64,000 bases of DNA from Mesobacillus persicus (lineage in GTDB: Bacteria > Bacillota > Bacilli > Bacillales > Cytobacillaceae): assembly GCF_900109925.1 (NCBI RefSeq), contig NZ_FOBW01000003.1, positions 248,001 through 312,000 on the forward strand, in the 5' to 3' direction. The stretch's first letter is position 1. Each line of letters begins with the position of its first letter. The translations under genes and the position numbers were made by a program. Of this stretch, positions 1 to 64,000 are shown in pieces. The notes beneath the pieces were generated by a model. That model saw only the letters and a program-made list of their open reading frames with translations, was not told the DNA's origin and did not search any database.

Positions 1-2
1 TC

Positions 3-1388
3 GTCAATATTCCTGCTGATTTTCACCCTATTATAGAGGAATATGCAGAGGAAGAGGCGATGTTTTCATGGATAAATGAGGAACGCAATGAGGGTATCAC
101 CATTAATCTAGATCTCGGGGGTCAATTGACTAGATTATCAATTGAAATAGATAATAGTGATCATAATTCGGTTCCTTTGAATGTAGAAAAGAGAAAAGAA
201 CGAGCTGAGCAATTTTTACTAAAGTTTTATCCTGACACTTTGAACGAGTTAACCTTTTATGATAGGAAACAACTGGATCATGCTTATCGTTTTTACTATG
301 AAAGGATGGTCATGGACTTACCACTAAGCGGTGCTGGCAGTTTTATTGACGTGGACCCAATGGGCAACATTGTTACTTTCTCTTATAAAAAAGCAGGGGA
401 AATACCTAAAATACCAGCAACTCTGATATCAAAAGAAAAACTGATTGAACATATAGATAATAGACTTTATTTTCAAGAAACAATTTCGAATCTATATACA
501 AATCTCCACAACGTAAAAGAAGATGAACTTCGTTTTGTTTATGAGCCGGAGCCATCTTTCATGAAATATAAAGCGGAGGTATTGACCCCAACCTTGAGTA
601 TTATACATGAGGAAGATGTACCTGAAACCTATGCTCCACTTCCAACTCCTTCAAATCCGGCCGTTCGAAAAGATGTATCAATGAAAGCTTTGATTGGAAT
701 CACGGAGGAGATGGAAATGATTCGAGAAGTCGATATGGGGGAAGAAACGGGAAAGGTTTGGCGGGATCGCAACTGGAAAATGGAGGAACAGGATTTATCG
801 ATAAATGGCTTTTTCAAAAGACATTCAGAAGATACAGTGAAAGCCTTCATTTCAAAGAAAACAGGTAAAGTAAGAAGCTTTTCGTGGTTTAATGAACGGA
901 AGGGGGACCTGAGTCTTTCTCGTGAAGAATGCCTACAAAAAGCGACTGAATTTCTTGAAATGATCCTTCAAGATTACTATAAGTATCTTCAATTGAATGT
1001 TCGAGAGAATGAAGATGGAGAGGTAGACGATGCTAGCAAAAAAGAAGCATTTTCTTTCCGGATACATAATGGAAATGGCATACCCGTACAGTTAGAAACT
1101 GTAATTGTTGTAGTGAATCGTGAAACAGGACAAATTGATCATTATAATGGACCAAGTTTTGATATGGAACAGTTGAACCAAATTCTTACAGAACCAGCGA
1201 TTTCAAAAAAGGAAGCAAGGGCCATTTTTTTCAATCACTTGGACTTTGAGTTGGCTTGGAACAAAGATTATGATGCAGAAGCGGAATCTTATATTCTAGT
1301 TTACCAAGCATGTGACCGGTTTACGAGAACTCCGATTAGGTATATCGATGCTATGACTGGTAGCGTGATTACTGCAAAAGATAAGTAA
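3..1388 (+). CDS. YcdB/YcdC-domain protein, 5' end outside window
   Basis: The frame is open from the left edge with no stop before the first ATG at 60, and the upstream codons (VNIPADFHPIIEEYAEEEA) read like protein, so the gene starts outside the window. The visible part has repeated segments around FSWINEER (start) and SFSWFNERKGDLSLSREE (about residues 290-310), each followed by a helix and a strand-rich stretch. This is typical of the duplicated YcdB/YcdC domain of Bacillus. The biochemical role of that family is not established. No membrane segment is visible in this portion. It ends about 20 bases before a long palindromic repeat that probably terminates transcription. Family call from the repeat pattern; function unknown. 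Confidence 0.7.
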   Translation, partial: VNIPADFHPIIEEYAEEEAMFSWINEERNEGITINLDLGGQLTRLSIEIDNSDHNSVPLNVEKRKERAEQFLLKFYPDTLNELTFYDRKQLDHAYRFYYERMVMDLPLSGAGSFIDVDPMGNIVTFSYKKAGEIPKIPATLISKEKLIEHIDNRLYFQETISNLYTNLHNVKEDELRFVYEPEPSFMKYKAEVLTPTLSIIHEEDVPETYAPLPTPSNPAVRKDVSMKALIGITEEMEMIREVDMGEETGKVWRDRNWKMEEQDLSINGFFKRHSEDTVKAFISKKTGKVRSFSWFNERKGDLSLSREECLQKATEFLEMILQDYYKYLQLNVRENEDGEVDDASKKEAFSFRIHNGNGIPVQLETVIVVVNRETGQIDHYNGPSFDMEQLNQILTEPAISKKEARAIFFNHLDFELAWNKDYDAEAESYILVYQACDRFTRTPIRYIDAMTGSVITAKDK

Positions 1389-1406
1389 ATTGGAAGGATT
1401 GAAGGA

Positions 1407-1463
1407 AAGGGGTCAGTCCCCCGAATGAAGTAAGCCTTTACTTCATTGGGGGACTGACCCCTT
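1407..1463. repeat. Palindromic repeat, family A (copy 1), probable terminator
   Basis: An almost perfect inverted repeat of about 26 bp per arm. The outer arm carries GGGGTCAGTCCCCC and the inner arm AATGAAGTAA, around a 4-base loop, followed by a CTTTTCCCTTTTTT tract. The same element occurs at several other gene ends in this window, so it is a dispersed repeat family that also works as a plausible rho-independent terminator. Confidence 0.85.
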
Positions 1464-1678
1464 TTCCCTTTTTTCGTAGTTTTCTAGGCTATTATATATA
1501 GAAAAACTGGAAGTATATACAGGTAGTCTGGACCAATTTTTATGACTATTATAAATACATAGCAAATGAAATTCTTTAATGAATTGTAACAACTTTTACA
1601 GTAATATGGACGTGGACATAGTAAAATTTGCTTAGAAGAGGACCTAATTTAATGAACGGCTACATACGGAGGGATGGC

Positions 1679-3811
1679 ATGACGAACAGAAAAGAGAAAG
1701 AAACATTACTTGGAAAGATTGATGAACTGTTTGATCAAGTGAATGGGGATGTTCAAGAACAATTAATCTTTTATAAGGAAATGTTTCTCACAATGATTCA
1801 AAACGCTCCTATTGGGATGTTTGTCCGAGAAGAAGGAAAATTCACCTATATGAATTCACTTTTCTCTCAATATGCCGGTTACGAAGCAGAGGAAATAAAT
1901 TCAGGAAGAGTAACTCTAGATCAAATTATTCACCCCGATGATTTCCTAAAATACCGAGAAAAAGTCAGTGAAAGATTAAATCCACAAGAGGAAAAAGAAC
2001 GTTATCGTCTAAGAGTTGTAAAAAAAGACGGAAGTCTCCTGTATACGGAAATTCACCAGATATCCTTTGAGCGAAATGGGAAAGAGGTTTTGGTTGGAAG
2101 CATTATAGATGTAACAGAAGAAGTAACTACTCACCAGAAACTTAAAGAAAACAAGGAACGATTTGAATCGCTCTTTTATCATAATCCAGATGCCATTTTT
2201 ACAATCGACTTGGAAGGAAAGTTTACGGATGCGAACCCTGGGTGTGAAGTGATATCTGGATATTCGGCCGATGAAATCCAAGAAATGACCTTCCCTTCCA
2301 TTATTATTTCTGAAGATTTGCCACTAGCCATTCATAATTTTGAAAGGTCGATAATGGGATTTACTACGACAAGTGATGTCACCATCACTAAAAAGGATGG
2401 TAGTCAAAGGTTCTTAAATGTTACTAGTTTTCCAATGAAAGTCGATGGAGAAATTGTAGGGGCATATGGAATCGCAAAAGATATCACCGATAAAGTTGAA
2501 TATAATAAAAGAATGGAAGAGTTGGCTTTCTACGATCCGTTGACGAACTTGCCAAATCGAAGATTATTTTCGGATCGACTACAACAGGTAATGGAATATT
2601 CGAATCATAACCAATCTCAGGCCGCTGTTCTCTTCTTAGACTTGGACCGGTTTAAATTTATAAATGATTCACTAGGTCACCAATTAGGGGATGAATTTTT
2701 AAAAAGTGTTTCCGAACGGTTAAAAGACAATCTGCGGAACACAGATACAATTAGTCGATTTGCTGGTGACGAGTTTGCGATTGTGCTACCTAATATTAAG
2801 AAGGAAGAGACGATTAAACTGGCAGAACGGCTTAACCAGGTATTAGCAGAGCCTTTCTCTATCTACGGGCATTCTATTTCTACCTCAGCGAGTATTGGGA
2901 TTGCTTTTAGTACTGGAGAGGAAGTCAATACGGATGATTTAATTAAAAAAGCAGATACCGCGATGTATTATTCAAAAAGATATGGGAAAAACAATTACAC
3001 GATTTACTCTGAAGAGTTGGACCACGAGGCAAACTATAAGTTAACGATTGAAAAAGGTTTGAAGTCGGCGGTGACGAATAATGAATTCGTGCTTCACTAC
3101 CAACCAATTATAGATTTGCAGACTGGGGAAGTCATCGGCATGGAGGCCTTAATCCGATGGAATCACCCACAATTTGGTCTATTATCTCCTGATCAGTTCA
3201 TTCCTATCTCCGAGGAAAGCGGGCAAATTATTTCAATTGGAAAATGGGTACTCTCTATGGCTTGTACACAAAATAAAAAGTGGCAGGAAGAGGGGCATCC
3301 GCCGTTTAAAATAGCTGTAAACATTTCTACTATCCAGTTGCAACAGCAGAATTTTGTTGAAACGGTTGCAAAAATCCTCGAGGAAGTAGGGCTTGATTCG
3401 AAGTGGCTGGAACTTGAGGTAACGGAAAGTATCCTCATGGAAGATACGGAACAACTAAAAGAAAATTTAGCAAAGTTAAAGAAACTAGGCGTTTCCATTG
3501 CCATTGATGACTTTGGTACAGGCTATACATCCCTTAGTTATTTACGTCAATTTTCCTTTGATCGTGTGAAAATAGACCGTTCGTTTATTAACGATATTGT
3601 TGGCGATAAAAATGGCAAAACGATTACGGCAACGATTATATCCTTGGCCCAAAAGTTAAATATGGGAGTTATTGCAGAAGGGGTAGAAGACGATGTTCAA
3701 TTATCCTTTCTTAAAAAAGAAAAATGCGATGCTGGACAAGGGTATTACTTCAGCCGTCCATTACCAGCAGACCTGCATCGGTTACCTAGAAGTGAAATAA
3801 CGACGGTTTGA
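1679..3811 (+). CDS. PAS-PAS-GGDEF-EAL protein (cyclic-di-GMP turnover)
   Basis: A predicted soluble signalling protein of 710 residues that makes or degrades cyclic di-GMP. It has two PAS domains (about 35-150 and 160-275), a GGDEF domain (about 285-445) with the site reading AGDEF, and an EAL domain (about 455-705) with MEALIRW, the DDFGTGYTSL metal-site loop and EGVE. The EAL motifs look intact, so phosphodiesterase activity is likely. The AGDEF variant is tolerated in some active cyclases, so synthase activity is uncertain. The start at 1679 is chosen because GGAGGG lies 5 bases upstream; an in-frame TTG at 1628 and ATG at 1652 lack good sites. No membrane segment is seen, so the PAS domains probably sense a cytoplasmic signal. 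Confidence 0.92.
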   Translation: MTNRKEKETLLGKIDELFDQVNGDVQEQLIFYKEMFLTMIQNAPIGMFVREEGKFTYMNSLFSQYAGYEAEEINSGRVTLDQIIHPDDFLKYREKVSERLNPQEEKERYRLRVVKKDGSLLYTEIHQISFERNGKEVLVGSIIDVTEEVTTHQKLKENKERFESLFYHNPDAIFTIDLEGKFTDANPGCEVISGYSADEIQEMTFPSIIISEDLPLAIHNFERSIMGFTTTSDVTITKKDGSQRFLNVTSFPMKVDGEIVGAYGIAKDITDKVEYNKRMEELAFYDPLTNLPNRRLFSDRLQQVMEYSNHNQSQAAVLFLDLDRFKFINDSLGHQLGDEFLKSVSERLKDNLRNTDTISRFAGDEFAIVLPNIKKEETIKLAERLNQVLAEPFSIYGHSISTSASIGIAFSTGEEVNTDDLIKKADTAMYYSKRYGKNNYTIYSEELDHEANYKLTIEKGLKSAVTNNEFVLHYQPIIDLQTGEVIGMEALIRWNHPQFGLLSPDQFIPISEESGQIISIGKWVLSMACTQNKKWQEEGHPPFKIAVNISTIQLQQQNFVETVAKILEEVGLDSKWLELEVTESILMEDTEQLKENLAKLKKLGVSIAIDDFGTGYTSLSYLRQFSFDRVKIDRSFINDIVGDKNGKTITATIISLAQKLNMGVIAEGVEDDVQLSFLKKEKCDAGQGYYFSRPLPADLHRLPRSEITTV

Positions 3812-3823
3812 TTATGGGTTTTC

Positions 3824-3873
3824 AGGGTCAGTCCCCAATGAAGTAGCGTTTGCTTCATTGGGGACTGACCCCT
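3824..3873. repeat. Palindromic repeat, family A (copy 2), bidirectional terminator
   Basis: Inverted repeat with arms AGGGGTCAGTCCCC-like and AATGAAGTA around GCGTTTG, then CCTTTTTC. It lies exactly between the convergent cyclic-di-GMP gene and the LysM/3D gene, 12 and 10 bases from their stops, so it can terminate both. Confidence 0.8.
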
Positions 3874-3882
3874 TTTTCTATG

Positions 3883-4818
3883 TTATTCAACAATCGTAAG
3901 TTTTACTTCTTTTCTGCCCCATTCCAAAGCATCATCTTGTTCCGGAATGAAGACATCAATCTTGTTTCCTTTAATAGCTCCACCTATATCTTCGGCGGTA
4001 GCATATCCATATCCCTCTACGTGGACTTTTGAACCGAGAGGAATAACAGATGGATCAACGGCAATTACTTTTGCATCGGGGTTTTCTTTTAAATTAACTC
4101 CTGTTTTCGTAATGCCGATGCAGCCCTTGCATTCTGCGGTATAGGCGGTTGCGGTAACAGTAAGTTCCTTGCCAGACGGTTCAACCTTTTTCGGTTCAGC
4201 GGATACTGTCTCTGTTTTTTCTTCTATGTTCTCTTTTCTTTCGGGAAGTTCTTGCTTCACCACTTCTTTAACCGCTTTGTTTTTTTCTACTTTAACGTTC
4301 TCTTCTTGAACCTCTATAATTTCTTCAGTCTCTGGGTTCTTTTTAGTAACCTCATTTGTTTTCAAATCTGTTTTTATCTCTTCTTCCATTCTTTCAGACT
4401 TAAAATCTTCCGATATATCTTTCTTATTATCATTATCGGTTTTCGTTTCTATTGCATCCTTTTCACTCGTGTATACGGTTAGATCTAAATTAGGATGAAT
4501 CAGGTTTGACTCTAAATCGTTCCAATTCTTTAAGTCACGAACAGTAACGCCATAGGATCGAGAAATGTCCCAAAGGGTATCTCCTTTTTCTACCAGGAAA
4601 TTTTCAGAAGGGGATACTTCAAGAGAATCATATGCATAAATGAGATCATCAGATAGACTGTTCCATTGTTTTAGGGAATCAATGGATACTCCATATTTTC
4701 TAGATAAATCCCAAAGCGTGTCACCTTTTTGAATAGTAATTTCTTCTGCTTGTACAATAGAAGCGGCTGGTATATAGATTGCCGCTGCTGCAATCAATGA
4801 TAAGATTTTACGTTTCAT
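3883..4818 (-). CDS. LysM-3D cell-wall protein, YocH-like
   Basis: A secreted peptidoglycan-active protein of 311 residues. It has a signal peptide (MKRKILSLIAAAAIYIPAAS, cleavage probably after QA-E), two LysM repeats (about 25-70 and 75-115, each with KGDTLWD), a long charged Glu/Lys linker (about 120-215), and a C-terminal 3D domain (about 220-311). The three conserved aspartates are in AVDPSVIPLG, TAEDIGG and NKIDVFI. YocH-type proteins bind the wall through LysM and the 3D fold resembles lytic transglycosylases such as MltA. Start at 4818 is chosen because GGGAGG precedes it; the ATG five codons earlier overlaps that ribosome site. Confidence 0.88.
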   Translation of the reverse strand: MKRKILSLIAAAAIYIPAASIVQAEEITIQKGDTLWDLSRKYGVSIDSLKQWNSLSDDLIYAYDSLEVSPSENFLVEKGDTLWDISRSYGVTVRDLKNWNDLESNLIHPNLDLTVYTSEKDAIETKTDNDNKKDISEDFKSERMEEEIKTDLKTNEVTKKNPETEEIIEVQEENVKVEKNKAVKEVVKQELPERKENIEEKTETVSAEPKKVEPSGKELTVTATAYTAECKGCIGITKTGVNLKENPDAKVIAVDPSVIPLGSKVHVEGYGYATAEDIGGAIKGNKIDVFIPEQDDALEWGRKEVKLTIVE

Positions 4819-5153
4819 TTTGTTGCCTCCCATCGGCTTTCTCTTACTTGAGGACTAGCTTACCATAGTTATCTTTCAGAAAAAGAACAGGGAGATATTA
4901 ATTATATGTCGATAATAACAAACGGGTAACATTGTTTCAGAAGTAGGAGAAAAGACCTATGTAAATTCTCGAATTAGTGTACCCTTGTAACGCGACGAAC
5001 AAGATGAACGTAAAAGGAAAGGAGAATCTGATATTTGGGGTTGGGGTACAGGGAGATGTTTGGAAGCAGAAGAACCGTCCCCATGCTTCACCTCACAACA
5101 CTTCGCTGAATAATATATTCCCATAAATGATTTTTAGATGGACGTTGATTTAA
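4819..5153. other. Intergenic region between divergent genes
   Basis: Holds the upstream region of the minus-strand LysM/3D gene and the leader of the plus-strand repetitive protein. Apart from the family C repeat near 5064 no convincing coding frame or regulatory site was recognised. Confidence 0.5.
5064..5090. repeat. Repeat family C (copy 1)
   Basis: Short element containing AGAACCGTCCCC, flanked by GAAGCA and TGCTTC. Close copies occur near 16542 and 62050. Confidence 0.6.
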
Positions 5154-5735
5154 ATGGGAAATGAATTCAAATCAATCTTTGGTGCGTGGACGCAAGCAAT
5201 TGGAACAGTGGTTTCGGCGATCGGAAGTACCCCCTTCCCATATGTGAGTGAACAATCGCTTACCAATATAGATTTGATTGGAAATGTTATGCAGGGAACG
5301 GGAAATGCTCTTCAAGCGGATGAAGTAGGAGAGCCACTAGAAAAACTCGGCAACGAAATTCAGGCAATTGGAAATAGTAGTTGTGTTACAGGAATCATTA
5401 TCGATTTTAATGAGGAAACAAAACAAAAATTAATCATTACAGGGAACTGGTTACAAGCTCTGGGCGGCTTAACGGTCGTTGGTGATCAGCTGAAAGAGCG
5501 CTCAAATGGAAATCAGACACTTATTTTAATAGGAAATCTACTGCAGGCGATTGGCAATTCGCTACAAGCCACTAGTGTCACATATGAATTAAAAGATAAG
5601 GAAATCATGTATGGTGCAAAAGGAAATCAAGGAGGAGACACAAGATACACCCAAACCTTACATGTTAGTGGTAGCTGGATTCAAGCAGTGGGTTCAGTCA
5701 TGTGCTTGATTGGACAATTAAAGGAGGAGAGCTGA
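5154..5735 (+). CDS. Repetitive glycine/asparagine protein, DUF6944-like
   Basis: A 193-residue protein built from about seven repeats of a GNxLQAIGN-type unit (for example IGNVMQGTGNALQA, LGNEIQAIGN, TGNWLQALGG, IGNLLQAIGNSLQA, SGSWIQAVGS). Each unit is a short amphipathic helix bounded by Gly-Asn. This matches the repetitive family I recall as DUF6944 in Bacillus, whose function is unknown. There is no signal peptide or clear membrane helix, although the repeats are moderately hydrophobic. The ribosome site upstream of ATG 5154 is weak. It stands alone between two family C/A repeat regions. Confidence 0.72.
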   Translation: MGNEFKSIFGAWTQAIGTVVSAIGSTPFPYVSEQSLTNIDLIGNVMQGTGNALQADEVGEPLEKLGNEIQAIGNSSCVTGIIIDFNEETKQKLIITGNWLQALGGLTVVGDQLKERSNGNQTLILIGNLLQAIGNSLQATSVTYELKDKEIMYGAKGNQGGDTRYTQTLHVSGSWIQAVGSVMCLIGQLKEES

Positions 5736-5889
5736 GGTTTTGGGTGTTATTTTTGGGGTTTAGGACCTTGGTGAGCAAAGTGTTACTTCAGTAGGGTCCA
5801 ACCCTGATTTTCGCAATTTACGATGACAGAAAAAATCCCACAGACCTCTTTATTCCACGATTTGGTGAAAATAAACATTTGCAATCCAA

Positions 5890-5945
5890 TTGATAAAAAT
5901 GGCTGAACCGTGGTATAAGTGTAAAAGGAGCAGAGACATTCTGCT
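5890..5945 (+). promoter_or_regulatory. Promoter and 5'-proximal hairpin upstream of dus
   Basis: TTGATA (5890-5895) and TATAAG (5914-5919) are separated by 18 bases, a good vegetative promoter. A 6-bp perfect hairpin AGCAGA/TCTGCT (5929-5945) followed by TTTTAATTTT begins only a few bases after the expected transcription start. It could protect the 5' end or act as an attenuator. Confidence 0.5.
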
Positions 5946-6001
5946 TTTTAATTTTGGGTAAGGGCTGGCCTGATCCCATTATGAGAGGATTTGGATTTGA
6001 A

Positions 6002-6976
6002 ATGAAAGAAAATTTCTGGCGTGATCTACCACGACCATTTTTTATATTGGCACCAATGGAAGATGTAACGGATGTTGTTTTTCGTCATGTAGTGAGTGAA
6101 GCTGGGAGACCTGATGTGTTTTTTACAGAGTTTACAAACTCTGAGAGTTACTGTCACCCGGAGGGAATCAATAGTGTGCGTGGGCGCTTGACTTTTACAG
6201 AGGATGAGCAACCAATTGTCGCCCATATCTGGGGGGACAAGCCTGAATACTTCCGGCAAATGAGTATTGGGATGGCGGAACTAGGATTTCGCGGGATTGA
6301 CATTAACATGGGCTGTCCTGTCCCTAATGTGGCTCAGCATGGGAAAGGAAGCGGTTTGATCCGCCGTCCTGAAGTTGCGGCAGAATTAATACAAGCAGCA
6401 AAAGCAGGCGGTTTGCCTGTAAGTGTAAAAACAAGGCTTGGTTTCGCGGAAGTAGACGAGTGGAAGGAATGGCTAACACACATATTTAAACAAGATATAG
6501 TGAATCTATCCATTCATCTGCGTACAAGGAATGAAATGAGCAAAGTAGATGCTCATTGGGAATTGATTCCGGAGATTAAGAAACTTCGTGACGAAGTGGC
6601 ACCTGATACACTTTTGACAATCAATGGAGATATTCCTGACCGTCAAACGGGCTTGGAGCTCGTAGAGAAGTATGGTGTTGATGGGGTAATGATTGGGCGC
6701 GGGATTTTCAGTAATCCATTTGCCTTTGAAAAAGAGAAGAAAGACCATAGTAGTAAGGAACTGCTTGATCTGTTACGATTGCATCTGGATCTCCATGATC
6801 AATACGAGTTGCGTTCGTTCAAAGCTCTTCATCGCTTCTTTAAGATTTATGTCAAAGGATTTAGAGGGGCAAGTGAGTTAAGAAATCAATTAATGAACAC
6901 AGAGTCGTCAGATGAAGCTCGTGCATTGCTCAATCACTTTGAGGCAAAGTATCTTGATGGAGTGGGGGAACAGTAA
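6002..6976 (+). CDS. tRNA-dihydrouridine synthase family protein
   Basis: A flavin-dependent reductase of about 324 residues that converts uridine to dihydrouridine in tRNA. A TIM-barrel Dus domain carries the opening [12 protein letters not shown], the catalytic-cysteine segment [27 protein letters not shown] in the FMN/tRNA-binding region, and TINGDI and [10 protein letters not shown] phosphate-binding loops, followed by a helical C-terminal domain. The chosen start ([10 protein letters not shown]) matches the usual family N-terminus, but an ATG at 5981 or TTG at 5954 in the same frame is possible and no site has an ideal Shine-Dalgarno. The gene is monocistronic and ends before a family A repeat. 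Which uridine it modifies cannot be told. Confidence 0.9.
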
Positions 6977-7023
6977 GGGTCGTTAGGTTCCTAGATAACC
7001 CAAAACACAGGACTATGGCTTTT

Positions 7024-7080
7024 AGGGTCAATCCCTCGCTGGAGTAAAGCGTTACTTCAGTAAGGGGCTGACCCTTTTTT
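7024..7080. repeat. Palindromic repeat, family A (copy 3)
   Basis: AGGGTCAATCCC ... GGGGCTGACCCTTTTTT with a GGAGTAAAGCGTTACTTC centre. It lies between dus (plus) and the small minus-strand gene at 7123 and probably terminates transcription. Confidence 0.78.
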
Positions 7081-7122
7081 CTGTTATGGCAGGGCACGCC
7101 ATTCAACTCCCTAAAAAATTCG

Positions 7123-7377
7123 TTAGGTTTTATATATCTTTGTTCTTATATACAAAAAGGCTTTTTGAAAAATTTCCTTAAGATCAATTTGTCCTTTTAC
7201 TAGTTCATACTCGGCTTCAAATTGATTTCTATCACAAGGGTATTGTTCGCCGTCTGCATCTGTGATTAGATAATCCCCCGGTAGCCCCTTCATCGTACCA
7301 TTGGATGTTTCAATTGTAATAGACCTTGTTAGCTTCACAGCCTCAACAATAACAGGTTTTTTTCTATACTTAGCCAA
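7123..7377 (-). CDS. Small phage-related PGDY-motif protein
   Basis: An 84-residue protein opening MAKYRKKPVIVEAVKL and containing GLPGDYLITDADGEQYPCDR and FEAEYEL. This is the layout of a small protein common in Gram-positive phages and in some chromosomes (KYRKKPV...PGDWI...G..YPC....F...YE). Its function is unknown. AAAGGAGGTTGAT precedes the start. Here it is solitary, with no other phage genes next to it, so it is either a domesticated copy or a prophage leftover. Confidence 0.72.
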   Translation of the reverse strand: MAKYRKKPVIVEAVKLTRSITIETSNGTMKGLPGDYLITDADGEQYPCDRNQFEAEYELVKGQIDLKEIFQKAFLYIRTKIYKT

Positions 7378-7475
7378 TGGGTATCAACCTCCTTTTCATT
7401 ACTAGCCTATGCAAATTGATGTGAATGGGTATAGGCTTAGAAGGCTGGAATAATTGTTAAAGGAACCCTATACGA

Positions 7476-7537
7476 GATCAGTCCCCCGATTGGAAGTAAT
7501 GCTTTACTCTACTAGGGGACTGATTCCGTTTTTTTGA
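7476..7537. repeat. Palindromic repeat, family A (copy 4)
   Basis: GATCAGTCCCCCG ... GGGGACTGATTCCGTTTTTTT with a diverged AAGTAATGCTTTACT centre. It lies upstream of rraA and downstream of nothing on the plus strand, so here it is not an obvious gene-end terminator. Confidence 0.75.
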
Positions 7538-7629
7538 CCAACCTCCGGCCAATCGACTTACTATTGAGAAGGGAATGAGGGTTTAGATATAGAAGATAAA
7601 CATATCTAGAGGTGAAAGGAAGGATGTAG

Positions 7630-8334
7630 ATGACTGTTATAGAATCAGTTAAGCGCCCTCAACAAACTATAGTCGAAGGGTATAAAGAGTTGGTGAAAAA
7701 CTATGAGTCTGTGACTTGTGCTATCTCAGATAATATGGGAAGGGCAGGGGCAATGACTGCTGATATGAAACCATTGTTTGAAGGTATCCGGTTGGCAGGT
7801 ACGGTAATTACGGCAAAGACAGTTGGTGGTGATTTATCTGCTGTGATAAAAGCGGTGGACCTCGCTCAGCCTGAAGATATTATCGTGGTAGATGCCCAAG
7901 GAAATGCGAATTCGGCATTTTGGGGAGAAAATATCACCATGTCTGCCATGAACAAAAGAGTGGCCGCGGCAGTAATCGATGGATCGTTTCGAGATGTAGA
8001 GGAAATAAGAAAATTGAAGTTTCCCGTCTTTTCGAAGGGAATCGTACCCAATGTCGGAGCAATTGCTGGATATGGCCATGTAAATGTACCGGTACAATGC
8101 GCAGGCTTGCCCGTACACCCTGGTGACATGATTATCATTGATGGAAACGGAATAGTCGTTGTGCCGAATGAAGAAGCGGAAGAAATCCTGAACAAAACAA
8201 GATCTCTATTGGAAGTCGAGGACGGGGTTCAAGAAAAACTAAAGGCTGGAGCTACGATTGGAGAACTTATTGATATTGACCAGTTAATGCAAAATGGATT
8301 TAACTATCAGGAACGTGCTCTTGAGAAGAGATGA
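7630..8334 (+). CDS. RraA family protein (possible 4-hydroxy-4-methyl-2-oxoglutarate aldolase)
   Basis: A 234-residue protein of the RraA/HMG-aldolase family. These are trimeric or hexameric enzymes that cleave 4-hydroxy-4-methyl-2-oxoglutarate or decarboxylate oxaloacetate with a divalent metal, or are RNase E inhibitors in Proteobacteria. Visible features are ISDNMGRAGAM, the glycine-rich AGTVITAKTVGGDLSAV, and IDGSFRDVEEI, where Arg and Asp are the family's substrate and metal residues, plus PGDMIIIDGNGIVVVP. The start has AAAGGAAGG upstream. Firmicutes lack RNase E of the E. coli type, so an aldolase or decarboxylase role is more likely. It is monocistronic, bounded by family A repeats. 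Confidence 0.87.
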   Translation: MTVIESVKRPQQTIVEGYKELVKNYESVTCAISDNMGRAGAMTADMKPLFEGIRLAGTVITAKTVGGDLSAVIKAVDLAQPEDIIVVDAQGNANSAFWGENITMSAMNKRVAAAVIDGSFRDVEEIRKLKFPVFSKGIVPNVGAIAGYGHVNVPVQCAGLPVHPGDMIIIDGNGIVVVPNEEAEEILNKTRSLLEVEDGVQEKLKAGATIGELIDIDQLMQNGFNYQERALEKR

Positions 8335-8346
8335 CGAGATTCGTAG

Positions 8347-8402
8347 AATAGGGTCCCCTGGACGAATAAGTGTTACTTCCGTGAGGGGCCGACCCTATTT
8401 TT
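8347..8402. repeat. Palindromic repeat, family A (copy 5), terminator
   Basis: AATAGGGTCCCCTGG ... GAGGGGCCGACCCTATTTTT with a shared AAGTGTTACTTC centre. It separates convergent rraA (plus) and the membrane protein gene (minus). Confidence 0.72.
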
Positions 8403-8437
8403 GTGCTATGTATCTTTTCCATATTCCTATATGAAAT

Positions 8438-8860
8438 TTATTGGAACCTCATAGTATCCATATTTAATTTCTTGTTTTTTACTACAATTTGATAGGAACC
8501 CCAAGCGACATATAAGGAAATCATAAATAAGACGAGTGCAAATACTGAATGAATAGCACCAAGCCAACCGGAAGTCGTATAGTATTGGAAGTTGAGAAAA
8601 AAGAATAACAAAAAGGTCACTGCTCTATAGAATTTAGGAATCCCGCCAGTATGACCAAAAATAAACATTAAAACTGGAATAAACTCAATTCCATTCATCA
8701 CAGCTCGGTGTTTTTGCCAAAATCCACCATCAACAAAAACAGCTAAGCCTGCTAAAGCAACCTGTGTGACGATCCCAAGCAAAAGAATCCATGATAACAG
8801 GAAAAATAAGGTTCGAGAGTACTTTTGAATCTTAGCCTTACTTTTCTCACTCAATCTCAT
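8438..8860 (-). CDS. Small four-helix membrane protein, DUF6220-like
   Basis: A 140-residue protein with four predicted transmembrane helices, at about 18-42, 55-70, 78-92 and 97-122. Conserved-looking features are QVALAGLAVFVDGGFWQKH in the first loop and FIPVLMFIFGHTG. The pattern resembles membrane proteins I know as DUF6220, whose function is unknown. The start follows AAGGGGAC. No operon partner. It points toward rraA, from which it is separated by a family A repeat. Confidence 0.65.
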   Translation of the reverse strand: MRLSEKSKAKIQKYSRTLFFLLSWILLLGIVTQVALAGLAVFVDGGFWQKHRAVMNGIEFIPVLMFIFGHTGGIPKFYRAVTFLLFFFLNFQYYTTSGWLGAIHSVFALVLFMISLYVAWGSYQIVVKNKKLNMDTMRFQ

Positions 8861-9027
8861 TTGGAAGTCCCCTTCATTTCTATTCTCAAAAACCTAGACA
8901 TGCACACCTACCATGCATTTTTATTTTTTTAATAGTCTTAAATAAATATATAATAAAATGTGACGAAACCATTTTTAAATTATGAACTCTTTTTGTATGT
9001 TTTCTATTAATCCATGTCTAGCTGGAA

Positions 9028-9245
9028 AACTATTAGACATTTACCGATAAGAAGGGGCATTAGAAGCTTTAAATGAAAGTCATAAAGAGGTAATAAGTGA
9101 AATCCTATTTAATGAAGAATTCATAGCGAATACACAATTTGTTTGGAAGTAAAAGAAGGAATATATAATTAAACAGAATAATTATTGCGAGAAAGTAGCA
9201 CATCGTAGACAGAAACAACGCTTGGATGAAAGAGGTCCCAGCGTT
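9028..9245 (+). pseudogene. Decayed duplicate of the prsA 3' end and terminator
   Basis: The DNA aligns with the end of the intact prsA gene at 11077. From about 9065, a stretch reading EALNESHKEVISEILFNE parallels EAVFEEHKEKINEILFNE of PrsA, and the following AATACACAA tract aligns with a 1-base deletion that breaks the frame. Similarity continues past the stop into the terminator region: ATCGTAGACAGAAAC and CGCTTGGAT match ATCGTAGGCATAGAAAG and CGCTTGGAT. Homology fades upstream of about 9028. It is a non-functional relic of a duplicated or formerly second prsA. Confidence 0.72.
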
Positions 9246-9266
9246 GTTCACCAACCGACTATTTTT

Positions 9267-9297
9267 AGTTTTTTTATTCGGGATGTGAGGCACTCCA
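9267..9297. repeat. Repeat family B, partial copy
   Basis: TTTTATTCGGGATGTGAGGC followed by ACTCCAC closely matches the conserved right end of family B (TTATTCGGGTTGTGACAGGC then ACTCCAA near 22780). It lies directly after the prsA relic. Confidence 0.6.
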
Positions 9298-9575
9298 CTT
9301 TATTTTTTCTTTTTATTATAATAAACCCTTTTTTTAGGGAGTTCATCCAGTCGATCCCCAAAAAATACTTCTGCAATTGGATAGAACGATTCCAGGTTGT
9401 CCGAATCATATGGAAAAGTCAGTCTCCCGGTGGTAGAAGGTATGCCTCCTCGTTCCTTAAATAACCTTTTGAACGTACCAATATTATTTAACAGATAGGT
9501 AAAGTGTCTTAACAACGTAGCAACGTTAATAATTGCTCAGCACTTCACAAAATGTTCAAAAGTATCTGAAAAATA

Positions 9576-9591
9576 TGTGATTCAAATCACT
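9576..9591 (+). promoter_or_regulatory. Fnr box upstream of nitrite reductase
   Basis: TGTGATTCAAATCACT is a TGTGA-N6-TCAC(T) palindrome matching the B. subtilis Fnr consensus. It lies about 130 bases before the nirK start, and TAAGAT (9612) or TATAGT (9623) downstream could serve as -10 elements, placing the box roughly where an activator of anaerobic genes binds. Confidence 0.72.
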
Positions 9592-9717
9592 AGGGCCATA
9601 TTTTCACACGTTAAGATTGAAGTATAGTCTAAATAGACCTCGCCGGCAAACTTCTATGTGAGCGCTATCCATGGGGCGTAGTTGTTCGAATAAAAGGGAC
9701 AAATGGAGGGGAAGTTG

Positions 9718-10770
9718 ATGGGTAAAAAAAGGTATATTGCTGCTGTCGTTGTCACTTCAGTCATGGTGTTAAGTGCTTGTACTATTGGAAATAATTCTAT
9801 GGAAGAGCAACCGGATGAAAAAATCGTGCATGCTGCGGAATCACCAGTGTTCAAACCACATCAAGAGATTAATCAAGAACCAATTCCCCTAAAAGTTGAA
9901 CGCGTCAGCGAGAATGAAGTAAACATTGAAATGACGTCCCAGATCACAGACATTGAAATAACCAAAGGCAATAACTACAAAGCCTGGACTTTTAACGGTG
10001 AAGCACCTGGACCGGTGATTGTCGTCAATGAGGGGGATTTGATCAATTTTACCTTGAAAAACATCGACCCAGCCATTCCACACAGTATGGATTTCCACGC
10101 CGTTCACGCCTCCCCAACGACTGATTTTGCTGATGTTATGCCCAACGAAACAGGTACATTCACTTATCCTGCCAACAATCCAGGCGTGTTCATGTATCAT
10201 TGTGGAACAAAGCCCGTGCTATCGCATATCGCCAATGGAATGCACGGTACGATTATTGTCAAACCGAAAGACGGATACCCGACTGATTCTGAAATCGACC
10301 GTGAATTTGTCATCATTCAGAATGAATGGTATAAGTACAACGACTTAGAAGATTTCACCAATGGAGTACCAAGCAATGTTGTCTTTTCAGCTAAAGCTTT
10401 AAAAGAGGGCGATGTGAATACAAACGGTACAGTCGGTGCCCTTGTCGAAACTCCACTCCTCGCTAAAGTCGGCGACAAAGTCAGACTCTATATAAACAAC
10501 GTAGGGCCAAATGAAGTGAGCAGCTTCCATGTGGTTGGCACTGTGTTTGATAACGTCTATGTCGATGGAAATCCTTATAACCTGATGAAAGGATTGCAAA
10601 CGGTTATGCTTCCAGCAAGTGGTGGCGCGGTCGTTGAATTCACCGTCACAAAAGAAGGCAGCTACTCAATGGTCACTCATCAGTTTAATCACGCAACAAA
10701 AGGTGCAGTCGCCGTTTTGAAAGTCACAAAGGACGGTCTTGACGACGGAACCGAAACCAAGGCACACTAG
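9718..10770 (+). CDS. nirK: Copper-containing nitrite reductase, lipoprotein
   Basis: A two-cupredoxin-domain enzyme of 350 residues that reduces nitrite to nitric oxide, anchored outside the membrane as a lipoprotein (lipobox VLSAC). Domain 1 has the active-site Asp-Phe-His segment SMDFHAVHAS and the type 1/type 2 copper motif MYHCGTKPVLSHIANGM (His-Cys...His...Met). Domain 2 has SSFHVVG (active-site histidine) and VTHQFNHATKGA (type 2 copper histidine). The organisation fits the short Gram-positive NirK. The start at 9718 follows GGAGGGG; an ATG at 9703 overlaps that site. An Fnr box upstream predicts anaerobic induction. No nitric oxide reductase gene is next to it. Confidence 0.92.
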   Translation: MGKKRYIAAVVVTSVMVLSACTIGNNSMEEQPDEKIVHAAESPVFKPHQEINQEPIPLKVERVSENEVNIEMTSQITDIEITKGNNYKAWTFNGEAPGPVIVVNEGDLINFTLKNIDPAIPHSMDFHAVHASPTTDFADVMPNETGTFTYPANNPGVFMYHCGTKPVLSHIANGMHGTIIVKPKDGYPTDSEIDREFVIIQNEWYKYNDLEDFTNGVPSNVVFSAKALKEGDVNTNGTVGALVETPLLAKVGDKVRLYINNVGPNEVSSFHVVGTVFDNVYVDGNPYNLMKGLQTVMLPASGGAVVEFTVTKEGSYSMVTHQFNHATKGAVAVLKVTKDGLDDGTETKAH

Positions 10771-10858
10771 GAATCTTTAGTTAATAAAACCATCCCACGC
10801 TGTAAAAGGTAAAAAGGTGGTCTTGAAGATAACTAAACTTTTTGATAAACACCACTTA

Positions 10859-10920
10859 GAGTCACTAACAAAAGGGAGAAGCCTTCCAACACATCTCTCT
10901 TTCTATTAGTGGCTCTTTTC
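10859..10920 (+). terminator. Terminator after nirK
   Basis: A long hairpin: GAGTCACTAA pairs with TTAGTGGCTC, with a nested GGGAGA/TCTCTC stem, followed by TTTTC. Confidence 0.65.
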
Positions 10921-11076
10921 TGATTTTACTTTTCTATCAAATAGTGGCTGGCGAACTTTTTCACATGGTTCCTAACAATTCATCGTCCATTAATAACTTG
11001 GTCATAGTTTGTTCATATTTCCACGTTACGCTGGGTACTAGCCTTAATAAAAGGACAATGTGTTTGGAGGGATAAT

Positions 11077-11952
11077 ATGTTTAAAAATAAAAAGGGCCAA
11101 CTTGCAATCGGGGGAATAATCCTTGTGGTTGTTGCACTGATTGTAGGATTAGGTTTCTCAAAACAAGAGACAATCGCAAGTATTGATGGGGAAAAAATCA
11201 CGAAGGACGAGTTATATGATGTTTTAGTCGGACAATATGGGGCAACTGAACTTTCGGCTCTAATTGATAATAAAATCATCGAGATGGAAGCAGATAAAGA
11301 GAAAATAACCGTATCTGATAAAGAAATTGATGAGGAATACAATTCATATGTAGATTCTTATGGTGGAGAAGAAGCACTTTCAGCAGCATTAAAGCAAAGT
11401 GGGGTATCAGAAGGTGACCTTAAGCTGGAGATAGAAAACTACTTAAAACTAGAAAAACTCTTGGAACCTCGTATTGAAATTACCGGGGAAGAGCTGCAAA
11501 CTTATTTTGATGAAAATAAGGAATCCTTTGATGAACTAGAGCAGGTCGAAGCTAGTCATATTCTGGTAGAGGACGAAGCGACGGCTACGGAAGTAGCTGA
11601 AAAGCTTGCAGCAGGTGGAGACTTTGCTGAATTAGCAGCAGAATATTCAACGGATACGGCAAATGCAGCAAGTGGCGGAGACCTAGGATACTTTGGCAAT
11701 GGAGATATGGTAGAGGAATTTGAAAATACCGCTTTTTCAATGGAAGTTGGAGCAATAAGCGATCCAGTTAAAACAGAATATGGCTTCCATATTATTAAAG
11801 TTACAGATAAAAAGGAAGCAAAAGAAGCTGTATTTGAAGAGCATAAGGAGAAAATTAATGAAATCTTGTTTAATGAAAAAATTCAAAGTGAATACACAAC
11901 TTGGTTAGCAGAGAAAAAAGAAGAATACACCATCAAAAATACATTAGAATGA
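11077..11952 (+). CDS. prsA: PrsA-like foldase (parvulin peptidyl-prolyl isomerase)
   Basis: An extracytoplasmic foldase of 291 residues that helps secreted proteins fold at the membrane-wall interface. It has a short basic N-terminus, a hydrophobic segment (about 9-27), a SurA-like chaperone region (about 35-135) and a parvulin domain (about 150-245) with ASHILVEDE, GGDFAELAAEYSTD, GGDLGYFGNGDMV and TEYGFHIIKV. Unlike classical PrsA it has no lipobox cysteine after the hydrophobic segment, so it is probably held by an uncleaved N-terminal helix. The start follows GGAGGG. A strong terminator follows. A broken copy of its 3' end lies 2 kb upstream. Confidence 0.88.
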   Translation: MFKNKKGQLAIGGIILVVVALIVGLGFSKQETIASIDGEKITKDELYDVLVGQYGATELSALIDNKIIEMEADKEKITVSDKEIDEEYNSYVDSYGGEEALSAALKQSGVSEGDLKLEIENYLKLEKLLEPRIEITGEELQTYFDENKESFDELEQVEASHILVEDEATATEVAEKLAAGGDFAELAAEYSTDTANAASGGDLGYFGNGDMVEEFENTAFSMEVGAISDPVKTEYGFHIIKVTDKKEAKEAVFEEHKEKINEILFNEKIQSEYTTWLAEKKEEYTIKNTLE

Positions 11953-11992
11953 TTACGGAAAGGTGAGAGATTAACTTATCGTAGGCATAGAA

Positions 11993-12032
11993 AGGCGCTT
12001 GGATCGAATAATGAACCAAGCGCTTTTTTTTT
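11993..12032 (+). terminator. Terminator after prsA
   Basis: GCGCTTGG and CCAAGCGC form a perfect 8-bp stem around a 13-base loop, followed by nine T residues. Confidence 0.9.
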
Positions 12033-12071
12033 GATAGGGGACAAACGTATCAGGTAGTCACAGTGACTCTT

Positions 12072-12755
12072 TCATTCTTCCTCGATAATTACCCCTTCTA
12101 GGAGACTATATTGAAACTCCCATTTTTCACTATCGTTTAACTCACTCAAGGAGAGTTCTAAATTGTTTCCTAGAAAAATCGTTTCGCCGTGGATAGCGAC
12201 GATCATCGCCTCAATGGAAGGATCGCTACCTTGCTTTTTATACACATCACCAATATTCGGCATTTCACCTTGGATACTTGTTGTAGACTGATCAGAATCG
12301 TTGCCCGTTAAATCATCTGCCATATTTTTATCAAAATAATCTATAGGATTACTGTCCTTATCACGGCCCGGGACCATCAGTATGTATTCGCTATGTTTAA
12401 CGCCATTAGACTTATTGGTGATCACCCCTTTGGGCTCAACAGACGATACAATCTCAATTTCGTTTAATGTATAATGATCCATATAATCGGGACTTGGATT
12501 CGTAATTAAGATATGGTCCCCTGATTCAGCTCTTTTATCCTTGTGAAGGGTATAAGCCCTATGGTTGAAAATAAAGCTGTCATTATGTTGAGGTTTATAT
12601 TTTTCAACTTCAGAGGCATTGGTTAAATGCTGTGATAAATCCTTCAACCTGATTAGGTGGACGGACTGTTTGTATATAGGCTTTACGGAATATACCCGGT
12701 GTAACTCATTGTTAAAATAAACAAATTGCCCTTTCCTTACTTGGTACAGTTTCAT
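12072..12755 (-). CDS. Hypothetical protein with N-terminal SH3/KOW-like segment
   Basis: A 227-residue acidic, soluble protein that I do not recognise with confidence. The N-terminus (MKLYQVRKGQFVYFNNELHR) resembles the small beta-barrel start of KOW or EF-P-like domains. A second beta-rich segment (about 170-227) with GDVYKKQGSD and AMIVAIHGETIFLGN looks similar in style. The middle (about 145-165) is polar and probably disordered. The start at 12755 has GAAGGGAGAG upstream; an ATG twelve codons earlier lacks a site. No operon partner. Confidence 0.7.
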   Translation of the reverse strand: MKLYQVRKGQFVYFNNELHRVYSVKPIYKQSVHLIRLKDLSQHLTNASEVEKYKPQHNDSFIFNHRAYTLHKDKRAESGDHILITNPSPDYMDHYTLNEIEIVSSVEPKGVITNKSNGVKHSEYILMVPGRDKDSNPIDYFDKNMADDLTGNDSDQSTTSIQGEMPNIGDVYKKQGSDPSIEAMIVAIHGETIFLGNNLELSLSELNDSEKWEFQYSLLEGVIIEEE

Positions 12756-12913
12756 ATATAACTCTCCCTTCAATTCGTTTAACTTTTTCAAAAGCTAAGT
12801 AATTTAATGAATAATACCCGACATTGTTAACTTTCCCCTGAATTGAGGGGATTATTACCAGTCCATTTACTACTCCCAAAATTTTAAGCGCACAATCTAT
12901 TTTAATTTGGCTC

Positions 12914-12965
12914 AACATCTTTGTAAAACAAGAAATATCGGGTTATTACAGGCATTTCAACTGCG
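12914..12965. repeat. Repeat family B, diverged partial copy
   Basis: Contains CAAGAAATATCGGG and CAGGCATTTCAACT, matching the variant end of the family B copy near 20960 (CAAGAAATATCGCG, CAGGAACATTTCAACT). Confidence 0.55.
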
Positions 12966-12989
12966 GGTAATTATAAAATTTAGGATTTC

Positions 12990-13112
12990 CTAATATTCAG
13001 GATTGCGAACTTTCTTCAAGTGAAATCTTTTGATGAATTGAATCAAAGGTCTAATTAAAAACAGTGCACTACCAATGTAATTAGGTTTATTATAGACTTT
13101 AAAATTTCTCAT
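12990..13112 (-). CDS. Small basic 40-residue protein
   Basis: A short gene with a perfect AGGAGGA ribosome site 5 bases before its ATG. The product starts MRNFKVYNKPNYIGSALFLI and is rich in Lys/Arg, with a hydrophobic amphipathic middle (about 13-27) and a basic tail ending RNPEY. It may associate with the membrane. I do not recognise a family. It lies downstream of the BCCT transporter on the same strand but after that gene's terminator, so it probably has its own promoter. Confidence 0.6.
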   Translation of the reverse strand: MRNFKVYNKPNYIGSALFLIRPLIQFIKRFHLKKVRNPEY

Positions 13113-13185
13113 GATTTATCCTCCTGTAGAATTATAACCAGTGTGAATGGTATAAAAACATCAATGTTACTTGTAATTGGTAGGG

Positions 13186-13219
13186 AATAAAAAAGGACCT
13201 TCCGATAAGGAAAGTCCCA
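13186..13219 (-). terminator. Terminator after the BCCT transporter gene
   Basis: On the minus strand GGACTTTCC and GGAAGGTCC form a stem around TTATC, followed by TTTTTTAT. Confidence 0.8.
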
Positions 13220-13300
13220 GACTGTAGACTAACTCGAAAAAATCGGCTTGACTATAGTCTTTTTTATTTATTCTTCAGGTTGTGCCAGGCACACGAACCA

Positions 13301-14869
13301 TTATTTCGCTACTTTTACTTTCACTTCTTGTACAGATTCAACAGAAGGTACGATATTTTGTTCTTTAGCCATCTGCTTTGCAATTTTTGGTGCACTCCAT
13401 AGTGGTGGAAGGAGCAAGATAGATACAGGCACGGCCGTTACAACTATAAAGTTTTGTAATGCCTGTATACTTCCTTCACCAATTGCTAGTAGCAATACGG
13501 ATAATAGACCGAATAAAATGACCCAAAAGACTCTCATCCATTTTTGAGGATGATCTGTTCCTTGTAAGGTGACTGCAACAGTATACGAAATGGTATCAAC
13601 TGTGGTCGATACAAACACAATACTAACGATCAAAAACCCAATCGCCATCCATAACCCCATCGGTAGTTGGTCCATAATGGCCATTACGGTCGCGGGCATT
13701 CCACCATCAGCTAATGGGTTTGAAATGGAACCAGGATTTTTTAGTTCATAAGATAATCCAGTACCCCCAACAATGGCAAACCAGAAATTACTAACTAAAG
13801 GAGCAATAATCGATACTGCTACAATAAGCTCTCTAATTGTCCGACCACGCGATATTTTACTAATAAAAATAGCCATCATTGGTGCATACCCTAGGAACCA
13901 GCCCCAGAAAAAGACAGTCCAATAACCAAGCCAAGCTTGATCCGCACGATATAAATTCATTTCAAAAAAGTGCTGTAATTGAAAAGCTTGTGCACTGATA
14001 AAAGAATCAATTAAAAACATGGTTGGGCCAATAATAAGAATGATGGCTGTTAATAATACAACAAAAATAACATTTAAACGACTTAAAAATTGAATTCCTC
14101 TGTCAACACCACTTGCTACAGATATAGCAGCAATAAGGATGAGTGCTCCAACAATAATAATATTCGTAGCCAAAGTATTTGGAACATCAAATAAAAAATG
14201 AAGACCATATCCAATTTGCAGACCTAAAAATCCAATAGGCCCCATTGTACCCGCAGCAACGGCAATAATTGAAACGATATCGGCCGTTGAACCGATTATA
14301 CTTTTCTTAAATATTTTTTCTCCGAAAATAGGATATAAAATGGCACGTGGTTTAAGTGGATATCCTTTGTGGTAATGTGCATACATGAGGACAATGGTCG
14401 ATAATGTACCCAAACAAGCCCAAGCTAGGAAACCCCAGTGTACAAAGCTTTGAGATAAAGCTGGTATGATTGCTGCTTGTGGTGTCATGCCATCATTGGC
14501 AAACAACGGTGGAGTTGTAACAAAATGATAGATTGGCTCTGATGCAGCCCAAAATACACCGCCACTAGCTAAAAGCGTACATAAAATCATCGAAATCCAA
14601 CGGAAATTACCATTCTCGGGCTTCTCCATTTTTCCTAACCTCAAATTTCCATATCTTGAAAAAGCTAGGATAATTCCAATCACAAAGTTTCCTAGTAATA
14701 ATAATTGCCAATAAGCACCAAAAAATGTGACAGACCAATTGAAGGATTCGGTTACCCAACCTCCAACCATATCCATATCAATTAATGAAAAAAGGACAAA
14801 GAGGAATAAAAACCCTCCACTAACCGCAAATGTAGTCCAATCCGTTTTCAACTTCTTTATTGTTTTCAT
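13301..14869 (-). CDS. BCCT family transporter (glycine betaine/choline/carnitine type)
   Basis: A 522-residue integral membrane protein with about 12 transmembrane helices, typical of sodium- or proton-coupled uptake of trimethylammonium compounds. The family's aromatic substrate-box region is visible as YWTVFFWGWFLGYAPMMAIF (about residues 315-335), followed by the basic ISKISRGRTIREL loop. VFWAASEPIYHF (about 104-115) is the helix-3 region, where betaine carriers usually have a glycine-rich motif. The C-terminal tail is short and charged. The start follows GGAGG. Which osmolyte or nutrient it carries cannot be decided from sequence. Confidence 0.9.
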   Translation of the reverse strand: MKTIKKLKTDWTTFAVSGGFLFLFVLFSLIDMDMVGGWVTESFNWSVTFFGAYWQLLLLGNFVIGIILAFSRYGNLRLGKMEKPENGNFRWISMILCTLLASGGVFWAASEPIYHFVTTPPLFANDGMTPQAAIIPALSQSFVHWGFLAWACLGTLSTIVLMYAHYHKGYPLKPRAILYPIFGEKIFKKSIIGSTADIVSIIAVAAGTMGPIGFLGLQIGYGLHFLFDVPNTLATNIIIVGALILIAAISVASGVDRGIQFLSRLNVIFVVLLTAIILIIGPTMFLIDSFISAQAFQLQHFFEMNLYRADQAWLGYWTVFFWGWFLGYAPMMAIFISKISRGRTIRELIVAVSIIAPLVSNFWFAIVGGTGLSYELKNPGSISNPLADGGMPATVMAIMDQLPMGLWMAIGFLIVSIVFVSTTVDTISYTVAVTLQGTDHPQKWMRVFWVILFGLLSVLLLAIGEGSIQALQNFIVVTAVPVSILLLPPLWSAPKIAKQMAKEQNIVPSVESVQEVKVKVAK

Positions 14870-15113
14870 TCTTTTCCTCCGAAACGTTTTTAATCTTCCG
14901 TTGATGATCCTTGATGTCTTGAGGAAAAGTTACGGAACTGAAGTACCACTTGCTCTCTTTCTAATCCGTATACACCTGTTATAGTCGTCTAAGATAATTT
15001 CACCCACCATTCTATTAATTTATTTAATTTTAATTACCCAAATTAGCCGAATGTTAAACAGGGTTAATATTATATTGATAAAACATTTCTCAGTCAACCA
15101 ACTAGATTCATAC

Positions 15114-15146
15114 AACTCTATCAAATCTTGGATAGAGTTTTTTTCA
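15114..15146 (+). terminator. Orphan terminator hairpin
   Basis: AACTCTATC pairs perfectly with GATAGAGTT around an 8-base loop and is followed by TTTTTTC. There is no plus-strand gene for over a kilobase upstream, so it may end an unannotated small transcript. Confidence 0.6.
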
Positions 15147-15207
15147 TTCTCAAGAGGAATTAGATTACAAACCTTTTGATCTGATTAGTTGGAATGGAGG
15201 TTTTTTT

Positions 15208-15357
15208 TTGAATCTGCGGATGTATTCTGAAACATACCAAACCGATATTCTATTTGATCTTCGTGAGTGAATTGAAGGAATAGCCCATCAAGAACATGAT
15301 CTTCAGGCTGACCCTGACCCTGCTAACAATCTTACGCCTTGTCATAAAAAAATTTAA
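15208..15357 (+). pseudogene. Possible broken 49-residue ORF with one in-frame TGA
   Basis: GGAGG lies upstream of a TTG at 15208. The frame gives a protein-like segment (NLRMYSETYQTDILFDLRE), a TGA at 15268, then another protein-like segment (IEGIAHQEHDLQADPDP ... CHKKI) ending at a TAA. One substitution would make it a single 49-residue protein. It could equally be chance. Confidence 0.3.
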
Positions 15358-15447
15358 TTTCATGAAAATCATCCTGTCCACTTTGTCTATTAACCCCTAT
15401 ATGAACAATGAAAGCTATTTACATAGTTGAAAGGATTGTGGTTAATA

Positions 15448-16437
15448 ATGGCAAAATATCGAATGGTGCAGACTGAATTTTGGAGGAACCCGGTTGTTTC
15501 TGAGGAGATGACTCCGAAGGAGAAATACTTTTATCTTTATCTGATTACGAACCCGTATACGACTCAAATCGGAATCTATAAAATCACGAAAAAACAAATG
15601 GCCTTCGATATGGGCTATTCATTAGCGAGTATTGAATCGTTGATGGAACGATTCATTCATCATCATAAGTTGATTCGTTATAATCCGGAAACAAGAGAAC
15701 TCGCGATTAAAAACTGGGGCGAAGATAATTTTCATAGAGGCGGGAAACCGGTTATGGATTGCATCCTTTCAGAATTAAAAAAGGTGGAAGATCCTTCACT
15801 GATTCAATATGTAGCGGAGACAATTCATAAACAGGAATTTAGCAGCCTCTACGAATCATTTTATAAACAAGAGGAATTGGTTGAAAGCAAGGATGATCGA
15901 GATGAGGAGAGCGAAGATGGTGACCTTTTAGAGGGGGATGACGATACGTTATCGTGTCGTTCTACGATACGTGGGCAAAAAGAAAAAGAAAAAGAAAAAG
16001 AAAAACAACAACAAGTCTTTAATCTAAATATAGAGAGTAATCCGGACAAGGTGAATCTCTACCAGGATGATGTAAAGAGAGCAGACGTTCAAGAAATTAT
16101 TGAGTTTTGGGACAAGAATGGATTCGGATTTTCGAACATGAACAGCAAACAGCAGCTGTTAGGTTGGTTAGATGATTCTAGCTTTTTACAGCCGAAAGCA
16201 GTGATTTTAAAAGCGATGGAGATTGCCTGTGCCAATAATAGGCGAAGGCTGAACTATATCGTTGGGATTCTGAAAAACTGGGAAAATGAATCCTTGTTGA
16301 CGGTAAAGGAAATTGATTATTATCAGGAGAATCAAAGGTCTGAGACAAAGTCTAAGATATCAGCCCCATCGTGTCCTGCCGGAAGAGCGATCCCAGGTGA
16401 ATTTGTCCTCGACCTTACAGCGGGGGAAGAAACATGA
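15448..16437 (+). CDS. DnaD-domain replication protein
   Basis: A 329-residue protein with the layout of Gram-positive replisome organisers. An N-terminal winged-helix region (about 5-95; TEFWRNPVVSEEMTPKEKYF, GIYKITKKQMAFDMGYS) is followed by an acidic then Lys/Glu-repeat linker (about 145-190), and a C-terminal DnaD/DnaB-like domain (about 205-290) with IIEFWDKNGFGF and NRRRLNYIVGILKNW, the family's YxxxILKNW signature. It probably binds DNA and helps load helicase. ATG 15448 is preferred over the upstream TTG (15427); GAAAGGA lies 11 bases before it. Such genes often belong to prophages, but no other phage genes adjoin. Confidence 0.85.
   Translation: MAKYRMVQTEFWRNPVVSEEMTPKEKYFYLYLITNPYTTQIGIYKITKKQMAFDMGYSLASIESLMERFIHHHKLIRYNPETRELAIKNWGEDNFHRGGKPVMDCILSELKKVEDPSLIQYVAETIHKQEFSSLYESFYKQEELVESKDDRDEESEDGDLLEGDDDTLSCRSTIRGQKEKEKEKEKQQQVFNLNIESNPDKVNLYQDDVKRADVQEIIEFWDKNGFGFSNMNSKQQLLGWLDDSSFLQPKAVILKAMEIACANNRRRLNYIVGILKNWENESLLTVKEIDYYQENQRSETKSKISAPSCPAGRAIPGEFVLDLTAGEET
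15977..16005 (+). repeat. AAAAAG hexanucleotide tract inside the DnaD gene
   Basis: Nearly five perfect AAAAAG units encode the alternating Lys-Glu run of the protein linker. Six-base units can slip without breaking the frame. Confidence 0.8.
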
Positions 16438-16541
16438 GTATTGCTGAAGAAACTCCTTAAAAAGGCTTGCTGAAGGCGGGGAGTCTACTGAAAGATACCG
16501 GGTGTTTTCAACCTGAACAGCTTGAGAGTACATATCACTGT

Positions 16542-16562
16542 AAGCAAAACAAGAACCGTCCC
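16542..16562. repeat. Repeat family C (copy 2)
   Basis: AAGCAAAACAAGAACCGTCC, matching the family C core (AGAACCGTCC) near 5064 and 62050. Confidence 0.55.
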
Positions 16563-16563
16563 T

Positions 16564-16588
16564 GTGTATCAATCCTATAAAAGGGTAA
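16564..16588 (+). promoter_or_regulatory. Possible sigma-B promoter
   Basis: GTGTAT and GGGTAA are separated by 13 bases, close to the general stress consensus (GTTTAA - 12 to 15 - GGGTAT). It lies 40 bases upstream of a general stress protein gene, which supports the call. Confidence 0.45.
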
Positions 16589-16627
16589 AAGAAATAATAG
16601 TTGGAGCAAACAGGGAGGTCATCTTAA

Positions 16628-17065
16628 ATGAATAATCATGTAATTGGCGTGTACGAAGATGAACAACAAGCGGCTAAAGTTGTTGAAGAGTTAAAAGCAA
16701 AAGGATATACCACTAAGGAAATTTCAGTTATTGCTAGAAGTACAGACGAACATTCTGAAAACACACTGGAAATAAAGCCCTCCACAATGGATGGAGCCGT
16801 TGCTGGAGCTGCAACAGGTGCTGCAATTGGTCTAGCGGGCGTTATGGTAGGGTTATCCACTGTATTGATTCCCGGATTTGGCGCTGTGTTGGCGGCAGGT
16901 CCGATTATGACAACCATTGGTGGCGCAGTCGTAGGGGCCAGCTCTGGTGCTGGTGGATTAAAGCGTGCCCTTATGGAAATTGGAGTCCCAGATGATGAAG
17001 CTGAACGCTATTCAGATGAGGTTCAGAATGGTAAAATTCTGGTCTTTCTTCATCCAAAAGGGTAA
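16628..17065 (+). CDS. General stress protein 17M-like protein with glycine-zipper core
   Basis: A 145-residue protein of the YflT/GSP17M type. The N-terminal domain (about 1-50) opens NHVIGVYEDEQQAAKVVEEL and reads like the general stress 17M ferredoxin-like fold. It is followed by a long Gly/Ala-rich hydrophobic zipper (about 56-115; AVAGAATGAAIGLAGVMVG) that probably inserts in or spans the membrane, and a C-terminal segment with GVPDDEAERYSDEVQNGKIL. In B. subtilis YflT is induced by sigma-B, and a matching promoter is seen upstream. The start follows GGAGG. Molecular function unknown. Confidence 0.83.
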   Translation: MNNHVIGVYEDEQQAAKVVEELKAKGYTTKEISVIARSTDEHSENTLEIKPSTMDGAVAGAATGAAIGLAGVMVGLSTVLIPGFGAVLAAGPIMTTIGGAVVGASSGAGGLKRALMEIGVPDDEAERYSDEVQNGKILVFLHPKG

Positions 17066-17238
17066 ATGTAAAGGGGGATTAAATGATCCATGTTTACATA
17101 AATACCCGCAGTGATTTTAACTGAAATTCACTAAACTACTTTATTTAAGCCTTTTGCTGGACAATTAATTAATTCATGAATTTCCGATAAGGGTAGCGAG
17201 TAAGGTTTCTGTTCTGAAGAATGTGTTATAATCCTGCC

Positions 17239-17310
17239 GGTGGACGTACGAAAATTCATGGGTTCCTATGTTTGTATGAGTTTGTTGTACTAGCATAGGA
17301 ACCTTTTTTG
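17239..17310 (+). ncRNA. Candidate small RNA with own promoter and terminator
   Basis: An extended -10 box TGTTATAAT (17224-17232) is followed about 30 bases later by a perfect 10-bp hairpin, GGTTCCTATG/CATAGGAACC with a 23-base loop, and a T run ending at 17310. Transcription would give an RNA of about 70 nucleotides with no convincing ORF. I do not recognise it as a known family. Confidence 0.5.
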
Positions 17311-17348
17311 TATAGAGATTATCCTGAAACCTGCAATGGGAAAAGAGC

Positions 17349-17372
17349 CAAAAAAAACACCCGATTATTCGG
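17349..17372 (-). terminator. Terminator overlapping the stop of the 70-residue gene
   Basis: On the minus strand CCGAATAATCGG, which contains the TAA stop, is followed by GTGTTTTTTTTGG. A short stem but a good T tract. Confidence 0.5.
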
Positions 17373-17577
17373 ATGCATACTTCATGATTCCATGTAAATA
17401 AACTGAGCTTTCTCGCTGGGTACATTCTCTTACCTTTATTTTCCCTTCACTTTCTAATTCTCCCAGCCATTCATTAATTTTCTTTTCATCTTCTCTTGTT
17501 GCCTTTGGAATTTCTATTGAAAACAAATTATTTCGACTGGCACTGCGTAGACTTCTTAATAAACCAATTTTATCCAT
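17365..17577 (-). CDS. Hypothetical 70-residue protein, possible winged-helix
   Basis: A small soluble protein (MDKIGLLRSLRSASRNNLFS ...) with a helix-helix-strand layout: an N-terminal helix, KATREDEKKINEWLGELESEGKIKVR as a likely recognition helix plus wing, then a short strand. This suggests a small winged-helix or partner protein but no family is recognised. AAAGGGGTGA precedes the ATG. Monocistronic with its own short terminator. Confidence 0.6.
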   Translation of the reverse strand: MDKIGLLRSLRSASRNNLFSIEIPKATREDEKKINEWLGELESEGKIKVRECTQRESSVYLHGIMKYASE

Positions 17578-17956
17578 TGGGTCACCCCTTTATCTATTAT
17601 TTTCGACATAAAGGCATCTTTCTCCTTTTAATCTGCTCATTTCTTATGGAAGTTCAGTAATAGTTACCATCAATATTTTCTGCCTGACACCCTTGGTCAA
17701 AAATAGGGGCCGAACTTTAACGTGAAGATACAACTCTTGACTCAATATCAATTACTGGTAATGAACAAAGATAACTTACATATACCTATATATATACTTG
17801 TCCTTAATTAGTTCAACCAAAATAGTGTTAAATATAGAAAAGGTAAGTCATTATTACTTTAGTTTGCTAGGGGAATGGTGGAGTATTCCTTATTATGTGG
17901 GTGAGCTCAAGCAACAAATTAAAGTTGCTTATGATGCAAATAACGGAGGAGAAGAG
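17578..17956. other. Intergenic region upstream of the MscS gene
   Basis: No clear gene. A frame open from 17798 continues into the channel gene but has no ribosome site, and the strong site at 17945 argues that translation starts later. A weak AGCAAC/GTTGCT hairpin lies near 17910. Confidence 0.5.
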
Positions 17957-19225
17957 ATGCAATTCATAAATAATCTACTTCTAGATACGGGACTAGATCC
18001 TAGATTAGTAGAATATCTTTCGGTTGTGATCAAGATTCTACTGATAGGGCTTTTCTGTTTCATAGCAAATTTGATTTCAAAGAAAATTGTCATCAGGATT
18101 ATTACTCGTATCGTGACAAACTCCAAAGTCAAGTGGGGTCAAATCGTATTGGATCGGAAAGTTTTCCGAAAGTTATCCCACTTTGTTCCTGCACTCATTA
18201 TTTATTCATTTTCTTCAACTTTCCCAACTCATCAATCAAGCATTGAGAAATTTGCCATTGCCTATACCATCATTGTAGGGCTAGTGTTTATCCAAAGCTT
18301 ATTAAATGCATTTAATGATATATATCAGACCTTTGAAATATCCAAGGTGAAGCCTGTTAAAGGATATGTTCAGGTGGTTAGCATAGTTATCATGACACTT
18401 GGGTTCATCTCGGTTATCTCGACCCTAATAGGAAAGAGCCCTCTTATTCTATTAAGTGGGATTGGTGCTCTCTCGGCCGTTTTGATGTTGGTATTTAAAG
18501 ACTCGTTACTAGGACTAGTGGCAGGAATTCAGTTGACGGCCAATGATATGGTTCGGGTTGGTGACTGGATTGAAATGCCCAAGTATGGAGCAGATGGCGA
18601 CGTAATTGATATTTCATTAAATACCGTCATGGTTCAAAACTTTGATAAAACGATAACGATGATCCCAAGTTATGCCCTCATCTCCGATTCATTTATCAAC
18701 TGGAGAGGGATGCAAAAATCAGGCGGCCGACGGATCAAGCGCTCTTTATATATTGATACCAGTAGTATCACATTTTGCACAGAGGAAATGATGGAGAAAT
18801 TTGTCCAAGTTCATTATCTATCAGACTACATTATTCAAAAAGAAATGGAAATTGCTGAGTACAATGCCAAAAATGCATTCGATCGAAACAATCCAGTGAA
18901 TGGTAGGGCCCTTACCAATATCGGTGTTTTTAGGGATTATATCAACAATTACCTCAAGAACCACCCCAAAATCAATCAAAATATGACGTTAATGGTTAGA
19001 CAGCTGGGACACAGTGAATACGGATTGCCTCTAGAAATTTACGCATTCACCAATGACGTACAGTGGGCAGCTTATGAATCTGTACAATCGGATATCTTTG
19101 ACCATCTATTCGCAGTCGCACAAGAATTTGGGCTTAGAGTATTCCAAAATCCATCTGGGGCTGATTTAAGAAATATGGTAGAAGAAACAAGTAACCAAGC
19201 CTGGATTGGGCAGAGGAGTTATTGA
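17957..19225 (+). CDS. MscS-family mechanosensitive channel, YbdG-like
   Basis: A 422-residue channel protein that would relieve turgor on hypo-osmotic shock. Membrane helices lie at about 18-42, 66-82, 92-115, 140-160 and 168-195. The pore-lining helix and beta domain are seen in LSGIGALSAVLMLVFKDSLL, GLVAGIQLTANDMVRVGDWI and MPKYGADGDVIDISLNTVMV. The long C-terminal cytoplasmic part fits the YbdG subgroup. The start at 17957 is chosen because GGAGGAGA lies just before it. It is followed by its own terminator. Conductance and osmolyte specificity unknown. Confidence 0.88.
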   Translation: MQFINNLLLDTGLDPRLVEYLSVVIKILLIGLFCFIANLISKKIVIRIITRIVTNSKVKWGQIVLDRKVFRKLSHFVPALIIYSFSSTFPTHQSSIEKFAIAYTIIVGLVFIQSLLNAFNDIYQTFEISKVKPVKGYVQVVSIVIMTLGFISVISTLIGKSPLILLSGIGALSAVLMLVFKDSLLGLVAGIQLTANDMVRVGDWIEMPKYGADGDVIDISLNTVMVQNFDKTITMIPSYALISDSFINWRGMQKSGGRRIKRSLYIDTSSITFCTEEMMEKFVQVHYLSDYIIQKEMEIAEYNAKNAFDRNNPVNGRALTNIGVFRDYINNYLKNHPKINQNMTLMVRQLGHSEYGLPLEIYAFTNDVQWAAYESVQSDIFDHLFAVAQEFGLRVFQNPSGADLRNMVEETSNQAWIGQRSY

Positions 19226-19246
19226 AATAAATCAACTAGTGAATAA

Positions 19247-19285
19247 AACCGACTGTTTCTATAACACAGTCGGTTATTTTACTTT
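19247..19285 (+). terminator. Terminator after the MscS gene
   Basis: AACCGACTGT and ACAGTCGGTT form a perfect 10-bp stem, then ATTTTACTTTT. Confidence 0.8.
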
Positions 19286-19645
19286 TAAGGGACCGGTATT
19301 GAGCATGAAAAACCAAGTAATACAGGTCCATAGTTCTAAGGATGTTAAAGTTTTTAAATCGAGTTGTGATAGCTCTGAATCTAAAAAAAATTACTGTTTG
19401 CTTTTATATTGAGGATATAGGGAATATCTCGTATAATAACCATAGAATAATTTTACGGAAGGCTTTGTTGGGGTATGACAGTCACTCCATCCAATTACTA
19501 TTATTCATTTAATTGAAATAGCCCCATGGACGTGTAAAAAAAACAATAGCTTTCAGTTGTTTACAACTATTTTAAATCTTGTTATTTTGAAGTTCTAAAA
19601 AGTAACAAATTTTATAAAAGAGCTTTCACTAAATATTTAATTAAA

Positions 19646-19757
19646 TTTCGTATAACTCCAATAATATGGTTTGGAGGTCTCTACCAGGAACCAAAAATCC
19701 TGATTACGAAGAAGGTACATGATTTGTATCTTCTTCGTAATCAGGATTTTTTTTGTT
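19646..19757 (+). promoter_or_regulatory. Adenine riboswitch (pbuE type) with terminator
   Basis: The aptamer carries all purine-riboswitch landmarks: P1 TTCGTA (19647) with TACGAA (19705), the AATAATATGG loop, CTCTACC in J2/3, P3 CAGGA/TCCTG, and GATTAC, in which the U at the ligand-pairing position specifies adenine rather than guanine. It is almost identical in core to B. subtilis pbuE. A 19-bp terminator (AATCCTGATTACGAAGAAG with its complement, then eight T) shares the P1 3' strand, so adenine binding should prevent termination: an ON switch for the following add gene. Confidence 0.93.
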
Positions 19758-19791
19758 TTTATAAATCTAAAAATTAATTCAGGAGGACAAA

Positions 19792-20784
19792 ATGAACTTT
19801 ATAGAAATGCCGAAAATTGAACTTCACTGTCATTTAGATGGAAGTCTTAGATCTGAAACCATTATTGATATTGCCAAGCGTGAGGGCATCCAGTTGCCAA
19901 GTTTCGATAAGGACGAGTTGCAAAAAGAGCTAATAGCCCCACTAGACTGTGAGTCTCTCGAGGAATATTTAAAAAGATTTTCACTTCCAAATTTAGTGAT
20001 GCAGTCTAAAGAAAATTTAAAAAGAATTGCCTTTGAGCTATTTGAGGATGCTGCAAAAGAAAATGTTAAATATATGGAAGTTCGATTCGCCCCATTGCTT
20101 CATACGGGGAAAGGGCTTGATGTAACAGAGGTTATTGAAAGTGTTCTAGCGGGAATGAGGGAAGCGGAGTGCCATTATGAAATAAAAGGAAATATCATCC
20201 TCTCTTGCATGAGAACGATGTCTGCTGACAGCGCTTTTGAAGTAGTTGAAAAGGGTAAGGAATTTCTCGGAAAAGGTGTAGTGGCGATCGACTTATGTGC
20301 AATAGAAGAAGATGGCTTCTGTGGAAGATTCGTAGAACCCATTGCCTTAGCCAGGGAATACGGGTACAGAGTCACAATCCATGCAGGTGAAACGGGAATT
20401 GGGAAAAATGTACTAGAGGCGGTTGAACTATTAGGCGCTGAAAGAATTGGCCATGGAGTTTTTATAAAAGATTGTCCTGAAGCATATAACATTGTTAAAG
20501 ATAGACAAGTCGTGCTTGAAATGTGCCCAACCAGCAATGTCCAAACAAAAGCGGTGCATCTATATAGTGATCATCCGATTTATCAGTTTCATAAAGATGA
20601 AATAAAAGTAACGATTAATACAGATAATAGAACGGTATCCGATACTACAATGGCCAAAGAATATGATGTAATTGGCAGCGAGTTTAATCTGAGTGAAGAA
20701 GATTACCAACAAATTTATTTTAATAGTGTAGAAGCTTCTTTTGCGGACGAAGAAACAAAAAAATGGTGTTTAGCACAATTGTAA
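19792..20784 (+). CDS. add: Adenosine deaminase
   Basis: A zinc enzyme of 330 residues converting adenosine (and deoxyadenosine) to inosine in purine salvage. Visible motifs are the metal-binding IELHCHLDGSLR, the catalytic TIHAGETG (His and Glu), RIGHGVFIKDCPE, and MCPTSNVQT; the C-terminal metal loop reads TINTDNRTVS. Length and layout fit bacterial Add. AGGAGG precedes the ATG by 8 bases. Expression should be turned on by adenine through the upstream riboswitch, which makes sense when adenine compounds are abundant. It is followed by a truncated family A repeat. Confidence 0.94.
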   Translation: MNFIEMPKIELHCHLDGSLRSETIIDIAKREGIQLPSFDKDELQKELIAPLDCESLEEYLKRFSLPNLVMQSKENLKRIAFELFEDAAKENVKYMEVRFAPLLHTGKGLDVTEVIESVLAGMREAECHYEIKGNIILSCMRTMSADSAFEVVEKGKEFLGKGVVAIDLCAIEEDGFCGRFVEPIALAREYGYRVTIHAGETGIGKNVLEAVELLGAERIGHGVFIKDCPEAYNIVKDRQVVLEMCPTSNVQTKAVHLYSDHPIYQFHKDEIKVTINTDNRTVSDTTMAKEYDVIGSEFNLSEEDYQQIYFNSVEASFADEETKKWCLAQL

Positions 20785-20794
20785 AAAGATCTTG

Positions 20795-20881
20795 AGGTCA
20801 GTCCCCCGGTGGAGTAACGTTTACTAGTTTTTGTGGAACATTTTTGTGAAACAAGATTCTTCGGGTAGTGACAGTCACTCC
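20795..20881. repeat. Composite repeat: truncated family A joined to family B
   Basis: The left arm of family A (GAGGTCAGTCCCCCGGTGGA through GTAACGTTTAC) runs straight into a family B right part (TTTTTGTGGAACA, TGTGAAACAAGATT, TCGGGTAGTGACAGTCACTC). The same A-B order occurs at 22677-22804. Confidence 0.7.
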
Positions 20882-20889
20882 AAATTCAG

Positions 20890-20996
20890 GGCTGCAGTTT
20901 TGTCGCAAAGTGGCTGTTAAGCGGTATGTTTTTTAGTTTTGTGGAACAATAATGTGAACCAAGAAATATCGCGTTGTGCAGGAACATTTCAACTAT
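20890..20996. repeat. Repeat family B, near full-length copy
   Basis: GCTGCAGTTTTGTCGCAAAG, TGGCTGTTAAGCGG, TTTTTTAGTTTTGTGGAACA, then a variant end (CAAGAAATATCGCGTTGTGC). Its left part closely matches the copy at 22490. Confidence 0.7.
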
Positions 20997-21164
20997 GAGA
21001 CTATTTGACAATAATAAGAAGGCTCATGTATAATAGTGGGTCTTGGACAAGTGAACATTGACTCTTTTAATTTTTATGGATGTGTTCATATCTCGGTTGT
21101 TGAAGAATTGGAGAAGCTTAAGAGAAATAAATGAGAACTAACCGTTTTGAAAAGAGGGAATTAA

Positions 21165-22241
21165 ATGACTAAAAAATCCATATACGGTATGACATATGAA
21201 CAACTAACAGAATGGCTTTTAGGACATGGCCATAAAAAATTTCGAGCGTCACAAGTTTGGGATTGGCTTTATATTAAGCGGGTAACAGAGTTTTCTAGCA
21301 TGCTCAATGTTAATAAAGAGTGCATTCAATTACTAGAAGATCATTTTTATATCCAGCAATTAACTTTAAATCTGAAGCAAGAATCTTCAGACGGAACGAT
21401 TAAATTTTTGTTCAATTTGCCGGATGGCAATTTAATCGAAACCGTATTAATGAGACATAAATATGGTTTATCGGTATGTGTGACAACCCAGGTAGGGTGT
21501 AATATTGGTTGTAGTTTTTGTGCAAGCGGAATTTTAGCAAAAACTCGTGACTTAACCGGAGGAGAAATTGTTGAACAGATTATCAATGTTCAACATCACC
21601 TGGACGAAAAAGGTAAAGACGAACGAGTCAGTCACGTTGTGGTTATGGGAATTGGTGAGCCATTCGATAATTTTGAAAACTTGATTGATTTCTTACAAGT
21701 GATTAAGGATCAAAAAGGCCTTTCCATTGGCGCAAGACATATCACCGTCTCGACTAGCGGCCTTTCGAATAAGATTTATGAATTTGCTGACCTTAATTTA
21801 CAGGTAAACTTAGCTCTTTCTTTGCATGCACCAAACAACGAACTTCGTACGCAAATTATGAAAATTAACCGTGCCTTCCCGATTGAAAAATTAATGGACG
21901 CAGTTGATTATTATTTAGATAAGACAAATCGGAGAATTACGATTGAATATATATTGTTGAAGGGTGTAAATGATCATAAGGAAGAGGCTCTACAACTTGC
22001 TAAATTGTTTGAAAATAAGCGTCATCTTGCCTATGTAAATTTAATCCCTTATAACCCTGTTAATGAACATATTCAATACGAGAGAAGCGAATTAGATTCA
22101 ATCCTTGCTTTTTATGATACATTGAAGAAAAAGGGGATTAATTGTGGAATTCGCCACGAACAAGGTACAGACATTGATGCAGCATGTGGTCAATTGCGAA
22201 GTAAACAAATGAAAAAAGAAAAAGAAACGGCAAAAGGTTAA
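21165..22241 (+). CDS. rlmN: Dual-specificity RNA methyltransferase RlmN
   Basis: A radical SAM enzyme of 358 residues that methylates C2 of A2503 in 23S rRNA and A37 in some tRNAs. The N-terminal helical accessory domain (about 1-90) is followed by the radical-SAM barrel, with the cluster motif [11 protein letters not shown] (about 112-122), GIGEPFDNF, the VSTSGL segment, [13 protein letters not shown] and NLIPYNP. The C-terminal catalytic cysteine is in DIDAACGQL (about residue 344). Family length and motifs are complete. The start follows GAGGG. It is flanked on both sides by clusters of dispersed repeats and ends with a strong terminator. Confidence 0.94.
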
Positions 22242-22280
22242 TTCAGAAATGCCTTGAGGCTAGTTTATTATCATCTATCT

Positions 22281-22332
22281 AAAAAGCGCTCATTTACAGG
22301 AGAAACAATTACTGTAAATGGGCGCTTTTTTA
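22281..22332 (+). terminator. Terminator after rlmN
   Basis: AAAAAGCGCTCATTTACAG and CTGTAAATGGGCGCTTTTTT form a long, nearly perfect hairpin ending in T residues. Confidence 0.9.
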
Positions 22333-22375
22333 AAAAAAACTTAACAAAAGACAGACAAATAAATTTTCACTGGAT

Positions 22376-22460
22376 TTATCCCGCATTAACGGGCAGAAGC
22401 ACCCCACTGAGGCAGGGACACAGGTTCCTTGTCCCAAGGGGCCTCGAAGTGGGGGCTGAT
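22376..22460. repeat. Long palindromic element, family D
   Basis: CCCGCATTAACGGGCAG is followed by a nested hairpin: outer CCCCACT/AGTGGGG, inner GGGACA/TGTCCC, then CTTTTTT. It has the look of a dispersed palindromic repeat. Only one copy is in this window. Confidence 0.55.
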
Positions 22461-22489
22461 CTCTTTTTTAAAGTATCCGCTAACTTGAA

Positions 22490-22588
22490 CGACTGCAGTT
22501 TTTCCGCACAGTGGCTAATAAGCGGTGTATTTTTTAGTTCCGTGGAACATTTACGTGAAACAAGATTATTCGGGTAGTGACAGGCACC
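22490..22588. repeat. Repeat family B, near full-length copy
   Basis: GACTGCAGTTTTTCCGCA, GTGGCTAATAAGCGG, TTTTTTAGTTCCGTGGAACA, then TCGGGTAGTGACAGGCACC. It pairs with the copies at 20890 and 22751. Confidence 0.7.
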
Positions 22589-22676
22589 GAAAGTTAGAGA
22601 AGCAGTTCTTGGTGAAAAAAAAGAAACTGAAAAATAAAATTCATTTTATTTATTGCTACATTGTTTCTTTGAAAAG

Positions 22677-22804
22677 TGGGATCAGTCCCCCGGTGGAGTA
22701 AAGCGTTACTTTAGTGAGGGTCTGACCCCTGAGAAGTAACGCTTTCTAAATTTTTTGTGGAACATTTTGTGAAACAAGATTATTCGGGTTGTGACAGGCA
22801 CTCC
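22677..22804. repeat. Composite repeat: family A, partial A, family B
   Basis: A full family A palindrome (ATCAGTCCCCCGGTGGAG ... GAGGGTCTGACCCC, 22677-22730), a fragment (GAGAAGTAACGCTTTCT), then a family B right end (TTTTTTGTGGAACA ... GTGACAGGCACTCC). It ends exactly where the hsdR fragment becomes recognisable. Confidence 0.72.
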
Positions 22805-23585
22805 AACAAAGAAGTTAAAAGATGTATATAAAATATGCACAGGTCTATTAACTAAAGAAATTAAAGAAGAAATCGCTTATTTTATTGCTGTGCGTTCCTT
22901 TATTATGAAATCATCAAAAACAGGAACTCCTGATTTAAAGGAAGTAAATGAGCGGATTTCTAAACTCTTTGAAAATGCGATTCTTGAAGATGGAGTTATG
23001 GTGTTAACGGAAGCTACAACAAACGAAAGCTTTGACCTACTAAACGAAGAGAATATATCAAAGCTTCGCGCCATTCCACAGAAGAATATTGCAACTACAG
23101 TTCTGATGAGAGTTATGAAAGAAAAACTGAAAGATGTTAAAAAGAAAAACATGACTGTAAGTAGAAGTTTTTCGGAGCGTTTTGAAAAAATAATAGAAAA
23201 GTATCATAATAGGAACGACCATTTAGACGTTTATGAAGTGTTTGAAGAGCTTCTTAAGTTTAAAGAAGAACTAGAAGAAGCCATTAACGAGGGAACACAA
23301 CTAGGTTTGTCCTATGAAGAAAAAGCGTTCTTTGATGTTCTAGGATCAGATCCAGATATAAAGTCATTACTTCAAGATGAAACCTTACTCAATATTGCAA
23401 AAGACTTAGCTAAGACAGTTAAAGAGCATAGATCTCACGATTGGGATAAGAAAGAAAGTGCTCAAGCTCGTATGAGGTTATATATTAAGAAGGTCCTTCG
23501 TAAGTGGGATTATCCACCTAACAAAGAACCAAAAGCTGTCGAAGATGTATTAGAACAGGCGAAGTTACAGGCTGCTAATATGTAG
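22791..23585 (+). pseudogene. 3' fragment of type I restriction gene hsdR
   Basis: The 264 codons from a GTG inside the repeat encode only the C-terminal helical domain (DUF3387 type) of a type I restriction R subunit. Visible features are FDLLNEENISKLRAIPQKNI, VSRSFSERFEKIIEKYHNR, EGTQLGLSYEEKAFFDVLG and a WDKKESAQARMRLYIKKVLR segment with YPPNK following. A complete HsdR is about 1000 residues and has nuclease and helicase domains, all missing here, as are hsdM and hsdS. Homology begins right at the right edge of a family B repeat (about 22805), so the break is at the repeat. The fragment itself has no stops or frameshifts, which suggests a recent deletion or continued translation. Confidence 0.88.
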
Positions 23586-23608
23586 ATATTAAGAAATGGG
23601 GTATTAGA

Positions 23609-24190
23609 GTGCACAATCTAAGAAGAATTACACCAATGTGCCCAAAGTGTAGAAGACACAATACTTATGATTATATCCCAGAAATGCCTAATCAACATGA
23701 GCCCCAATTACAAGCTGATAACTTCTTTCATGAGATTTATTCAATTGGAAATGCAAAGTATTATTGCATTGATTGTAACTATAAGTGGAAAAAGTATATG
23801 GGTAAGAAGCCTTATGAAAGAATTAGAGTAATTATTGCATATGTTGGTGGATATCCTGGCCCATATTGTCAGGTGAAAATTGATTTAGCTGAACAAAGAG
23901 TTGAACACAATACTGATTACCCTTTTTCAGACGGATTACCAGTCAACGATAGTAGCTATTTATTAGAAGAGGACATAGAATTATTTCTAACCGAACTTCA
24001 TAAATGCGATTTTGTTAATTGGGCTGAAGAATACAATACATTTGGGCCTGTAATGGATGGTACTCATTGGAGTGTACGTATAGAATTTGATACTCACTGT
24101 GAGATTAAAACAGGAGATAATCATTTTCCACCAAAATGGACGAAATTCTGTAAAGCGATCTCTAAGTTGAGTGGAAATGAGTTTTATTAG
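23609..24190 (+). CDS. Hypothetical protein with N-terminal zinc ribbon
   Basis: A 193-residue protein starting at a GTG with GGGGTA upstream, 23 bases after the hsdR fragment. Two Cys pairs, MCPKCRRH (about 10-15) and YYCIDCNYKW (about 51-57), form a likely zinc ribbon. The remainder is a compact domain with GGYPGPYCQVKIDL, LEEDIELFLTELHKCDFVNW, DGTHWSVRIEF and a tail GDNHFPPKWTKFCKAISKLS. I know similar tails only from uncharacterised proteins. Its position after hsdR suggests it was cargo in, or an accessory of, a lost restriction locus. Confidence 0.6.
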   Translation: MHNLRRITPMCPKCRRHNTYDYIPEMPNQHEPQLQADNFFHEIYSIGNAKYYCIDCNYKWKKYMGKKPYERIRVIIAYVGGYPGPYCQVKIDLAEQRVEHNTDYPFSDGLPVNDSSYLLEEDIELFLTELHKCDFVNWAEEYNTFGPVMDGTHWSVRIEFDTHCEIKTGDNHFPPKWTKFCKAISKLSGNEFY

Positions 24191-24893
24191 AATGATGTTG
24201 CTTGTTAAATGGCACTCTTAATGAGTGCTTTTTTGTTACCTCTTGGTAGTAGGAATTATTAGGAGATGTGCACTATTTAGGGGTAGCGGGTTATGACTAT
24301 GAAAAATACCCATCCTGTCTCAGGAATCAAAGAGATTCTAGTACAGAGGAAGTAGTATTTTATCAAAGGGTGTAACTCGTTTAGTGCAAAGCTGGGAACG
24401 CGATGATGTTGCTGTTTAATACCTGAATCGCTTCAACTTGTCATTTGCAATAGCGGCATATGTAGATTTGTCCACATATTTTATAACAAGCACCATTGGC
24501 CGTGATCGATCTAAACTCATCCGAACCGTTACTGCACTAAGTCGTCCTCCCTTCTCTAAGTCCAGCAATCTAGTCATAAACAGCAGAAAGACCTTGCCTA
24601 ATGATTACTACTACGTTGTTTTTCTGCATCGGCTCAACTCACCTGACCTGACCTCTTTTTTTGCGTGACTAAAGAACATTCCCATGGTTATTCTTTTCAG
24701 TCGTTGATTATATTTTCGCTTCCTACTAAACGTAAGCCATTTGGCAGAGGTGGTGGCTCTAGCCCGTGATAGTATTACCTTATGTTTGTAAAAAAACTTT
24801 TCTATAAACTATTGCAACTTTTTATTACTAGTTTTTGGTAAAATAAATATGGGAGTTTTTGTAATGCTTGATTTTAATTAAGGGGGTACATAT
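24191..24893. other. Gene-poor 700-base stretch in the accessory island
   Basis: No ORF here has a convincing ribosome site and composition. A 53-codon minus-strand frame near 24422-24583 (MTRLLDLEKGGRLSAVTV ...) looks slightly protein-like and may be a gene fragment. The last 60 bases hold an extended -10 (TTTTTGGTAAAAT) for the following gene. Confidence 0.45.
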
Positions 24894-26573
24894 TTGAATA
24901 AGAATATTAAAGTTATTGCCTGTTATAGTGAAATCATGGGGAATAAAATGCCGAAAGAAGATATTATAAAATTAATTAAAAGAGTTCCTTTGTTGTCATC
25001 TTTTATTCTCTTGTCACAGATTTCTAGTGATGGTATTGATGAAACAAGAATAAAAGGAGCTTTTAAAGAGTTATATGAAAAATTTGCGGTAGGAATTTTA
25101 AATAATAAATCGCTCCCTTCTAATTTACGGGAGCAAGTGTACAAAAATGTAATAACTAAATTTAATCATGAAGTAGAAAATAATGTTGTTTTTTCTCAAC
25201 AGAGTATTTTGAATTTATGGAAATGGCTACTAGCTTATGGAGATGTTAATAATATAAATTTACTGCAAGAAAAAACAGCTAGCTTGTCTGCGATTACATA
25301 TCTTGCGCTTGCAACTAATGATTATCTAGACAATGAGAATAGACAAACAACAGAGGAATTACATTCTGAGGTATTTAGTAACGCTTTTTTTAATCATCAA
25401 GAGAATACTTATAATACACTTGCTAGAACCATCTTAATTTATACTGAAATCGCAATGAATAAAGCTCTTTACCATGAAAATGAGTTTTTAGATATAAATC
25501 ATGATTTCTTTAATGCGTTTGGATATTCAATTAAAGAACATATAGGGTTAATTTTTGGTTTAATAGCTTGCTTTTATAAACCTAGAGAGCTTGGCTCTAG
25601 ATGGTTGCAAAACCCTGAAGTTCTACTTGCCAATCTTAAGTTTAAAGATCAAGCAAAGGACATGTTATCTTCGTTAACAACTAACTTTAAAAGCATATCT
25701 ATATGGTCTAAACAAAAATTAGACTCAAAATGGGATTTTATGGAATTTAAGAAAACACCTCTAATAAAACTTGAAGATGATCAATTTATGCCATTTAGTC
25801 TAAAATTGCTTTATGAACATCTGTTCATGGGTTTGTATCACAAAATAAGGCATATATATCCCGAAGACGATAGTAGTTTCTTAACTTTTTACGGTAAGCC
25901 ATTCGAAAGATACGCACAAAACTTAGCTCAGAATTCTGTAAATGAATCCAAGTTACCTTATTCAGTAATTACGGAATTTAGATACAAAAAAACTAAAGAT
26001 TCTCCTGATATTATGATTAGATTGAATAACAAATTATTAGTTATTGAAGTTAAAAGCTATAGATTAACACTATCTTCTATTACCGAAGCAAAAGAAAGTT
26101 CCATAAATAGAGATATGGAAAAAATGGTCATATCCCCACTTAAACAAACACACGATAGGATTAAGGAACTTATAGAGATAGATCATGAAACTGTTAAGGG
26201 AGTAGAAGAATACTATTTGGTTGTTGTAAACCAAGGTCACTTCCCCACGATCCCATTATTTGAAAGTAGAATTACTCAGGAATTAGAGAGTTATTTTGAT
26301 ACACCTATTAACGGATATTACCACCTAGATATAGAAGAATTTGAAATGCTTTGTAGTCTGATGGAAAAAAGAAGACCTATATTTAAAGTTCTAGATAATA
26401 AAAATGGTGAAAAAAATAAGCTACTTCCCTTTAAAACATTTCTTTACAATAACAGTTATCATGTTATGAAAAACAAATCTCTTGTTGATAAGTTTGATCA
26501 AATAGTACAAGAACTTGGAACGATATGGTTTGAGCATTTTTCTGAAAATAGAAATAAAAATAACAGGGTGTAA
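24894..26573 (+). CDS. Large unknown protein with PD-(D/E)XK nuclease signature
   Basis: A 559-residue AT-rich gene starting at TTG with AAGGGGG 9 bases upstream. Residues 1-300 are helical, with no family I recognise. Residues about 330-400 carry the hallmark of a restriction-endonuclease-like nuclease: FYGKPFERYAQNLA (helix with Glu), then SPDIMIRLNNKLLVIEVKSY, in which PD...EVK fits the PD-(D/E)XK metal site. A conserved-looking HDRIKEL helix follows. The C-terminal 120 residues are mixed. It lies between an hsdR remnant and a Wadjet locus, and the low GC differs from the flanking genes, so horizontal acquisition is likely. A phage- or plasmid-defence nuclease is inferred, not shown. Confidence 0.6.
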   Translation: MNKNIKVIACYSEIMGNKMPKEDIIKLIKRVPLLSSFILLSQISSDGIDETRIKGAFKELYEKFAVGILNNKSLPSNLREQVYKNVITKFNHEVENNVVFSQQSILNLWKWLLAYGDVNNINLLQEKTASLSAITYLALATNDYLDNENRQTTEELHSEVFSNAFFNHQENTYNTLARTILIYTEIAMNKALYHENEFLDINHDFFNAFGYSIKEHIGLIFGLIACFYKPRELGSRWLQNPEVLLANLKFKDQAKDMLSSLTTNFKSISIWSKQKLDSKWDFMEFKKTPLIKLEDDQFMPFSLKLLYEHLFMGLYHKIRHIYPEDDSSFLTFYGKPFERYAQNLAQNSVNESKLPYSVITEFRYKKTKDSPDIMIRLNNKLLVIEVKSYRLTLSSITEAKESSINRDMEKMVISPLKQTHDRIKELIEIDHETVKGVEEYYLVVVNQGHFPTIPLFESRITQELESYFDTPINGYYHLDIEEFEMLCSLMEKRRPIFKVLDNKNGEKNKLLPFKTFLYNNSYHVMKNKSLVDKFDQIVQELGTIWFEHFSENRNKNNRV

Positions 26574-26724
26574 TTTAAAATTACTATCCTAGTTACTTTG
26601 ATAATAATGAAATTTATAACACAAAGCAACTTCCACTCTCACTTGGATAATTGGTATTGAAGGAGGAGTTGAAATATTGGATTGATGGCTTTTGGTTACG
26701 AAAAATTAGAATTACAACTCGTAG

Positions 26725-27021
26725 ATGCGGAGGGAGCAGACAATAAAGAGGAAGAAGATTTTCTCAGGAAAAATAGCAAGTAGCTTTTTTACTAAAGAAC
26801 ATAATGTAGCCATAGCTTTAATTGAAAATTTGAGACCTAATTATAAGTATGATTATATAATGGCCATAAGTCATATAAATAGTTTGCTTAATGTTATTAA
26901 TTTGGATTTACAAGAACCGAGAACTAAGGAGGCTATTGAATATATCAAACGAAATATTGATTCTGCTAAAACTAACATTTTTAAAACAAAAGAACTTCAA
27001 GATTGTATGAAATACTTGTAA
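26725..27021 (+). CDS. Small helical protein of unknown function, start uncertain
   Basis: A 98-residue helical protein (HNVAIALIENLRPNYKYDYI, HINSLLNVINLDL, TKEAIEYIKRN). The ATG at 26725 has no ribosome site; the best site, GGAGGG, lies inside the ORF at 26729 and no normal start follows it. An overlapping 32-codon frame from ATG 26685 (MAFGYEKLELQLVDAEG ...) also looks protein-like, so a frameshift may have split one gene. It is 150 bases after the nuclease-like gene and 48 bases before the DUF4238 start, in the same direction, so it is probably co-transcribed. Confidence 0.5.
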   Translation: MRREQTIKRKKIFSGKIASSFFTKEHNVAIALIENLRPNYKYDYIMAISHINSLLNVINLDLQEPRTKEAIEYIKRNIDSAKTNIFKTKELQDCMKYL

Positions 27022-27068
27022 AAATTAGAGATGATTTTATAAAAAGAATAATGGATAGGGGTTATTTT

Positions 27069-28067
27069 ATGACTACATACCAGTTTACTAAAAACCAACA
27101 TACTGTTCCAAGGACTTGGCTTCAACATTTTACAACGGGTAGCAGTAGTAAAATACATGTATTTGATACTCAAAAAAATGTTTACGATGGTTCTGAAAAT
27201 ATAAAGAAGGTAAGCTACATTGAAAATTTTTATGATTTTAACCAAGAGATAAACGAACATTTTATAAATAATGGAGTATTCCAGGAACCAGCAGATGAAC
27301 AGTTTGTTGAAACAAAACTTTTAGCTAGAAAAGTTGAAAATAATTTAGGGACAGTACTACCTCAAATCCTTCAAAAATTGAACCACCATAAAACAAATAT
27401 TTTAGAAAAAGAACAAAAGAGTGCTTTTTCAGTTCATATTGCTATTCAAATGTTGAGAACAAGTGTGATGAGAGAATTTTTAATCAAATGTTTAAAAAAG
27501 ATAAATGAGTTAGGAACAAAAGAACAAAGAGAAGAATATCAATTAGATGTAGAAAAAATGAAGGAATTACATCATTATGGAGTATTAACAAACTTGGAAC
27601 TGATTACGCATTATGCTCAGGACTATTTAAGTAAGTCTTGGGTTTTTCTAAAGCGCGGCAGTGGAAGTATGCCATTTTTTATTTCGGATAACCCGATTGT
27701 TTTCGATAGATTTGGGGAGGGTTACAATTATTGCGTTCCATTATCCTCTGATTATTTGCTATTTCTGGTAGATCCAAAGTATAAGGTAACAATTTTTAAT
27801 AAACCTGTTTTCCCACAAACTAAACCATATAAAGTTGAAAATTTACAAGACTATGAGAATTCAGTTGTAGAAGTTGATGATAAGATAATTTCAAAACTTA
27901 ACATAAGACAAGTAGAACAATGTGACCACCAAGTATTTGCAAGTGAGAATAGTTTTGCTTGGTTAGGTGGTATTACTATTAACAAAACTGGTATTTCTAA
28001 AATAAATCATCCAGATTTTAAAGAAGAGTTTTTTACGAATTTTATTAAAAATTTATTAGAAAAATAA
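27069..28067 (+). CDS. DUF4238 domain protein
   Basis: A 332-residue protein with the two marks of DUF4238: the N-terminal TKNQHTVPRTWLQHFT (His-x-Val-Pro-Arg ... Phe) and, two-thirds along, PFFISDNPIVFDRFG. Between them are helices with LNHHKTNILEKEQKSAFSVH. The biochemical activity of this family is not established, and members are scattered in accessory and defence-like islands. The start at 27069 has ATAGGGG 7 bases upstream; an earlier in-frame ATG at 27003 overlaps the preceding gene and lacks a site. A terminator follows at 28224. It forms a likely operon with the two genes before it. Confidence 0.78.
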   Translation: MTTYQFTKNQHTVPRTWLQHFTTGSSSKIHVFDTQKNVYDGSENIKKVSYIENFYDFNQEINEHFINNGVFQEPADEQFVETKLLARKVENNLGTVLPQILQKLNHHKTNILEKEQKSAFSVHIAIQMLRTSVMREFLIKCLKKINELGTKEQREEYQLDVEKMKELHHYGVLTNLELITHYAQDYLSKSWVFLKRGSGSMPFFISDNPIVFDRFGEGYNYCVPLSSDYLLFLVDPKYKVTIFNKPVFPQTKPYKVENLQDYENSVVEVDDKIISKLNIRQVEQCDHQVFASENSFAWLGGITINKTGISKINHPDFKEEFFTNFIKNLLEK

Positions 28068-28223
28068 ATTTATGTACTCACCAGCACCTCATGTGTTGCC
28101 ACATACACTCTGGACAAGTGGAGTGCGGAAACAATACAAAATTTTTTATGTATCCGATTCCTGAATGTAAAAGATTTGGGTTCCCACTCAATGAACCTCC
28201 ACGTTTGCGATTGCCATATATCT

Positions 28224-28260
28224 AACCGTACAGTAAGTGTTAAAACTGTACGGTTTTTAT
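28224..28260 (+). terminator. Terminator after the DUF4238 operon
   Basis: AACCGTACAG and CTGTACGGTT form a perfect 10-bp stem with a 12-base loop, then TTTATT. Confidence 0.85.
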
Positions 28261-28443
28261 TATTCTCCCTTAAAGATACGAGACAACTTTTTATGAAACA
28301 AGAAAAAAATCTGTACTGCACTGTACCTTAAAATCTCAAGGAAATTTCCTTTCCCTCCATCCTCCTATCTAGTTTATAATATAAAGATGTCGAATTTTGT
28401 TTTATTAGGATATTTTCTATAACATTAATGTAAAAGCAAGTAG

Positions 28444-29523
28444 GTGAGTAAAATAGACATCATTGAAACTAGAGTAAGAGGCTTCATCGCCGACATCCAA
28501 CACCCAAAACAAAAGAAGAAGATTAATATAAATGATCTGGAACTGCAGCTACGCAGGCTTTTGGATGATTATTTTGATATGGACGGCTATTCGTTGTTTT
28601 ACCAGGCGATTCAGACCTTACAAGAGGAAGGTCAGCTGACCCCGCTTAAAAACAACCAATATAATGGTAGAACTCCAGCTTTGTCTTTATTTTACTGGGT
28701 TAATATCAAAGTTCAGGATACCAAATGGGACCGTCTTGAGATGATGAAATTGAGTGATCGGTTTGATTTTACCTATTATGAAAATCATCCGGAGTGGCAG
28801 ACGGAAGAGGAATTGAATCGAATTAAGAATTTATATACGTTTCTTCAATCCAGTCAGATACGGGAGATTGTCTCGTTAGAGGAACGAAGCCTTGAGTTGT
28901 TTGGGCATGAAAAGTTTTTACTAGACAGCGATCAATTCCCTGAGGGAAAAGGTTTTTTAACCCGAATTGGTGTATCCGAAGAGCAGCTAAAAGTGGTGAA
29001 CTACGGGGAGCCGTTTGTGTTTTGGATGAAGCAGGGGAAAGAGATTAAGGATATTCAGCGTGTGTTGATTGTTGAGAATCTATCATTCTTTCATACTGCG
29101 ATTCATCTACTAGAAAACAACCAACTTGATTATGAACCGGAATTGATCATATACGGGGAAGGGACGAAGATTGAGCGGAGCTTTTCGTTTTTCTTTCGGA
29201 TGTTTCCACCGAAAAACTACCTTTTCTATTATGCAGGCGATTTGGATGCCTCGGGTTATGGAATCCTTATTCGATTGATGGGAAAGTATCCGGAATGTTG
29301 TATTGAACCAGCGCTAAAAATTTATCGTAAAATGCTTGAGTGCCTAGACCAAAAGAATGACCAGAAAACCGGTCAAACGCAAAACCTCAAATACCGTGAT
29401 GCTTTCTTCCACTATTTTACGGAAGAGGAACAAGTTCTTTTACAACAACTATGGGATGAAAATAAGCGAATCCCGCAAGAAGTGTTAACGATCGAAACAT
29501 GGAGGAGGTGGACACATGAATGA
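28444..29523 (+). CDS. jetD: Wadjet anti-plasmid system protein JetD
   Basis: The nuclease subunit of Wadjet, 359 residues, cutting circular DNA handled by the JetABC SMC complex. The N-terminal half is the DNA-binding arm region. The C-terminal half is the topoisomerase-primase (TOPRIM) domain with the catalytic Glu in VLIVENLSFF (about 207-216) and Asp-x-Asp in YYAGDLDASGYGI (about 262-274). The start is GTG at 28444 with a weak site. It overlaps jetA by 8 bases, so the four genes form one operon. Here jetD comes first, whereas it is last in the classical type I order. Confidence 0.9.
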   Translation: MSKIDIIETRVRGFIADIQHPKQKKKININDLELQLRRLLDDYFDMDGYSLFYQAIQTLQEEGQLTPLKNNQYNGRTPALSLFYWVNIKVQDTKWDRLEMMKLSDRFDFTYYENHPEWQTEEELNRIKNLYTFLQSSQIREIVSLEERSLELFGHEKFLLDSDQFPEGKGFLTRIGVSEEQLKVVNYGEPFVFWMKQGKEIKDIQRVLIVENLSFFHTAIHLLENNQLDYEPELIIYGEGTKIERSFSFFFRMFPPKNYLFYYAGDLDASGYGILIRLMGKYPECCIEPALKIYRKMLECLDQKNDQKTGQTQNLKYRDAFFHYFTEEEQVLLQQLWDENKRIPQEVLTIETWRRWTHE

Positions 29524-31024
29524 ATCTTGGGAAGGATTCGCGCAGCGGATGCAGCGATTAAATCCCCTATTTGAGCTTGGAAGGGGAATGGAGGTAGGCG
29601 AGTTGAAGCCCTATCTCCAAACGGTTCTCATGCAAGTGCTGCTGACGATTTTTTATAAAGAGTTGAATGATGATGACGGCAGACGTAAGTCTGATATCCG
29701 CTATATGGTCGAAGATGCGATCAAGCAAATGAAGCTATTAGCGGATGATAAGCAAGTTGACCGGATTACCAGTGGGCTTTTGTATCAGGGGAAAGAAGAA
29801 TATAGTAAGCCGTTTGAAACTCTTTATTACGATGAACTCAGGCAATCTTGGGAAACGCAAACGTTTCGCTATGTCACGATGGATGAATCGTATACAAATT
29901 TAGAACTTGGTGGCTCCATTATTTATAAACTCACCGATGTCGCTCAGGAAATGATTTTTATGAGCAGGGAAATGGCGGAGGAATTCTCGATTACGATTGA
30001 ACAGCTTTATAGCATGCAGCTGATTAAAAATGGAAACTTCCGCAAAGCGACGCGAAACCTCGATCACCTCATTTCACGTGTTAACCGCTTATTGGCAAAA
30101 GAATTCACGTTTCAAAAGGAAATGGTTAATAATCCGAAAATCCTTATCATGGAAGAAGAATGGCAGCGAGCCGACAATCGCGAGGAAATTGAAAAGCAAT
30201 TTGACGAAGAGAAAACTCATTTTCGGACGATTACAAGCATGATTGATAAAACCATCCACACTAATGAAGGCGAGGATTATATTCAGAAAGAATTGATGCT
30301 TCTTCAAGAAAAGATTGGCCATACAAGACAATTGCATGACCGTCTTGCCAAGCTCGTCATTCAAAACATTTCCTATGAGATGAAATTAAAAGCGGAAAAT
30401 CCGTCGTTGTTTTGGGAAACAAGCCTTGTTTCGTTTAAAGAGCATTTTTATGAAAACTGGTTCATGAAAGAGGGCGTAAAAAGCTTCGACACTATTGAGA
30501 GTGTGTTGGGGCCGTTATTTTCACCGAAAAACGAATTTATTTTACCTCTTGATTGGATCTGGGGAGAACAGGAATACGATGAAACCCAGGAAACCGATGT
30601 GGTCGTTGAGGAAGAGGCAGAAGAAAGTACAGTTCGTCAGCGCGTGACCGACTGGAATTCGGTCATCAAAGCCTGGAGTTATGTGTTTCAATTTTTACAA
30701 ACGTACGGAGAGTTTTCGTTAGCTGATTTAGCGACCTTGCCATTAGAAGTGCAGGACCTATGGATTGAAGAATCGGAAACAATTGATTTATGGATGATGT
30801 TTGATAAAAAGCCACTGAAGGTGCAAGTGCTGCATCGACAGGAAGAAACGATCAGCGATGAGCGGGAGATTCTGCTTTATAAACTGATGCAGGAATATCC
30901 ACAATTTCAAGTGTTTGAAGGCTCGAAGATTTTTACAAAATTTGACCATCGTGCCGAGCCTTTCCTCTGGCAGCGTATGAAAATTACACCATTTAAAATT
31001 TGTGTAGAGGAGGAGAAAGCATGA
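29516..31024 (+). CDS. jetA: Wadjet protein JetA (MukF/kleisin-like)
   Basis: The 502-residue kleisin-like subunit that bridges the two SMC heads. It starts with GGAGGTGG before ATG 29516 and overlaps jetD. The N-terminal region (about 1-130; RLNPLFELGRGMEVGELKPY) is a winged-helix-like dimerisation part, the middle (about 150-300) is long and helical, and the C-terminus (about 380-500) is a second winged-helix-like domain (SLADLATLPLEVQDLWI). The size and composition fit the type II JetA (DUF5716-like) better than type I. Assignment rests partly on its place between jetD and jetB. Confidence 0.85.
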   Translation: MNESWEGFAQRMQRLNPLFELGRGMEVGELKPYLQTVLMQVLLTIFYKELNDDDGRRKSDIRYMVEDAIKQMKLLADDKQVDRITSGLLYQGKEEYSKPFETLYYDELRQSWETQTFRYVTMDESYTNLELGGSIIYKLTDVAQEMIFMSREMAEEFSITIEQLYSMQLIKNGNFRKATRNLDHLISRVNRLLAKEFTFQKEMVNNPKILIMEEEWQRADNREEIEKQFDEEKTHFRTITSMIDKTIHTNEGEDYIQKELMLLQEKIGHTRQLHDRLAKLVIQNISYEMKLKAENPSLFWETSLVSFKEHFYENWFMKEGVKSFDTIESVLGPLFSPKNEFILPLDWIWGEQEYDETQETDVVVEEEAEESTVRQRVTDWNSVIKAWSYVFQFLQTYGEFSLADLATLPLEVQDLWIEESETIDLWMMFDKKPLKVQVLHRQEETISDEREILLYKLMQEYPQFQVFEGSKIFTKFDHRAEPFLWQRMKITPFKICVEEEKA

Positions 31025-31773
31025 GTGCAGAAGCGATTAAAAAAGCGTCGGCCGTCTACTTTACGCTTTTAAAAGAGAAAGTCATTGATGAAAATAGTGA
31101 GCATTTCCAGACGTATTTTGACCCGGAAGTCCGACAGACTGTTCTGTTGTTAGCTGACGAATCGGGTACATATATCATCGAATCGGCAAAACGAATTCAA
31201 TTGGTCGTCCAGCCAACTGGCTCGGTGTTTGCGACGAATTTTACCCATATGAAAGACAAGCATAAGCAAATTGAAACGAAAAAACACTTTCATCTAATTA
31301 GTGTTGTGATTATGGCGTTTTTAGCGAGTATTGACCGAAACCAGGCCGCGAAAATTCGTTCGCAGCGTGAAGGAATCAGCTTTTATGGATTGGAACGGCA
31401 AGTAAACGATCTGATTATGAACTGGGACAATATGCTAAAAACAAATCCTTCGTTTGGAGAAACGGAAAAAATCGATATGAAGGAAGTCGTGACAACGTGG
31501 AAGTACATGGAAGTAGATACCGATGATTTTGGCGGCATGAAAAAGGCCAATCGCCGCACGAGAATCGGCTTAATTACGACAGCGATGCGCTTGTTAGAAA
31601 CCGAGGGACTGATCGTTGTCCTCGACCGCGACGAGATTCCAAAAGGGATTCCCAAACAAGAGCTATTTGAGCGGATTGAATACTTGTACCACGATTATGA
31701 TCGGTATGAAATGTTTAAGAAATTAGTGACAACAGAGGAGGAAGCTGAGCATGCCGAAAATCAATCGAATTAG
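31021..31773 (+). CDS. jetB: Wadjet protein JetB (MukE/KITE-like)
   Basis: A 250-residue subunit equivalent to MukE, a tandem winged-helix (KITE) protein that binds JetA and DNA. The start at 31021 overlaps the jetA stop by ATGA and has GAGGAGGAG upstream; an earlier ATG is ignored. Features are the N-terminal KKASAVYFTLLKEKVIDEN, FGGMKKANRRTRIGLITTAM and LLETEGLIVVLDRDEIP in the second winged helix. It fits the DUF6063-like JetB of type II systems. It overlaps jetC by 23 bases. Confidence 0.85.
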   Translation: MSAEAIKKASAVYFTLLKEKVIDENSEHFQTYFDPEVRQTVLLLADESGTYIIESAKRIQLVVQPTGSVFATNFTHMKDKHKQIETKKHFHLISVVIMAFLASIDRNQAAKIRSQREGISFYGLERQVNDLIMNWDNMLKTNPSFGETEKIDMKEVVTTWKYMEVDTDDFGGMKKANRRTRIGLITTAMRLLETEGLIVVLDRDEIPKGIPKQELFERIEYLYHDYDRYEMFKKLVTTEEEAEHAENQSN

Positions 31774-34700
31774 AATTGTTGGCCTCAAGTATGATGGCAT
31801 GCAAAAGCAATACAAAGATACTGTTTTTAACTTCCATAATGAGAAGACGTCAACCAATGGGTTGATCTCGATGATGAATGGTGGCGGAAAAGGGGTATTC
31901 TTGCAAACCATCTTCCAGATCCTCAAACCGGGTACGTCATGGGGAAAGCAAAACAATCGTTATTATCAGCAATTCTTTTTTAATCATAAAGAGCAGTTTA
32001 TCCCTTATACCTTTCATGTCGCCATTCAATGGGAATTGGACGGTGCCGACCACAGGCATCTTATCACCGGCGGAATGTTCTCAGCCGAGCAGCGGATTTC
32101 GATGAGTGATGATACCGAAAATGAAAAGAAAACCTTAGAACAAGAAGCGAAAATTCTTCCGAATATTACTTTTTATACGAGAGAGTTTGAGCGCCAAGAA
32201 GAGGCAGCGCTAGAGCATATCCCTCTGTTTGAAAATGAGGAAACGGCCGATACCGAGGGCTTGAAGGACTATTTAAAGTGGAATGGCTATGATGTTTACC
32301 GCGATACGAAGAAGCATTATCGCATCCTTGATACGTATGGAATTGACCGCAAAGACTGGGATATTTTAAAGGATATCAATAAGGATGAAGGTGGCGTCGG
32401 CAAATACTTTGAGGGCGCCGAGGATGATCATTCGTTGTTCCAAAAGCGAATTATCCCGACGGTCAGTCAGGTGTTGCATCGAACTGAGCATCAGAAAAAC
32501 GACCTTGTGGAGATTTTTAAAAGTCAGGCAAGTATTGCGAAGGACCTGCCTGTGCTGTTAAAACGAGAGCAAGCGCATAAAGAGTTTTTAGAAGACATTG
32601 TCCCGTTTGAAGACCACTTAGTAACTGGAATTCAGCATAAGGAAGTGGTTGATGAAAGCATTAAGGTTGGTCGACAATTGCTAGGTGCGTTGGAGCATTT
32701 GTTGCAAGCGGAAAGAGAAACGCTTGTTACGTTAGAAAAAGACCTTGAAAAATTAATGGTGAAGCAAGACGAATTGCGCTTTCAAAAAGACAATTTAGAG
32801 TTTGCTAAAGCACATCGCGAGGTTCGCGATTGGGAGAAGAAGTTAGCGGAAGAACAGAAGAAGCATGAAGCGTTACAAGAGGTTGTTCAAGCGAAACAAG
32901 ACCGAAAAGATGAGCTTGCTTTTCAAGTGCTATTGAAAGAGTGGAGTGAAAACGAGCAAAGCATTCGTGCGCTTTCTCAGCAGATTGCGAAGTTGGAACA
33001 GAATAGTGGCTTAGAGCAAGTGAATCAACGCATGGATGAAATTAAAGCAGAAGCGGCCAAGCAATGGGAAGAATCATCTTTAGCGATGAAAGAAGCGATC
33101 AAGCAATATTTTGCTTATCAAAAGTTTTTAAAGAAGAAAGCAACCGAGCTGTCGAAACAGGATAAGCAAAAGACAACAGAGGTTGCCAAGCTGAAAACGG
33201 AAATCGATTTTCTCTATACGCAAATCCATACCTTTGAGTCGAAGGAAACTACCCTTATCAAGGAATTTGGGGACCGGTTAACTTATGACTTAAAAGGCTT
33301 TGTGGAAAGCTTGGCGAAACAGATTGAAGACAAAGAAAAGCTGTTAACTGATTTGCAAGCAAAAGAGAAAGCTTCGAATGAAAAGCAAAATGATTTGGCC
33401 ACGCAGCATGGAACGATGGTTCAATCGATTGAGTTTTCGGAAGAGAAATGTGAAGAATTAAAAGCAGATAATGAGCAGCAAAAGCAAAAAGAAGCGAAAC
33501 TCGTTGATAAACTTCATGGGTTGCTGGCTGAAGTTACTGAGCCGTTAACCAATGCTTTGTTGTCAAAGTATAGTCTACAAATCGAGGAATTGCTCGCCGA
33601 GAATCGCCAACAGGCGGAGGAACTGAAGAAAGAACTTTGGGAAAACCAGCTTGATCATTCATTAAACGATGAGCCATTTTGGATTGCCAATAAAGACGTC
33701 AAAGAGTTAAAAGAATGGATCGATGAGAAGACAGGCATCGATGTGTTTTATGGAACGCAATTTCTGCAATCCTTAAGTCCAGAAGAAATGGCGAAATCTC
33801 TGATGACATATCCACTTCTACCATTCGGGTTAGTCGTAAGCAGGCAGCAATGGCAGAAGATCAATCAGCAGGTTCTTTCAGGACGGATGTTTAAAAGTCC
33901 GGTTCCGATTTTCATGCGCGAGGAAATGAACAATGAAACGGATGCAGCCTCGTTTGTGATGGTCAATGGAACGGAGCATGAGCTTTTAACTGATAAAAAT
34001 CAGTTTACCAACTGGAAAATTCAAATTGCGAAACAACTAGACGAAAAGAAAGAAACGCTGGAAGAAATCGAGAAAACAGAAACGTCATTAAGACGGATTT
34101 TAAAAGAAATGGATCGGTTTTTATCTAATGACCTATCCAGTGAAATTGAAAGAGCGTTGACTCAAGAACAGAATGTGCTCGCTGCAAAGAAAACGAAATT
34201 ACAGGAAATCAATACCCAACAAGAGAAAGAAAAAGAATTGCAGCTTCAGCTAAAAGAACAGCGGAAGAAAGCGATGCAAAAGGTCGAAAAGCTTTCCAAA
34301 GATGTGGAAACTTTAACTGCGTTTGAAGCGGAGAAAGAGCTGCACCAAGAAAACAAGCGCGTGAAGCTAGAGAAAGAGAAACAACTAGAAGCCTTGGTTA
34401 AGCAGCAGCAAGAAGTTAGTAGTGAGTATGAAAGTGTCGTGAATCAACAAAACGACTGGAATCAAACCTATGTCGAATGGAAGCTAACCACCGAACAAAG
34501 TATTAAAAGAATCTCGTTCTTTATTGAAGCGGCTGCGTTTCCTACCGAGGAAAAAGCGGAAGCTTCTGAAGAGGTGCCGCGTTTATCATCCAAGATTTTA
34601 GAAGAAATCAATGGAAGCATTGGTGAGCTCAAACAGCTTCATAAGTCAAAGGAAGAACAAGCAAGTGAATTAATCAAGATTCAAGCGACAAAGGATTCTG

Positions 34701-36214
34701 AACAAAAGCAGCAAAAGAAACTAGAGAAAAAACTCCAGGCTCTAAATGAAGAATGGAAAGAAGCAGTCGAGCCAGATGAACCGATTAGCATCCTCGAAAA
34801 TATGCTACAAACGGCAAGTAAGGATGTAAAGGCAGCGGAAAAAGAAGAACGTGAGCAAGGAACGGCTGTCACGGTAGCTGAAACGTCTTTTAAGCATGCG
34901 ACCGAGCAGCGTGAAAAGGCAGGAAAGAAGGTTGCCAAGCACGAGAAGCAGCCGGAAGAATGGGAAGAACATGATTTAGAGGTCAAGGAAGTTGAAATTA
35001 AAGACCAAACGAAGCTCACGAAAAAAGACATCAAGGACACAGAGAAACAGCAAAAAGAAGCTGAAAATAATATCACCAATTATGAAGGCGATTTGTTTAC
35101 TTTATCTGTCGTGCTAAAAGAGGAAGCAGCTAGCTTTACCGATGAGGATGTCGAAAAGATTAAGAGTCAAGGAAAGAAATGCATCTTAGCCTGGTGTGAT
35201 GACCATCAAGGGATTCAAGAAGAAGGCAAAGAAAAGCATGCGAAAATCGAACAATCATTAAGGAATCTTAAGCTTGCGATTGAAGGCAAGGATTGGGAGA
35301 TTCGTTTTAAAAATGAAGTGTTAACGACACTTGATCATATGGATACACGGCATTATCACCATATCCAAAATGTCGTGAAAAACATGAAGCGTTTTTCACA
35401 GAGTGGTTTGGAACAATTGGAGCGCGATAAGGAAAGAGCAGAAAAGGCGCAAAACTTCTGGGCTAGTCGTGCCAGCATGAAAGTGATGGGAATTTCCGAA
35501 GCGATTCGCTCAATGATTGCTAAAATGAAGTTGAAAAATGAACGAGGTTCGTTCCCGCTCGTTCAGCTGAAAGAAGATATTTTACCGAAAAAAGCAGAAG
35601 AGATTGAGCCACTTCTGAAACAGCATTTCGTTTCAGCGATTAATAAAATAACGAAACAATTTGATCGCATTGATGACCATAATCGCGAATTAGATACTGA
35701 GATCAAACAACTGATTAGCGATGAGCAAATTTTATTTGTATCGTTACGAAATCAATATCCTGAACTCCTTGTTTATAACATGCGAACTGATAATGCGTTT
35801 ATGTACGGGAAACCGCAAAGAGAGCATTATTCCACTTGGCAGACGATTAACCAAGGATCGAAGACGAAATCTGATGGTAGTGGTGGACAAAAGCTATCGG
35901 CCCGGATGGTGATGATGATGATGTTATTATCTGTTAAGGGTGAAACCGATCAAAGCTGGGTTCCGTTAGTCGTCGATAATCCATTTGGACAAGCGGCATC
36001 TGCACACGTTCTTGATCCGATTTTCGCTGTGGCGGAGAAGCTGAAGTTCCAATTTATTGTCGTGACGCCGCCTGAACTGGTGAAGACGGAAATCAGTCAA
36101 CGATTTGATGCGTATTATAAATTGGACTTTATACGTGAAAAAGGGAAAGAAATTGTATCGGATACGATTGTTCCGGCATTTCGGATTTATCAGGGCGAAG
36201 AAGTGACACAATAA
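31751..36214 (+). CDS. jetC: Wadjet protein JetC (MukB-like SMC ATPase)
   Basis: The 1487-residue SMC ATPase that extrudes DNA loops to recognise circular plasmids. The N-terminal Walker A is ISMMNGGGKGVFLQTIF (about 39-55). Two long coiled coils (about 280-600 and 770-1180, very rich in Glu, Lys and Gln) flank a hinge-like region (about 655-745; GIDVFYGTQFLQSLS, PLLPFGLVVSRQQW). The C-terminal head has the ABC signature SDGSGGQKLSARMVMMMMLL (about 1372) and Walker B WVPLVVDNPFGQA (about 1402). The usual Lys-Ser/Thr of Walker A reads Lys-Gly. RBS AGAGGAGG. The operon ends at a terminator at 36256. Confidence 0.93.
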   Translation: MPKINRIRIVGLKYDGMQKQYKDTVFNFHNEKTSTNGLISMMNGGGKGVFLQTIFQILKPGTSWGKQNNRYYQQFFFNHKEQFIPYTFHVAIQWELDGADHRHLITGGMFSAEQRISMSDDTENEKKTLEQEAKILPNITFYTREFERQEEAALEHIPLFENEETADTEGLKDYLKWNGYDVYRDTKKHYRILDTYGIDRKDWDILKDINKDEGGVGKYFEGAEDDHSLFQKRIIPTVSQVLHRTEHQKNDLVEIFKSQASIAKDLPVLLKREQAHKEFLEDIVPFEDHLVTGIQHKEVVDESIKVGRQLLGALEHLLQAERETLVTLEKDLEKLMVKQDELRFQKDNLEFAKAHREVRDWEKKLAEEQKKHEALQEVVQAKQDRKDELAFQVLLKEWSENEQSIRALSQQIAKLEQNSGLEQVNQRMDEIKAEAAKQWEESSLAMKEAIKQYFAYQKFLKKKATELSKQDKQKTTEVAKLKTEIDFLYTQIHTFESKETTLIKEFGDRLTYDLKGFVESLAKQIEDKEKLLTDLQAKEKASNEKQNDLATQHGTMVQSIEFSEEKCEELKADNEQQKQKEAKLVDKLHGLLAEVTEPLTNALLSKYSLQIEELLAENRQQAEELKKELWENQLDHSLNDEPFWIANKDVKELKEWIDEKTGIDVFYGTQFLQSLSPEEMAKSLMTYPLLPFGLVVSRQQWQKINQQVLSGRMFKSPVPIFMREEMNNETDAASFVMVNGTEHELLTDKNQFTNWKIQIAKQLDEKKETLEEIEKTETSLRRILKEMDRFLSNDLSSEIERALTQEQNVLAAKKTKLQEINTQQEKEKELQLQLKEQRKKAMQKVEKLSKDVETLTAFEAEKELHQENKRVKLEKEKQLEALVKQQQEVSSEYESVVNQQNDWNQTYVEWKLTTEQSIKRISFFIEAAAFPTEEKAEASEEVPRLSSKILEEINGSIGELKQLHKSKEEQASELIKIQATKDSEQKQQKKLEKKLQALNEEWKEAVEPDEPISILENMLQTASKDVKAAEKEEREQGTAVTVAETSFKHATEQREKAGKKVAKHEKQPEEWEEHDLEVKEVEIKDQTKLTKKDIKDTEKQQKEAENNITNYEGDLFTLSVVLKEEAASFTDEDVEKIKSQGKKCILAWCDDHQGIQEEGKEKHAKIEQSLRNLKLAIEGKDWEIRFKNEVLTTLDHMDTRHYHHIQNVVKNMKRFSQSGLEQLERDKERAEKAQNFWASRASMKVMGISEAIRSMIAKMKLKNERGSFPLVQLKEDILPKKAEEIEPLLKQHFVSAINKITKQFDRIDDHNRELDTEIKQLISDEQILFVSLRNQYPELLVYNMRTDNAFMYGKPQREHYSTWQTINQGSKTKSDGSGGQKLSARMVMMMMLLSVKGETDQSWVPLVVDNPFGQAASAHVLDPIFAVAEKLKFQFIVVTPPELVKTEISQRFDAYYKLDFIREKGKEIVSDTIVPAFRIYQGEEVTQ

Positions 36215-36255
36215 ATTTAAGTTAGGGACAGTCCTTGGAACCTAGCTTATAGCAC

Positions 36256-36287
36256 CCACTTATCCTTATGGTAAGTGGTTTTTTTCG
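36256..36287 (+). terminator. Terminator of the Wadjet operon
   Basis: CCACTTA and TAAGTGG pair around TCCTTATGG, followed by TTTTTTTCG. Confidence 0.85.
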
Positions 36288-36344
36288 TCTTCAACTGACG
36301 GATAGGTTCAGGAAGGAGCACATAGTATCATCAAAACTGAAAAC

Positions 36345-36374
36345 AATACCAGAGAGGTGGTATTATTTTTGTTT
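36345..36374 (+). terminator. Hairpin with T run in the leader of a small gene
   Basis: AATACCA and TGGTATT pair around GAGAGG, then ATTTTTG. A ribosome-site-like AGGAAGGAG lies 35 bases before it without a normal start codon. It may be a leader terminator of the 36424 gene, or end a short transcript. Confidence 0.45.
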
Positions 36375-36423
36375 TACTTTACCCATTTCGCTAGGATCTC
36401 TAACTGTAAAAGGAGACGAAAGT

Positions 36424-36648
36424 ATGCAAAATATTCCTGACAAGGTTCATATCGGTGAATTAATAGCTGTTTCCCAGGTCTTTAAACTAAATCCTTTTCA
36501 GATGGTCACATTACTAGAGGATGGTTTAATGGAAGTATTCGAAACGAAGGAAGCTTTTTATGAAAAACACGGAAAGAAAGACGATTATGATGAACTAGAT
36601 GATTGGTGTGAATTAAATAATGGGAAGATTTTTACTAAACCAAAATAA
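36424..36648 (+). CDS. Small acidic hypothetical protein
   Basis: A 74-residue soluble protein (MQNIPDKVHIGELIAVSQVF ...) ending in an acidic, aromatic stretch (KKDDYDELDDWCELNNGKIF). No family recognised. The ATG at 36424 has AAAAGGAGACG upstream, which sets the start; the longer open frame from 36268 runs through a terminator and is not used. It stands alone after the Wadjet operon. Confidence 0.6.
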   Translation: MQNIPDKVHIGELIAVSQVFKLNPFQMVTLLEDGLMEVFETKEAFYEKHGKKDDYDELDDWCELNNGKIFTKPK

Positions 36649-36825
36649 GGGGTGGTGGAACATCATAACCGTATGGGTTTAGGGGCCCCCCTATGCGTTT
36701 AACTTATAATTAGGGAACCAATCCTTCACACAAATATAACGCTACAAACAATACATTCCAGCCTCCCTAAACTAGTATAGGGGTAGCCTAACTTGTTAAT
36801 CCTATAAGTAAGGGAGGTGTTAACT

Positions 36826-36987
36826 ATGGCATTAGATGTACTATGCGAAGTAAATAGCTGTGTTCATAACATCAAAAATGAAAACAAATGTGGAGCAGAT
36901 CAAATTTATGTAGTAAACCACAAGGAGAAAAACGCTTCTACTAGTGGTGAAACAGACTGCAAAACGTTTGAACCTGCGGGTCTTTAA
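36826..36987 (+). CDS. DUF1540 domain protein
   Basis: A 53-residue cysteine-containing protein with the DUF1540 pattern: VLCEVNSCVHNIKNENKCGA, a central spacer, and TSGETDCKTFEPAGL. The four cysteines (CEVNSC, KC, DC) suggest metal binding. Such proteins are common in spore formers; function unknown. AAGGGAGGTG precedes the ATG and a hairpin terminator follows 8 bases after the stop. Confidence 0.85.
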   Translation: MALDVLCEVNSCVHNIKNENKCGADQIYVVNHKEKNASTSGETDCKTFEPAGL

Positions 36988-36994
36988 TTTTTTT

Positions 36995-37040
36995 ATCAAG
37001 CGACAATCATGGGAGTGGTTGTCGCTTGATTTATGTTTAT
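36995..37040 (+). terminator. Terminator after the DUF1540 gene
   Basis: ATCAAGCGACAA and TTGTCGCTTGAT form a perfect 12-bp stem with a 12-base loop, then TTATGTTTAT. Confidence 0.8.
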
Positions 37041-37043
37041 TAT

Positions 37044-37058
37044 TGATAATGATTATCA
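37044..37058. promoter_or_regulatory. Fur box (7-1-7), target unclear
   Basis: TGATAATGATTATCA is a perfect 7-1-7 inverted repeat identical to the Bacillus Fur consensus. The neighbours are the end of the DUF1540 gene and the end of the minus-strand phosphatase gene, so no start codon lies next to it. Confidence 0.7.
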
Positions 37059-37164
37059 ATATTATACATGTCATTTTCATTTTTTTAATCATTGATCATT
37101 CTGAATATGGGTTCTAAGACAATGTTGATATAATACTATGGGTGTAGAGCGAAAAAAGAACCGC

Positions 37165-37812
37165 TCATAATTTTCTTTTCAATCTTCTATTTTCCCTTAT
37201 ATTAATAAACCCCCAGATTGTAAACATAAGCCAAAACCCACTAATTAAATAGGCTCCTATGATATCACTTGGATAGTGAACACCTAGATATATACGACTT
37301 GTTCCAATGATAATAATGAAAATAGCACTTAGAATGATTAACATAATTCGCCCACTTTGTTTGGGAATATGCCTCCATAATAAAAAACCGATGATGCCAT
37401 ACAATGAAAGTGCCGCCATGGAGTGTCCGCTAGGAAAACTGAAATTCTCTTCTATTACCATTTGATAAAAGGTCGGGCGGCCTCTTTGGAAATAATCCTT
37501 TAGTAACACATTTAATGCGGTTGAACCAATTAACACTATCGTAAAGAGAAGTAACTCAACTCGTTGATGAAACACCTTATATAGGATGGCTAGTATGATT
37601 AACGAAATAATGATTACTTGGATGGTATCTCCAATAAAACTAAAGAAGTTCATGACAGTAGTTATGAAGGGATGTTCTAATCCTTGTATCGATTTAATGA
37701 TTTGAATATCGAAGTGTTTTACGAAAATAGAATCATATGTATTAGCTACTAAAACAAACAATCCCAAACAGAGTATACTTAGCAAAAATAAAAAGTTGTA
37801 TATAGTTCTCAA
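37165..37812 (-). CDS. PAP2 family phosphatase, possible undecaprenyl-diphosphatase
   Basis: A 215-residue membrane phosphatase with six predicted helices. The three PAP2 catalytic motifs are complete: KDYFQRGRP (about 108-116), FPSGHSMAAL (about 128-137) and SRIYLGVHYPSDIIGAY (about 173-189), where the two histidines and the arginine do phosphoryl transfer. It probably removes phosphate from a lipid diphosphate such as undecaprenyl-PP (BcrC-like) or phosphatidylglycerol phosphate; sequence alone does not decide. Monocistronic. Confidence 0.87.
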   Translation of the reverse strand: MRTIYNFLFLLSILCLGLFVLVANTYDSIFVKHFDIQIIKSIQGLEHPFITTVMNFFSFIGDTIQVIIISLIILAILYKVFHQRVELLLFTIVLIGSTALNVLLKDYFQRGRPTFYQMVIEENFSFPSGHSMAALSLYGIIGFLLWRHIPKQSGRIMLIILSAIFIIIIGTSRIYLGVHYPSDIIGAYLISGFWLMFTIWGFINIRENRRLKRKL

Positions 37813-37987
37813 TTATTATCCTCCAACTTACATGGCTTTAATTTTCTATTTTAGACCCGTTCCCTATTTCTCAAACCCTTACTAGTATCTGCTTCATGTG
37901 ATTTTTAATGCCAATCATTAAATGCCTTGTTAGGTATTCGTTCTTTTAGTTAGGGAAACTCAGTCATTTATCAAAGCAAACAAGACA

Positions 37988-38034
37988 TTGACAAAAAAGA
38001 ATAGGGGGTTTACAATTATCTCATATTCAAGATA
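37988..38034 (+). promoter_or_regulatory. Promoter with MhqR-like operator 1
   Basis: TTGACA (37988) and TACAAT (38011) are 17 bases apart, a near-consensus sigma-A promoter. Immediately downstream TATCTCATATTCAAGATA (38017-38034) resembles the MhqR operator (TATCTCGAATTCGAGATA), so a bound repressor would cover the transcription start. Confidence 0.72.
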
Positions 38035-38086
38035 TTTTAATTAAGAGTATTTTGTTTCACGTTGTTTGTTGTTTTTTTTAGATTAA

Positions 38087-38104
38087 TATCTCGAATTGAA
38101 GATA
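38087..38104 (+). promoter_or_regulatory. MhqR-like operator 2
   Basis: TATCTCGAATTGAAGATA is a 16 of 18 match to the known B. subtilis MhqR operator and lies 32 bases before the dioxygenase start. Confidence 0.75.
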
Positions 38105-38135
38105 TTAAGGTGTAAATGGAAAGGGGGGGTTACCT

Positions 38136-39074
38136 TTGGGAAAGCAAACAATGGGAATCCACCATATCACAGCAATCGTTGGTCATCCTCAAGAGAATGT
38201 TGATTTTTATGTGGGTGTCTTAGGTTTGCGTTTGGTGAAACAGACAGTCAATTTTGATGATCCGGGTACTTATCATCTTTATTTTGGAAATGAAGGTGGA
38301 AAGCCAGGAGCGATCATTACCTTCTTTCCGTGGGCGGGAGCAGAACAAGGAAGGATAGGCGGCGGCCAAGTAGGAGTTACGTCCTATGTTGTTCCAATAG
38401 GAGCCATGGCTTTTTGGAGAAAAAGGCTAGAAAAGTTCAGCATTCCTTTTACAATGGCGGAACGTTTTGGCGAGGAGTATTTAACGTTCGATGACCCGCA
38501 CGGCCTTCACTTGGAAGTTGTCGAAAGAGAAGAAGGGGAATCTAATTCTTGGAGCTTTGGTGAGGTCACACCTGAGGTGGCCATCAAAGGGTTTGGTGGA
38601 GCGACGCTCTTATCAACCCGGCCGAACAAAACGGGTGAATTATTAGAAAAAACATTGGGTCTTGAATTTGTCGGCAAAGAAGGGGACTTCGCTCGTTATC
38701 GTTCCTCTGCTGAGATTGGAAATATCATTGACTTAAAATTAACTTCGATTGGGCGCGGTCAAATGGGGGTAGGAACGGTTCATCATATTGCCTGGAGAGC
38801 AATAGATAATGAGGATCAACTAGATTGGCAAAAACACATGGCAGCGAACGGATATGGAGTCACTTCTGTTCGTGATCGGAACTATTTTCAAGCGATTTAC
38901 TTTAGAGAGCATGGGGAGATTCTATTTGAAATTGCCACAGATCCTCCAGGATTTGCTCACGATGAATCACTTGAAACCATGGGTGAGAAATTGATGTTGC
39001 CATCTCAGTATGAACCACATCGAGAGAAGATTGAAAGAGCATTGCTTCCGTTTGAAGTTAGAGAATTAGATTAA
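38136..39074 (+). CDS. Ring-cleaving dioxygenase of the MhqO/MhqA type
   Basis: A 312-residue vicinal-oxygen-chelate enzyme with two glyoxalase-like halves (about 5-135 and 150-290). Metal-ligand candidates are IHHITAIVGHP, LHLEVVEREEG and VHHIAWRAI, ILFEIATDP. In B. subtilis the homologues protect against quinones and catechol and are repressed by MhqR; two MhqR-like operators lie upstream here. The start is TTG at 38136 with AAAGGGGGGG 7 bases before it; the ATG five codons later is too far from that site. A WrbA-like flavoprotein gene follows by 77 bases and is probably co-transcribed. Confidence 0.88.
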   Translation: MGKQTMGIHHITAIVGHPQENVDFYVGVLGLRLVKQTVNFDDPGTYHLYFGNEGGKPGAIITFFPWAGAEQGRIGGGQVGVTSYVVPIGAMAFWRKRLEKFSIPFTMAERFGEEYLTFDDPHGLHLEVVEREEGESNSWSFGEVTPEVAIKGFGGATLLSTRPNKTGELLEKTLGLEFVGKEGDFARYRSSAEIGNIIDLKLTSIGRGQMGVGTVHHIAWRAIDNEDQLDWQKHMAANGYGVTSVRDRNYFQAIYFREHGEILFEIATDPPGFAHDESLETMGEKLMLPSQYEPHREKIERALLPFEVRELD

Positions 39075-39151
39075 CTGTAAGAATTCTAAATCAGACAGTG
39101 GAGTAATTTCATTTTAATAGATTACTAAACAACAATCGGGGGTATACAACA

Positions 39152-39817
39152 ATGGGGATTCTATCCAAACTATTTGGAAATTCAACAATAAAGGAGACAG
39201 AGAAAATGGAAAATGTTAAAGTAGCAGTGGTATTTTACAGCATGGGTGGAACGAACTATCAATTAGCAAAGTGGGCTGAAGAGGGAGCAAAAGAAGCAGG
39301 TACAGAGGTAAGAGTATTAAAAGTAGAAGAGTTAGCCCCTGATTCAGTTATTGAAGGAAATGAAGCATGGAAAGCAACGGTAAATGCAACAAAAGACGTA
39401 CCAGTAGCGACAAGCGATGATCTTGAATGGGCAGACGCGATTATTTTCAGCGTGCCGACTCGATTTGGTAACATGCCAGCTCAAATGAAGCAGTTCCTTG
39501 ATACACAAGGTGGTCTATGGGCAACTGGGAAAACAGTGAACAAAGTCGTTAGTGCGATGACATCGGCACAAAATCCACATGGTGGTCAGGAAGCGACGCT
39601 TCTTTCCTTATATACTTCGATGATGCATTGGGGTGCAATTATCGCGACTCCTGGTTATACAGATCCTGTTCTATTTGCAGCAGGCGGAAATCCATATGGT
39701 ACAAGTGTAACAGTTGGTCAAGACGGGAAAATGGTTGAAGATGTTCAAGGGGCGGTTAAACATCAAGCAAAACGTACCGTCACTGTCGCAGAGTGGGTAA
39801 AGAAGGGCAATCAATAA
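39152..39817 (+). CDS. NAD(P)H:quinone oxidoreductase, WrbA family
   Basis: A flavodoxin-fold protein of 221 residues that reduces quinones by two electrons. Motifs are the phosphate loop FYSMGGTNYQLAKWAEEGA, IIFSVPTRFGNMPAQMKQFL and HWGAIIATPGYTD, all typical of WrbA. Two starts are possible: 39152 after CGGGGG, giving an extra MGILSKLFGNSTIKETEK, or 39206 after AAAGGAGA, giving MENVKVAVVF. Next to the MhqR-type dioxygenase it fits a quinone-detoxification operon. A strong terminator follows. Confidence 0.88.
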   Translation: MGILSKLFGNSTIKETEKMENVKVAVVFYSMGGTNYQLAKWAEEGAKEAGTEVRVLKVEELAPDSVIEGNEAWKATVNATKDVPVATSDDLEWADAIIFSVPTRFGNMPAQMKQFLDTQGGLWATGKTVNKVVSAMTSAQNPHGGQEATLLSLYTSMMHWGAIIATPGYTDPVLFAAGGNPYGTSVTVGQDGKMVEDVQGAVKHQAKRTVTVAEWVKKGNQ

Positions 39818-39830
39818 TTGGAAAAATACC

Positions 39831-39863
39831 AAAGCTAATCGACAAGTTCGATTAGCTTTTTTT
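39831..39863 (+). terminator. Terminator of the quinone-stress operon
   Basis: AAAGCTAATCGA and TTCGATTAGCTTT pair around CAAG, then a T run. Confidence 0.9.
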
Positions 39864-39956
39864 GCGGTTAAGCTTTCCTATGACCCTAGTCCATTCGTTT
39901 TTAAATAACTTACATATGCTAGTACTAACACTTTTTAAATGAAGGATGTGATTGAA

Positions 39957-40142
39957 TTGCCTGTAATCATTGGATCGGTTTATATTGGAAAAATTGAAGG
40001 CGGGACCGTACATTTCGGTGATGTACGAAATTGTTCACCTAACAACAGTTCAGAATCAGTTAGTGGACAAGGGGAGGACAATAGTGGAGGGTATGTTTAT
40101 ACAAATAATGGAGTAAATGAGAGGAATCGTTTCGAGCGTTAG
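39957..40142 (+). CDS. GerPF-like spore germination protein
   Basis: A 61-residue protein starting at a TTG (39957) with GAAGGATG upstream, giving MPVIIGSVYIGKIEGGTVHF, very like the N-terminus of GerPA/GerPF (MPAIIGPV...). GDVRNCSPNNSSESVSGQGE matches the GDxxNxSPxxxxKxxxGxG segment of the family. Those proteins help germinants cross the spore coat. An ATG six codons earlier is possible but departs from the family start. It stands alone rather than in a gerP operon. It supports a spore-forming host. Confidence 0.75.
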   Translation: MPVIIGSVYIGKIEGGTVHFGDVRNCSPNNSSESVSGQGEDNSGGYVYTNNGVNERNRFER

Positions 40143-40378
40143 TAATTGTAAATTTAAAGATTTCCTTAAAAGCGTACAAGCTGCTGTACGTTTTATTTTT
40201 GTTTTAGCCACCTCGTTCCAGCTCTTATCATATAACTGGGACCTTATAATGTACTCCCGTGTTTTGTTCCATTGAGTCTTGACCAATGGGAAAAGTATTA
40301 AAGGATAAAACGCAACAGTAGACCACTTCTTCCATCCTTGATATAATATTATTTCGGTTTTCGAAAGGAAGGATAGTT

Positions 40379-40789
40379 GTGAAAAGTGGTTTGCTTTTTT
40401 TCGCTCAATTGTTTTTGCTCTGGGCGATATATCAAGTTTCATCCTATATTGTGAGTTTCTTTGATTTGGCATTGCCTGCAAGTGTGTTGGGGATGATTCT
40501 TTTATATGTTCTCTTGTCCAACGGCATAGTTAAATTACAGTATATTGAAAAAGCTGCATCATTTTTACTCAAGCATCTCTCATTGTTTTTTGTTCCGTTT
40601 GCAGTCGGGTTAATGGATTATGGCGGATTGATTCAGACAAGCGGCCTCCAATTAATTGCGATGATTGCGGGTAGTACCGTCATCGGTTTATTGATAACAG
40701 GGGGATTAACACAATTTTTATCAACGAAGAAAACAGCAAAGGAAAAAATCCATCATGAACAACCACACTCTCATTTTCACTCTCATTAG
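40379..40789 (+). CDS. cidA: CidA/LrgA family holin-like protein
   Basis: A 136-residue membrane protein with four helices (about 5-22, 30-48, 62-80, 88-108). It begins at GTG with AAGGAAGG upstream. SYIVSFFDLALPASVLGMIL and the LSLFFVPFAVGLMDYGGLI segment are characteristic of CidA/LrgA. The C-terminal tail is His-rich (HHEQPHSHFHSH). It overlaps cidB by 35 bases. The pair influences murein hydrolase activity and export of small organic acids during overflow metabolism. Naming as cid rather than lrg is by similarity to the B. subtilis pair only. Confidence 0.88.
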   Translation: MKSGLLFFAQLFLLWAIYQVSSYIVSFFDLALPASVLGMILLYVLLSNGIVKLQYIEKAASFLLKHLSLFFVPFAVGLMDYGGLIQTSGLQLIAMIAGSTVIGLLITGGLTQFLSTKKTAKEKIHHEQPHSHFHSH

Positions 40790-41447
40790 TGTAGTGCTGA
40801 CCATTATTGTGTATATGGGGGCTAGCAAACTATCGCGGGTGGTCCGGTCTCCGTTCACAACACCAATTTTGACAACAACGATTCTTATGATTGCTATCCT
40901 TCAGTTTTCGGGGATAAGTTTTGACGAGTATGCTCCTGCGAAAGACTGGATTACCTCCTTGCTTGGCCCAGCCACTGTTGCTCTTGGGGTTCCTTTGTAT
41001 AAAAATAAAGACATCATCAAGGAAAAATTAATGCCAGCAGCTCTTGGACTAATCATCGGAACACTGGCAACGATTGTTTCTGCTGTATGGTTATCAAAGG
41101 CATTTCACTTATCTGAAACGATTCAGGCTGCGTCTGCGGTTAAGGCCGTCACGACTCCGGTCGCGATTGAAACGGTGATGATTATTGGTGGCGATCCTAC
41201 TTTAGCGGCGGCTTTTGTTATTGCCTCAGGGATATTTGGGGCAGTATTTGCCCCTGCGATATTAACACTGGTGAAGATCTCGGATCCCTTTTCACGGGGA
41301 CTTAGTGTCGGAACGGTTTCTCACGGGATTGGCACCAGTCAGGTAATGGCAGAAGGCCCGATTCAAGGGGCAGTCTCGAGTGTGGCAATGGGGACAGCCG
41401 CGATTATCACACCTGTTGTGCTTCCATTGTTGTATCGTTTTCTTTGA
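40755..41447 (+). CDS. cidB: CidB/LrgB family membrane protein
   Basis: A 230-residue protein with about seven membrane helices. LGPATVALGVPLYKNKDIIK, SAVKAVTTPVAIETVMIIGG, AAFVIASGIFGAVFAPAIL and VGTVSHGIGTSQVM are LrgB-family signatures. Its ATG lies inside the end of cidA, so the two are translationally coupled. LrgA/LrgB-type pairs act together as hydrophobic acid (pyruvate) carriers or holin-antiholin modulators. Confidence 0.9.
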   Translation: MNNHTLIFTLISVVLTIIVYMGASKLSRVVRSPFTTPILTTTILMIAILQFSGISFDEYAPAKDWITSLLGPATVALGVPLYKNKDIIKEKLMPAALGLIIGTLATIVSAVWLSKAFHLSETIQAASAVKAVTTPVAIETVMIIGGDPTLAAAFVIASGIFGAVFAPAILTLVKISDPFSRGLSVGTVSHGIGTSQVMAEGPIQGAVSSVAMGTAAIITPVVLPLLYRFL

Positions 41448-41587
41448 GGGCGGGACAGACATAGTTCCCTGAACAACAAATTAGTTGAGTTGTTGTAAAA
41501 TTTGCTCTTTTAATCTACTCCATCCTGAATTATAGTAAGAATAATACTTTATAAGAATATTAATTCTTTTTATACTTGGAGGATACG

Positions 41588-42997
41588 ATGAAATATATTA
41601 GCACTCGTGGAAACGTAACGGATATAGGCTTTATTGATTCAGTCATGATGGGACTTGCAAATGATGGGGGTCTATTGGTTCCAGAGAAAATCCCGCAGAT
41701 CCCAGAAGAAAAGCTACAAGCAATGTCGAAACTGAGCTATCAAGAATTAGCATACGAAATCATTTCTTATTATGTAGATGGTGAAATTCCCGAAAATGAT
41801 CTGAAGGATTTAATACAAAAAAGCTATGCAACCTTCCGTCACCCGGAAGTAACACCTGTTCAAAAGGTGAAGGATAATATGTTTGTATTAGAACTCTTCC
41901 ATGGTCCAACCTTTGCTTTTAAGGATGTCGCTCTTCAATTCTTAGGGAATCTGTATTCATATATAGCCAAGAAGACGGGAGAAACCATTAATATTCTTGG
42001 AGCTACTTCAGGTGATACAGGTGCCTCCGCCATTGAAGGGGTAAGAGGAAAAGAAGGAATTCGTATTTGTATTTTGCACCCACATGGAAGAGTAAGTAAA
42101 GTACAAGAACTGCAAATGACAACGGTCAATGACGAAACCGTTTTAAATTTGGCGATAAAAGGGACGTTTGACGATGGTCAACGAATCATTAAGGAAATCT
42201 TCGCCGATTTGGAATTTAAAAATAAATACCATCTTCGTGCCATCAATTCGATTAATTTTGCCCGTATCTTAGCGCAAACGGTTTATTACTTTTATGCGTA
42301 TTTCCAAGTGGCCAAGGAGACAGGTGCCAAAACTGTAAACTTCAGTGTGCCTACCGGAAATTTCGGGGATATCTTTGCCGGTTTCTTAGCTAAAAAGATG
42401 GGTCTTCCCGTTGGCAAACTGATTGTTGCAACAAACGAAAATAATATACTAGAACGTTTTATCGAAGAAGGAGTTTACCAACCAGGTGAGTTCCACAGCA
42501 CGTATAGTCCTTCGATGGATATCCAGGTAGCGAGTAATTTTGAGCGGTACCTATACTACTTGCTTGGCGAAAATCCAAAAGCCGTTTCTGATTTAATGAA
42601 ACAATTTAAGACTGAAGGCAAAATTGTTGTCGGTGAGGAACTGCTTGGCCAGGTGAAAGAGGATTATGCAGCTTATGGAGTCTCCGGAAAAGAATGCCTG
42701 CAAACGATTAAGTCTTATTATGGTGAAAGTGGGTATTTATTGGATCCACATACTTCATGTGGTGTGGCAGCCTTTGAACAGCGTAATCATACTGGCGAGG
42801 TCTGTGTGACCCTTTCAACCGCCCATCCTGCAAAATTTAATGAGTCGATTGCCCTTTGTGACATCGAGCAGGAGTATCCTGAACAAATACATCAATTATT
42901 TGATCGACCACAATATCTAGAAGTGGTTGAGGCTGACAATGAGGAAATTTCACAGAAATTAGAGGAGCATTTTCGCTCCACAAGTGTATCTATTTGA
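41588..42997 (+). CDS. thrC: Threonine synthase
   Basis: A PLP enzyme of 469 residues converting O-phosphohomoserine to threonine. It is the long form, similar to the E. coli/yeast type: N-terminal ISTRGNVTDIGFIDSVMMGL, PLP lysine in HGPTFAFKDVALQFLGN (about residue 107), GATSGDTGASAIEG phosphate loop and VPTGNFGDIFAGFLAKKMGL. B. subtilis has a shorter type, so this is the less usual form for the group. The start at 41588 follows TTGGAGGAT. It is monocistronic with a terminator; no T-box was recognised in the leader. Confidence 0.93.
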   Translation: MKYISTRGNVTDIGFIDSVMMGLANDGGLLVPEKIPQIPEEKLQAMSKLSYQELAYEIISYYVDGEIPENDLKDLIQKSYATFRHPEVTPVQKVKDNMFVLELFHGPTFAFKDVALQFLGNLYSYIAKKTGETINILGATSGDTGASAIEGVRGKEGIRICILHPHGRVSKVQELQMTTVNDETVLNLAIKGTFDDGQRIIKEIFADLEFKNKYHLRAINSINFARILAQTVYYFYAYFQVAKETGAKTVNFSVPTGNFGDIFAGFLAKKMGLPVGKLIVATNENNILERFIEEGVYQPGEFHSTYSPSMDIQVASNFERYLYYLLGENPKAVSDLMKQFKTEGKIVVGEELLGQVKEDYAAYGVSGKECLQTIKSYYGESGYLLDPHTSCGVAAFEQRNHTGEVCVTLSTAHPAKFNESIALCDIEQEYPEQIHQLFDRPQYLEVVEADNEEISQKLEEHFRSTSVSI

Positions 42998-43005
42998 TAG
43001 TGATA

Positions 43006-43040
43006 GACCGGGAATGCTGCTGTGTTCTCGGTCTTTTTTT
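43006..43040 (+). terminator. Terminator after thrC
   Basis: GACCGGGAA and TTCTCGGTC form a stem around a 10-base loop, followed by TTTTTTT. Confidence 0.88.
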
Positions 43041-43133
43041 GATTTTGTGAAGGATTTAGGGCTGTGTCAGAACTTGCTTATAAATCAGCATTAACGAATC
43101 TTTTGATTTAGGATTACCCAATCATAAAGAACG

Positions 43134-43168
43134 AAGCCCCGATGAATGCTAATCATCGGGGCTTTGTT
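43134..43168 (+). terminator. Second hairpin between thrC and the glycerate kinase gene
   Basis: AAGCCCCGATGA and TCATCGGGGCTT form a perfect 12-bp stem, then TGTTTC. A backup terminator, or the end of an unannotated short transcript. Confidence 0.7.
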
Positions 43169-43257
43169 TCTAGTCACCTTCCTCTTTTCTATGTTTTTAC
43201 TATAAAATTTTTTATAATGGTAGTAACTATCTATTTTTTATGTAACGGGGGAATGGT

Positions 43258-44403
43258 ATGAAGTTTGTATTAGCGCCGGATTCATTTAAAGAGAGTATGA
43301 CCGCGAAAGAAGCAGCTCTTGCAATGGAAAAGGGAATTCGAAAGGTCTTTCCCGATGCCGACTGTAGGATTGTTCCAATGGCAGACGGGGGAGAAGGGAC
43401 GGTTGAATCCCTAGTTCGTTTGACGAAAGGCAGCATGATTCAAACCGAGGTCCTTGGTCCTTTAGGGAAAAAGATAATCGCAAACTATGGTGTCACAGGC
43501 GAAGGGGACACTGCGGTCATTGAGATGGCAACTGCAAGCGGGTTGGAATTATTGAAACCAGAAGAACGGAATCCACTCCTGACAACAACCTATGGAACAG
43601 GTCAATTGATTAAGCATGCGCTTGATATGGGGGCTAAGAGATTTTTAATCGGGATTGGCGGAAGTGCAACCAATGATGGAGGAGTAGGGATGCTTCAGGC
43701 TCTTGGTGTATCTTTTAAAGATCACAAAGGAGAAGAGCTTTCATTTGGCGGTGGAACTTTACAGCAACTAGCGACGATTGATATTAGCGGGCTAGACCCT
43801 CGAATTAGCAAAATCACTATCGATGTTGCCTGCGATGTAACCAATCCGCTGGTTGGTAAAAACGGGGCCTCAGCTATCTTCGGACCTCAAAAAGGTGCGT
43901 CACCTGAAATGGTTGATGTTCTCGACCAAAACTTAGCACATTATGCCAACATCATTAAACAGGAGTTAGGAATTGATATTGTTGATACGGAAGGTTCCGG
44001 GGCTGCAGGAGGTCTTGGAGCAGGTTTGCTGGCCTTTCTTAATGCGCGGCTTAAAAAAGGTGTGGACCTTGTGATTGAATATACCGGTTTCGAGGAAATC
44101 GTAAAAGATGCCGATTATGTATTTACAGGAGAAGGCAGTATCGATGATCAGACCTTGTACGGGAAAACTGCATATGGTGTGGCAACGGTTGCCCAAAAAT
44201 ATGACGTCCCTGTGATTGCGTTTGCTGGCAGGATTGGCGACGGAGTCCAGCCGTTATATGATCACGGTTTTACAGCTATTGTCGGTATTTTAAAAGAAGC
44301 CACCTCGCTAAAGGCGGCATTAGAAGGCGGAGAACATAATTTAGCCTATGCAGCAGAAAATATTTGCCGAGTTCTGAGAATCAATGAGGGAAAAAATTCT
44401 TAG
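43258..44403 (+). CDS. Glycerate kinase (GarK/GlxK family), copy 1
   Basis: A 381-residue kinase that phosphorylates glycerate, probably to 2-phosphoglycerate as in GarK. Conserved segments are KFVLAPDSFKESMTAKEAAL, VPMADGGEGTVESLV, IGIGGSATNDGGVGMLQALG, GAAGGLGAGLLAFLNA and VFTGEGSIDDQTLYGKTAYG. RBS CGGGGGA. It precedes the convergent LysR gene and is separated from the second kinase (48503) by 4 kb. The two copies differ clearly, so they are old paralogues rather than a fresh duplication. Confidence 0.92.
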   Translation: MKFVLAPDSFKESMTAKEAALAMEKGIRKVFPDADCRIVPMADGGEGTVESLVRLTKGSMIQTEVLGPLGKKIIANYGVTGEGDTAVIEMATASGLELLKPEERNPLLTTTYGTGQLIKHALDMGAKRFLIGIGGSATNDGGVGMLQALGVSFKDHKGEELSFGGGTLQQLATIDISGLDPRISKITIDVACDVTNPLVGKNGASAIFGPQKGASPEMVDVLDQNLAHYANIIKQELGIDIVDTEGSGAAGGLGAGLLAFLNARLKKGVDLVIEYTGFEEIVKDADYVFTGEGSIDDQTLYGKTAYGVATVAQKYDVPVIAFAGRIGDGVQPLYDHGFTAIVGILKEATSLKAALEGGEHNLAYAAENICRVLRINEGKNS

Positions 44404-44425
44404 GATTATAAGTTCAAAAACAACT

Positions 44426-44472
44426 CAAGAAAGCCTTTACCCCCTCCTTTTGGTGGAGGGTGAAGGCTTCCT
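44426..44472. terminator. Hairpin between convergent glycerate kinase and LysR genes
   Basis: AAGCCTT-ACCC-CCTCC pairs with GGAGGGTGAAGGCTT in a long stem. The T run is weak on both strands. Confidence 0.6.
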
Positions 44473-44503
44473 ATATTGGATCGAATTTATTTGTTCGTTT
44501 ATG

Positions 44504-45430
44504 TCAAGAAGTAGGAAATGAATCAATTTTCTTAGCCCAATACTCCTTAGCAATCTCTATAAAATAATGAGCTGCATTGCTCAGGTAACTCCCTTTTTTA
44601 TAACTAGCATAGACTTCCCAAATGGGCTGTTGACGGAGCGAAAAATAAGAGACTCGGGAGCTATCCTTGGCATAGGTAAATGGAAAAATCGAACAGCAGA
44701 TTCCTTCCTCGACCATATTAAATAGATTTTGACAACTTCTCGTTTCTAAAAGAATATGGGGCGATACGTTTTCTTCAATAATGAGATGCTCGTAGATTTC
44801 TCTTAAAGTAGAACCTTTTTGCATGATCGCAAAAGAGTCATTTTCCAGTTGACTTAAGCTGATTATAGGAAGCTTTTCGCCCATTTTCCCTCCTAACTTT
44901 CCAAGAGGATGCGTAGTAGGAACACCTAAAATGATTTCCTCGGAACAAATATGAATATACTCATCCTTGGTTTTCTGAAAGTCCTGTAGGGTTAAGAAAC
45001 CAATGTCAAGGCTTCCCTTAGCTACTTCCTCTTGTTGTTGCCTGACGGTTAATTCTATTGTTTCAATTTTTATACTCGGGTATTTTCTATAAAAAGAAGG
45101 ATAGGTGCTCGCAAACATTTCAGGACCACGTTCTGGGGTTAAACCGATCACTAGTTTCCCTTTTTTCACATAAATGAGATCATTAATAAGGTTGTACGTG
45201 TCTTTTTTTATGTTGACGATCCTTTTTGCATTTTCAATATAAACCTTCCCAGCATCCGTCAGGTGCCAGTTCGTTCTGGAACGGACGAACAGCTGTGTTC
45301 CTAGTTCTTTTTCAAGCTTTAACAATTGTTGGTTTAGAGCCGACTGCGTAATAAACAGCTTTTCTGCCGCTTTCGTTATATTATTCTCTTCAGCAATCTT
45401 GATGATATATTCTACTTGTTTTAAATCCAT
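44504..45430 (-). CDS. LysR family transcriptional regulator
   Basis: A 308-residue regulator with the N-terminal helix-turn-helix (about 1-60; KQVEYIIKIAEENNITKAAE, LFITQSALNQQLLKLEKELG) and a C-terminal periplasmic-binding-like effector domain (about 90-290; KLVIGLTPERGPEMFA, KGSLDIGFLTL). It is divergent from garD across 127 bases containing a palindrome, so it most likely controls garD and perhaps itself in response to a sugar diacid. The effector is inferred from the neighbour. Confidence 0.9.
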   Translation of the reverse strand: MDLKQVEYIIKIAEENNITKAAEKLFITQSALNQQLLKLEKELGTQLFVRSRTNWHLTDAGKVYIENAKRIVNIKKDTYNLINDLIYVKKGKLVIGLTPERGPEMFASTYPSFYRKYPSIKIETIELTVRQQQEEVAKGSLDIGFLTLQDFQKTKDEYIHICSEEIILGVPTTHPLGKLGGKMGEKLPIISLSQLENDSFAIMQKGSTLREIYEHLIIEENVSPHILLETRSCQNLFNMVEEGICCSIFPFTYAKDSSRVSYFSLRQQPIWEVYASYKKGSYLSNAAHYFIEIAKEYWAKKIDSFPTS

Positions 45431-45470
45431 AAAAAAGTACTCCTCTTACTCTTAGTTTTTCTTAGAGAAG

Positions 45471-45498
45471 TCTAAAAGTTAACACTTTTACTTTTAGA
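45471..45498. promoter_or_regulatory. Inverted repeat between lysR and garD, probable operator
   Basis: TCTAAAAGT and ACTTTTAGA form a perfect 9-bp dyad with a 10-base spacer. It lies in the divergent promoter region, the usual place for LysR-type regulator binding. Confidence 0.55.
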
Positions 45499-45557
45499 TA
45501 ATTACAGATTACGATGTTTTTAAGGAAATAACAACAAGGATATGAGGAGGAATCGCA

Positions 45558-47075
45558 ATGGGTTTTAATCATTTTATTAAAATACATGAAAATGATAACG
45601 TTTCCATTACGGTAAATGCCATCCCTGCAGGTACGGTCATTATGGACGATGTCGTTGCGAACGAAAATATTCCCCAAGGTCATAAAATTGCTTTAGGTGA
45701 TATTGCCGAAGGAGAGGCAATCATCCGTTATGGAGTGATTTTAGGATTTGCTTTACAACCAATCCAGAAAGGCGACTGGATTAATGAATATATGCTCCAG
45801 CTGCCAACTCCACCTGCACTAGATGAAATGGAGTTTGCTACCAATCTAGTAACGGATTTGCCTGAGCCACCTGTAAAAACATTTATGGGCTATCCGAATC
45901 CAAATGGCGGGTACGCAGGCACAAGAAATATCTTGGGCATCATCACCACGGTACAATGTGTGACAGGTGTTTTAAATAATGCCGTAAAAAGGATCAAACA
46001 AGAATTGCTTCCACTATATCCGAATGTAGATGATGTGGTCGCGATTAATCATGCCTATGGTTGCGGGGTAGCAATTAATGCTCCGGAAGCTGCGATTCCG
46101 ATTCGAATGATGCGGAACATGGTGAAACATCCTAATTTTGGTGGCGAAACGATGGTAATTTCATTGGGGTGTGAGAAGCTTACACTGGAAATGATTTTAG
46201 AAGAAGAAGAGATTTCACCAGATAATATCGTTATTTTACAAGAAGTAAAAGGCCATGATGCCATCATTTCGGAAATTATGACGATGGCCAACACGAAAAT
46301 GAAAAAGTTAAATGAACGAAAGCGAGTGGAACTTCCACTTTCTGATTTATGTGTCGGAATGCAGTGTGGGGGTAGCGATGCGTTTTCTGGAGTGACGGCT
46401 AATCCAGCTGCAGGCTATGCTGCGGATATGTTAGTGCAAGCTGGTGCGACGGTGATGTTCTCTGAAGTAACCGAGGTTCGCGACGGTGCCCATATTATAG
46501 CTGAACGATGTGTGAACGAAGAAGTTGGTAGAAAACTAGTCTCTGAGATGAAATGGTATGACCAATACTTAGAGAAGGGACAAGTAGATAGAAGCGCGAA
46601 TCCAACACCTGGGAATAAAAAAGGTGGCTTATCAAATATTGTTGAAAAAGCGATGGGATCGATTGCAAAGTCAGGTACTTCGCCGATTGTAGAGGTTCTA
46701 TCACCTGGGGAGCGGCCAACGAAAAAAGGAATGATCTTTGCGGCAACCCCTGCCAGTGATTTTGTATGTGGTTCATGCCAATTGTCTAGTGGAATGACAC
46801 TTCAAGTTTTTATGACTGGTCGTGGAACACCATACGGTATGGCAGAAGCACCAGTGATCAAGGTTTGTAGCCGAAATAACATGAAAGATATGTGGGAAGA
46901 TTTAATCGATATCAATGCGGGTCCAATCGCGACAGGTGAAGCAACGATTCAAGAGATCGGAACGCTGTTATTCAATGAAATCATTGATGTTGCTAGTGGG
47001 CGTAAGCAATGTTTGGCTGAAAAGTATGAACTCCATAACGACTTTACGATTTTTAATCCAGCACCGATTACGTGA
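45558..47075 (+). CDS. garD: Galactarate dehydratase
   Basis: A 505-residue UxaA/GarD-family enzyme that dehydrates D-galactarate to 5-keto-4-deoxy-D-glucarate. The N-terminal SAF domain (about 1-90; [20 protein letters not shown]) is followed by the GarD part with [64 protein letters not shown] and [16 protein letters not shown], whose conserved cysteines and histidine are likely metal ligands. RBS GAGGAGG. The neighbourhood of sugar-diacid genes supports galactarate as substrate over altronate. Confidence 0.92.
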
Positions 47076-47107
47076 TAACGGCTCGGATGAACTTAAGAAT
47101 ATCATCT

Positions 47108-47146
47108 AGAACTACTGTACTAGCATCATACAGTAGTTCTTTATAT
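47108..47146 (+). terminator. Terminator after garD
   Basis: AGAACTACTGTA and TACAGTAGTTCT form a perfect 12-bp stem with a 9-base loop, then TTATATT. Confidence 0.82.
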
Positions 47147-47228
47147 TGCCAAAATTGATGTGGGTTTCTGTCGATTTATGAGTTAAGATGGAATTAAATT
47201 TCGATTCGATCCTTAAGGGGGTAAGAAG

Positions 47229-48374
47229 ATGAGAATTACTTCTGAGTTAGCGCATCCGATTATTTCAAAGCTTAAAGCTCTAGTAAACTTCAATATTAAT
47301 ATCATGGATGAAGAAGGGGTCATTGTAGCTAGTACAGACCCAAATAGGATGTATCAAATCCATCAAGGAGCCTTAAAGGTTATTAATTCGAAGGAAGAAA
47401 TTGTCATCTATCCAGCTGATGAGAGCTTGTATGTAGGTTCAAAGCCTGGAGTAAACTTACCAGTCGAACATCAAGACCTTATTGTTGGGGTCATTGGCAT
47501 TACCGGTAATCCAGATGATGTGTATAAGTTTGCACAAATTTTAAAGGTTACTGTGGAAGTCATGCTACAAGAAATGGAATTATTTAATAAACTCCACTAT
47601 GAAAATAAGATAATGGAGAATTGGGTGTTAGAGCTCATTCATCCTCATGAATTAAACTACGCAAAACTGGAAACAGACGGAAAGCACTATTTAAACCTGA
47701 ATCTAAACGAAGAGATTTCCGTTTTCCTCATTCGTTTTCCTGATTTAAATTACCAAAATATAACCGAAAACAATATAGTGCCATTAAAAAAGGATGAACG
47801 GTTAAATCAAATAAGAGCCCTTATTCCTAAGATCTCCTTTTCAGCTTTTCTTGATGATGTTCATTGTTTAATTGGGATTCCCCATATGAAGGAAAACTAT
47901 TATTCAGTTGCTCGGTCAATAAAGGGCTATTTTACGAGTCAAAAGCTAGCCGTTCAAATTGGAATTGGTCAATCTTATAGTAAGATTAATGGCTACCGTA
48001 AGTCCTACTTAGAGGCAAAAGATAGTTTGATGCTATTGGACAATTTCCCTAATGATGATCATATAGCCCATATTTCCGACTGGGGTTTTATTAATCTTCT
48101 TCAACAAGTACCGAAAGAACGGCTAGAAAGTTTTTATGGGCAATATTTAGGGGGAAAGCTGTCCCTTAACGAAGAACAAGTACTAACATTAAAAGCGCTG
48201 TTCGACCACGACCTAAATATGAAGCTAACTGCCGAGGCTCTTCACATTCATCGTAATACGTTGTTGTATCGGTTATGTAATATCGCAAAACAAACAGGTT
48301 TAGATCCAAAAAGTTTCCATGATGCGATGATTCTAAGAATGTTAATGGTAGTCGAAAAAATAACGGAAAATTGA
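47229..48374 (+). CDS. CdaR-like sugar diacid regulator
   Basis: A 381-residue activator. Residues about 1-135 form the sugar diacid recognition domain (LAHPIISKLKALVNFNINIM, GVIVASTDPNRMYQIHQGAL, GVIGITGNPDDVYKFAQILK). Residues 150-300 are a GGDEF-like linker, and the C-terminus (about 320-381) is a PucR-type helix-turn-helix (LTAEALHIHRNTLLYRLCNI). In E. coli and other bacteria CdaR activates galactarate, glucarate and glycerate genes. AAGGGGG precedes the start. It is flanked by terminators, so it has its own promoter. Confidence 0.92.
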   Translation: MRITSELAHPIISKLKALVNFNINIMDEEGVIVASTDPNRMYQIHQGALKVINSKEEIVIYPADESLYVGSKPGVNLPVEHQDLIVGVIGITGNPDDVYKFAQILKVTVEVMLQEMELFNKLHYENKIMENWVLELIHPHELNYAKLETDGKHYLNLNLNEEISVFLIRFPDLNYQNITENNIVPLKKDERLNQIRALIPKISFSAFLDDVHCLIGIPHMKENYYSVARSIKGYFTSQKLAVQIGIGQSYSKINGYRKSYLEAKDSLMLLDNFPNDDHIAHISDWGFINLLQQVPKERLESFYGQYLGGKLSLNEEQVLTLKALFDHDLNMKLTAEALHIHRNTLLYRLCNIAKQTGLDPKSFHDAMILRMLMVVEKITEN

Positions 48375-48386
48375 AAATAGTGCAAA

Positions 48387-48425
48387 TGCACAATTCCCTA
48401 GTCTAAAAAGCTAGGGAATTTTGTG
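48387..48425 (+). terminator. Terminator after the CdaR-like gene
   Basis: ACAATTCCCTAG and CTAGGGAATTTTGT form a long stem around TCTAAAAAG. Confidence 0.7.
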
Positions 48426-48502
48426 TAAGAGTCCGATGAAACCGCATTCATAAATATAGTTTAATAAAGATGTAGTTAATACTTTAGAAAAAGGTGGGGT
48501 AA

Positions 48503-49657
48503 ATGAAAATCGTCATTGCTCCCGACTCCTTTAAAGGTAGTCTCACAGCCTTAAAGGTTGGGACCATTATCAAAGAAGCATTTAGTAAGGAACTGCCAGA
48601 TGTAGATTTAGAAGTCATTCCAATGGCTGATGGGGGTGAGGGAACACTAGATACACTCATCTATGCAACAGATGGAACCCGTAAAAGTCTAACCGCGTCA
48701 GGACCGCTATTAGATCCAGTTGAAACAGAGTATGGAGTATTGGGAGACAACAAGACAGCTGTAATTGAAATTGCAGCGATATCAGGGTTACCAATGGTCC
48801 CACCTGGTAAACGAAACCCAATCTATACATCAACGTTCGGGATCGGAGAAGTGATCAAACAGGCATTGGAAGATGGTTATCGTGAATTAATCGTCGGACT
48901 TGGCGGAAGTTCAACGAATGATGGTGGACTTGGTATGCTACAAGCGCTAGGTGCTAGATTTCTAGATGAACAAGATGAAACATTACCGTCTTTTGGAAGC
49001 TCGCTTTTCAAGTTGAAACGTGTTGATTTTACCGGTCTCCACCCATTGTTGAAGGAAGCAAAGTTTACGATTGCTAGTGACGTAAACAATCCGTTAACCG
49101 GTCCGAATGGTGCAACCTATGTTTTTGGACCGCAAAAGGGAATAGCGGATTCAGAGCTTGAAGCTTTTGATCAAGCAATGGGAAGATACGCGAATTTAGT
49201 AGAAAATCAAATAGGACTAGACCTGAAGGAGCAAGAAGGTGCAGGGGCAGCTGGTGGTTTAGGATTTGCCTTTCTCATTCTGAATGCAAGAATAGAATCT
49301 GGTTCAAAGATTGTTGCTGATGCTACTAGATTACAAGAAAAAATCGTGAATGCCGATTTTGTGATTACAGGTGAAGGGCAAAGTGATTATCAAACCTTAC
49401 TAGGAAAAGTTCCTTCGTTTATCTCGAGCATTGCGAAAGAAGCAGGAGTAAAGACCATCCTTCTGTCCGGCAGTTTAGGAAAAGGATATGAAGCTTTATA
49501 TGATCACTTTTTAAGCTGTCACTCGATTGCAACTGGGCCGATGAGTTTGGGAGAATGCATGGATAATGCAGAAATTCTTCTATATAACCAGGCTAGAAAT
49601 ATTGCTTTATTGATTAAAGGTATTTCAGAAGAATGTAATAATCAAGTTTCCATTTAA
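48503..49657 (+). CDS. Glycerate kinase (GarK family), copy 2
   Basis: A 384-residue glycerate kinase with the same landmarks as copy 1: KIVIAPDSFKGSLTALKVGT, IPMADGGEGTLDTLI, VGLGGSSTNDGGLGMLQALG, SDVNNPLTGPNGATYVFGPQ, GAAGGLGFAFLILNA and VITGEGQSDYQTLLGKVPSF. It lies within the diacid cluster and is the likely last step of the pathway, feeding 2-phosphoglycerate to glycolysis. RBS AAGGTGGGG. The next gene begins after 67 bases containing a cre site. Confidence 0.93.
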   Translation: MKIVIAPDSFKGSLTALKVGTIIKEAFSKELPDVDLEVIPMADGGEGTLDTLIYATDGTRKSLTASGPLLDPVETEYGVLGDNKTAVIEIAAISGLPMVPPGKRNPIYTSTFGIGEVIKQALEDGYRELIVGLGGSSTNDGGLGMLQALGARFLDEQDETLPSFGSSLFKLKRVDFTGLHPLLKEAKFTIASDVNNPLTGPNGATYVFGPQKGIADSELEAFDQAMGRYANLVENQIGLDLKEQEGAGAAGGLGFAFLILNARIESGSKIVADATRLQEKIVNADFVITGEGQSDYQTLLGKVPSFISSIAKEAGVKTILLSGSLGKGYEALYDHFLSCHSIATGPMSLGECMDNAEILLYNQARNIALLIKGISEECNNQVSI

Positions 49658-49681
49658 AAAGGTATTTTATTTTACCATTAT

Positions 49682-49695
49682 AGTAAGCGTTTACA
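49682..49695 (+). promoter_or_regulatory. Catabolite-responsive element (cre)
   Basis: AGTAAGCGTTTACA matches the Bacillus cre consensus TGWAARCGYTWNCW at 13 of 14 positions. It is 30 bases upstream of the first transporter gene, so CcpA would repress the operon when a preferred sugar is present. Confidence 0.72.
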
Positions 49696-49724
49696 TTATA
49701 AATCCTGTAGGGAGGTTAGTAATA

Positions 49725-50792
49725 ATGAAAAAGATTTGGGTATTTGTACTAATTTTAATGTTGGGTGCTGTATTAGCCGCTTGTGGTGGAAGTTCAGAAG
49801 AAGCTTCAAGTGATGCCGAAGGTTCTGATGATACTACAAAAGTAGATATATCAAGGGTTCGGGTTTTGATTGGTTCAAGTTCTACTGGTGGAGACACGTA
49901 CCAAAATGCAGATGCAGTTACTAGATATTTGGAAAAAGAACTAGATACAAATATGAAAGTTGATGCAGTTGGTGCAAACCGTGCATTTGACGAGCTTGCC
50001 AAAGCTAAAACAGATGGTAGCTCGATTATGTTCTTCCATGATATGTCTTACCTTGGCGTAGAGTATGGTAGTTTCCCAGAAGAATATTCCTTAGATAATT
50101 GGAAAGTTGGACCGATTGTCGCAATCAACCCAGGGAATGTATTCTTATCAAAAGCAGATGCACCTTATAACACAATGGTAGAAGCTGCAGAATGGTTAAA
50201 GGCTAATCCAGATAAAACAATCACAGTTGCGATTGAAGCAGGTGGAGTTTCTCAAATCAGCTTTGATGGTTTCTACATTTGGGCAAAAGAAACATATGGT
50301 GAAGAAGTATCTAGCCGAATTAAAGCTTATATCACTGGTTCCCAAAGTGACAAGGACCAAGCGTTATGGGATGGAAATGTTGATATCATTCATGGAGCCA
50401 TTTCATCAAATGTTCAATACACGGAAGACGGCGTTGAAGATAAAATTAAGATGAAATTTTTAGGAGTTACTTCAAAAGAACGTGTTGAAGGCTACGATAT
50501 TCCAACATTTGCAGAGCAAGGCATTCAAGTAAATGGCCAAGATTTTGTGTTCGCAAAAGAATACTTCTTCTTACTTCCTAAGGATATTGATGAAAACTTC
50601 GCAAGCAAGTTAGATCAAGGAGCTGCAAAGGTTGTTGAAAATGCAGACTATGCTAAGGACTTAGGTGTGAACGCATTCTATGTGAATCACTACTCTTTAG
50701 AAGAATCTCAAGCTTATTTAACTGAAAAAAGAGACTTCATGAGATACATTATTGAAAATGGTGCGGATTTAAACGAAATTACTGCAAATTAA
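49725..50792 (+). CDS. Tripartite tricarboxylate transporter substrate-binding lipoprotein 1
   Basis: A 355-residue lipoprotein (lipobox VLAACG, mature from Cys 20) followed by an acidic linker and the TctC/Bug binding fold: VRVLIGSSSTGGDTYQNADA, VDAVGANRAFDELAKAKTDG, ITVAIEAGGVSQISFDGFYI and KFLGVTSKERVEGYDIPTFA. It captures a carboxylated substrate outside the cell and delivers it to TctA/TctB. Its place in front of diacid catabolic genes suggests galactarate or glucarate as ligand. RBS GGGAGG. Transcription probably starts near the cre site. Confidence 0.88.
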   Translation: MKKIWVFVLILMLGAVLAACGGSSEEASSDAEGSDDTTKVDISRVRVLIGSSSTGGDTYQNADAVTRYLEKELDTNMKVDAVGANRAFDELAKAKTDGSSIMFFHDMSYLGVEYGSFPEEYSLDNWKVGPIVAINPGNVFLSKADAPYNTMVEAAEWLKANPDKTITVAIEAGGVSQISFDGFYIWAKETYGEEVSSRIKAYITGSQSDKDQALWDGNVDIIHGAISSNVQYTEDGVEDKIKMKFLGVTSKERVEGYDIPTFAEQGIQVNGQDFVFAKEYFFLLPKDIDENFASKLDQGAAKVVENADYAKDLGVNAFYVNHYSLEESQAYLTEKRDFMRYIIENGADLNEITAN

Positions 50793-50800
50793 TTAAATTT

Positions 50801-50838
50801 ATGAGGAAGTGTTACTTTCGTTCGTGATACTTCCTCAT
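50801..50838 (+). other. Intercistronic hairpin after the binding-protein gene
   Basis: ATGAGGAAGT and ACTTCCTCAT form a perfect 10-bp stem with no T run after it. Such hairpins often stabilise the upstream mRNA so that the binding protein is made in excess. A similar hairpin follows the second TctC gene. Confidence 0.55.
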
Positions 50839-50882
50839 CTCCACCTAGCAAAAATGGACTGAAGATGGGAGCAGGTGAGATC

Positions 50883-51287
50883 ATGAAAGAATTGTTAACA
50901 ATCGATATTAAATATGATGAATACCATATTATTTTTCCGAGGATTATCATGGGTATTCTCATTTTATTAGTAGTATTGATGTTAATTAAGGCCCTAATTA
51001 AAAGATTGAAAGATGGTAGTTTGACTCAGTTCAAATTCAAATTCTTTGAAGAAAACTTTGACAAACTGAAACTGTTTGGAACCATTGGGCTCATTGTGGT
51101 GTATGTGTTTTTCTTGGAGATTATTGGCTTTATTGCTTCTAGCATTGTATTCATGTTCTTGTTAACGATTTTGTTAAAAGGTAATTTCCAACGAAAAACA
51201 ATCGTTATTTCCGTTATAAACTCTGTGACAACCTCTATATTGGTTTGGTTTTTCTTTGGATACTTATTCGATATCACTTTACCGTAA
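50883..51287 (+). CDS. Tripartite tricarboxylate transporter small membrane subunit (TctB) 1
   Basis: A 134-residue protein with four predicted helices (about 14-35, 62-80, 82-98, 110-130), the usual size and topology of TctB. TIGLIVVYVFFLEIIGFIAS is the most recognisable segment. The start at 50883 follows GGAGCAGGTGAG. It lies 16 bases before tctA. Confidence 0.82.
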   Translation: MKELLTIDIKYDEYHIIFPRIIMGILILLVVLMLIKALIKRLKDGSLTQFKFKFFEENFDKLKLFGTIGLIVVYVFFLEIIGFIASSIVFMFLLTILLKGNFQRKTIVISVINSVTTSILVWFFFGYLFDITLP

Positions 51288-51303
51288 AAGGCGGTGACCA
51301 TTC

Positions 51304-52806
51304 ATGGAAGCGTTTGAAATATTAACGCCATTATCTATTATCCTATGTATACTGGGGGTTTTTGTTGGAATCATTTTTGGTGCGATTCCAGGGATGACGG
51401 CGACAATGGCGATTGCAATTTTCCTGCCAATCACCTATGCATTGGATTTAATTGACTCTCTAGGCTTGCTGTTAGGTTTATATGTTGGGGGCATTAGTGG
51501 TGGTTTAGTCCCTGCAATTCTAATGAATATTCCTGGAACTCCTTCTTCGATCTGTACGACCTTTGATGGCTACCCGATGACCCAAAAAGGACAAGGGGAA
51601 AGAGCATTAAAGGTAGGAATCACCGCTTCACTTATTGGAGGAGCCTTCAGCTTAGCGATTTTATATTTCTTTGCACCAGTGTTAGCCTCTGTTGCAATTG
51701 ACTTTTCTTCTGTTGAAAAGTTCTTGATTATCTTATTTGCCTTAACAGTTATTGCCTCCCTATCTAGCGGTAGCTTACTTGGTGGGATTTTCAGCGGTTT
51801 TCTCGGCGTATTTATCAGTTTAGTTGGTTTCTTCGCTGATAATAATCAACTGCGTCTTGTCCCATCCTTTTTGGAAAACCAATTGTATTATGGCTTTGCC
51901 TTGCTTCCAGTATTGATCGGATTATTTGCAATCACGCAAATTCTTCAGGAAGCAGAAAAAGGAATGAAAACAGCGAGTCATCAAAAGTTTGAATTTGATA
52001 AGAAGGAGAAGTTTTCCTTCAAGGTTTTTAAAGGGCAATGGATCAATACTTTCCGTTCCTCTGCGATTGGTACCTTTGTTGGGATTCTACCTGGGGTAGG
52101 TGGAAGTGCTGCATCGATTCTAGCTTACTCTCAGACGAAGAACTTTTCAAAGAACCCTGACCGTTTAGGAAAAGGGGAGCCAGAAGGAGTTATTGCCAGT
52201 GAGGCTTCGAATAATGGACTAACTGGTGGCGCATTGATTCCACTATTATCTTTAGGGATTCCAGGGGATAGTACGACAGCTGTATTAGTTGGAGCTTTCT
52301 TGCTTCAGGGAATCCAAGTTGGCCCACTATTTATTACACAAAATCCTGATTTATGGAGTGGGATTGTGTGGGCGCTCGTAATTGCCAATATCGTTATGTT
52401 CTTGTTAATGTTCTTAGCCATCAAGTACATGGCGAAAATCGTTTTCGTACCAAAGCAAATCATCTATCCAATCATCATTGTTATGTGTGTGGTTGGAGCT
52501 TATGCAATCAATAACGGCGTATTATTTGATGTTTGGACACTCGTACTCTTTGGTCTTGCAGGTTTTGTATTTGCAAAGATTGGAATCCAGGTGGCTCCAT
52601 TATTAATTGGATTCATTTTAGGAAAAGACTTAGAAAAATACTTTATTGACTCATTAAAAGGTAGCGGTGGAGATTTAACGATCTTTTTTACAAAAGGACC
52701 AATCGCGATTGTGCTTTGGGTACTTATCTTTGCATCGATTATTTTCTCACTCTATCAATCTTGGAAAAGTAAAAAAACAGGTAACGATATCAGAAATGCC
52801 GCTTAA
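51304..52806 (+). CDS. Tripartite tricarboxylate transporter large permease (TctA) 1
   Basis: A 500-residue permease with about 12 helices. Signature segments are GVFVGIIFGAIPGMTATMAI, LGLYVGGISGGLVPAILMNI, PGTPSSICTTFDGYPMTQKG, GILPGVGGSAASILAYSQTK, EASNNGLTGGALIPLLSLGI and PGDSTTAVLVGAFLLQGIQV. It is the cation-coupled pore of the transporter. RBS AAAGGCGGTGA. Adjacent genes for diacid catabolism suggest its substrate. Confidence 0.92.
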   Translation: MEAFEILTPLSIILCILGVFVGIIFGAIPGMTATMAIAIFLPITYALDLIDSLGLLLGLYVGGISGGLVPAILMNIPGTPSSICTTFDGYPMTQKGQGERALKVGITASLIGGAFSLAILYFFAPVLASVAIDFSSVEKFLIILFALTVIASLSSGSLLGGIFSGFLGVFISLVGFFADNNQLRLVPSFLENQLYYGFALLPVLIGLFAITQILQEAEKGMKTASHQKFEFDKKEKFSFKVFKGQWINTFRSSAIGTFVGILPGVGGSAASILAYSQTKNFSKNPDRLGKGEPEGVIASEASNNGLTGGALIPLLSLGIPGDSTTAVLVGAFLLQGIQVGPLFITQNPDLWSGIVWALVIANIVMFLLMFLAIKYMAKIVFVPKQIIYPIIIVMCVVGAYAINNGVLFDVWTLVLFGLAGFVFAKIGIQVAPLLIGFILGKDLEKYFIDSLKGSGGDLTIFFTKGPIAIVLWVLIFASIIFSLYQSWKSKKTGNDIRNAA

Positions 52807-52834
52807 TTAAGTAGATAGGATAGGAGGATCTTAC

Positions 52835-53734
52835 ATGTTTCAACCGAAAGGGATTATCCCTGCATTAGTCACACCGATGGATCGAAGTGGGAACTTACTG
52901 GAAGATGGTCTTCGTGAGGTCATTGATTATACCATTGAAGGTGGAGTTCATGGCGTATTTGTACTAGGAAGTACTGGGGAAATTTATGGATTAGATACGA
53001 AGCAAAAACAACGGGTGTTGGAAATCACGGTTGATCACGTGGCAGGGCGTGTTCCTATCTATGCTGGAGCAAGTGAAATTACCACAAAAGATTGTATTCA
53101 AACAACACAGCTTGCCGAAAGCATCGGCGGCATTTCCGCTGTATCGGTGTTGACTCCTTATTTTATAACACCAAATCAAGAGGAATTGAAAGAACATTAC
53201 AAGGCAATTGCTGGCTCTACGAACCTACCAATCATTCTTTATGGGAATGATGAAAAAACGAATGTTAGCATTTCGCCTGATACAGCGGTGGAACTAGCTG
53301 ATGTGGAAAACATTGTTGCGATTAAAGATAGTAGTGGCGATATGTCAAAGATGGGTGAGTATATTAGAAGGACTCAAGGCAAGGATTTCTCCGTATTAGC
53401 TGGTCGAGATACATTGATTTTTGGCAACCTTTGCTACGGTGGCTCAGGTGGGATTGCGAGTACTGGAAATGTAGCACCAGCGATTGTAGCTGGAATCTAT
53501 GATGCGTATATCGCGGGAGAATTCGAAAAGTCAAGGGAACTTCAGTATAAACTAGCTCCATTACGATTGGCATTTGGCTTGGGAAGTTTCCCAGTTGTGA
53601 TGAAGGAAGCTCTAAATCTAGTAGGGATCAACGCTGGGGTTACCCTAGGTCCTATTAATGAAATGAGCCCACAAAATAGAGAAAAGCTTATTCAGGTATT
53701 GAAAGACTTAAATCTTTATCAAGTTCGCGTATAA
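52835..53734 (+). CDS. DapA-family lyase, probable 5-keto-4-deoxyglucarate aldolase
   Basis: A 299-residue TIM-barrel enzyme of the dihydrodipicolinate synthase/N-acetylneuraminate lyase superfamily. Visible are the phosphate/carboxylate loop LGSTGEIYGLD, the general-base tyrosine in ILYGNDEKT and the Schiff-base lysine in IVAIKDSSGDMSKM. The GSTGE loop is like aldolases and DapA; the B. subtilis-type 5-keto-4-deoxyglucarate dehydratase loop is, as I recall, GGTGEF. With glucarate and galactarate dehydratases upstream and tartronate semialdehyde reductase next, and no dioxovalerate dehydrogenase, cleavage to pyruvate and tartronate semialdehyde is inferred. A dehydratase role is not excluded. 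Confidence 0.75.
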   Translation: MFQPKGIIPALVTPMDRSGNLLEDGLREVIDYTIEGGVHGVFVLGSTGEIYGLDTKQKQRVLEITVDHVAGRVPIYAGASEITTKDCIQTTQLAESIGGISAVSVLTPYFITPNQEELKEHYKAIAGSTNLPIILYGNDEKTNVSISPDTAVELADVENIVAIKDSSGDMSKMGEYIRRTQGKDFSVLAGRDTLIFGNLCYGGSGGIASTGNVAPAIVAGIYDAYIAGEFEKSRELQYKLAPLRLAFGLGSFPVVMKEALNLVGINAGVTLGPINEMSPQNREKLIQVLKDLNLYQVRV

Positions 53735-53791
53735 CGGCACTTTGCATATTTGGCCGTTAAATATAAATAAATGATATGGGAGTGTTTGAAT

Positions 53792-54691
53792 ATGAAAGTT
53801 GGATTTATCGGATTAGGAATTATGGGAAAACCAATGAGCAAAAATTTAATTAAAGCAGGTTACCAATTAGTTGTACTTGATCGCAACCAAGCAGTGACTG
53901 ATGAGCTAGTGGTTTTAGGGGCAGAACTAGCAACGCTTCCTAGTGAAGTGGCACAATTGAGTGATGTTGTTATTACGATGCTACCGAACTCTCCACATGT
54001 GAAAGAAGTAGCACTTGGTGAAAACGGGTTAATTGAAGGGTTCACAAAAGGGAAAGTAATGATCGATATGAGTTCCATTGCGCCTCTAGCATCTCAAGAG
54101 ATTGCTGCTGCGCTTTTAGAAAAAGGAGTAGAAATGTTAGATGCACCTGTAAGTGGGGGAGAACCAAAAGCAATCGACGGAACACTTTCTGTCATGGTAG
54201 GCGGAAACAAAGAAGTGTTTGACCAATATTATGACTTGATGAAAGCAATGGCTGGATCTGTTGTACACACTGGTAAAGTGGGAGCAGGAAATGTTACGAA
54301 ACTAGCAAACCAAGTCATCGTTGCGCTTAATATTGCGGCAATGTCCGAAGCGCTTGTGTTAGCGACAAAAGCTGGCGTGGAACCAGAATTGGTTTATCAA
54401 GCAATTCGTGGTGGATTAGCAGGAAGTACTGTATTAGATGCAAAAGCTCCATTAGTAATGGATCGCGAGTTCAAGCCTGGCTTCCGCATTGACTTGCATA
54501 TTAAGGACTTACTGAATGCATTAGAAACAGGCCATGATGTGAATGCGCCACTTCCATTAACAGCTTCTGTACTTGAAATGATGCATGGATTGAAAGCGGA
54601 CGGATTCCAATTTGAAGATCACTCCAGTTTAGTTAAACACTATGAAAAATTAGCTAATGTTGAAGTTTCTAGAGAAAAGGTACATTCTTAA
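53792..54691 (+). CDS. garR: 2-hydroxy-3-oxopropionate (tartronate semialdehyde) reductase
   Basis: A 299-residue beta-hydroxyacid dehydrogenase that reduces tartronate semialdehyde to D-glycerate with NAD(P)H. The Rossmann motif is KVGFIGLGIMGKPMSKNLIK, followed by VITMLPNSPHVKEVAL, DAPVSGGEPKAIDGTLSVMV (substrate site), GAGNVTKLANQVIVALNIAA with the catalytic lysine, and FKPGFRIDLHIKDLLNAL. The start at 53792 gives the usual N-terminus. It supplies the substrate of the glycerate kinases in this locus. The family also includes 3-hydroxyisobutyrate dehydrogenase, but context favours GarR. Confidence 0.88.
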   Translation: MKVGFIGLGIMGKPMSKNLIKAGYQLVVLDRNQAVTDELVVLGAELATLPSEVAQLSDVVITMLPNSPHVKEVALGENGLIEGFTKGKVMIDMSSIAPLASQEIAAALLEKGVEMLDAPVSGGEPKAIDGTLSVMVGGNKEVFDQYYDLMKAMAGSVVHTGKVGAGNVTKLANQVIVALNIAAMSEALVLATKAGVEPELVYQAIRGGLAGSTVLDAKAPLVMDREFKPGFRIDLHIKDLLNALETGHDVNAPLPLTASVLEMMHGLKADGFQFEDHSSLVKHYEKLANVEVSREKVHS

Positions 54692-54724
54692 TCGTATTTA
54701 CTGATGATAAAGGAGAGATCAAGC

Positions 54725-56077
54725 ATGAATTCAACGGTAGCAAAAGTAAGTACGACTCCAGTCATTACAGAGATGTCCGTTGTTCCGGTAGCCGGACATG
54801 ATAGCATGCTATTTAATTTGAGCGGGGCTCATGGACCTTATTTTACTAGGAATATTGTCATCTTAAAAGATAGCAGTGGAAACACAGGCGTTGGCGAAGT
54901 TCCTGGCGGAGAAGGAATTCGGAAAACGTTAGAGGATGCGAAGGCTTTAGTAGTCGGTGCTTCCATCGGAAACTATAACAATGTTTTAAATAAAATGAGG
55001 CAAACCTTTGCCGACCGTGACTCTGGTGGTCGGGGCCTGCAGACCTTTGATTTAAGAATCACGATTCATGCGGTAACGGCGGTGGAAGCTGCTTTACTAG
55101 ATTTACTTGGCAAATATCTCAATGTTCCTGTTGCTGCATTGCTTGGTGAAGGTCAGCAGCGTGATAAGGTGAAAACACTTGGGTATTTATTTTACATTGG
55201 TGACAGGAATAAGACAGATCTTCCATACTATAGCAATCAAGATAGTGATGTTGAGTGGTATCGCATCCGTCATGAAGAAGCGCTGACTGCAGATGCTGTT
55301 GTTCGTCTAGCTGAGGCATCTCAGAAACTCTACGGATTTAAAGATTTTAAGTTAAAGGGTGGAGTTTTAGAAGGCAAGGAAGAAGTAAAAGCGATTCGTG
55401 CTTTAGCTGAAAGATTCCCAGATTCTAGAATTACCTTAGATCCGAATGGCGCTTGGTCGCTTGAGGAAGCGGTTAGCTTGTGCAAGGATTTACATGGAGT
55501 TCTGGCTTATGCAGAGGATCCTTGTGGAGCAGAAAATGGATATTCTGGCCGTGAAGTAATGGCGGAGTTCCGTAGAAGAACAGGCCTGCCAACAGCAACA
55601 AATATGATTGCAACGGATTGGAGACAGATGGGGCATACAATTTCCTTACAGTCCGTGGATATTCCACTTGCAGACCCACATTTCTGGACAATGCAAGGCT
55701 CAGTACGGGTTGCGCAAATGTGTCATGAATGGGGCTTAACATGGGGTTCTCATTCCAATAACCACTTTGATATTTCCTTGGCAATGTTTACGCATGTGGC
55801 GGCTGCCGCTCCTGGTGAAATCACGGCAATCGATACTCATTGGATTTGGCAGGAGGGCATTGAGCGCCTAACGAAGGAGCCAATGAAGATTGTTGATGGT
55901 CATATCGCGATTCCTGATAAGCCAGGCTTAGGGATTGATGTGGATATGGATCAAATTGAAATGGCCCATGAGGTTTATAATAATATGGGATTAGGTTCAC
56001 GCGATGATTCCGTGGCGATGCAATTCTATATTCCGAATTGGACATTTAATAATAAGAAGCCTTGTTTAGTGCGATAA
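54725..56077 (+). CDS. gudD: Glucarate dehydratase
   Basis: A 450-residue enolase-superfamily enzyme dehydrating D-glucarate to 5-keto-4-deoxy-D-glucarate. N-terminal capping domain [20 protein letters not shown] and [18 protein letters not shown]; barrel segments [17 protein letters not shown] (Lys-x-Lys), [15 protein letters not shown] and YAEDPCG (metal ligands), [12 protein letters not shown], and [19 protein letters not shown], where the histidine is the second catalytic base. Family length is complete. RBS AAAGGAGAG sets the start at 54725. Last gene of the diacid operon, followed by a terminator. Confidence 0.94.
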
Positions 56078-56086
56078 GAGTTTAGG

Positions 56087-56121
56087 CGTCGGAATCCTTA
56101 TGAGGATTTCGACGTTTTTTT
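56087..56121 (+). terminator. Terminator of the diacid operon
   Basis: CGTCGGAATCC and GGATTTCGACG form a stem around TTATGA, then TTTTTTT. Confidence 0.85.
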
Positions 56122-56298
56122 ATTTAGTTCATTGAAACGAGCCAATAGACTTACAATTAATCTTGATGAACATCATTTTGGGGTTGACCTGGTCTTTTTA
56201 AGTGGATAGTAGGAAGCAGGACACTAGTGACAAAAACACAAAAAATGACTAGAATAATAGAATGAATAGGACATCAGGGCTGACTGAATCTGAGGTGG

Positions 56299-57888
56299 AT
56301 GATGAAAGTAAATAGACTTCCAATGGCACTGCAAACAAAGATCATTGGGGCGAATATCATAAATGCGTTATTTATTATTTTAATATTCGCAATCATATCT
56401 ATTGTTATTGAATATCGGCAAGTTGAAAAACAAATGGGCAATCAAGCTTTGCAGTTGGCGATTGCTGTTTCCTCGATGCCGTCTGTTATTGCTGCATTTG
56501 AGGAACAAGAGCCATCTCAAACGCTACAACCGATCATGGATAACATTAGAGAGCAGACGGGGGCAGAATTTATCGTTATCGGAAATACAGATGGGATTCG
56601 CTATGCTCACCCGGATCCAGAAAAAATTGGCTTACATATGGTTGGTGGAGACAACACGAAAGCGTTACAGGGACAATTTTATATATCGAAAGCGCAGGGT
56701 TCCCTAGGCAAATCGATTCGAGGAAAAGGGCCAATCGTGAACGAGGACGGAAAAATCCTTGGTGTGGTATCGGTTGGGTATCTAATGTCAGATTTAAAGG
56801 AAAATGTCATCCAACGTTCGGAGGAAATAGGGGTCATTGCGTTTGGTGTTGTGGTCATTGGTGTGTTTGTTAGTTATCTCCTTGCAAGAAATATCCGTAA
56901 GACGACTCTAGGATTAGAACCGCATGAAATGACTTCTCTTTTTTTAGAAAGGAATGCGATTCTTTACTCAATAAAGGAAGGGATCATCTCAGTTGATAAA
57001 AATGGCTATATCACGATGATCAACCAATCTGCTAAAAATTTGTTAAACGTGAAGGACGATGTTGTTCATAAAAAGATGGAAAATATTCTTCCTCATACAG
57101 AGGTGTCCAAAGTATTAATGACAGGAATCCCTGAACGTGACCATGAAATTACCCTAAGAAACAAGAGCATTATTTTGAACCAAACCCCTATTATTGAAAA
57201 TGAACAGGTTATTGGTGCCGTTTCAACCTTTCGTGATAAAACAGAGATTAATAAGATGCTAGAAACTTTGACTGAGGTTCAAAGATATTCGGAAGACTTA
57301 CGAGCACAAACCCATGAGTTTTCGAACAAATTATATGTGCTTTCTGGTTTGTTACAACTAGGCAAGTATGATGAAGCAATCGAGATGATTCAAGCAGAAT
57401 CTTCCGCCCATGAGATTCAAAATAAGATTATTTTCGAGCAAATCCAGGACCCTAAAATTCAGGCTTTACTTCTAGGGAAACTAGGCAAGGCTTCGGAGAA
57501 AAAAATTCAGTTTATCATCGATGACAATTGTAGCATCGAAGAAATTCCAAGCCACATTTCCTTTGCGGATATCACCTCGATTATCGGAAACCTAATTGAT
57601 AATGCCTTTGATGCAATTGAAGGGAAAAGAGATGGCCGGGTGACGTTCTTTGCGATTGATGTTGGAGACGATCTGGTTATTGAAGTAGATGATAATGGTC
57701 ATGGAATCTCGGTACAGGAAACAGATAAAATCTTTGAAACCGGTTATTCCACAAAGGAAGGTAAGAATCGTGGGTATGGGTTAGCGATTGTGAATCGGGT
57801 TGTAAACAACTTGAATGGTTCAATTGAAGTGCAATCTAAAAGTGGAGATGGGACCGTTATATCCATCTATCTGCCAAAAACAATCTAG
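56299..57888 (+). CDS. CitA/DcuS-type sensor histidine kinase
   Basis: A 529-residue membrane sensor. TM1 at about 15-38, an extracellular single-Cache domain (about 40-170; FIVIGNTDGIRYAHPDPEKI, GKSIRGKGPIVNEDGKILGV), TM2 at about 178-198, a cytoplasmic PAS domain (about 215-320), and a kinase core with phosphoacceptor helix LRAQTHEFSNKLYVLSGLLQ (about 335-354). The ATPase has GNLIDNAFDAIEG, VDDNGHGIS and GYSTKEGKNRGYGLAIVNRV. The class senses extracellular di- and tricarboxylates. It is paired with the next gene (32 bases) and lies before the second TctCBA transporter. Confidence 0.92.
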   Translation: MMKVNRLPMALQTKIIGANIINALFIILIFAIISIVIEYRQVEKQMGNQALQLAIAVSSMPSVIAAFEEQEPSQTLQPIMDNIREQTGAEFIVIGNTDGIRYAHPDPEKIGLHMVGGDNTKALQGQFYISKAQGSLGKSIRGKGPIVNEDGKILGVVSVGYLMSDLKENVIQRSEEIGVIAFGVVVIGVFVSYLLARNIRKTTLGLEPHEMTSLFLERNAILYSIKEGIISVDKNGYITMINQSAKNLLNVKDDVVHKKMENILPHTEVSKVLMTGIPERDHEITLRNKSIILNQTPIIENEQVIGAVSTFRDKTEINKMLETLTEVQRYSEDLRAQTHEFSNKLYVLSGLLQLGKYDEAIEMIQAESSAHEIQNKIIFEQIQDPKIQALLLGKLGKASEKKIQFIIDDNCSIEEIPSHISFADITSIIGNLIDNAFDAIEGKRDGRVTFFAIDVGDDLVIEVDDNGHGISVQETDKIFETGYSTKEGKNRGYGLAIVNRVVNNLNGSIEVQSKSGDGTVISIYLPKTI

Positions 57889-57920
57889 GAAATTCGCATT
57901 TTATGAAAGGGGGATTGGAT

Positions 57921-58592
57921 ATGATAAAAGTAGCGATTGCAGAAGACGATTTTCGTGTTGCTTCCATTCATGAACAATTTTTAGAGAAAATCGGTGGATA
58001 CAAGGTTGTTGGGAAAGCGTTAAATGCATTGGAAACGTTCAGTCTTCTCGAAAAAGAAACGGTAGATGTATTGTTATTGGATAATTATCTCCCGGACCAT
58101 AGTGGTGTTTCACTTTTACCGGAATTAAGAAAAAAACACCCAAAACTAGATATCATCTTAATAACGGCATCCACTGAAGGGGCGGTCGTTGAATCGTCGA
58201 TTCGGAATGGAGTTTTAGATTATATTGTTAAACCAGTCACGTTTAATCGGTTCAAAATGGCTTTAAATAAAGTAGTTAGTCGAAGGGAACTGTTTGAATC
58301 AAAAGATGAATTTAATCAATCGGCTATTGATCAAATTTTTACCGGCAATTCAACGAAAACGACTACCGTAGAACTCCCTAAGGGGATTGATCCTTTGACA
58401 TTGTCAAAGGTGGAAGAGACATTGAGGTCTCTTGAGCATGGGATCAATGCAGAGGCTTTAAGTGAGTATTTAGGTGCTTCTAGAACGACGGCAAGAAGGT
58501 ATCTGGAATATTTAATTTCAATTGGAAAGGCAAAAGCGGAGCTAGAGTATGGGATTGTTGGCAGACCTGAGCGGAAATATTATTTAGTTTAA
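57921..58592 (+). CDS. CitB/DcuR-type response regulator
   Basis: A 223-residue regulator with a receiver domain (about 1-120; IKVAIAEDDFRVASIHEQFL, phospho-Asp in VDVLLLDNYLPDHSGVSLLP at about 54, KPVTFNRFKMAL) and a C-terminal helix-turn-helix (about 165-223; ALSEYLGASRTTARRYLEYL). Start at 57921 follows AAAGGGGGA; an ATG six codons earlier overlaps that site. It forms a two-component pair with the preceding kinase and is expected to activate the tctCBA-2 operon that begins 227 bases later. Confidence 0.92.
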   Translation: MIKVAIAEDDFRVASIHEQFLEKIGGYKVVGKALNALETFSLLEKETVDVLLLDNYLPDHSGVSLLPELRKKHPKLDIILITASTEGAVVESSIRNGVLDYIVKPVTFNRFKMALNKVVSRRELFESKDEFNQSAIDQIFTGNSTKTTTVELPKGIDPLTLSKVEETLRSLEHGINAEALSEYLGASRTTARRYLEYLISIGKAKAELEYGIVGRPERKYYLV

Positions 58593-58610
58593 ACGTCAGT
58601 ATCTTCTATT

Positions 58611-58640
58611 TATAGAAGATGCTTTTTTTTGTGTCTCAGG
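58611..58640 (+). terminator. Terminator after the two-component genes
   Basis: ATCTTCT and AGAAGAT pair around ATTTAT, then GCTTTTTTTT. Confidence 0.8.
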
Positions 58641-58730
58641 AAGGCTTAAACCTCTCCTGAAGTGGATTGTGTCGATTCCGTGAACAAAATGAACAAAATA
58701 AACAGAATGTTTTCTATAGAATTAAAATTG

Positions 58731-58741
58731 GTAACGGTTAC
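58731..58741. promoter_or_regulatory. Palindromic operator candidate upstream of transporter 2
   Basis: GTAACGGTTAC is a perfect 5-1-5 dyad, 77 bases before the TctC start. It resembles a weak cre site but could be the response-regulator or another regulator site. Confidence 0.4.
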
Positions 58742-58818
58742 ATTTACATAATTCTGATTTATCTTTGAAGTAAGGATGGTAACGAAATTTTACGAATTCG
58801 AATAGAGGGGGAAATAAA

Positions 58819-59829
58819 ATGAAAAAATTAGCAGGAATTGTTTCAATATTGATGCTTCTGTTAGCGGTTGGGTGCTCTAGTCAGTCATCATCCAATGCTG
58901 GCGAGACAAATGAAAATGGAGAATGGAGCCCAACACAACCAATTGAAATTACGGCACCAGCCGGTCCAGGTGGTGGATGGGATACAACAGCACGTATGGT
59001 ATCTCAAGTGTTTGAGCAGGAAGAAATTATTGACCAACGTTTACCAGTCGTAAATAAAGCTGGTGGCGGCGGAGCGATTGGTTGGGCTTATATTGCCGGT
59101 AAGAAGGAAAGCCCATACCACTTATTTGTTGCCTCACCACCATTAGTGTTGGTTCCTTTAAATGGCCAGTCGGAATATGACCACGAAGACTTTACGCCAA
59201 TTGCTAATGTGATTGCTGATTACGGTGCTTTCGTCGTCAAAGCGGATGCAAAATGGGATAACCTAAACGAGCTGTTTGAAGATATGAAAAAGGATCCAGC
59301 AAGTGTGAGCGTTATTGGAACTTCTTCACCAGGAAGCATGGATCATATGCAGTTTGTGAAAATTGCTAAAGCAGCAGGTGTAGATGTTGCGAAGATTAAA
59401 TATCTTTCTGATCCAGATGCAGGGGGATTAACTGCTGTTCTAAACGGAAGTGTAGATGTTTATACAACAGGTGTTGCTGAAACGATTGAACAAGTGAAAG
59501 CAGGAAAGATTAAGGTCCTTGGTATTACTTCTGAAGAGAGATTAGAAGGAGAGGTTTTAGAAGACTTCCCGACAGCCAAGGAGCAAGGAATTGATGAAAC
59601 GTTTGTCAACTGGAGAGGTTTCTTTGGACCTAAGGACATGGATCCAGCTGCAGTTAAATTCTATGAAGAAAAGTTTAAAGAGTTAAATGAGTCTCCAGCA
59701 TGGGACGAAATCCGTAAAAAGTACGGCTGGGGAGAGCTTTATATGAATAGTGAGGAGTATAGCGAGTTCCTAAAGACGGAAGCAGAAAGCATGAAGACTT
59801 TACTTGATGAATTAGGGCTGGCTCGTTAA
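58819..59829 (+). CDS. Tripartite tricarboxylate transporter substrate-binding lipoprotein 2
   Basis: A 336-residue TctC/Bug-type lipoprotein (lipobox LLAVGCSS). The binding fold shows PIEITAPAGPGGGWDTTARM, VVNKAGGGGAIGWAYIAG, VIGTSSPGSMDHMQFVKIAK and VLGITSEERLEGEVLEDFPT, all typical of the family. It is more canonical than the first copy, including the GPGGGWD segment. The two-component system just upstream probably controls it. RBS GAGGGGG. Confidence 0.9.
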   Translation: MKKLAGIVSILMLLLAVGCSSQSSSNAGETNENGEWSPTQPIEITAPAGPGGGWDTTARMVSQVFEQEEIIDQRLPVVNKAGGGGAIGWAYIAGKKESPYHLFVASPPLVLVPLNGQSEYDHEDFTPIANVIADYGAFVVKADAKWDNLNELFEDMKKDPASVSVIGTSSPGSMDHMQFVKIAKAAGVDVAKIKYLSDPDAGGLTAVLNGSVDVYTTGVAETIEQVKAGKIKVLGITSEERLEGEVLEDFPTAKEQGIDETFVNWRGFFGPKDMDPAAVKFYEEKFKELNESPAWDEIRKKYGWGELYMNSEEYSEFLKTEAESMKTLLDELGLAR

Positions 59830-59855
59830 ATTTCTATTTAAATAGGAGCAGAGAC

Positions 59856-59887
59856 GAAAGGTAGAACAGTTGCATGTTCTATCTTTC
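59856..59887 (+). other. Intercistronic hairpin after TctC 2
   Basis: GAAAGGTAGAAC and GTTCTATCTTTC pair around AGTTGCAT with one mismatch. It lies between the binding-protein and small-subunit genes, like the hairpin at 50801 in the other operon. Confidence 0.55.
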
Positions 59888-59912
59888 ATTCTATCAAAAA
59901 GAGGTGAAAGAA

Positions 59913-60371
59913 ATGTTAAAAAAGATGAATCAAAGAATTGCGCTCATTCTAGCGGCTATTGCGGTCTTCTATTTATTTTTAAGTTATAACTTACCGAAAT
60001 ATCCTAACGCCATTATTGATGCGGATGTTGTTCCGATTGGGCTAGGCTATCTTTTATTATTCTTATCGGTGCTTCTATTTCTTGATAAAACCGTTGAAAC
60101 AGAGGCAGAAAAGCAAAAAAGAAACATATCAAAAAGTAATCTATTAGTATTAGGTGTTGTATTTGGGTTTATTTTAATCTACATTTCCTTGCTTGAGATT
60201 TTAGGGTTTTTACTTATGACGGCTATTTTTATCTTTGGTTGTTCCCTATTCTTAGGTTATAAAAAGCATGTAACGAATGGAATCGTTTCTGTTGTGTTCT
60301 CTTTTGCCATCTATGCTCTATTTAATTACTTACTTCGAATCAATCTACCATCAGGAATTTTGCCGTTTTAA
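59913..60371 (+). CDS. Tripartite tricarboxylate transporter small membrane subunit (TctB) 2
   Basis: A 152-residue protein with four helices (about 8-25, 38-55, 75-110 as a pair, 118-145), the TctB topology. VVPIGLGYLLLFLSVLLFLD and LEILGFLLMTAIFIFGCSLF are recognisable. The start at 59913 follows GAGGTG; an earlier in-frame ATG at 59874 lies inside the hairpin and is not used. Confidence 0.85.
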   Translation: MLKKMNQRIALILAAIAVFYLFLSYNLPKYPNAIIDADVVPIGLGYLLLFLSVLLFLDKTVETEAEKQKRNISKSNLLVLGVVFGFILIYISLLEILGFLLMTAIFIFGCSLFLGYKKHVTNGIVSVVFSFAIYALFNYLLRINLPSGILPF

Positions 60372-60386
60372 AAGGGGGGGAAGAGA

Positions 60387-61898
60387 ATGGATGCATTTCA
60401 AGGGTTAATGTCGGGATTTCAAGTGGCATTTAGTTTGCAAGGACTTTTGTTTGTTTTTATTGGTGTATTTGTTGGTACCTTTATTGGGATGATGCCCGGA
60501 TTGGGACCGATTAGTGCGATTGCAATTATGATTCCTATCACGTATACCATGGATCCAACGGTTGCTTTAGTGATGATGGCAGGTGTTTATTATGGAGCGA
60601 TATTTGGTGGATCTAGTTCATCAATCCTCCTAAATGCTCCGGGTGTGGCTGGAACGGTGGCGACCTCATTTGATGGCTATCCGATGGCGCAGCAAGGGAA
60701 AGCAGGAAAGGCACTAGCGATCGCAGCCATCGCTTCTTTCACCGGTGGTACGGTCAGTGTTATTTTACTGATGCTCTTTACTCCTGTTCTATCAGCTGTG
60801 GCTGTTTCGTTTGGGCCAGCTGAATACTTTGCGTTAATGTTTATGGGGCTTACGGCGATTGCTAGTTTATCGGATGGTTCCACAATTAAAGCCTTCATCT
60901 CGGCAACTCTAGGATTCATTGTTGTAACAATCGGGATTGATAGCCAAACAGGAACGAGCAGGTTTACGTTTGGGAATGCGAATTTGCTAGAGGGAATCGA
61001 CTTTTTAGTTATTGCCCTGGGTTTGTTTGCATTAGCTGAAGTGTGCACCCTCGTGTTGAACCGGAAAGATGATAGCATGAACAATAATAAAGATTTAGGT
61101 AGTTTGCGAATTTCCAAGCAGGATCTGAAGGAAATGAGCGGGCCGATGACAAGACAATCGTTTTTAGGGTTTATCATTGGTGTTTTACCGGGCGCAGGAG
61201 CTACTATTGCTTCTTTTATTGCTTACATTACTGAGAAAAAAATTGCTAAAAATCCAGATGAGTTTGGAAAAGGTTCCGTCAAAGGGTTAGCGGCACCTGA
61301 AACGGCAAACAATGCCGCGACAAGTGGAGCCTTTGTACCATTGCTTAGTTTAGGGATCCCAGGTTCAGGGACGACCGCTGTTTTATTGGGTGCCTTTCTC
61401 GTATTAGGTGTCCAGCCAGGACCTTTATTGATTCAAGACCGACCAGAAATCTTCTGGGGAATCATTGCTAGTATGTATGTCGGAAATATCTTTCTATTAG
61501 TCTTAAATCTACCTTTAATTCCTTACATCGCAAAAGTGTTAAGAATCCCAAGACCTTTGCTGATTTCATTGGTCATCATCTTTAGTTTAATTGGGGTTTA
61601 TGCGATTAGCTTTAACACATTTGATTTGTATCTCTTGGTTGCATTTGGTGTCATCGGGTTCCTGATGAGGATGTTTTCATTCCCGCCAGCTCCGTTTATT
61701 CTCGCATTTATTCTTGGCGGAATGATGGAACAGGCGTTAAGACAAACGTTAACGATTTCAAATGGTAGTTTTGGAATCTTTTTGGATAAGCCGATTGCCT
61801 TAACGCTGATCATTGTAAGTGTGATTACGATGTTGGTTCCACTGTTCACTAAGAAGAAAAAAGCAAACGTGGAGAAGAATATTGATGAAAGTGTTTAA
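60387..61898 (+). CDS. Tripartite tricarboxylate transporter large permease (TctA) 2
   Basis: A 503-residue permease with about 12 helices and the full TctA pattern: GVFVGTFIGMMPGLGPISAI, YYGAIFGGSSSSILLNAPGV, AGTVATSFDGYPMAQQGKAG, GVLPGAGATIASFIAYITEK and SLGIPGSGTTAVLLGAFLVL. RBS AAGGGGGGG. Its closest visible relative here is the first TctA, from which it differs clearly. Last gene of the operon. Confidence 0.93.
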   Translation: MDAFQGLMSGFQVAFSLQGLLFVFIGVFVGTFIGMMPGLGPISAIAIMIPITYTMDPTVALVMMAGVYYGAIFGGSSSSILLNAPGVAGTVATSFDGYPMAQQGKAGKALAIAAIASFTGGTVSVILLMLFTPVLSAVAVSFGPAEYFALMFMGLTAIASLSDGSTIKAFISATLGFIVVTIGIDSQTGTSRFTFGNANLLEGIDFLVIALGLFALAEVCTLVLNRKDDSMNNNKDLGSLRISKQDLKEMSGPMTRQSFLGFIIGVLPGAGATIASFIAYITEKKIAKNPDEFGKGSVKGLAAPETANNAATSGAFVPLLSLGIPGSGTTAVLLGAFLVLGVQPGPLLIQDRPEIFWGIIASMYVGNIFLLVLNLPLIPYIAKVLRIPRPLLISLVIIFSLIGVYAISFNTFDLYLLVAFGVIGFLMRMFSFPPAPFILAFILGGMMEQALRQTLTISNGSFGIFLDKPIALTLIIVSVITMLVPLFTKKKKANVEKNIDESV

Positions 61899-61919
61899 TG
61901 GAAGGTAAAAATAAAAAGA

Positions 61920-61967
61920 AGCTTGTGAAGAGAGTCTCTACTACTTTCTTTACAAGCTTTTTTTTAT
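61920..61967 (+). terminator. Terminator after transporter operon 2
   Basis: AAGCTTGT and ACAAGCTT pair around a long loop, followed by TTTTTTTATT. Confidence 0.78.
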
Positions 61968-62003
61968 TAGGTGATTTCACAATGGTTATGGGGGTTGGTT
62001 CCC

Positions 62004-63188
62004 TTAGTCTATTAAAGGATAACGAAGTGGGGGACTGCCCTTTTTTTCGAAGCAGGAGAACCGTCCCCATTCTTCCCGAAGCGCCTCGATTAGCACATCC
62101 ACTTCTTTTTTTGTATTCATGTGTGAAAAGCTGACCCTTAGTGCACTTTCTGCTAACTCCCGGCTTAACCCGAGGGATTCTAACATGGAAGGCCCTCGGG
62201 AATAATTGGATTTGCAAGCGGCTGCACTGGAAATGAAAATCTCTTTTTGATCAAGCACATGTACAACGTCTCGGTTATTCAGACCAGGTAACGAGAAATT
62301 GACGATATGAGGTGCTCCAAGTTTAGTTGAATGGATGACAACTTCAGGTATCTGATCGGCTAATCTTTCGATGCAATAGTCCCGAAGTTCTTTCATATGG
62401 GTGGTGTCCTTGATCATGTTTGCAAAGGTGATTCGTATAGCATCACCAAAGGCTGCGATAAAAGGAGTGTTTTCTGTCCCCGAGCGCAAACCACGTTCCT
62501 GGCCACCACCGAGATTATTAGAAAACATCTTCGTCCCATTCTTTACATAAAGGGCACCGATCCCTTTCGGACCATGAATCTTATGGGCGCTTATGCTAAT
62601 CAGGTCAGCACCGAGGTCTGCAGCAGTGAAGTTTAATTTCCCATAGCCTTGAACCGCATCACAATGTAATAGCGCAGGGGAGTTTTTATCGGTAATGATT
62701 TGTTTTATTTTATTGATAGGAAAAATAGACCCGATCTCATTGTTAACTAACATCGCGCTAACTAGAACGGTGTTTTCTCCAATGGCATTTTCAAGTTCTT
62801 CTAGGTCCAGCTCACCATTGTGTGCTGAAATATAGCTTACCGTCCAGCCTTGTTTTTTAAGGTCGCGGATGGTTTTTGTTACCGCTGGGTGTTCTGCCAC
62901 TGTGGTTACGACATGCTTTCCATGCTTAACGTTAGCAAGACATGCGCCCTTAATGGCAAGATTATCAGATTCTGTCCCACCCGAAGTAAAATAGATTTCA
63001 TCAGAATCTACCTCAAGAGAATCGGCAATGATTTGTCGAGCCTTTTCAACCTCAGATTTGCTTTCTTTCCCTAAGCGATGTAGTGACGAGGGATTGCCAT
63101 ATAACTCCGTAAGCATTTTTACAACCTTCTCTGTTACTTCTGGGTAAGGTTTGGTTGTGGCACTGTTGTCTAAATAGATTTCTGGCAT
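62004..63188 (-). CDS. Cysteine desulfurase, NifS/IscS type, with repeat-derived C-terminus
   Basis: A PLP enzyme of 394 residues that takes sulfur from cysteine for iron-sulfur clusters, thiolation or NAD synthesis. Landmarks are YLDNSATTKPYPEV, TSGGTESDNLAIKGA, VAEHPAVTKT, the PLP lysine in ISISAHKIHGPKG (about 204), GGQERGLRSGTENT and the catalytic cysteine loop SSAAACKSNYSRGPSML (about 325). The last 20 or so residues (GRFSCFEKKGSPPLRYPL) are coded by a repeat element, so the original stop has been lost or moved. A terminator-less end. Which of the Bacillus desulfurases it corresponds to is not clear. Confidence 0.9.
   Translation of the reverse strand: MPEIYLDNSATTKPYPEVTEKVVKMLTELYGNPSSLHRLGKESKSEVEKARQIIADSLEVDSDEIYFTSGGTESDNLAIKGACLANVKHGKHVVTTVAEHPAVTKTIRDLKKQGWTVSYISAHNGELDLEELENAIGENTVLVSAMLVNNEIGSIFPINKIKQIITDKNSPALLHCDAVQGYGKLNFTAADLGADLISISAHKIHGPKGIGALYVKNGTKMFSNNLGGGQERGLRSGTENTPFIAAFGDAIRITFANMIKDTTHMKELRDYCIERLADQIPEVVIHSTKLGAPHIVNFSLPGLNNRDVVHVLDQKEIFISSAAACKSNYSRGPSMLESLGLSRELAESALRVSFSHMNTKKEVDVLIEALREEWGRFSCFEKKGSPPLRYPLID
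62027..62068. repeat. Repeat family C/A element at the end of the desulfurase gene
   Basis: GGGGGACTGCCC, TTTTTTTCGAAGCAGGAGAA and CCGTCCCC in sequence. It links the family C core (AGAACCGTCCCC) to a family A-like arm (GGGACTGCCC), and GGGGAC/GTCCCC at the ends can pair. Confidence 0.65.
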
Positions 63189-63378
63189 GTGTAATCCCTC
63201 TTTCTAATGATAAAGAAACCATTTCGTTCTAGTTGATCTACCTAGATATTTTATCAGGTTTCAGAATAAGGAATCTAGAGGTTTTAAGTAAAGACGTTTC
63301 CTGTTTATTTGGATGACCCGGATTATAGTGTCCATGATTTCCGTTCTTCCACTTGTGCTTGGGTTACCGCTACATCTC

Positions 63379-63590
63379 ATTGGTGACCTAACTCCGTCTA
63401 ACCGCTTCAACTTAGGTCATCAATCTACCTTATTGGTGCCCTATCTTTGTCTAACCGCTCTGAGTTAGGTCACCAATGCGCCTTGTTGGTGCCCTTTCTT
63501 GGTGTAACGACTCTGAGTTAGGGCACCAATACGCCTCATTGGTGCCCTATCTTTGTCCAACCGTTCCGAGAAAGGTCACCAATTAGTTGA
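63379..63590. repeat. Four-copy 53-bp tandem palindromic array
   Basis: Units begin at 63379, 63432, 63485 and 63538, exactly 53 bases apart. Each opens with ATTGGTGNCC (first base varies in unit 3) and closes with AGGTCACCAAT or a variant, so each unit can form a hairpin with a loop around TAACCGCT. Units differ at several positions in both arms. No T run and no ORF. Surrounding sequence from 63189 to 63707 is otherwise featureless apart from a promoter for the next gene. Confidence 0.8.
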
Positions 63591-63707
63591 AATCTAGTAT
63601 ATTTTTACAGGAATAGGGAACCCTAATTTTATTGTGTCTATCGGAGCGAACCTAAACTTTCTTTAAAATTTTTACCAGTCTTACATAGATGTAAAGGAGG
63701 AAAATGC

Positions 63708-64000
63708 TTGCGTCAGTTTACAAAAGGTTTAATGACGATTAGTTTATTAGTCGTCGTGATTGTTGGATGCAGTAATAATGAAGTAAAGCAACATTCTACA
63801 GAGAATTCAAAGGTTTTGGAGACGAGGAATAGCGGCGAGGTTGAGATTCTTCGGGGGAAGTATCCATTTCCTAATGGTGTGACGGAAACGGGAAGTGGGG
63901 ATCTTGTTTTGACAACTCCAGCGGGGACATCTAGAAACGGAAAAACTCCAGCATTTTATATCGATCAGGATGATGAGCTGATTCAAATTGGGTTTGATGC
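63708..64000 (+). CDS. Lipoprotein of unknown function, 3' end outside window
   Basis: A gene cut by the right edge. AAAGGAGG (63693-63700) is followed by TTG at 63708, giving LRQFTKGLMTISLLVVVIVG then CSNNEVK, a lipoprotein signal with the lipobox VIVGC. The ATG at 63704 is in a frame that stops after 12 codons, so TTG is the start. The mature part opens with a polar linker and GEVEILRGKYPFPNGVTETG, then LVLTTPAGTSRNGKTPAFYI. No family recognised from the 97 codons visible. Confidence 0.75.
   Translation, partial: MRQFTKGLMTISLLVVVIVGCSNNEVKQHSTENSKVLETRNSGEVEILRGKYPFPNGVTETGSGDLVLTTPAGTSRNGKTPAFYIDQDDELIQIGFD

Follow-up and report, generated by a model that had tools for sequence, protein, structure and literature searches.

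The DNA between positions 24894 and 28067 of the window, i.e., the whole 64,000-nucleotide stretch analysed here, probably holds two independent single-gene anti-phage modules that flank a recombination scar within a small patchwork defence island, a reading to which we assign a probability of roughly 0.77. The order of the island would be HsdR remnant, GapS1-like nuclease, 3' stub of a mobile gene, DUF4238 gene and Wadjet. This reading is based on the family relation of the nuclease, its invariant catalytic residues and predicted fold class, its mobile distribution, in which the other two genes do not accompany it, and the defence genes found in its company. Nothing was found to indicate joint action of the nuclease and the DUF4238 protein. 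If correct, the reading prevents a false three-gene system from entering the catalogue, illustrates how a stub lying between two unrelated defence genes can mimic an operon, and marks a mobile family of GapS1-like nucleases in Bacillota and their phages whose scores fall far short of the curated GapS1 cut-off and whose catalytic residues are clear.

Organization of the island

The region comprises three ORFs on the forward strand. ORF1 (24894..26573) encodes the GapS1-like nuclease (559 residues) and starts at a TTG codon preceded by a Shine-Dalgarno-like aaggggg sequence. A spacer featuring stops in all three forward frames (26574..26724) separates ORF1 from ORF2 (26725..27021; 98 residues), which is followed by ORF3 (27069..28067), encoding a DUF4238 protein of 332 residues. 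The G+C content of ORF1, ORF2 and ORF3 (0.293, 0.283 and 0.294, respectively) is lower than that of the window (0.388) and of the Wadjet genes (0.413). A prior annotation made from the letters alone (the sequence-only reading) had described three same-strand, low-G+C genes; strand and composition are as described, but the middle gene does not appear to be intact.

As that reading also held, the ORFs lie between an hsdR remnant and a Wadjet locus. The upstream flank, outside the nuclease gene, carries a remnant of an HsdR subunit of type I restriction, namely its C-terminal part (22791..23585, forward strand), which matches PF11867 (E 1.6e-65, profile positions 70-328 of 329) and the PADLOC model REase_I (767-1020 of 1029 covered). 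The downstream neighbour is a jetD-jetA-jetB-jetC cluster (28444..36214, forward strand) recognized by PADLOC type 3 models. PADLOC, which had been suggested as a check, matches both flanking loci, and its models include none that convincingly fits ORF1 or ORF3. The flanking RlmN gene is a second copy in this genome; six other genomes of the genus match it only partially (64-68%), in the same range as the other copy in the window genome (66%), and no empty-site comparison was therefore drawn.

An intrinsic-terminator-like hairpin followed by a T run is found at 28224..28258 on the forward strand (-14.9 kcal/mol, z -3.9, none of 200 shuffles as good), in agreement with the single terminator placed at the end of the set. 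The hairpin is absent from the terminator scan list, as its loop exceeds the limit of the scanner. ORF1 and ORF3 may be co-transcribed, as no terminator between them is listed by the scan. Sigma-70-type sites are fewer than in shuffled sequences (10 versus a mean of 25.4), and hence no promoter is claimed. A common strand, similarly low G+C content, the lack of a listed internal terminator and a single hairpin after ORF3 would also suit one undescribed multi-gene defence operon, in which the DUF4238 protein senses, the nuclease cuts and the small protein regulates. We consider this arrangement extremely unlikely in view of the nature of ORF2 and of the gene neighbourhoods described below.

The middle ORF

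ORF2 is unlikely to be an intact gene: its residues 47-98 share 50% identity with the C-terminus of a 476-residue protein, and it matches the profile of that protein's family only at positions 393-468 of 472. Genes encoding the ~476-residue protein were found on many plasmids, and other parts of such a gene were not found in the window. When searched as a conserved component, ORF2 had no match in plasmids or phages. Among 397 genomes of the order, seven, including that of the window, gave matches at E <= 0.01. The sole convincing match in the other six (genome G241, E 3.1e-11) hits the end of a 481-codon open frame; the remaining five (E 0.004-0.009) were taken as chance. Judged from these alignments, ORF2 appears to be the truncated 3' stub of an unrelated gene, and the middle "gene" would thus be a scar, which argues against a three-gene operon.

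The HsdR remnant, the stub and the stop-filled spacer, along with broken copies of the nuclease gene elsewhere (L016, L039 and L057), may alternatively suggest a decaying island in which the genes are carried along as inactive passengers. ORF1 and ORF3 are, however, full length and retain their conserved residues, making this very unlikely.

The ORF1 nuclease

ORF1 consists of a helical N-terminal region (residues ~1-290) and a C-terminal NERD/PD-(D/E)XK domain (~327-480). The SPD...IEVK motif, correctly read from the 559-residue translation, maps to residues 370-372 and 384-387. Residues E338, D372, E385, K387 and Q418 are invariant in 18/18 full-length aligned members, which range from Bacillota to a Klebsiella plasmid; these 18 rows were drawn from 23 members after omission of broken or incomplete proteins (L016, L039, L056, L057 and the Planococcus member). 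The E...D...ExK(...Q) catalytic signature of PD-(D/E)XK/NERD nucleases is therefore conserved across the family.

The AlphaFold2 model of ORF1 is confident (pLDDT 86.6, pTM 0.85), and the order of its elements fits the core fold of the PD-(D/E)XK superfamily, as anticipated by the sequence-only reading. The top ten Foldseek matches in the PDB are weak, and all are chains of N.BspD6I, FokI or R.BspD6I. Only one match reaches E <= 0.001, with a TM score of ~0.2, and many lower-ranking matches are non-nucleases. No match at E <= 0.001 was obtained for the model in the Foldseek viral library, and the ORF1 sequence has no confident match among solved structures. Taken together, the NERD domain, which scores above its cut-off, the invariant catalytic residues and the confident model support the assignment of ORF1 as a PD-(D/E)XK nuclease with predicted cutting activity.

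Distribution and neighbourhoods of ORF1 homologues

ORF1 relatives are carried by phages and plasmids, and are also found next to Tn7-like genes and within defence islands. In 20 distinct homologous loci, neither a DUF4238-like nor an ORF2-like ORF was detected in the fetched flanks (0/20; the 3' flank of one locus, L056, spans 285 bases only). Weak partial matches in G382, G413 and G428, the duplicates L052 (= L037) and L055 (= L036), and SPbetaL6 and SPbetaL7, listed with the score of SPbetaL4, had been dropped before this count. The Klebsiella and Planococcus plasmid members, found later, are outside the 20 loci, and their neighbours were judged from annotation. Weak single-sequence hits in flanks were regarded as chance (ORF3 in L035, E 0.34, and L003, E 0.92; ORF2 in L017, E 0.99). 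No relative was found in viral-contig scans with single proteins or in a genome-contig scan with ORF1 alone.

At the whole-genome level, PF14022 (DUF4238) occurs in 4 of 19 other searched nuclease-bearing genomes or records and was found adjacent to the nuclease in none. In the sample of 397 genomes of the order, the two families are present in 6 and 14 genomes and coexist in two (~0.2 expected). One of these (G000) is the window's own genome; the other (G356) keeps the families 613 kb apart. The lack of adjacency counts against the multi-gene operon; the excess of coexistence over expectation counts against two independent modules. The proposal of a new three-gene operon had been staked on the pair being adjacent in other genomes, and in the other loci examined it is not; the proposal is abandoned.

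The neighbours of ORF1 homologues include several defence genes, and TniQ at L015. For instance, a type III R-M system is found at L013, weakly Zac-like genes at L014, STAND-Mrr at L016, BREX PglZ/PglX at L039, TPR-PIN at L049 and Thoeris ThsA at L056; a TrlF ATPase and an Abi protein were also identified. The TPR-PIN neighbour in OV166 has no PADLOC match. Neighbours were picked by eye for scanning, and their counts carry no enrichment value. By analogy with these neighbourhoods, a defence role for ORF1, which had been proposed from the window alone, is likely.

The DUF4238 protein

ORF3 matches PF14022 with 100.3 bits (E 1.7e-28; cut-off 27), which bears out the family assignment made earlier from the QHTVPR and FISDNP motifs. 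Translation more likely starts at ATG 27069, which is preceded by a Shine-Dalgarno-like gatagggg sequence, than at TTG 27003 (354 residues). The AlphaFold2 model of ORF3 has a pLDDT of 61.8 and gives no Foldseek match at E <= 0.001; consequently, no mechanism was drawn from structure.

For DUF4238, 15 distinct loci were examined, and their fetched flanks (at most ~1.5 kb in 13/15) contain neither ORF1 nor ORF2 homologues, which also disfavours an operon. Seventeen loci had been taken, two of which (L075 and L077) repeat L018 and L017. According to PMC9122126, a DUF4238 member, a P2-hotspot protein, is a single-gene system that protects against phage T7, which likewise speaks against an operon. 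DUF4238 is also listed as a defence system in further papers.

Proposed mode of action

We propose that ORF1 acts as a stand-alone GapS1-like nuclease. Its helical N-terminal region may recognize an infection-specific DNA form or a phage component, which would serve as the trigger, and the C-terminal NERD-type PD-(D/E)XK domain would then cut DNA. The target could be phage DNA, as in restriction, or also host DNA, as in abortive infection. From general knowledge of the superfamily, D372, E385 and K387 presumably bind metal and water, and E338 and Q418 presumably complete a RecB/Holliday-resolvase-like site. ORF3, like the published anti-T7 member of its family, would act alone.

Comparison with known systems

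Although no named system with these parts had been recognized, GapS1-like and DUF4238 proteins are both named single-gene kinds. ORF3 resembles the DUF4238 system (PMC9122126) in scoring over the Pfam cut-off and in featuring the QHxVP and SDxP motifs (alignment A3). Its identity to the five relatives in that alignment is, however, only 22-27%.

The type IIS enzymes FokI and N.BspD6I, the top structural matches of ORF1, differ from it markedly (TM ~0.2, identity 8-13%); this global similarity serves fold class only, and a FokI-like mechanism was not drawn. NERD (PF08378) matches ORF1 above its cut-off at residues 341-444, but ORF1 is the weakest of six NERD matches in the genome, and its domain is joined to the long helical N-terminal region. 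PADLOC hits of ORF1 to PDC-M49B (E 0.0011) or Cas4 (E 0.0037), and of one member of alignment A2 to Csx1, were rejected as too weak and isolated.

The GapS1 profile NF047931 aligns with ORF1 over most of its length and beyond the nuclease domain (E 1.8e-11). The genome contains six NERD matches and one GapS1 match, indicating that the latter reflects more than the NERD domain alone. With 43.6 bits, far below the NCBI curated cut-off of 320, ORF1 falls outside the GapS1 family as NCBI defines it. The profile is matched by 8/10 members of alignment A2 (29.5-74.3 bits, best E 8.4e-21; L014 and L038 have no match) and by 4/6 members of alignment A1. At the sequence level, ORF1 is distantly related to GapS1. 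Together with its homologues it makes up a coherent GapS1-like family, whose members are called only "hypothetical protein" in the records searched.

The source paper of GAPS1 is reportedly Mahata et al. 2024. ORF1 might work as GapS1 proper, with trigger and target as in the tested GAPS1 systems, as would suit the finding that 8/10 relatives align with most of the GapS1 profile; low scores relative to the cut-off and the first 80-126 profile positions, which remain unaligned, make this unlikely. The papers searched report no experiment on the branch of ORF1, and no literature on SPbetaL4 was found. More speculatively, and with a probability that we place at about one in three, ORF1 and its relatives may be a distinct stand-alone anti-phage family, sister to GapS1 and unnamed in the libraries searched. 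Such a family would have a helical N-terminal sensor and its own trigger, would be spread from Bacillota to Enterobacteria by SPbeta-like and Paenibacillus-type phages, plasmids and Tn7-like elements, and would be used by phages against rivals.

ORF1 differs from GapS1 in that its aligned part begins at residue 147 versus profile position 81 (~66 residues more), and its relatives in the material searched are mostly from Bacillota, plus one Klebsiella plasmid. In contrast, the aligned region (residues 147-501 against profile positions 81-436 of 455) includes the catalytic motifs, and ORF1 relatives, too, are found near other defence genes.

Organization of the locus

The sequence-only reading proposed that three ORFs on the forward strand form one defence operon. 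All three are present: ORF1 (24894-26573; 559 aa, TTG start after aaggggg), ORF2 (26725-27021; 98 aa) and ORF3, which is listed from a TTG at 27003 and most likely starts at the ATG at 27069. Their low G+C content was also borne out, being approximately 29% in each versus 38.8% in the window and 41.3% in the Wadjet genes, which suggests that ORF1-ORF3 arrived later than their surroundings. The terminator claimed for the end of the set corresponds to a strong hairpin and a T run 3' of ORF3; of the terminators listed by the consensus scan, none lies between ORF1 and ORF3. The set is flanked upstream by an HsdR remnant, the C-terminal quarter of that protein, and downstream by jetD-jetA-jetB-jetC, which fit PADLOC type 3 models.

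A 193-aa ORF (23609-24190) that separates the HsdR remnant from the nuclease gene features CxxC pairs resembling a zinc ribbon, and no family model matches it above cut-off. Positions 21165-22241 encode a second rRNA methyltransferase of the RlmN type (TIGR00048, above cut-off). This gene has a 66% match elsewhere in its own genome and, in the six other genomes of the genus, only partial matches of 64-68% and one short piece of 80%.

ORF1 is a GapS1-like nuclease

ORF1 is a GapS1-like PD-(D/E)XK nuclease, as the sequence-only reading had it for the nuclease motif. A NERD domain (residues 341-444, E 6.8e-6) scores above the Pfam cut-off, and E338, D372, E385, K387 and Q418 are invariant in all 18 aligned full-length members (23 in hand, five broken or incomplete ones excluded). 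The AlphaFold2 model, obtained from ten sequences (pLDDT 86.6, pTM 0.85), is helical up to about residue 290 and then shows the element order expected of a PD-(D/E)XK core. Foldseek matches in the PDB were weak: chains of N.BspD6I, FokI and R.BspD6I fill the top ten, and Holliday resolvases and the Shedu nuclease domain rank lower amid many unrelated proteins. Among viral models nothing was found at E <= 0.001, and the weak matches include restriction-like nucleases and resolvases. In alignments, the N-terminus of ORF1 lines up with those of its relatives.

Residues 147-501 align to positions 81-436 of the 455 in the NCBIfam profile antiphage_GapS1 (E 1.8e-11), with a score of 43.6 bits that falls below the curated membership cut-off of 320. 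The same profile is matched by 4 of 6 members of one alignment of ORF1 relatives and by 8 of 10 members of a larger one (best E 8.4e-21 in the latter); the two unmatched members of the larger alignment are L014 and L038. As a control, both models were compared within the window's own genome: ORF1 is the single GapS1 match, while NERD matches number six, five of which score better than ORF1.

Relatives of ORF1 occur in 6/397 sampled genomes of the order and 8/348 of the class, the window's own genome being counted in both. Named genomes contributed nine loci, the closest protein being that of Bacillus sp. OV166 (53% identity). Three phage records (SPbetaL4, L6 and L7) and two viral contigs also carry relatives, as do plasmids, one found with ORF1 as query and three, including one of Klebsiella pneumoniae (24% identity over 96%), with its relative L036. 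Once duplicates and weak fragments were removed, 20 distinct loci beyond the window remained. Neighbours, which were chosen by eye for scanning and thus show company rather than enrichment, include type III restriction-modification genes, weakly Zac-like genes, TniQ (Tn7-like), BREX PglZ/PglX, Thoeris ThsA, a STAND-Mrr protein and a TPR-PIN protein; TrlF and Abi genes adjoin the Klebsiella member.

Three loci deserve separate mention. In L015 (9060-18433), the GapS1-like gene adjoins TniQ and Mu-type transposase genes and is apparently cargo of a Tn7-like element. The homologue of SPbetaL4/L6/L7 (L002, 5968-7593; 37% identity) lies among small genes followed by an ORF judged HNH-like by eye, and is a candidate superinfection exclusion gene. 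In L039 (9090-16146), a homologue broken into pieces adjoins BREX pglZ/pglX.

ORF2 is a gene remnant

No convincing ribosome-binding site was read for ORF2. Its single convincing match in the order survey outside its own genome (E 3.1e-11, residues 46-98) sits at the end of a 481-codon open frame, listed as a 476-aa ORF, in genome G241; by BLASTP, residues 48-98 share 51% identity with residues 426-476 of that protein. A profile was built from seven full-length relatives (454-483 aa), from G241 and plasmids of E. coli, Rhizobium, Pantoea, Lactococcus, Acinetobacter and Streptomyces. Among 2,555 window fragments, ORF2 matches positions 393-468 of the 472 in this profile (E 2.1e-5; next best fragment E 5), so approximately 390 codons of the gene are missing. 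Judged from these alignments, the "small protein" of the proposed operon is the C-terminal stub of a gene of a ~476-aa family, left between ORF1 and ORF3, and no function is expected of it.

The parent family (for instance, L068 1498-2928 and L087 3974-5404) occurs on 76 plasmid records, 47 of them predicted conjugative, and on no phage record. It has no Pfam or NCBIfam match, and its member in a genome of the window's order is 47% identical to those on E. coli plasmids. On the seven plasmid records inspected, it stands as a single gene with differing neighbours. It may be an accessory gene of plasmids or a defence gene.

ORF3 and the association of the three genes

ORF3 falls in the Pfam family DUF4238, as had been read from its sequence. 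Its AlphaFold2 model is poor (pLDDT 61.8) and gave no Foldseek match at E <= 0.001.

The three genes do not travel together. No ORF2- or ORF3-like ORF was found in the fetched flanks of ORF1 homologues (0/20 loci; 3.2 to 9.1 kb per side, except 285 bases 3' of L056), using ORF1 and ORF3 profiles (E <= 0.01) and the single ORF2 sequence. Since the ORF3 profile, which matched only the five DUF4238 proteins used to build it, had no independent positive control, the Pfam DUF4238 model was also run on whole genomes or records (14 + 6). DUF4238 is present in 4 of the 19 nuclease-bearing genomes or records other than the window's own: 613 kb from the nuclease in G356, 34 and 128 kb away in G585, approximately 3 Mb away in G725 if the contig is the record's chromosome, and beyond the 17.6 kb fetched in G721. 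Conversely, no homologue of the nuclease or of ORF2 turned up in the flanks fetched for 15 distinct DUF4238 loci (0/15); for 13 of them, the flank measures about 1.5 kb or less. The proposed three-gene unit is thus not upheld.

ORF1 and ORF3 are most likely two independent modules. DUF4238 occurs in 14/397 genomes of the order, and both families coexist in two of these (the window's own and G356), versus approximately 0.2 expected by chance; this excess counts against independence, but in G356 the families lie far apart.

Proposed function and relation to known systems

As independent modules, the two genes would work separately. The helical N-terminal region of ORF1 may recognise an infection signal, after which the C-terminal PD-(D/E)XK site, shown by conservation, would cut a target that is presumably DNA. 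ORF3, by its family membership, may act as a single-gene defence.

Searches of open-licence PMC literature returned nothing on ORF1's GapS1-like branch. In the phage and plasmid entries inspected, its relatives are labelled 'hypothetical protein', a label that may predate the GapS1 model. According to a meeting report, GAPS1 of K. pneumoniae confers protection from many phages (PMC12908700); this backs the role of the GapS1 family but is not known to concern ORF1's branch. A single DUF4238 protein from the P2 hotspot is described in PMC9122126 as conferring strong resistance to T7, and three later papers name DUF4238 as a defence system. The sequence-only reading named no known system with this combination; taken singly, ORF1 is GapS1-like, below the curated cut-off, ORF3 belongs to DUF4238, and neither intact gene is of a new kind.
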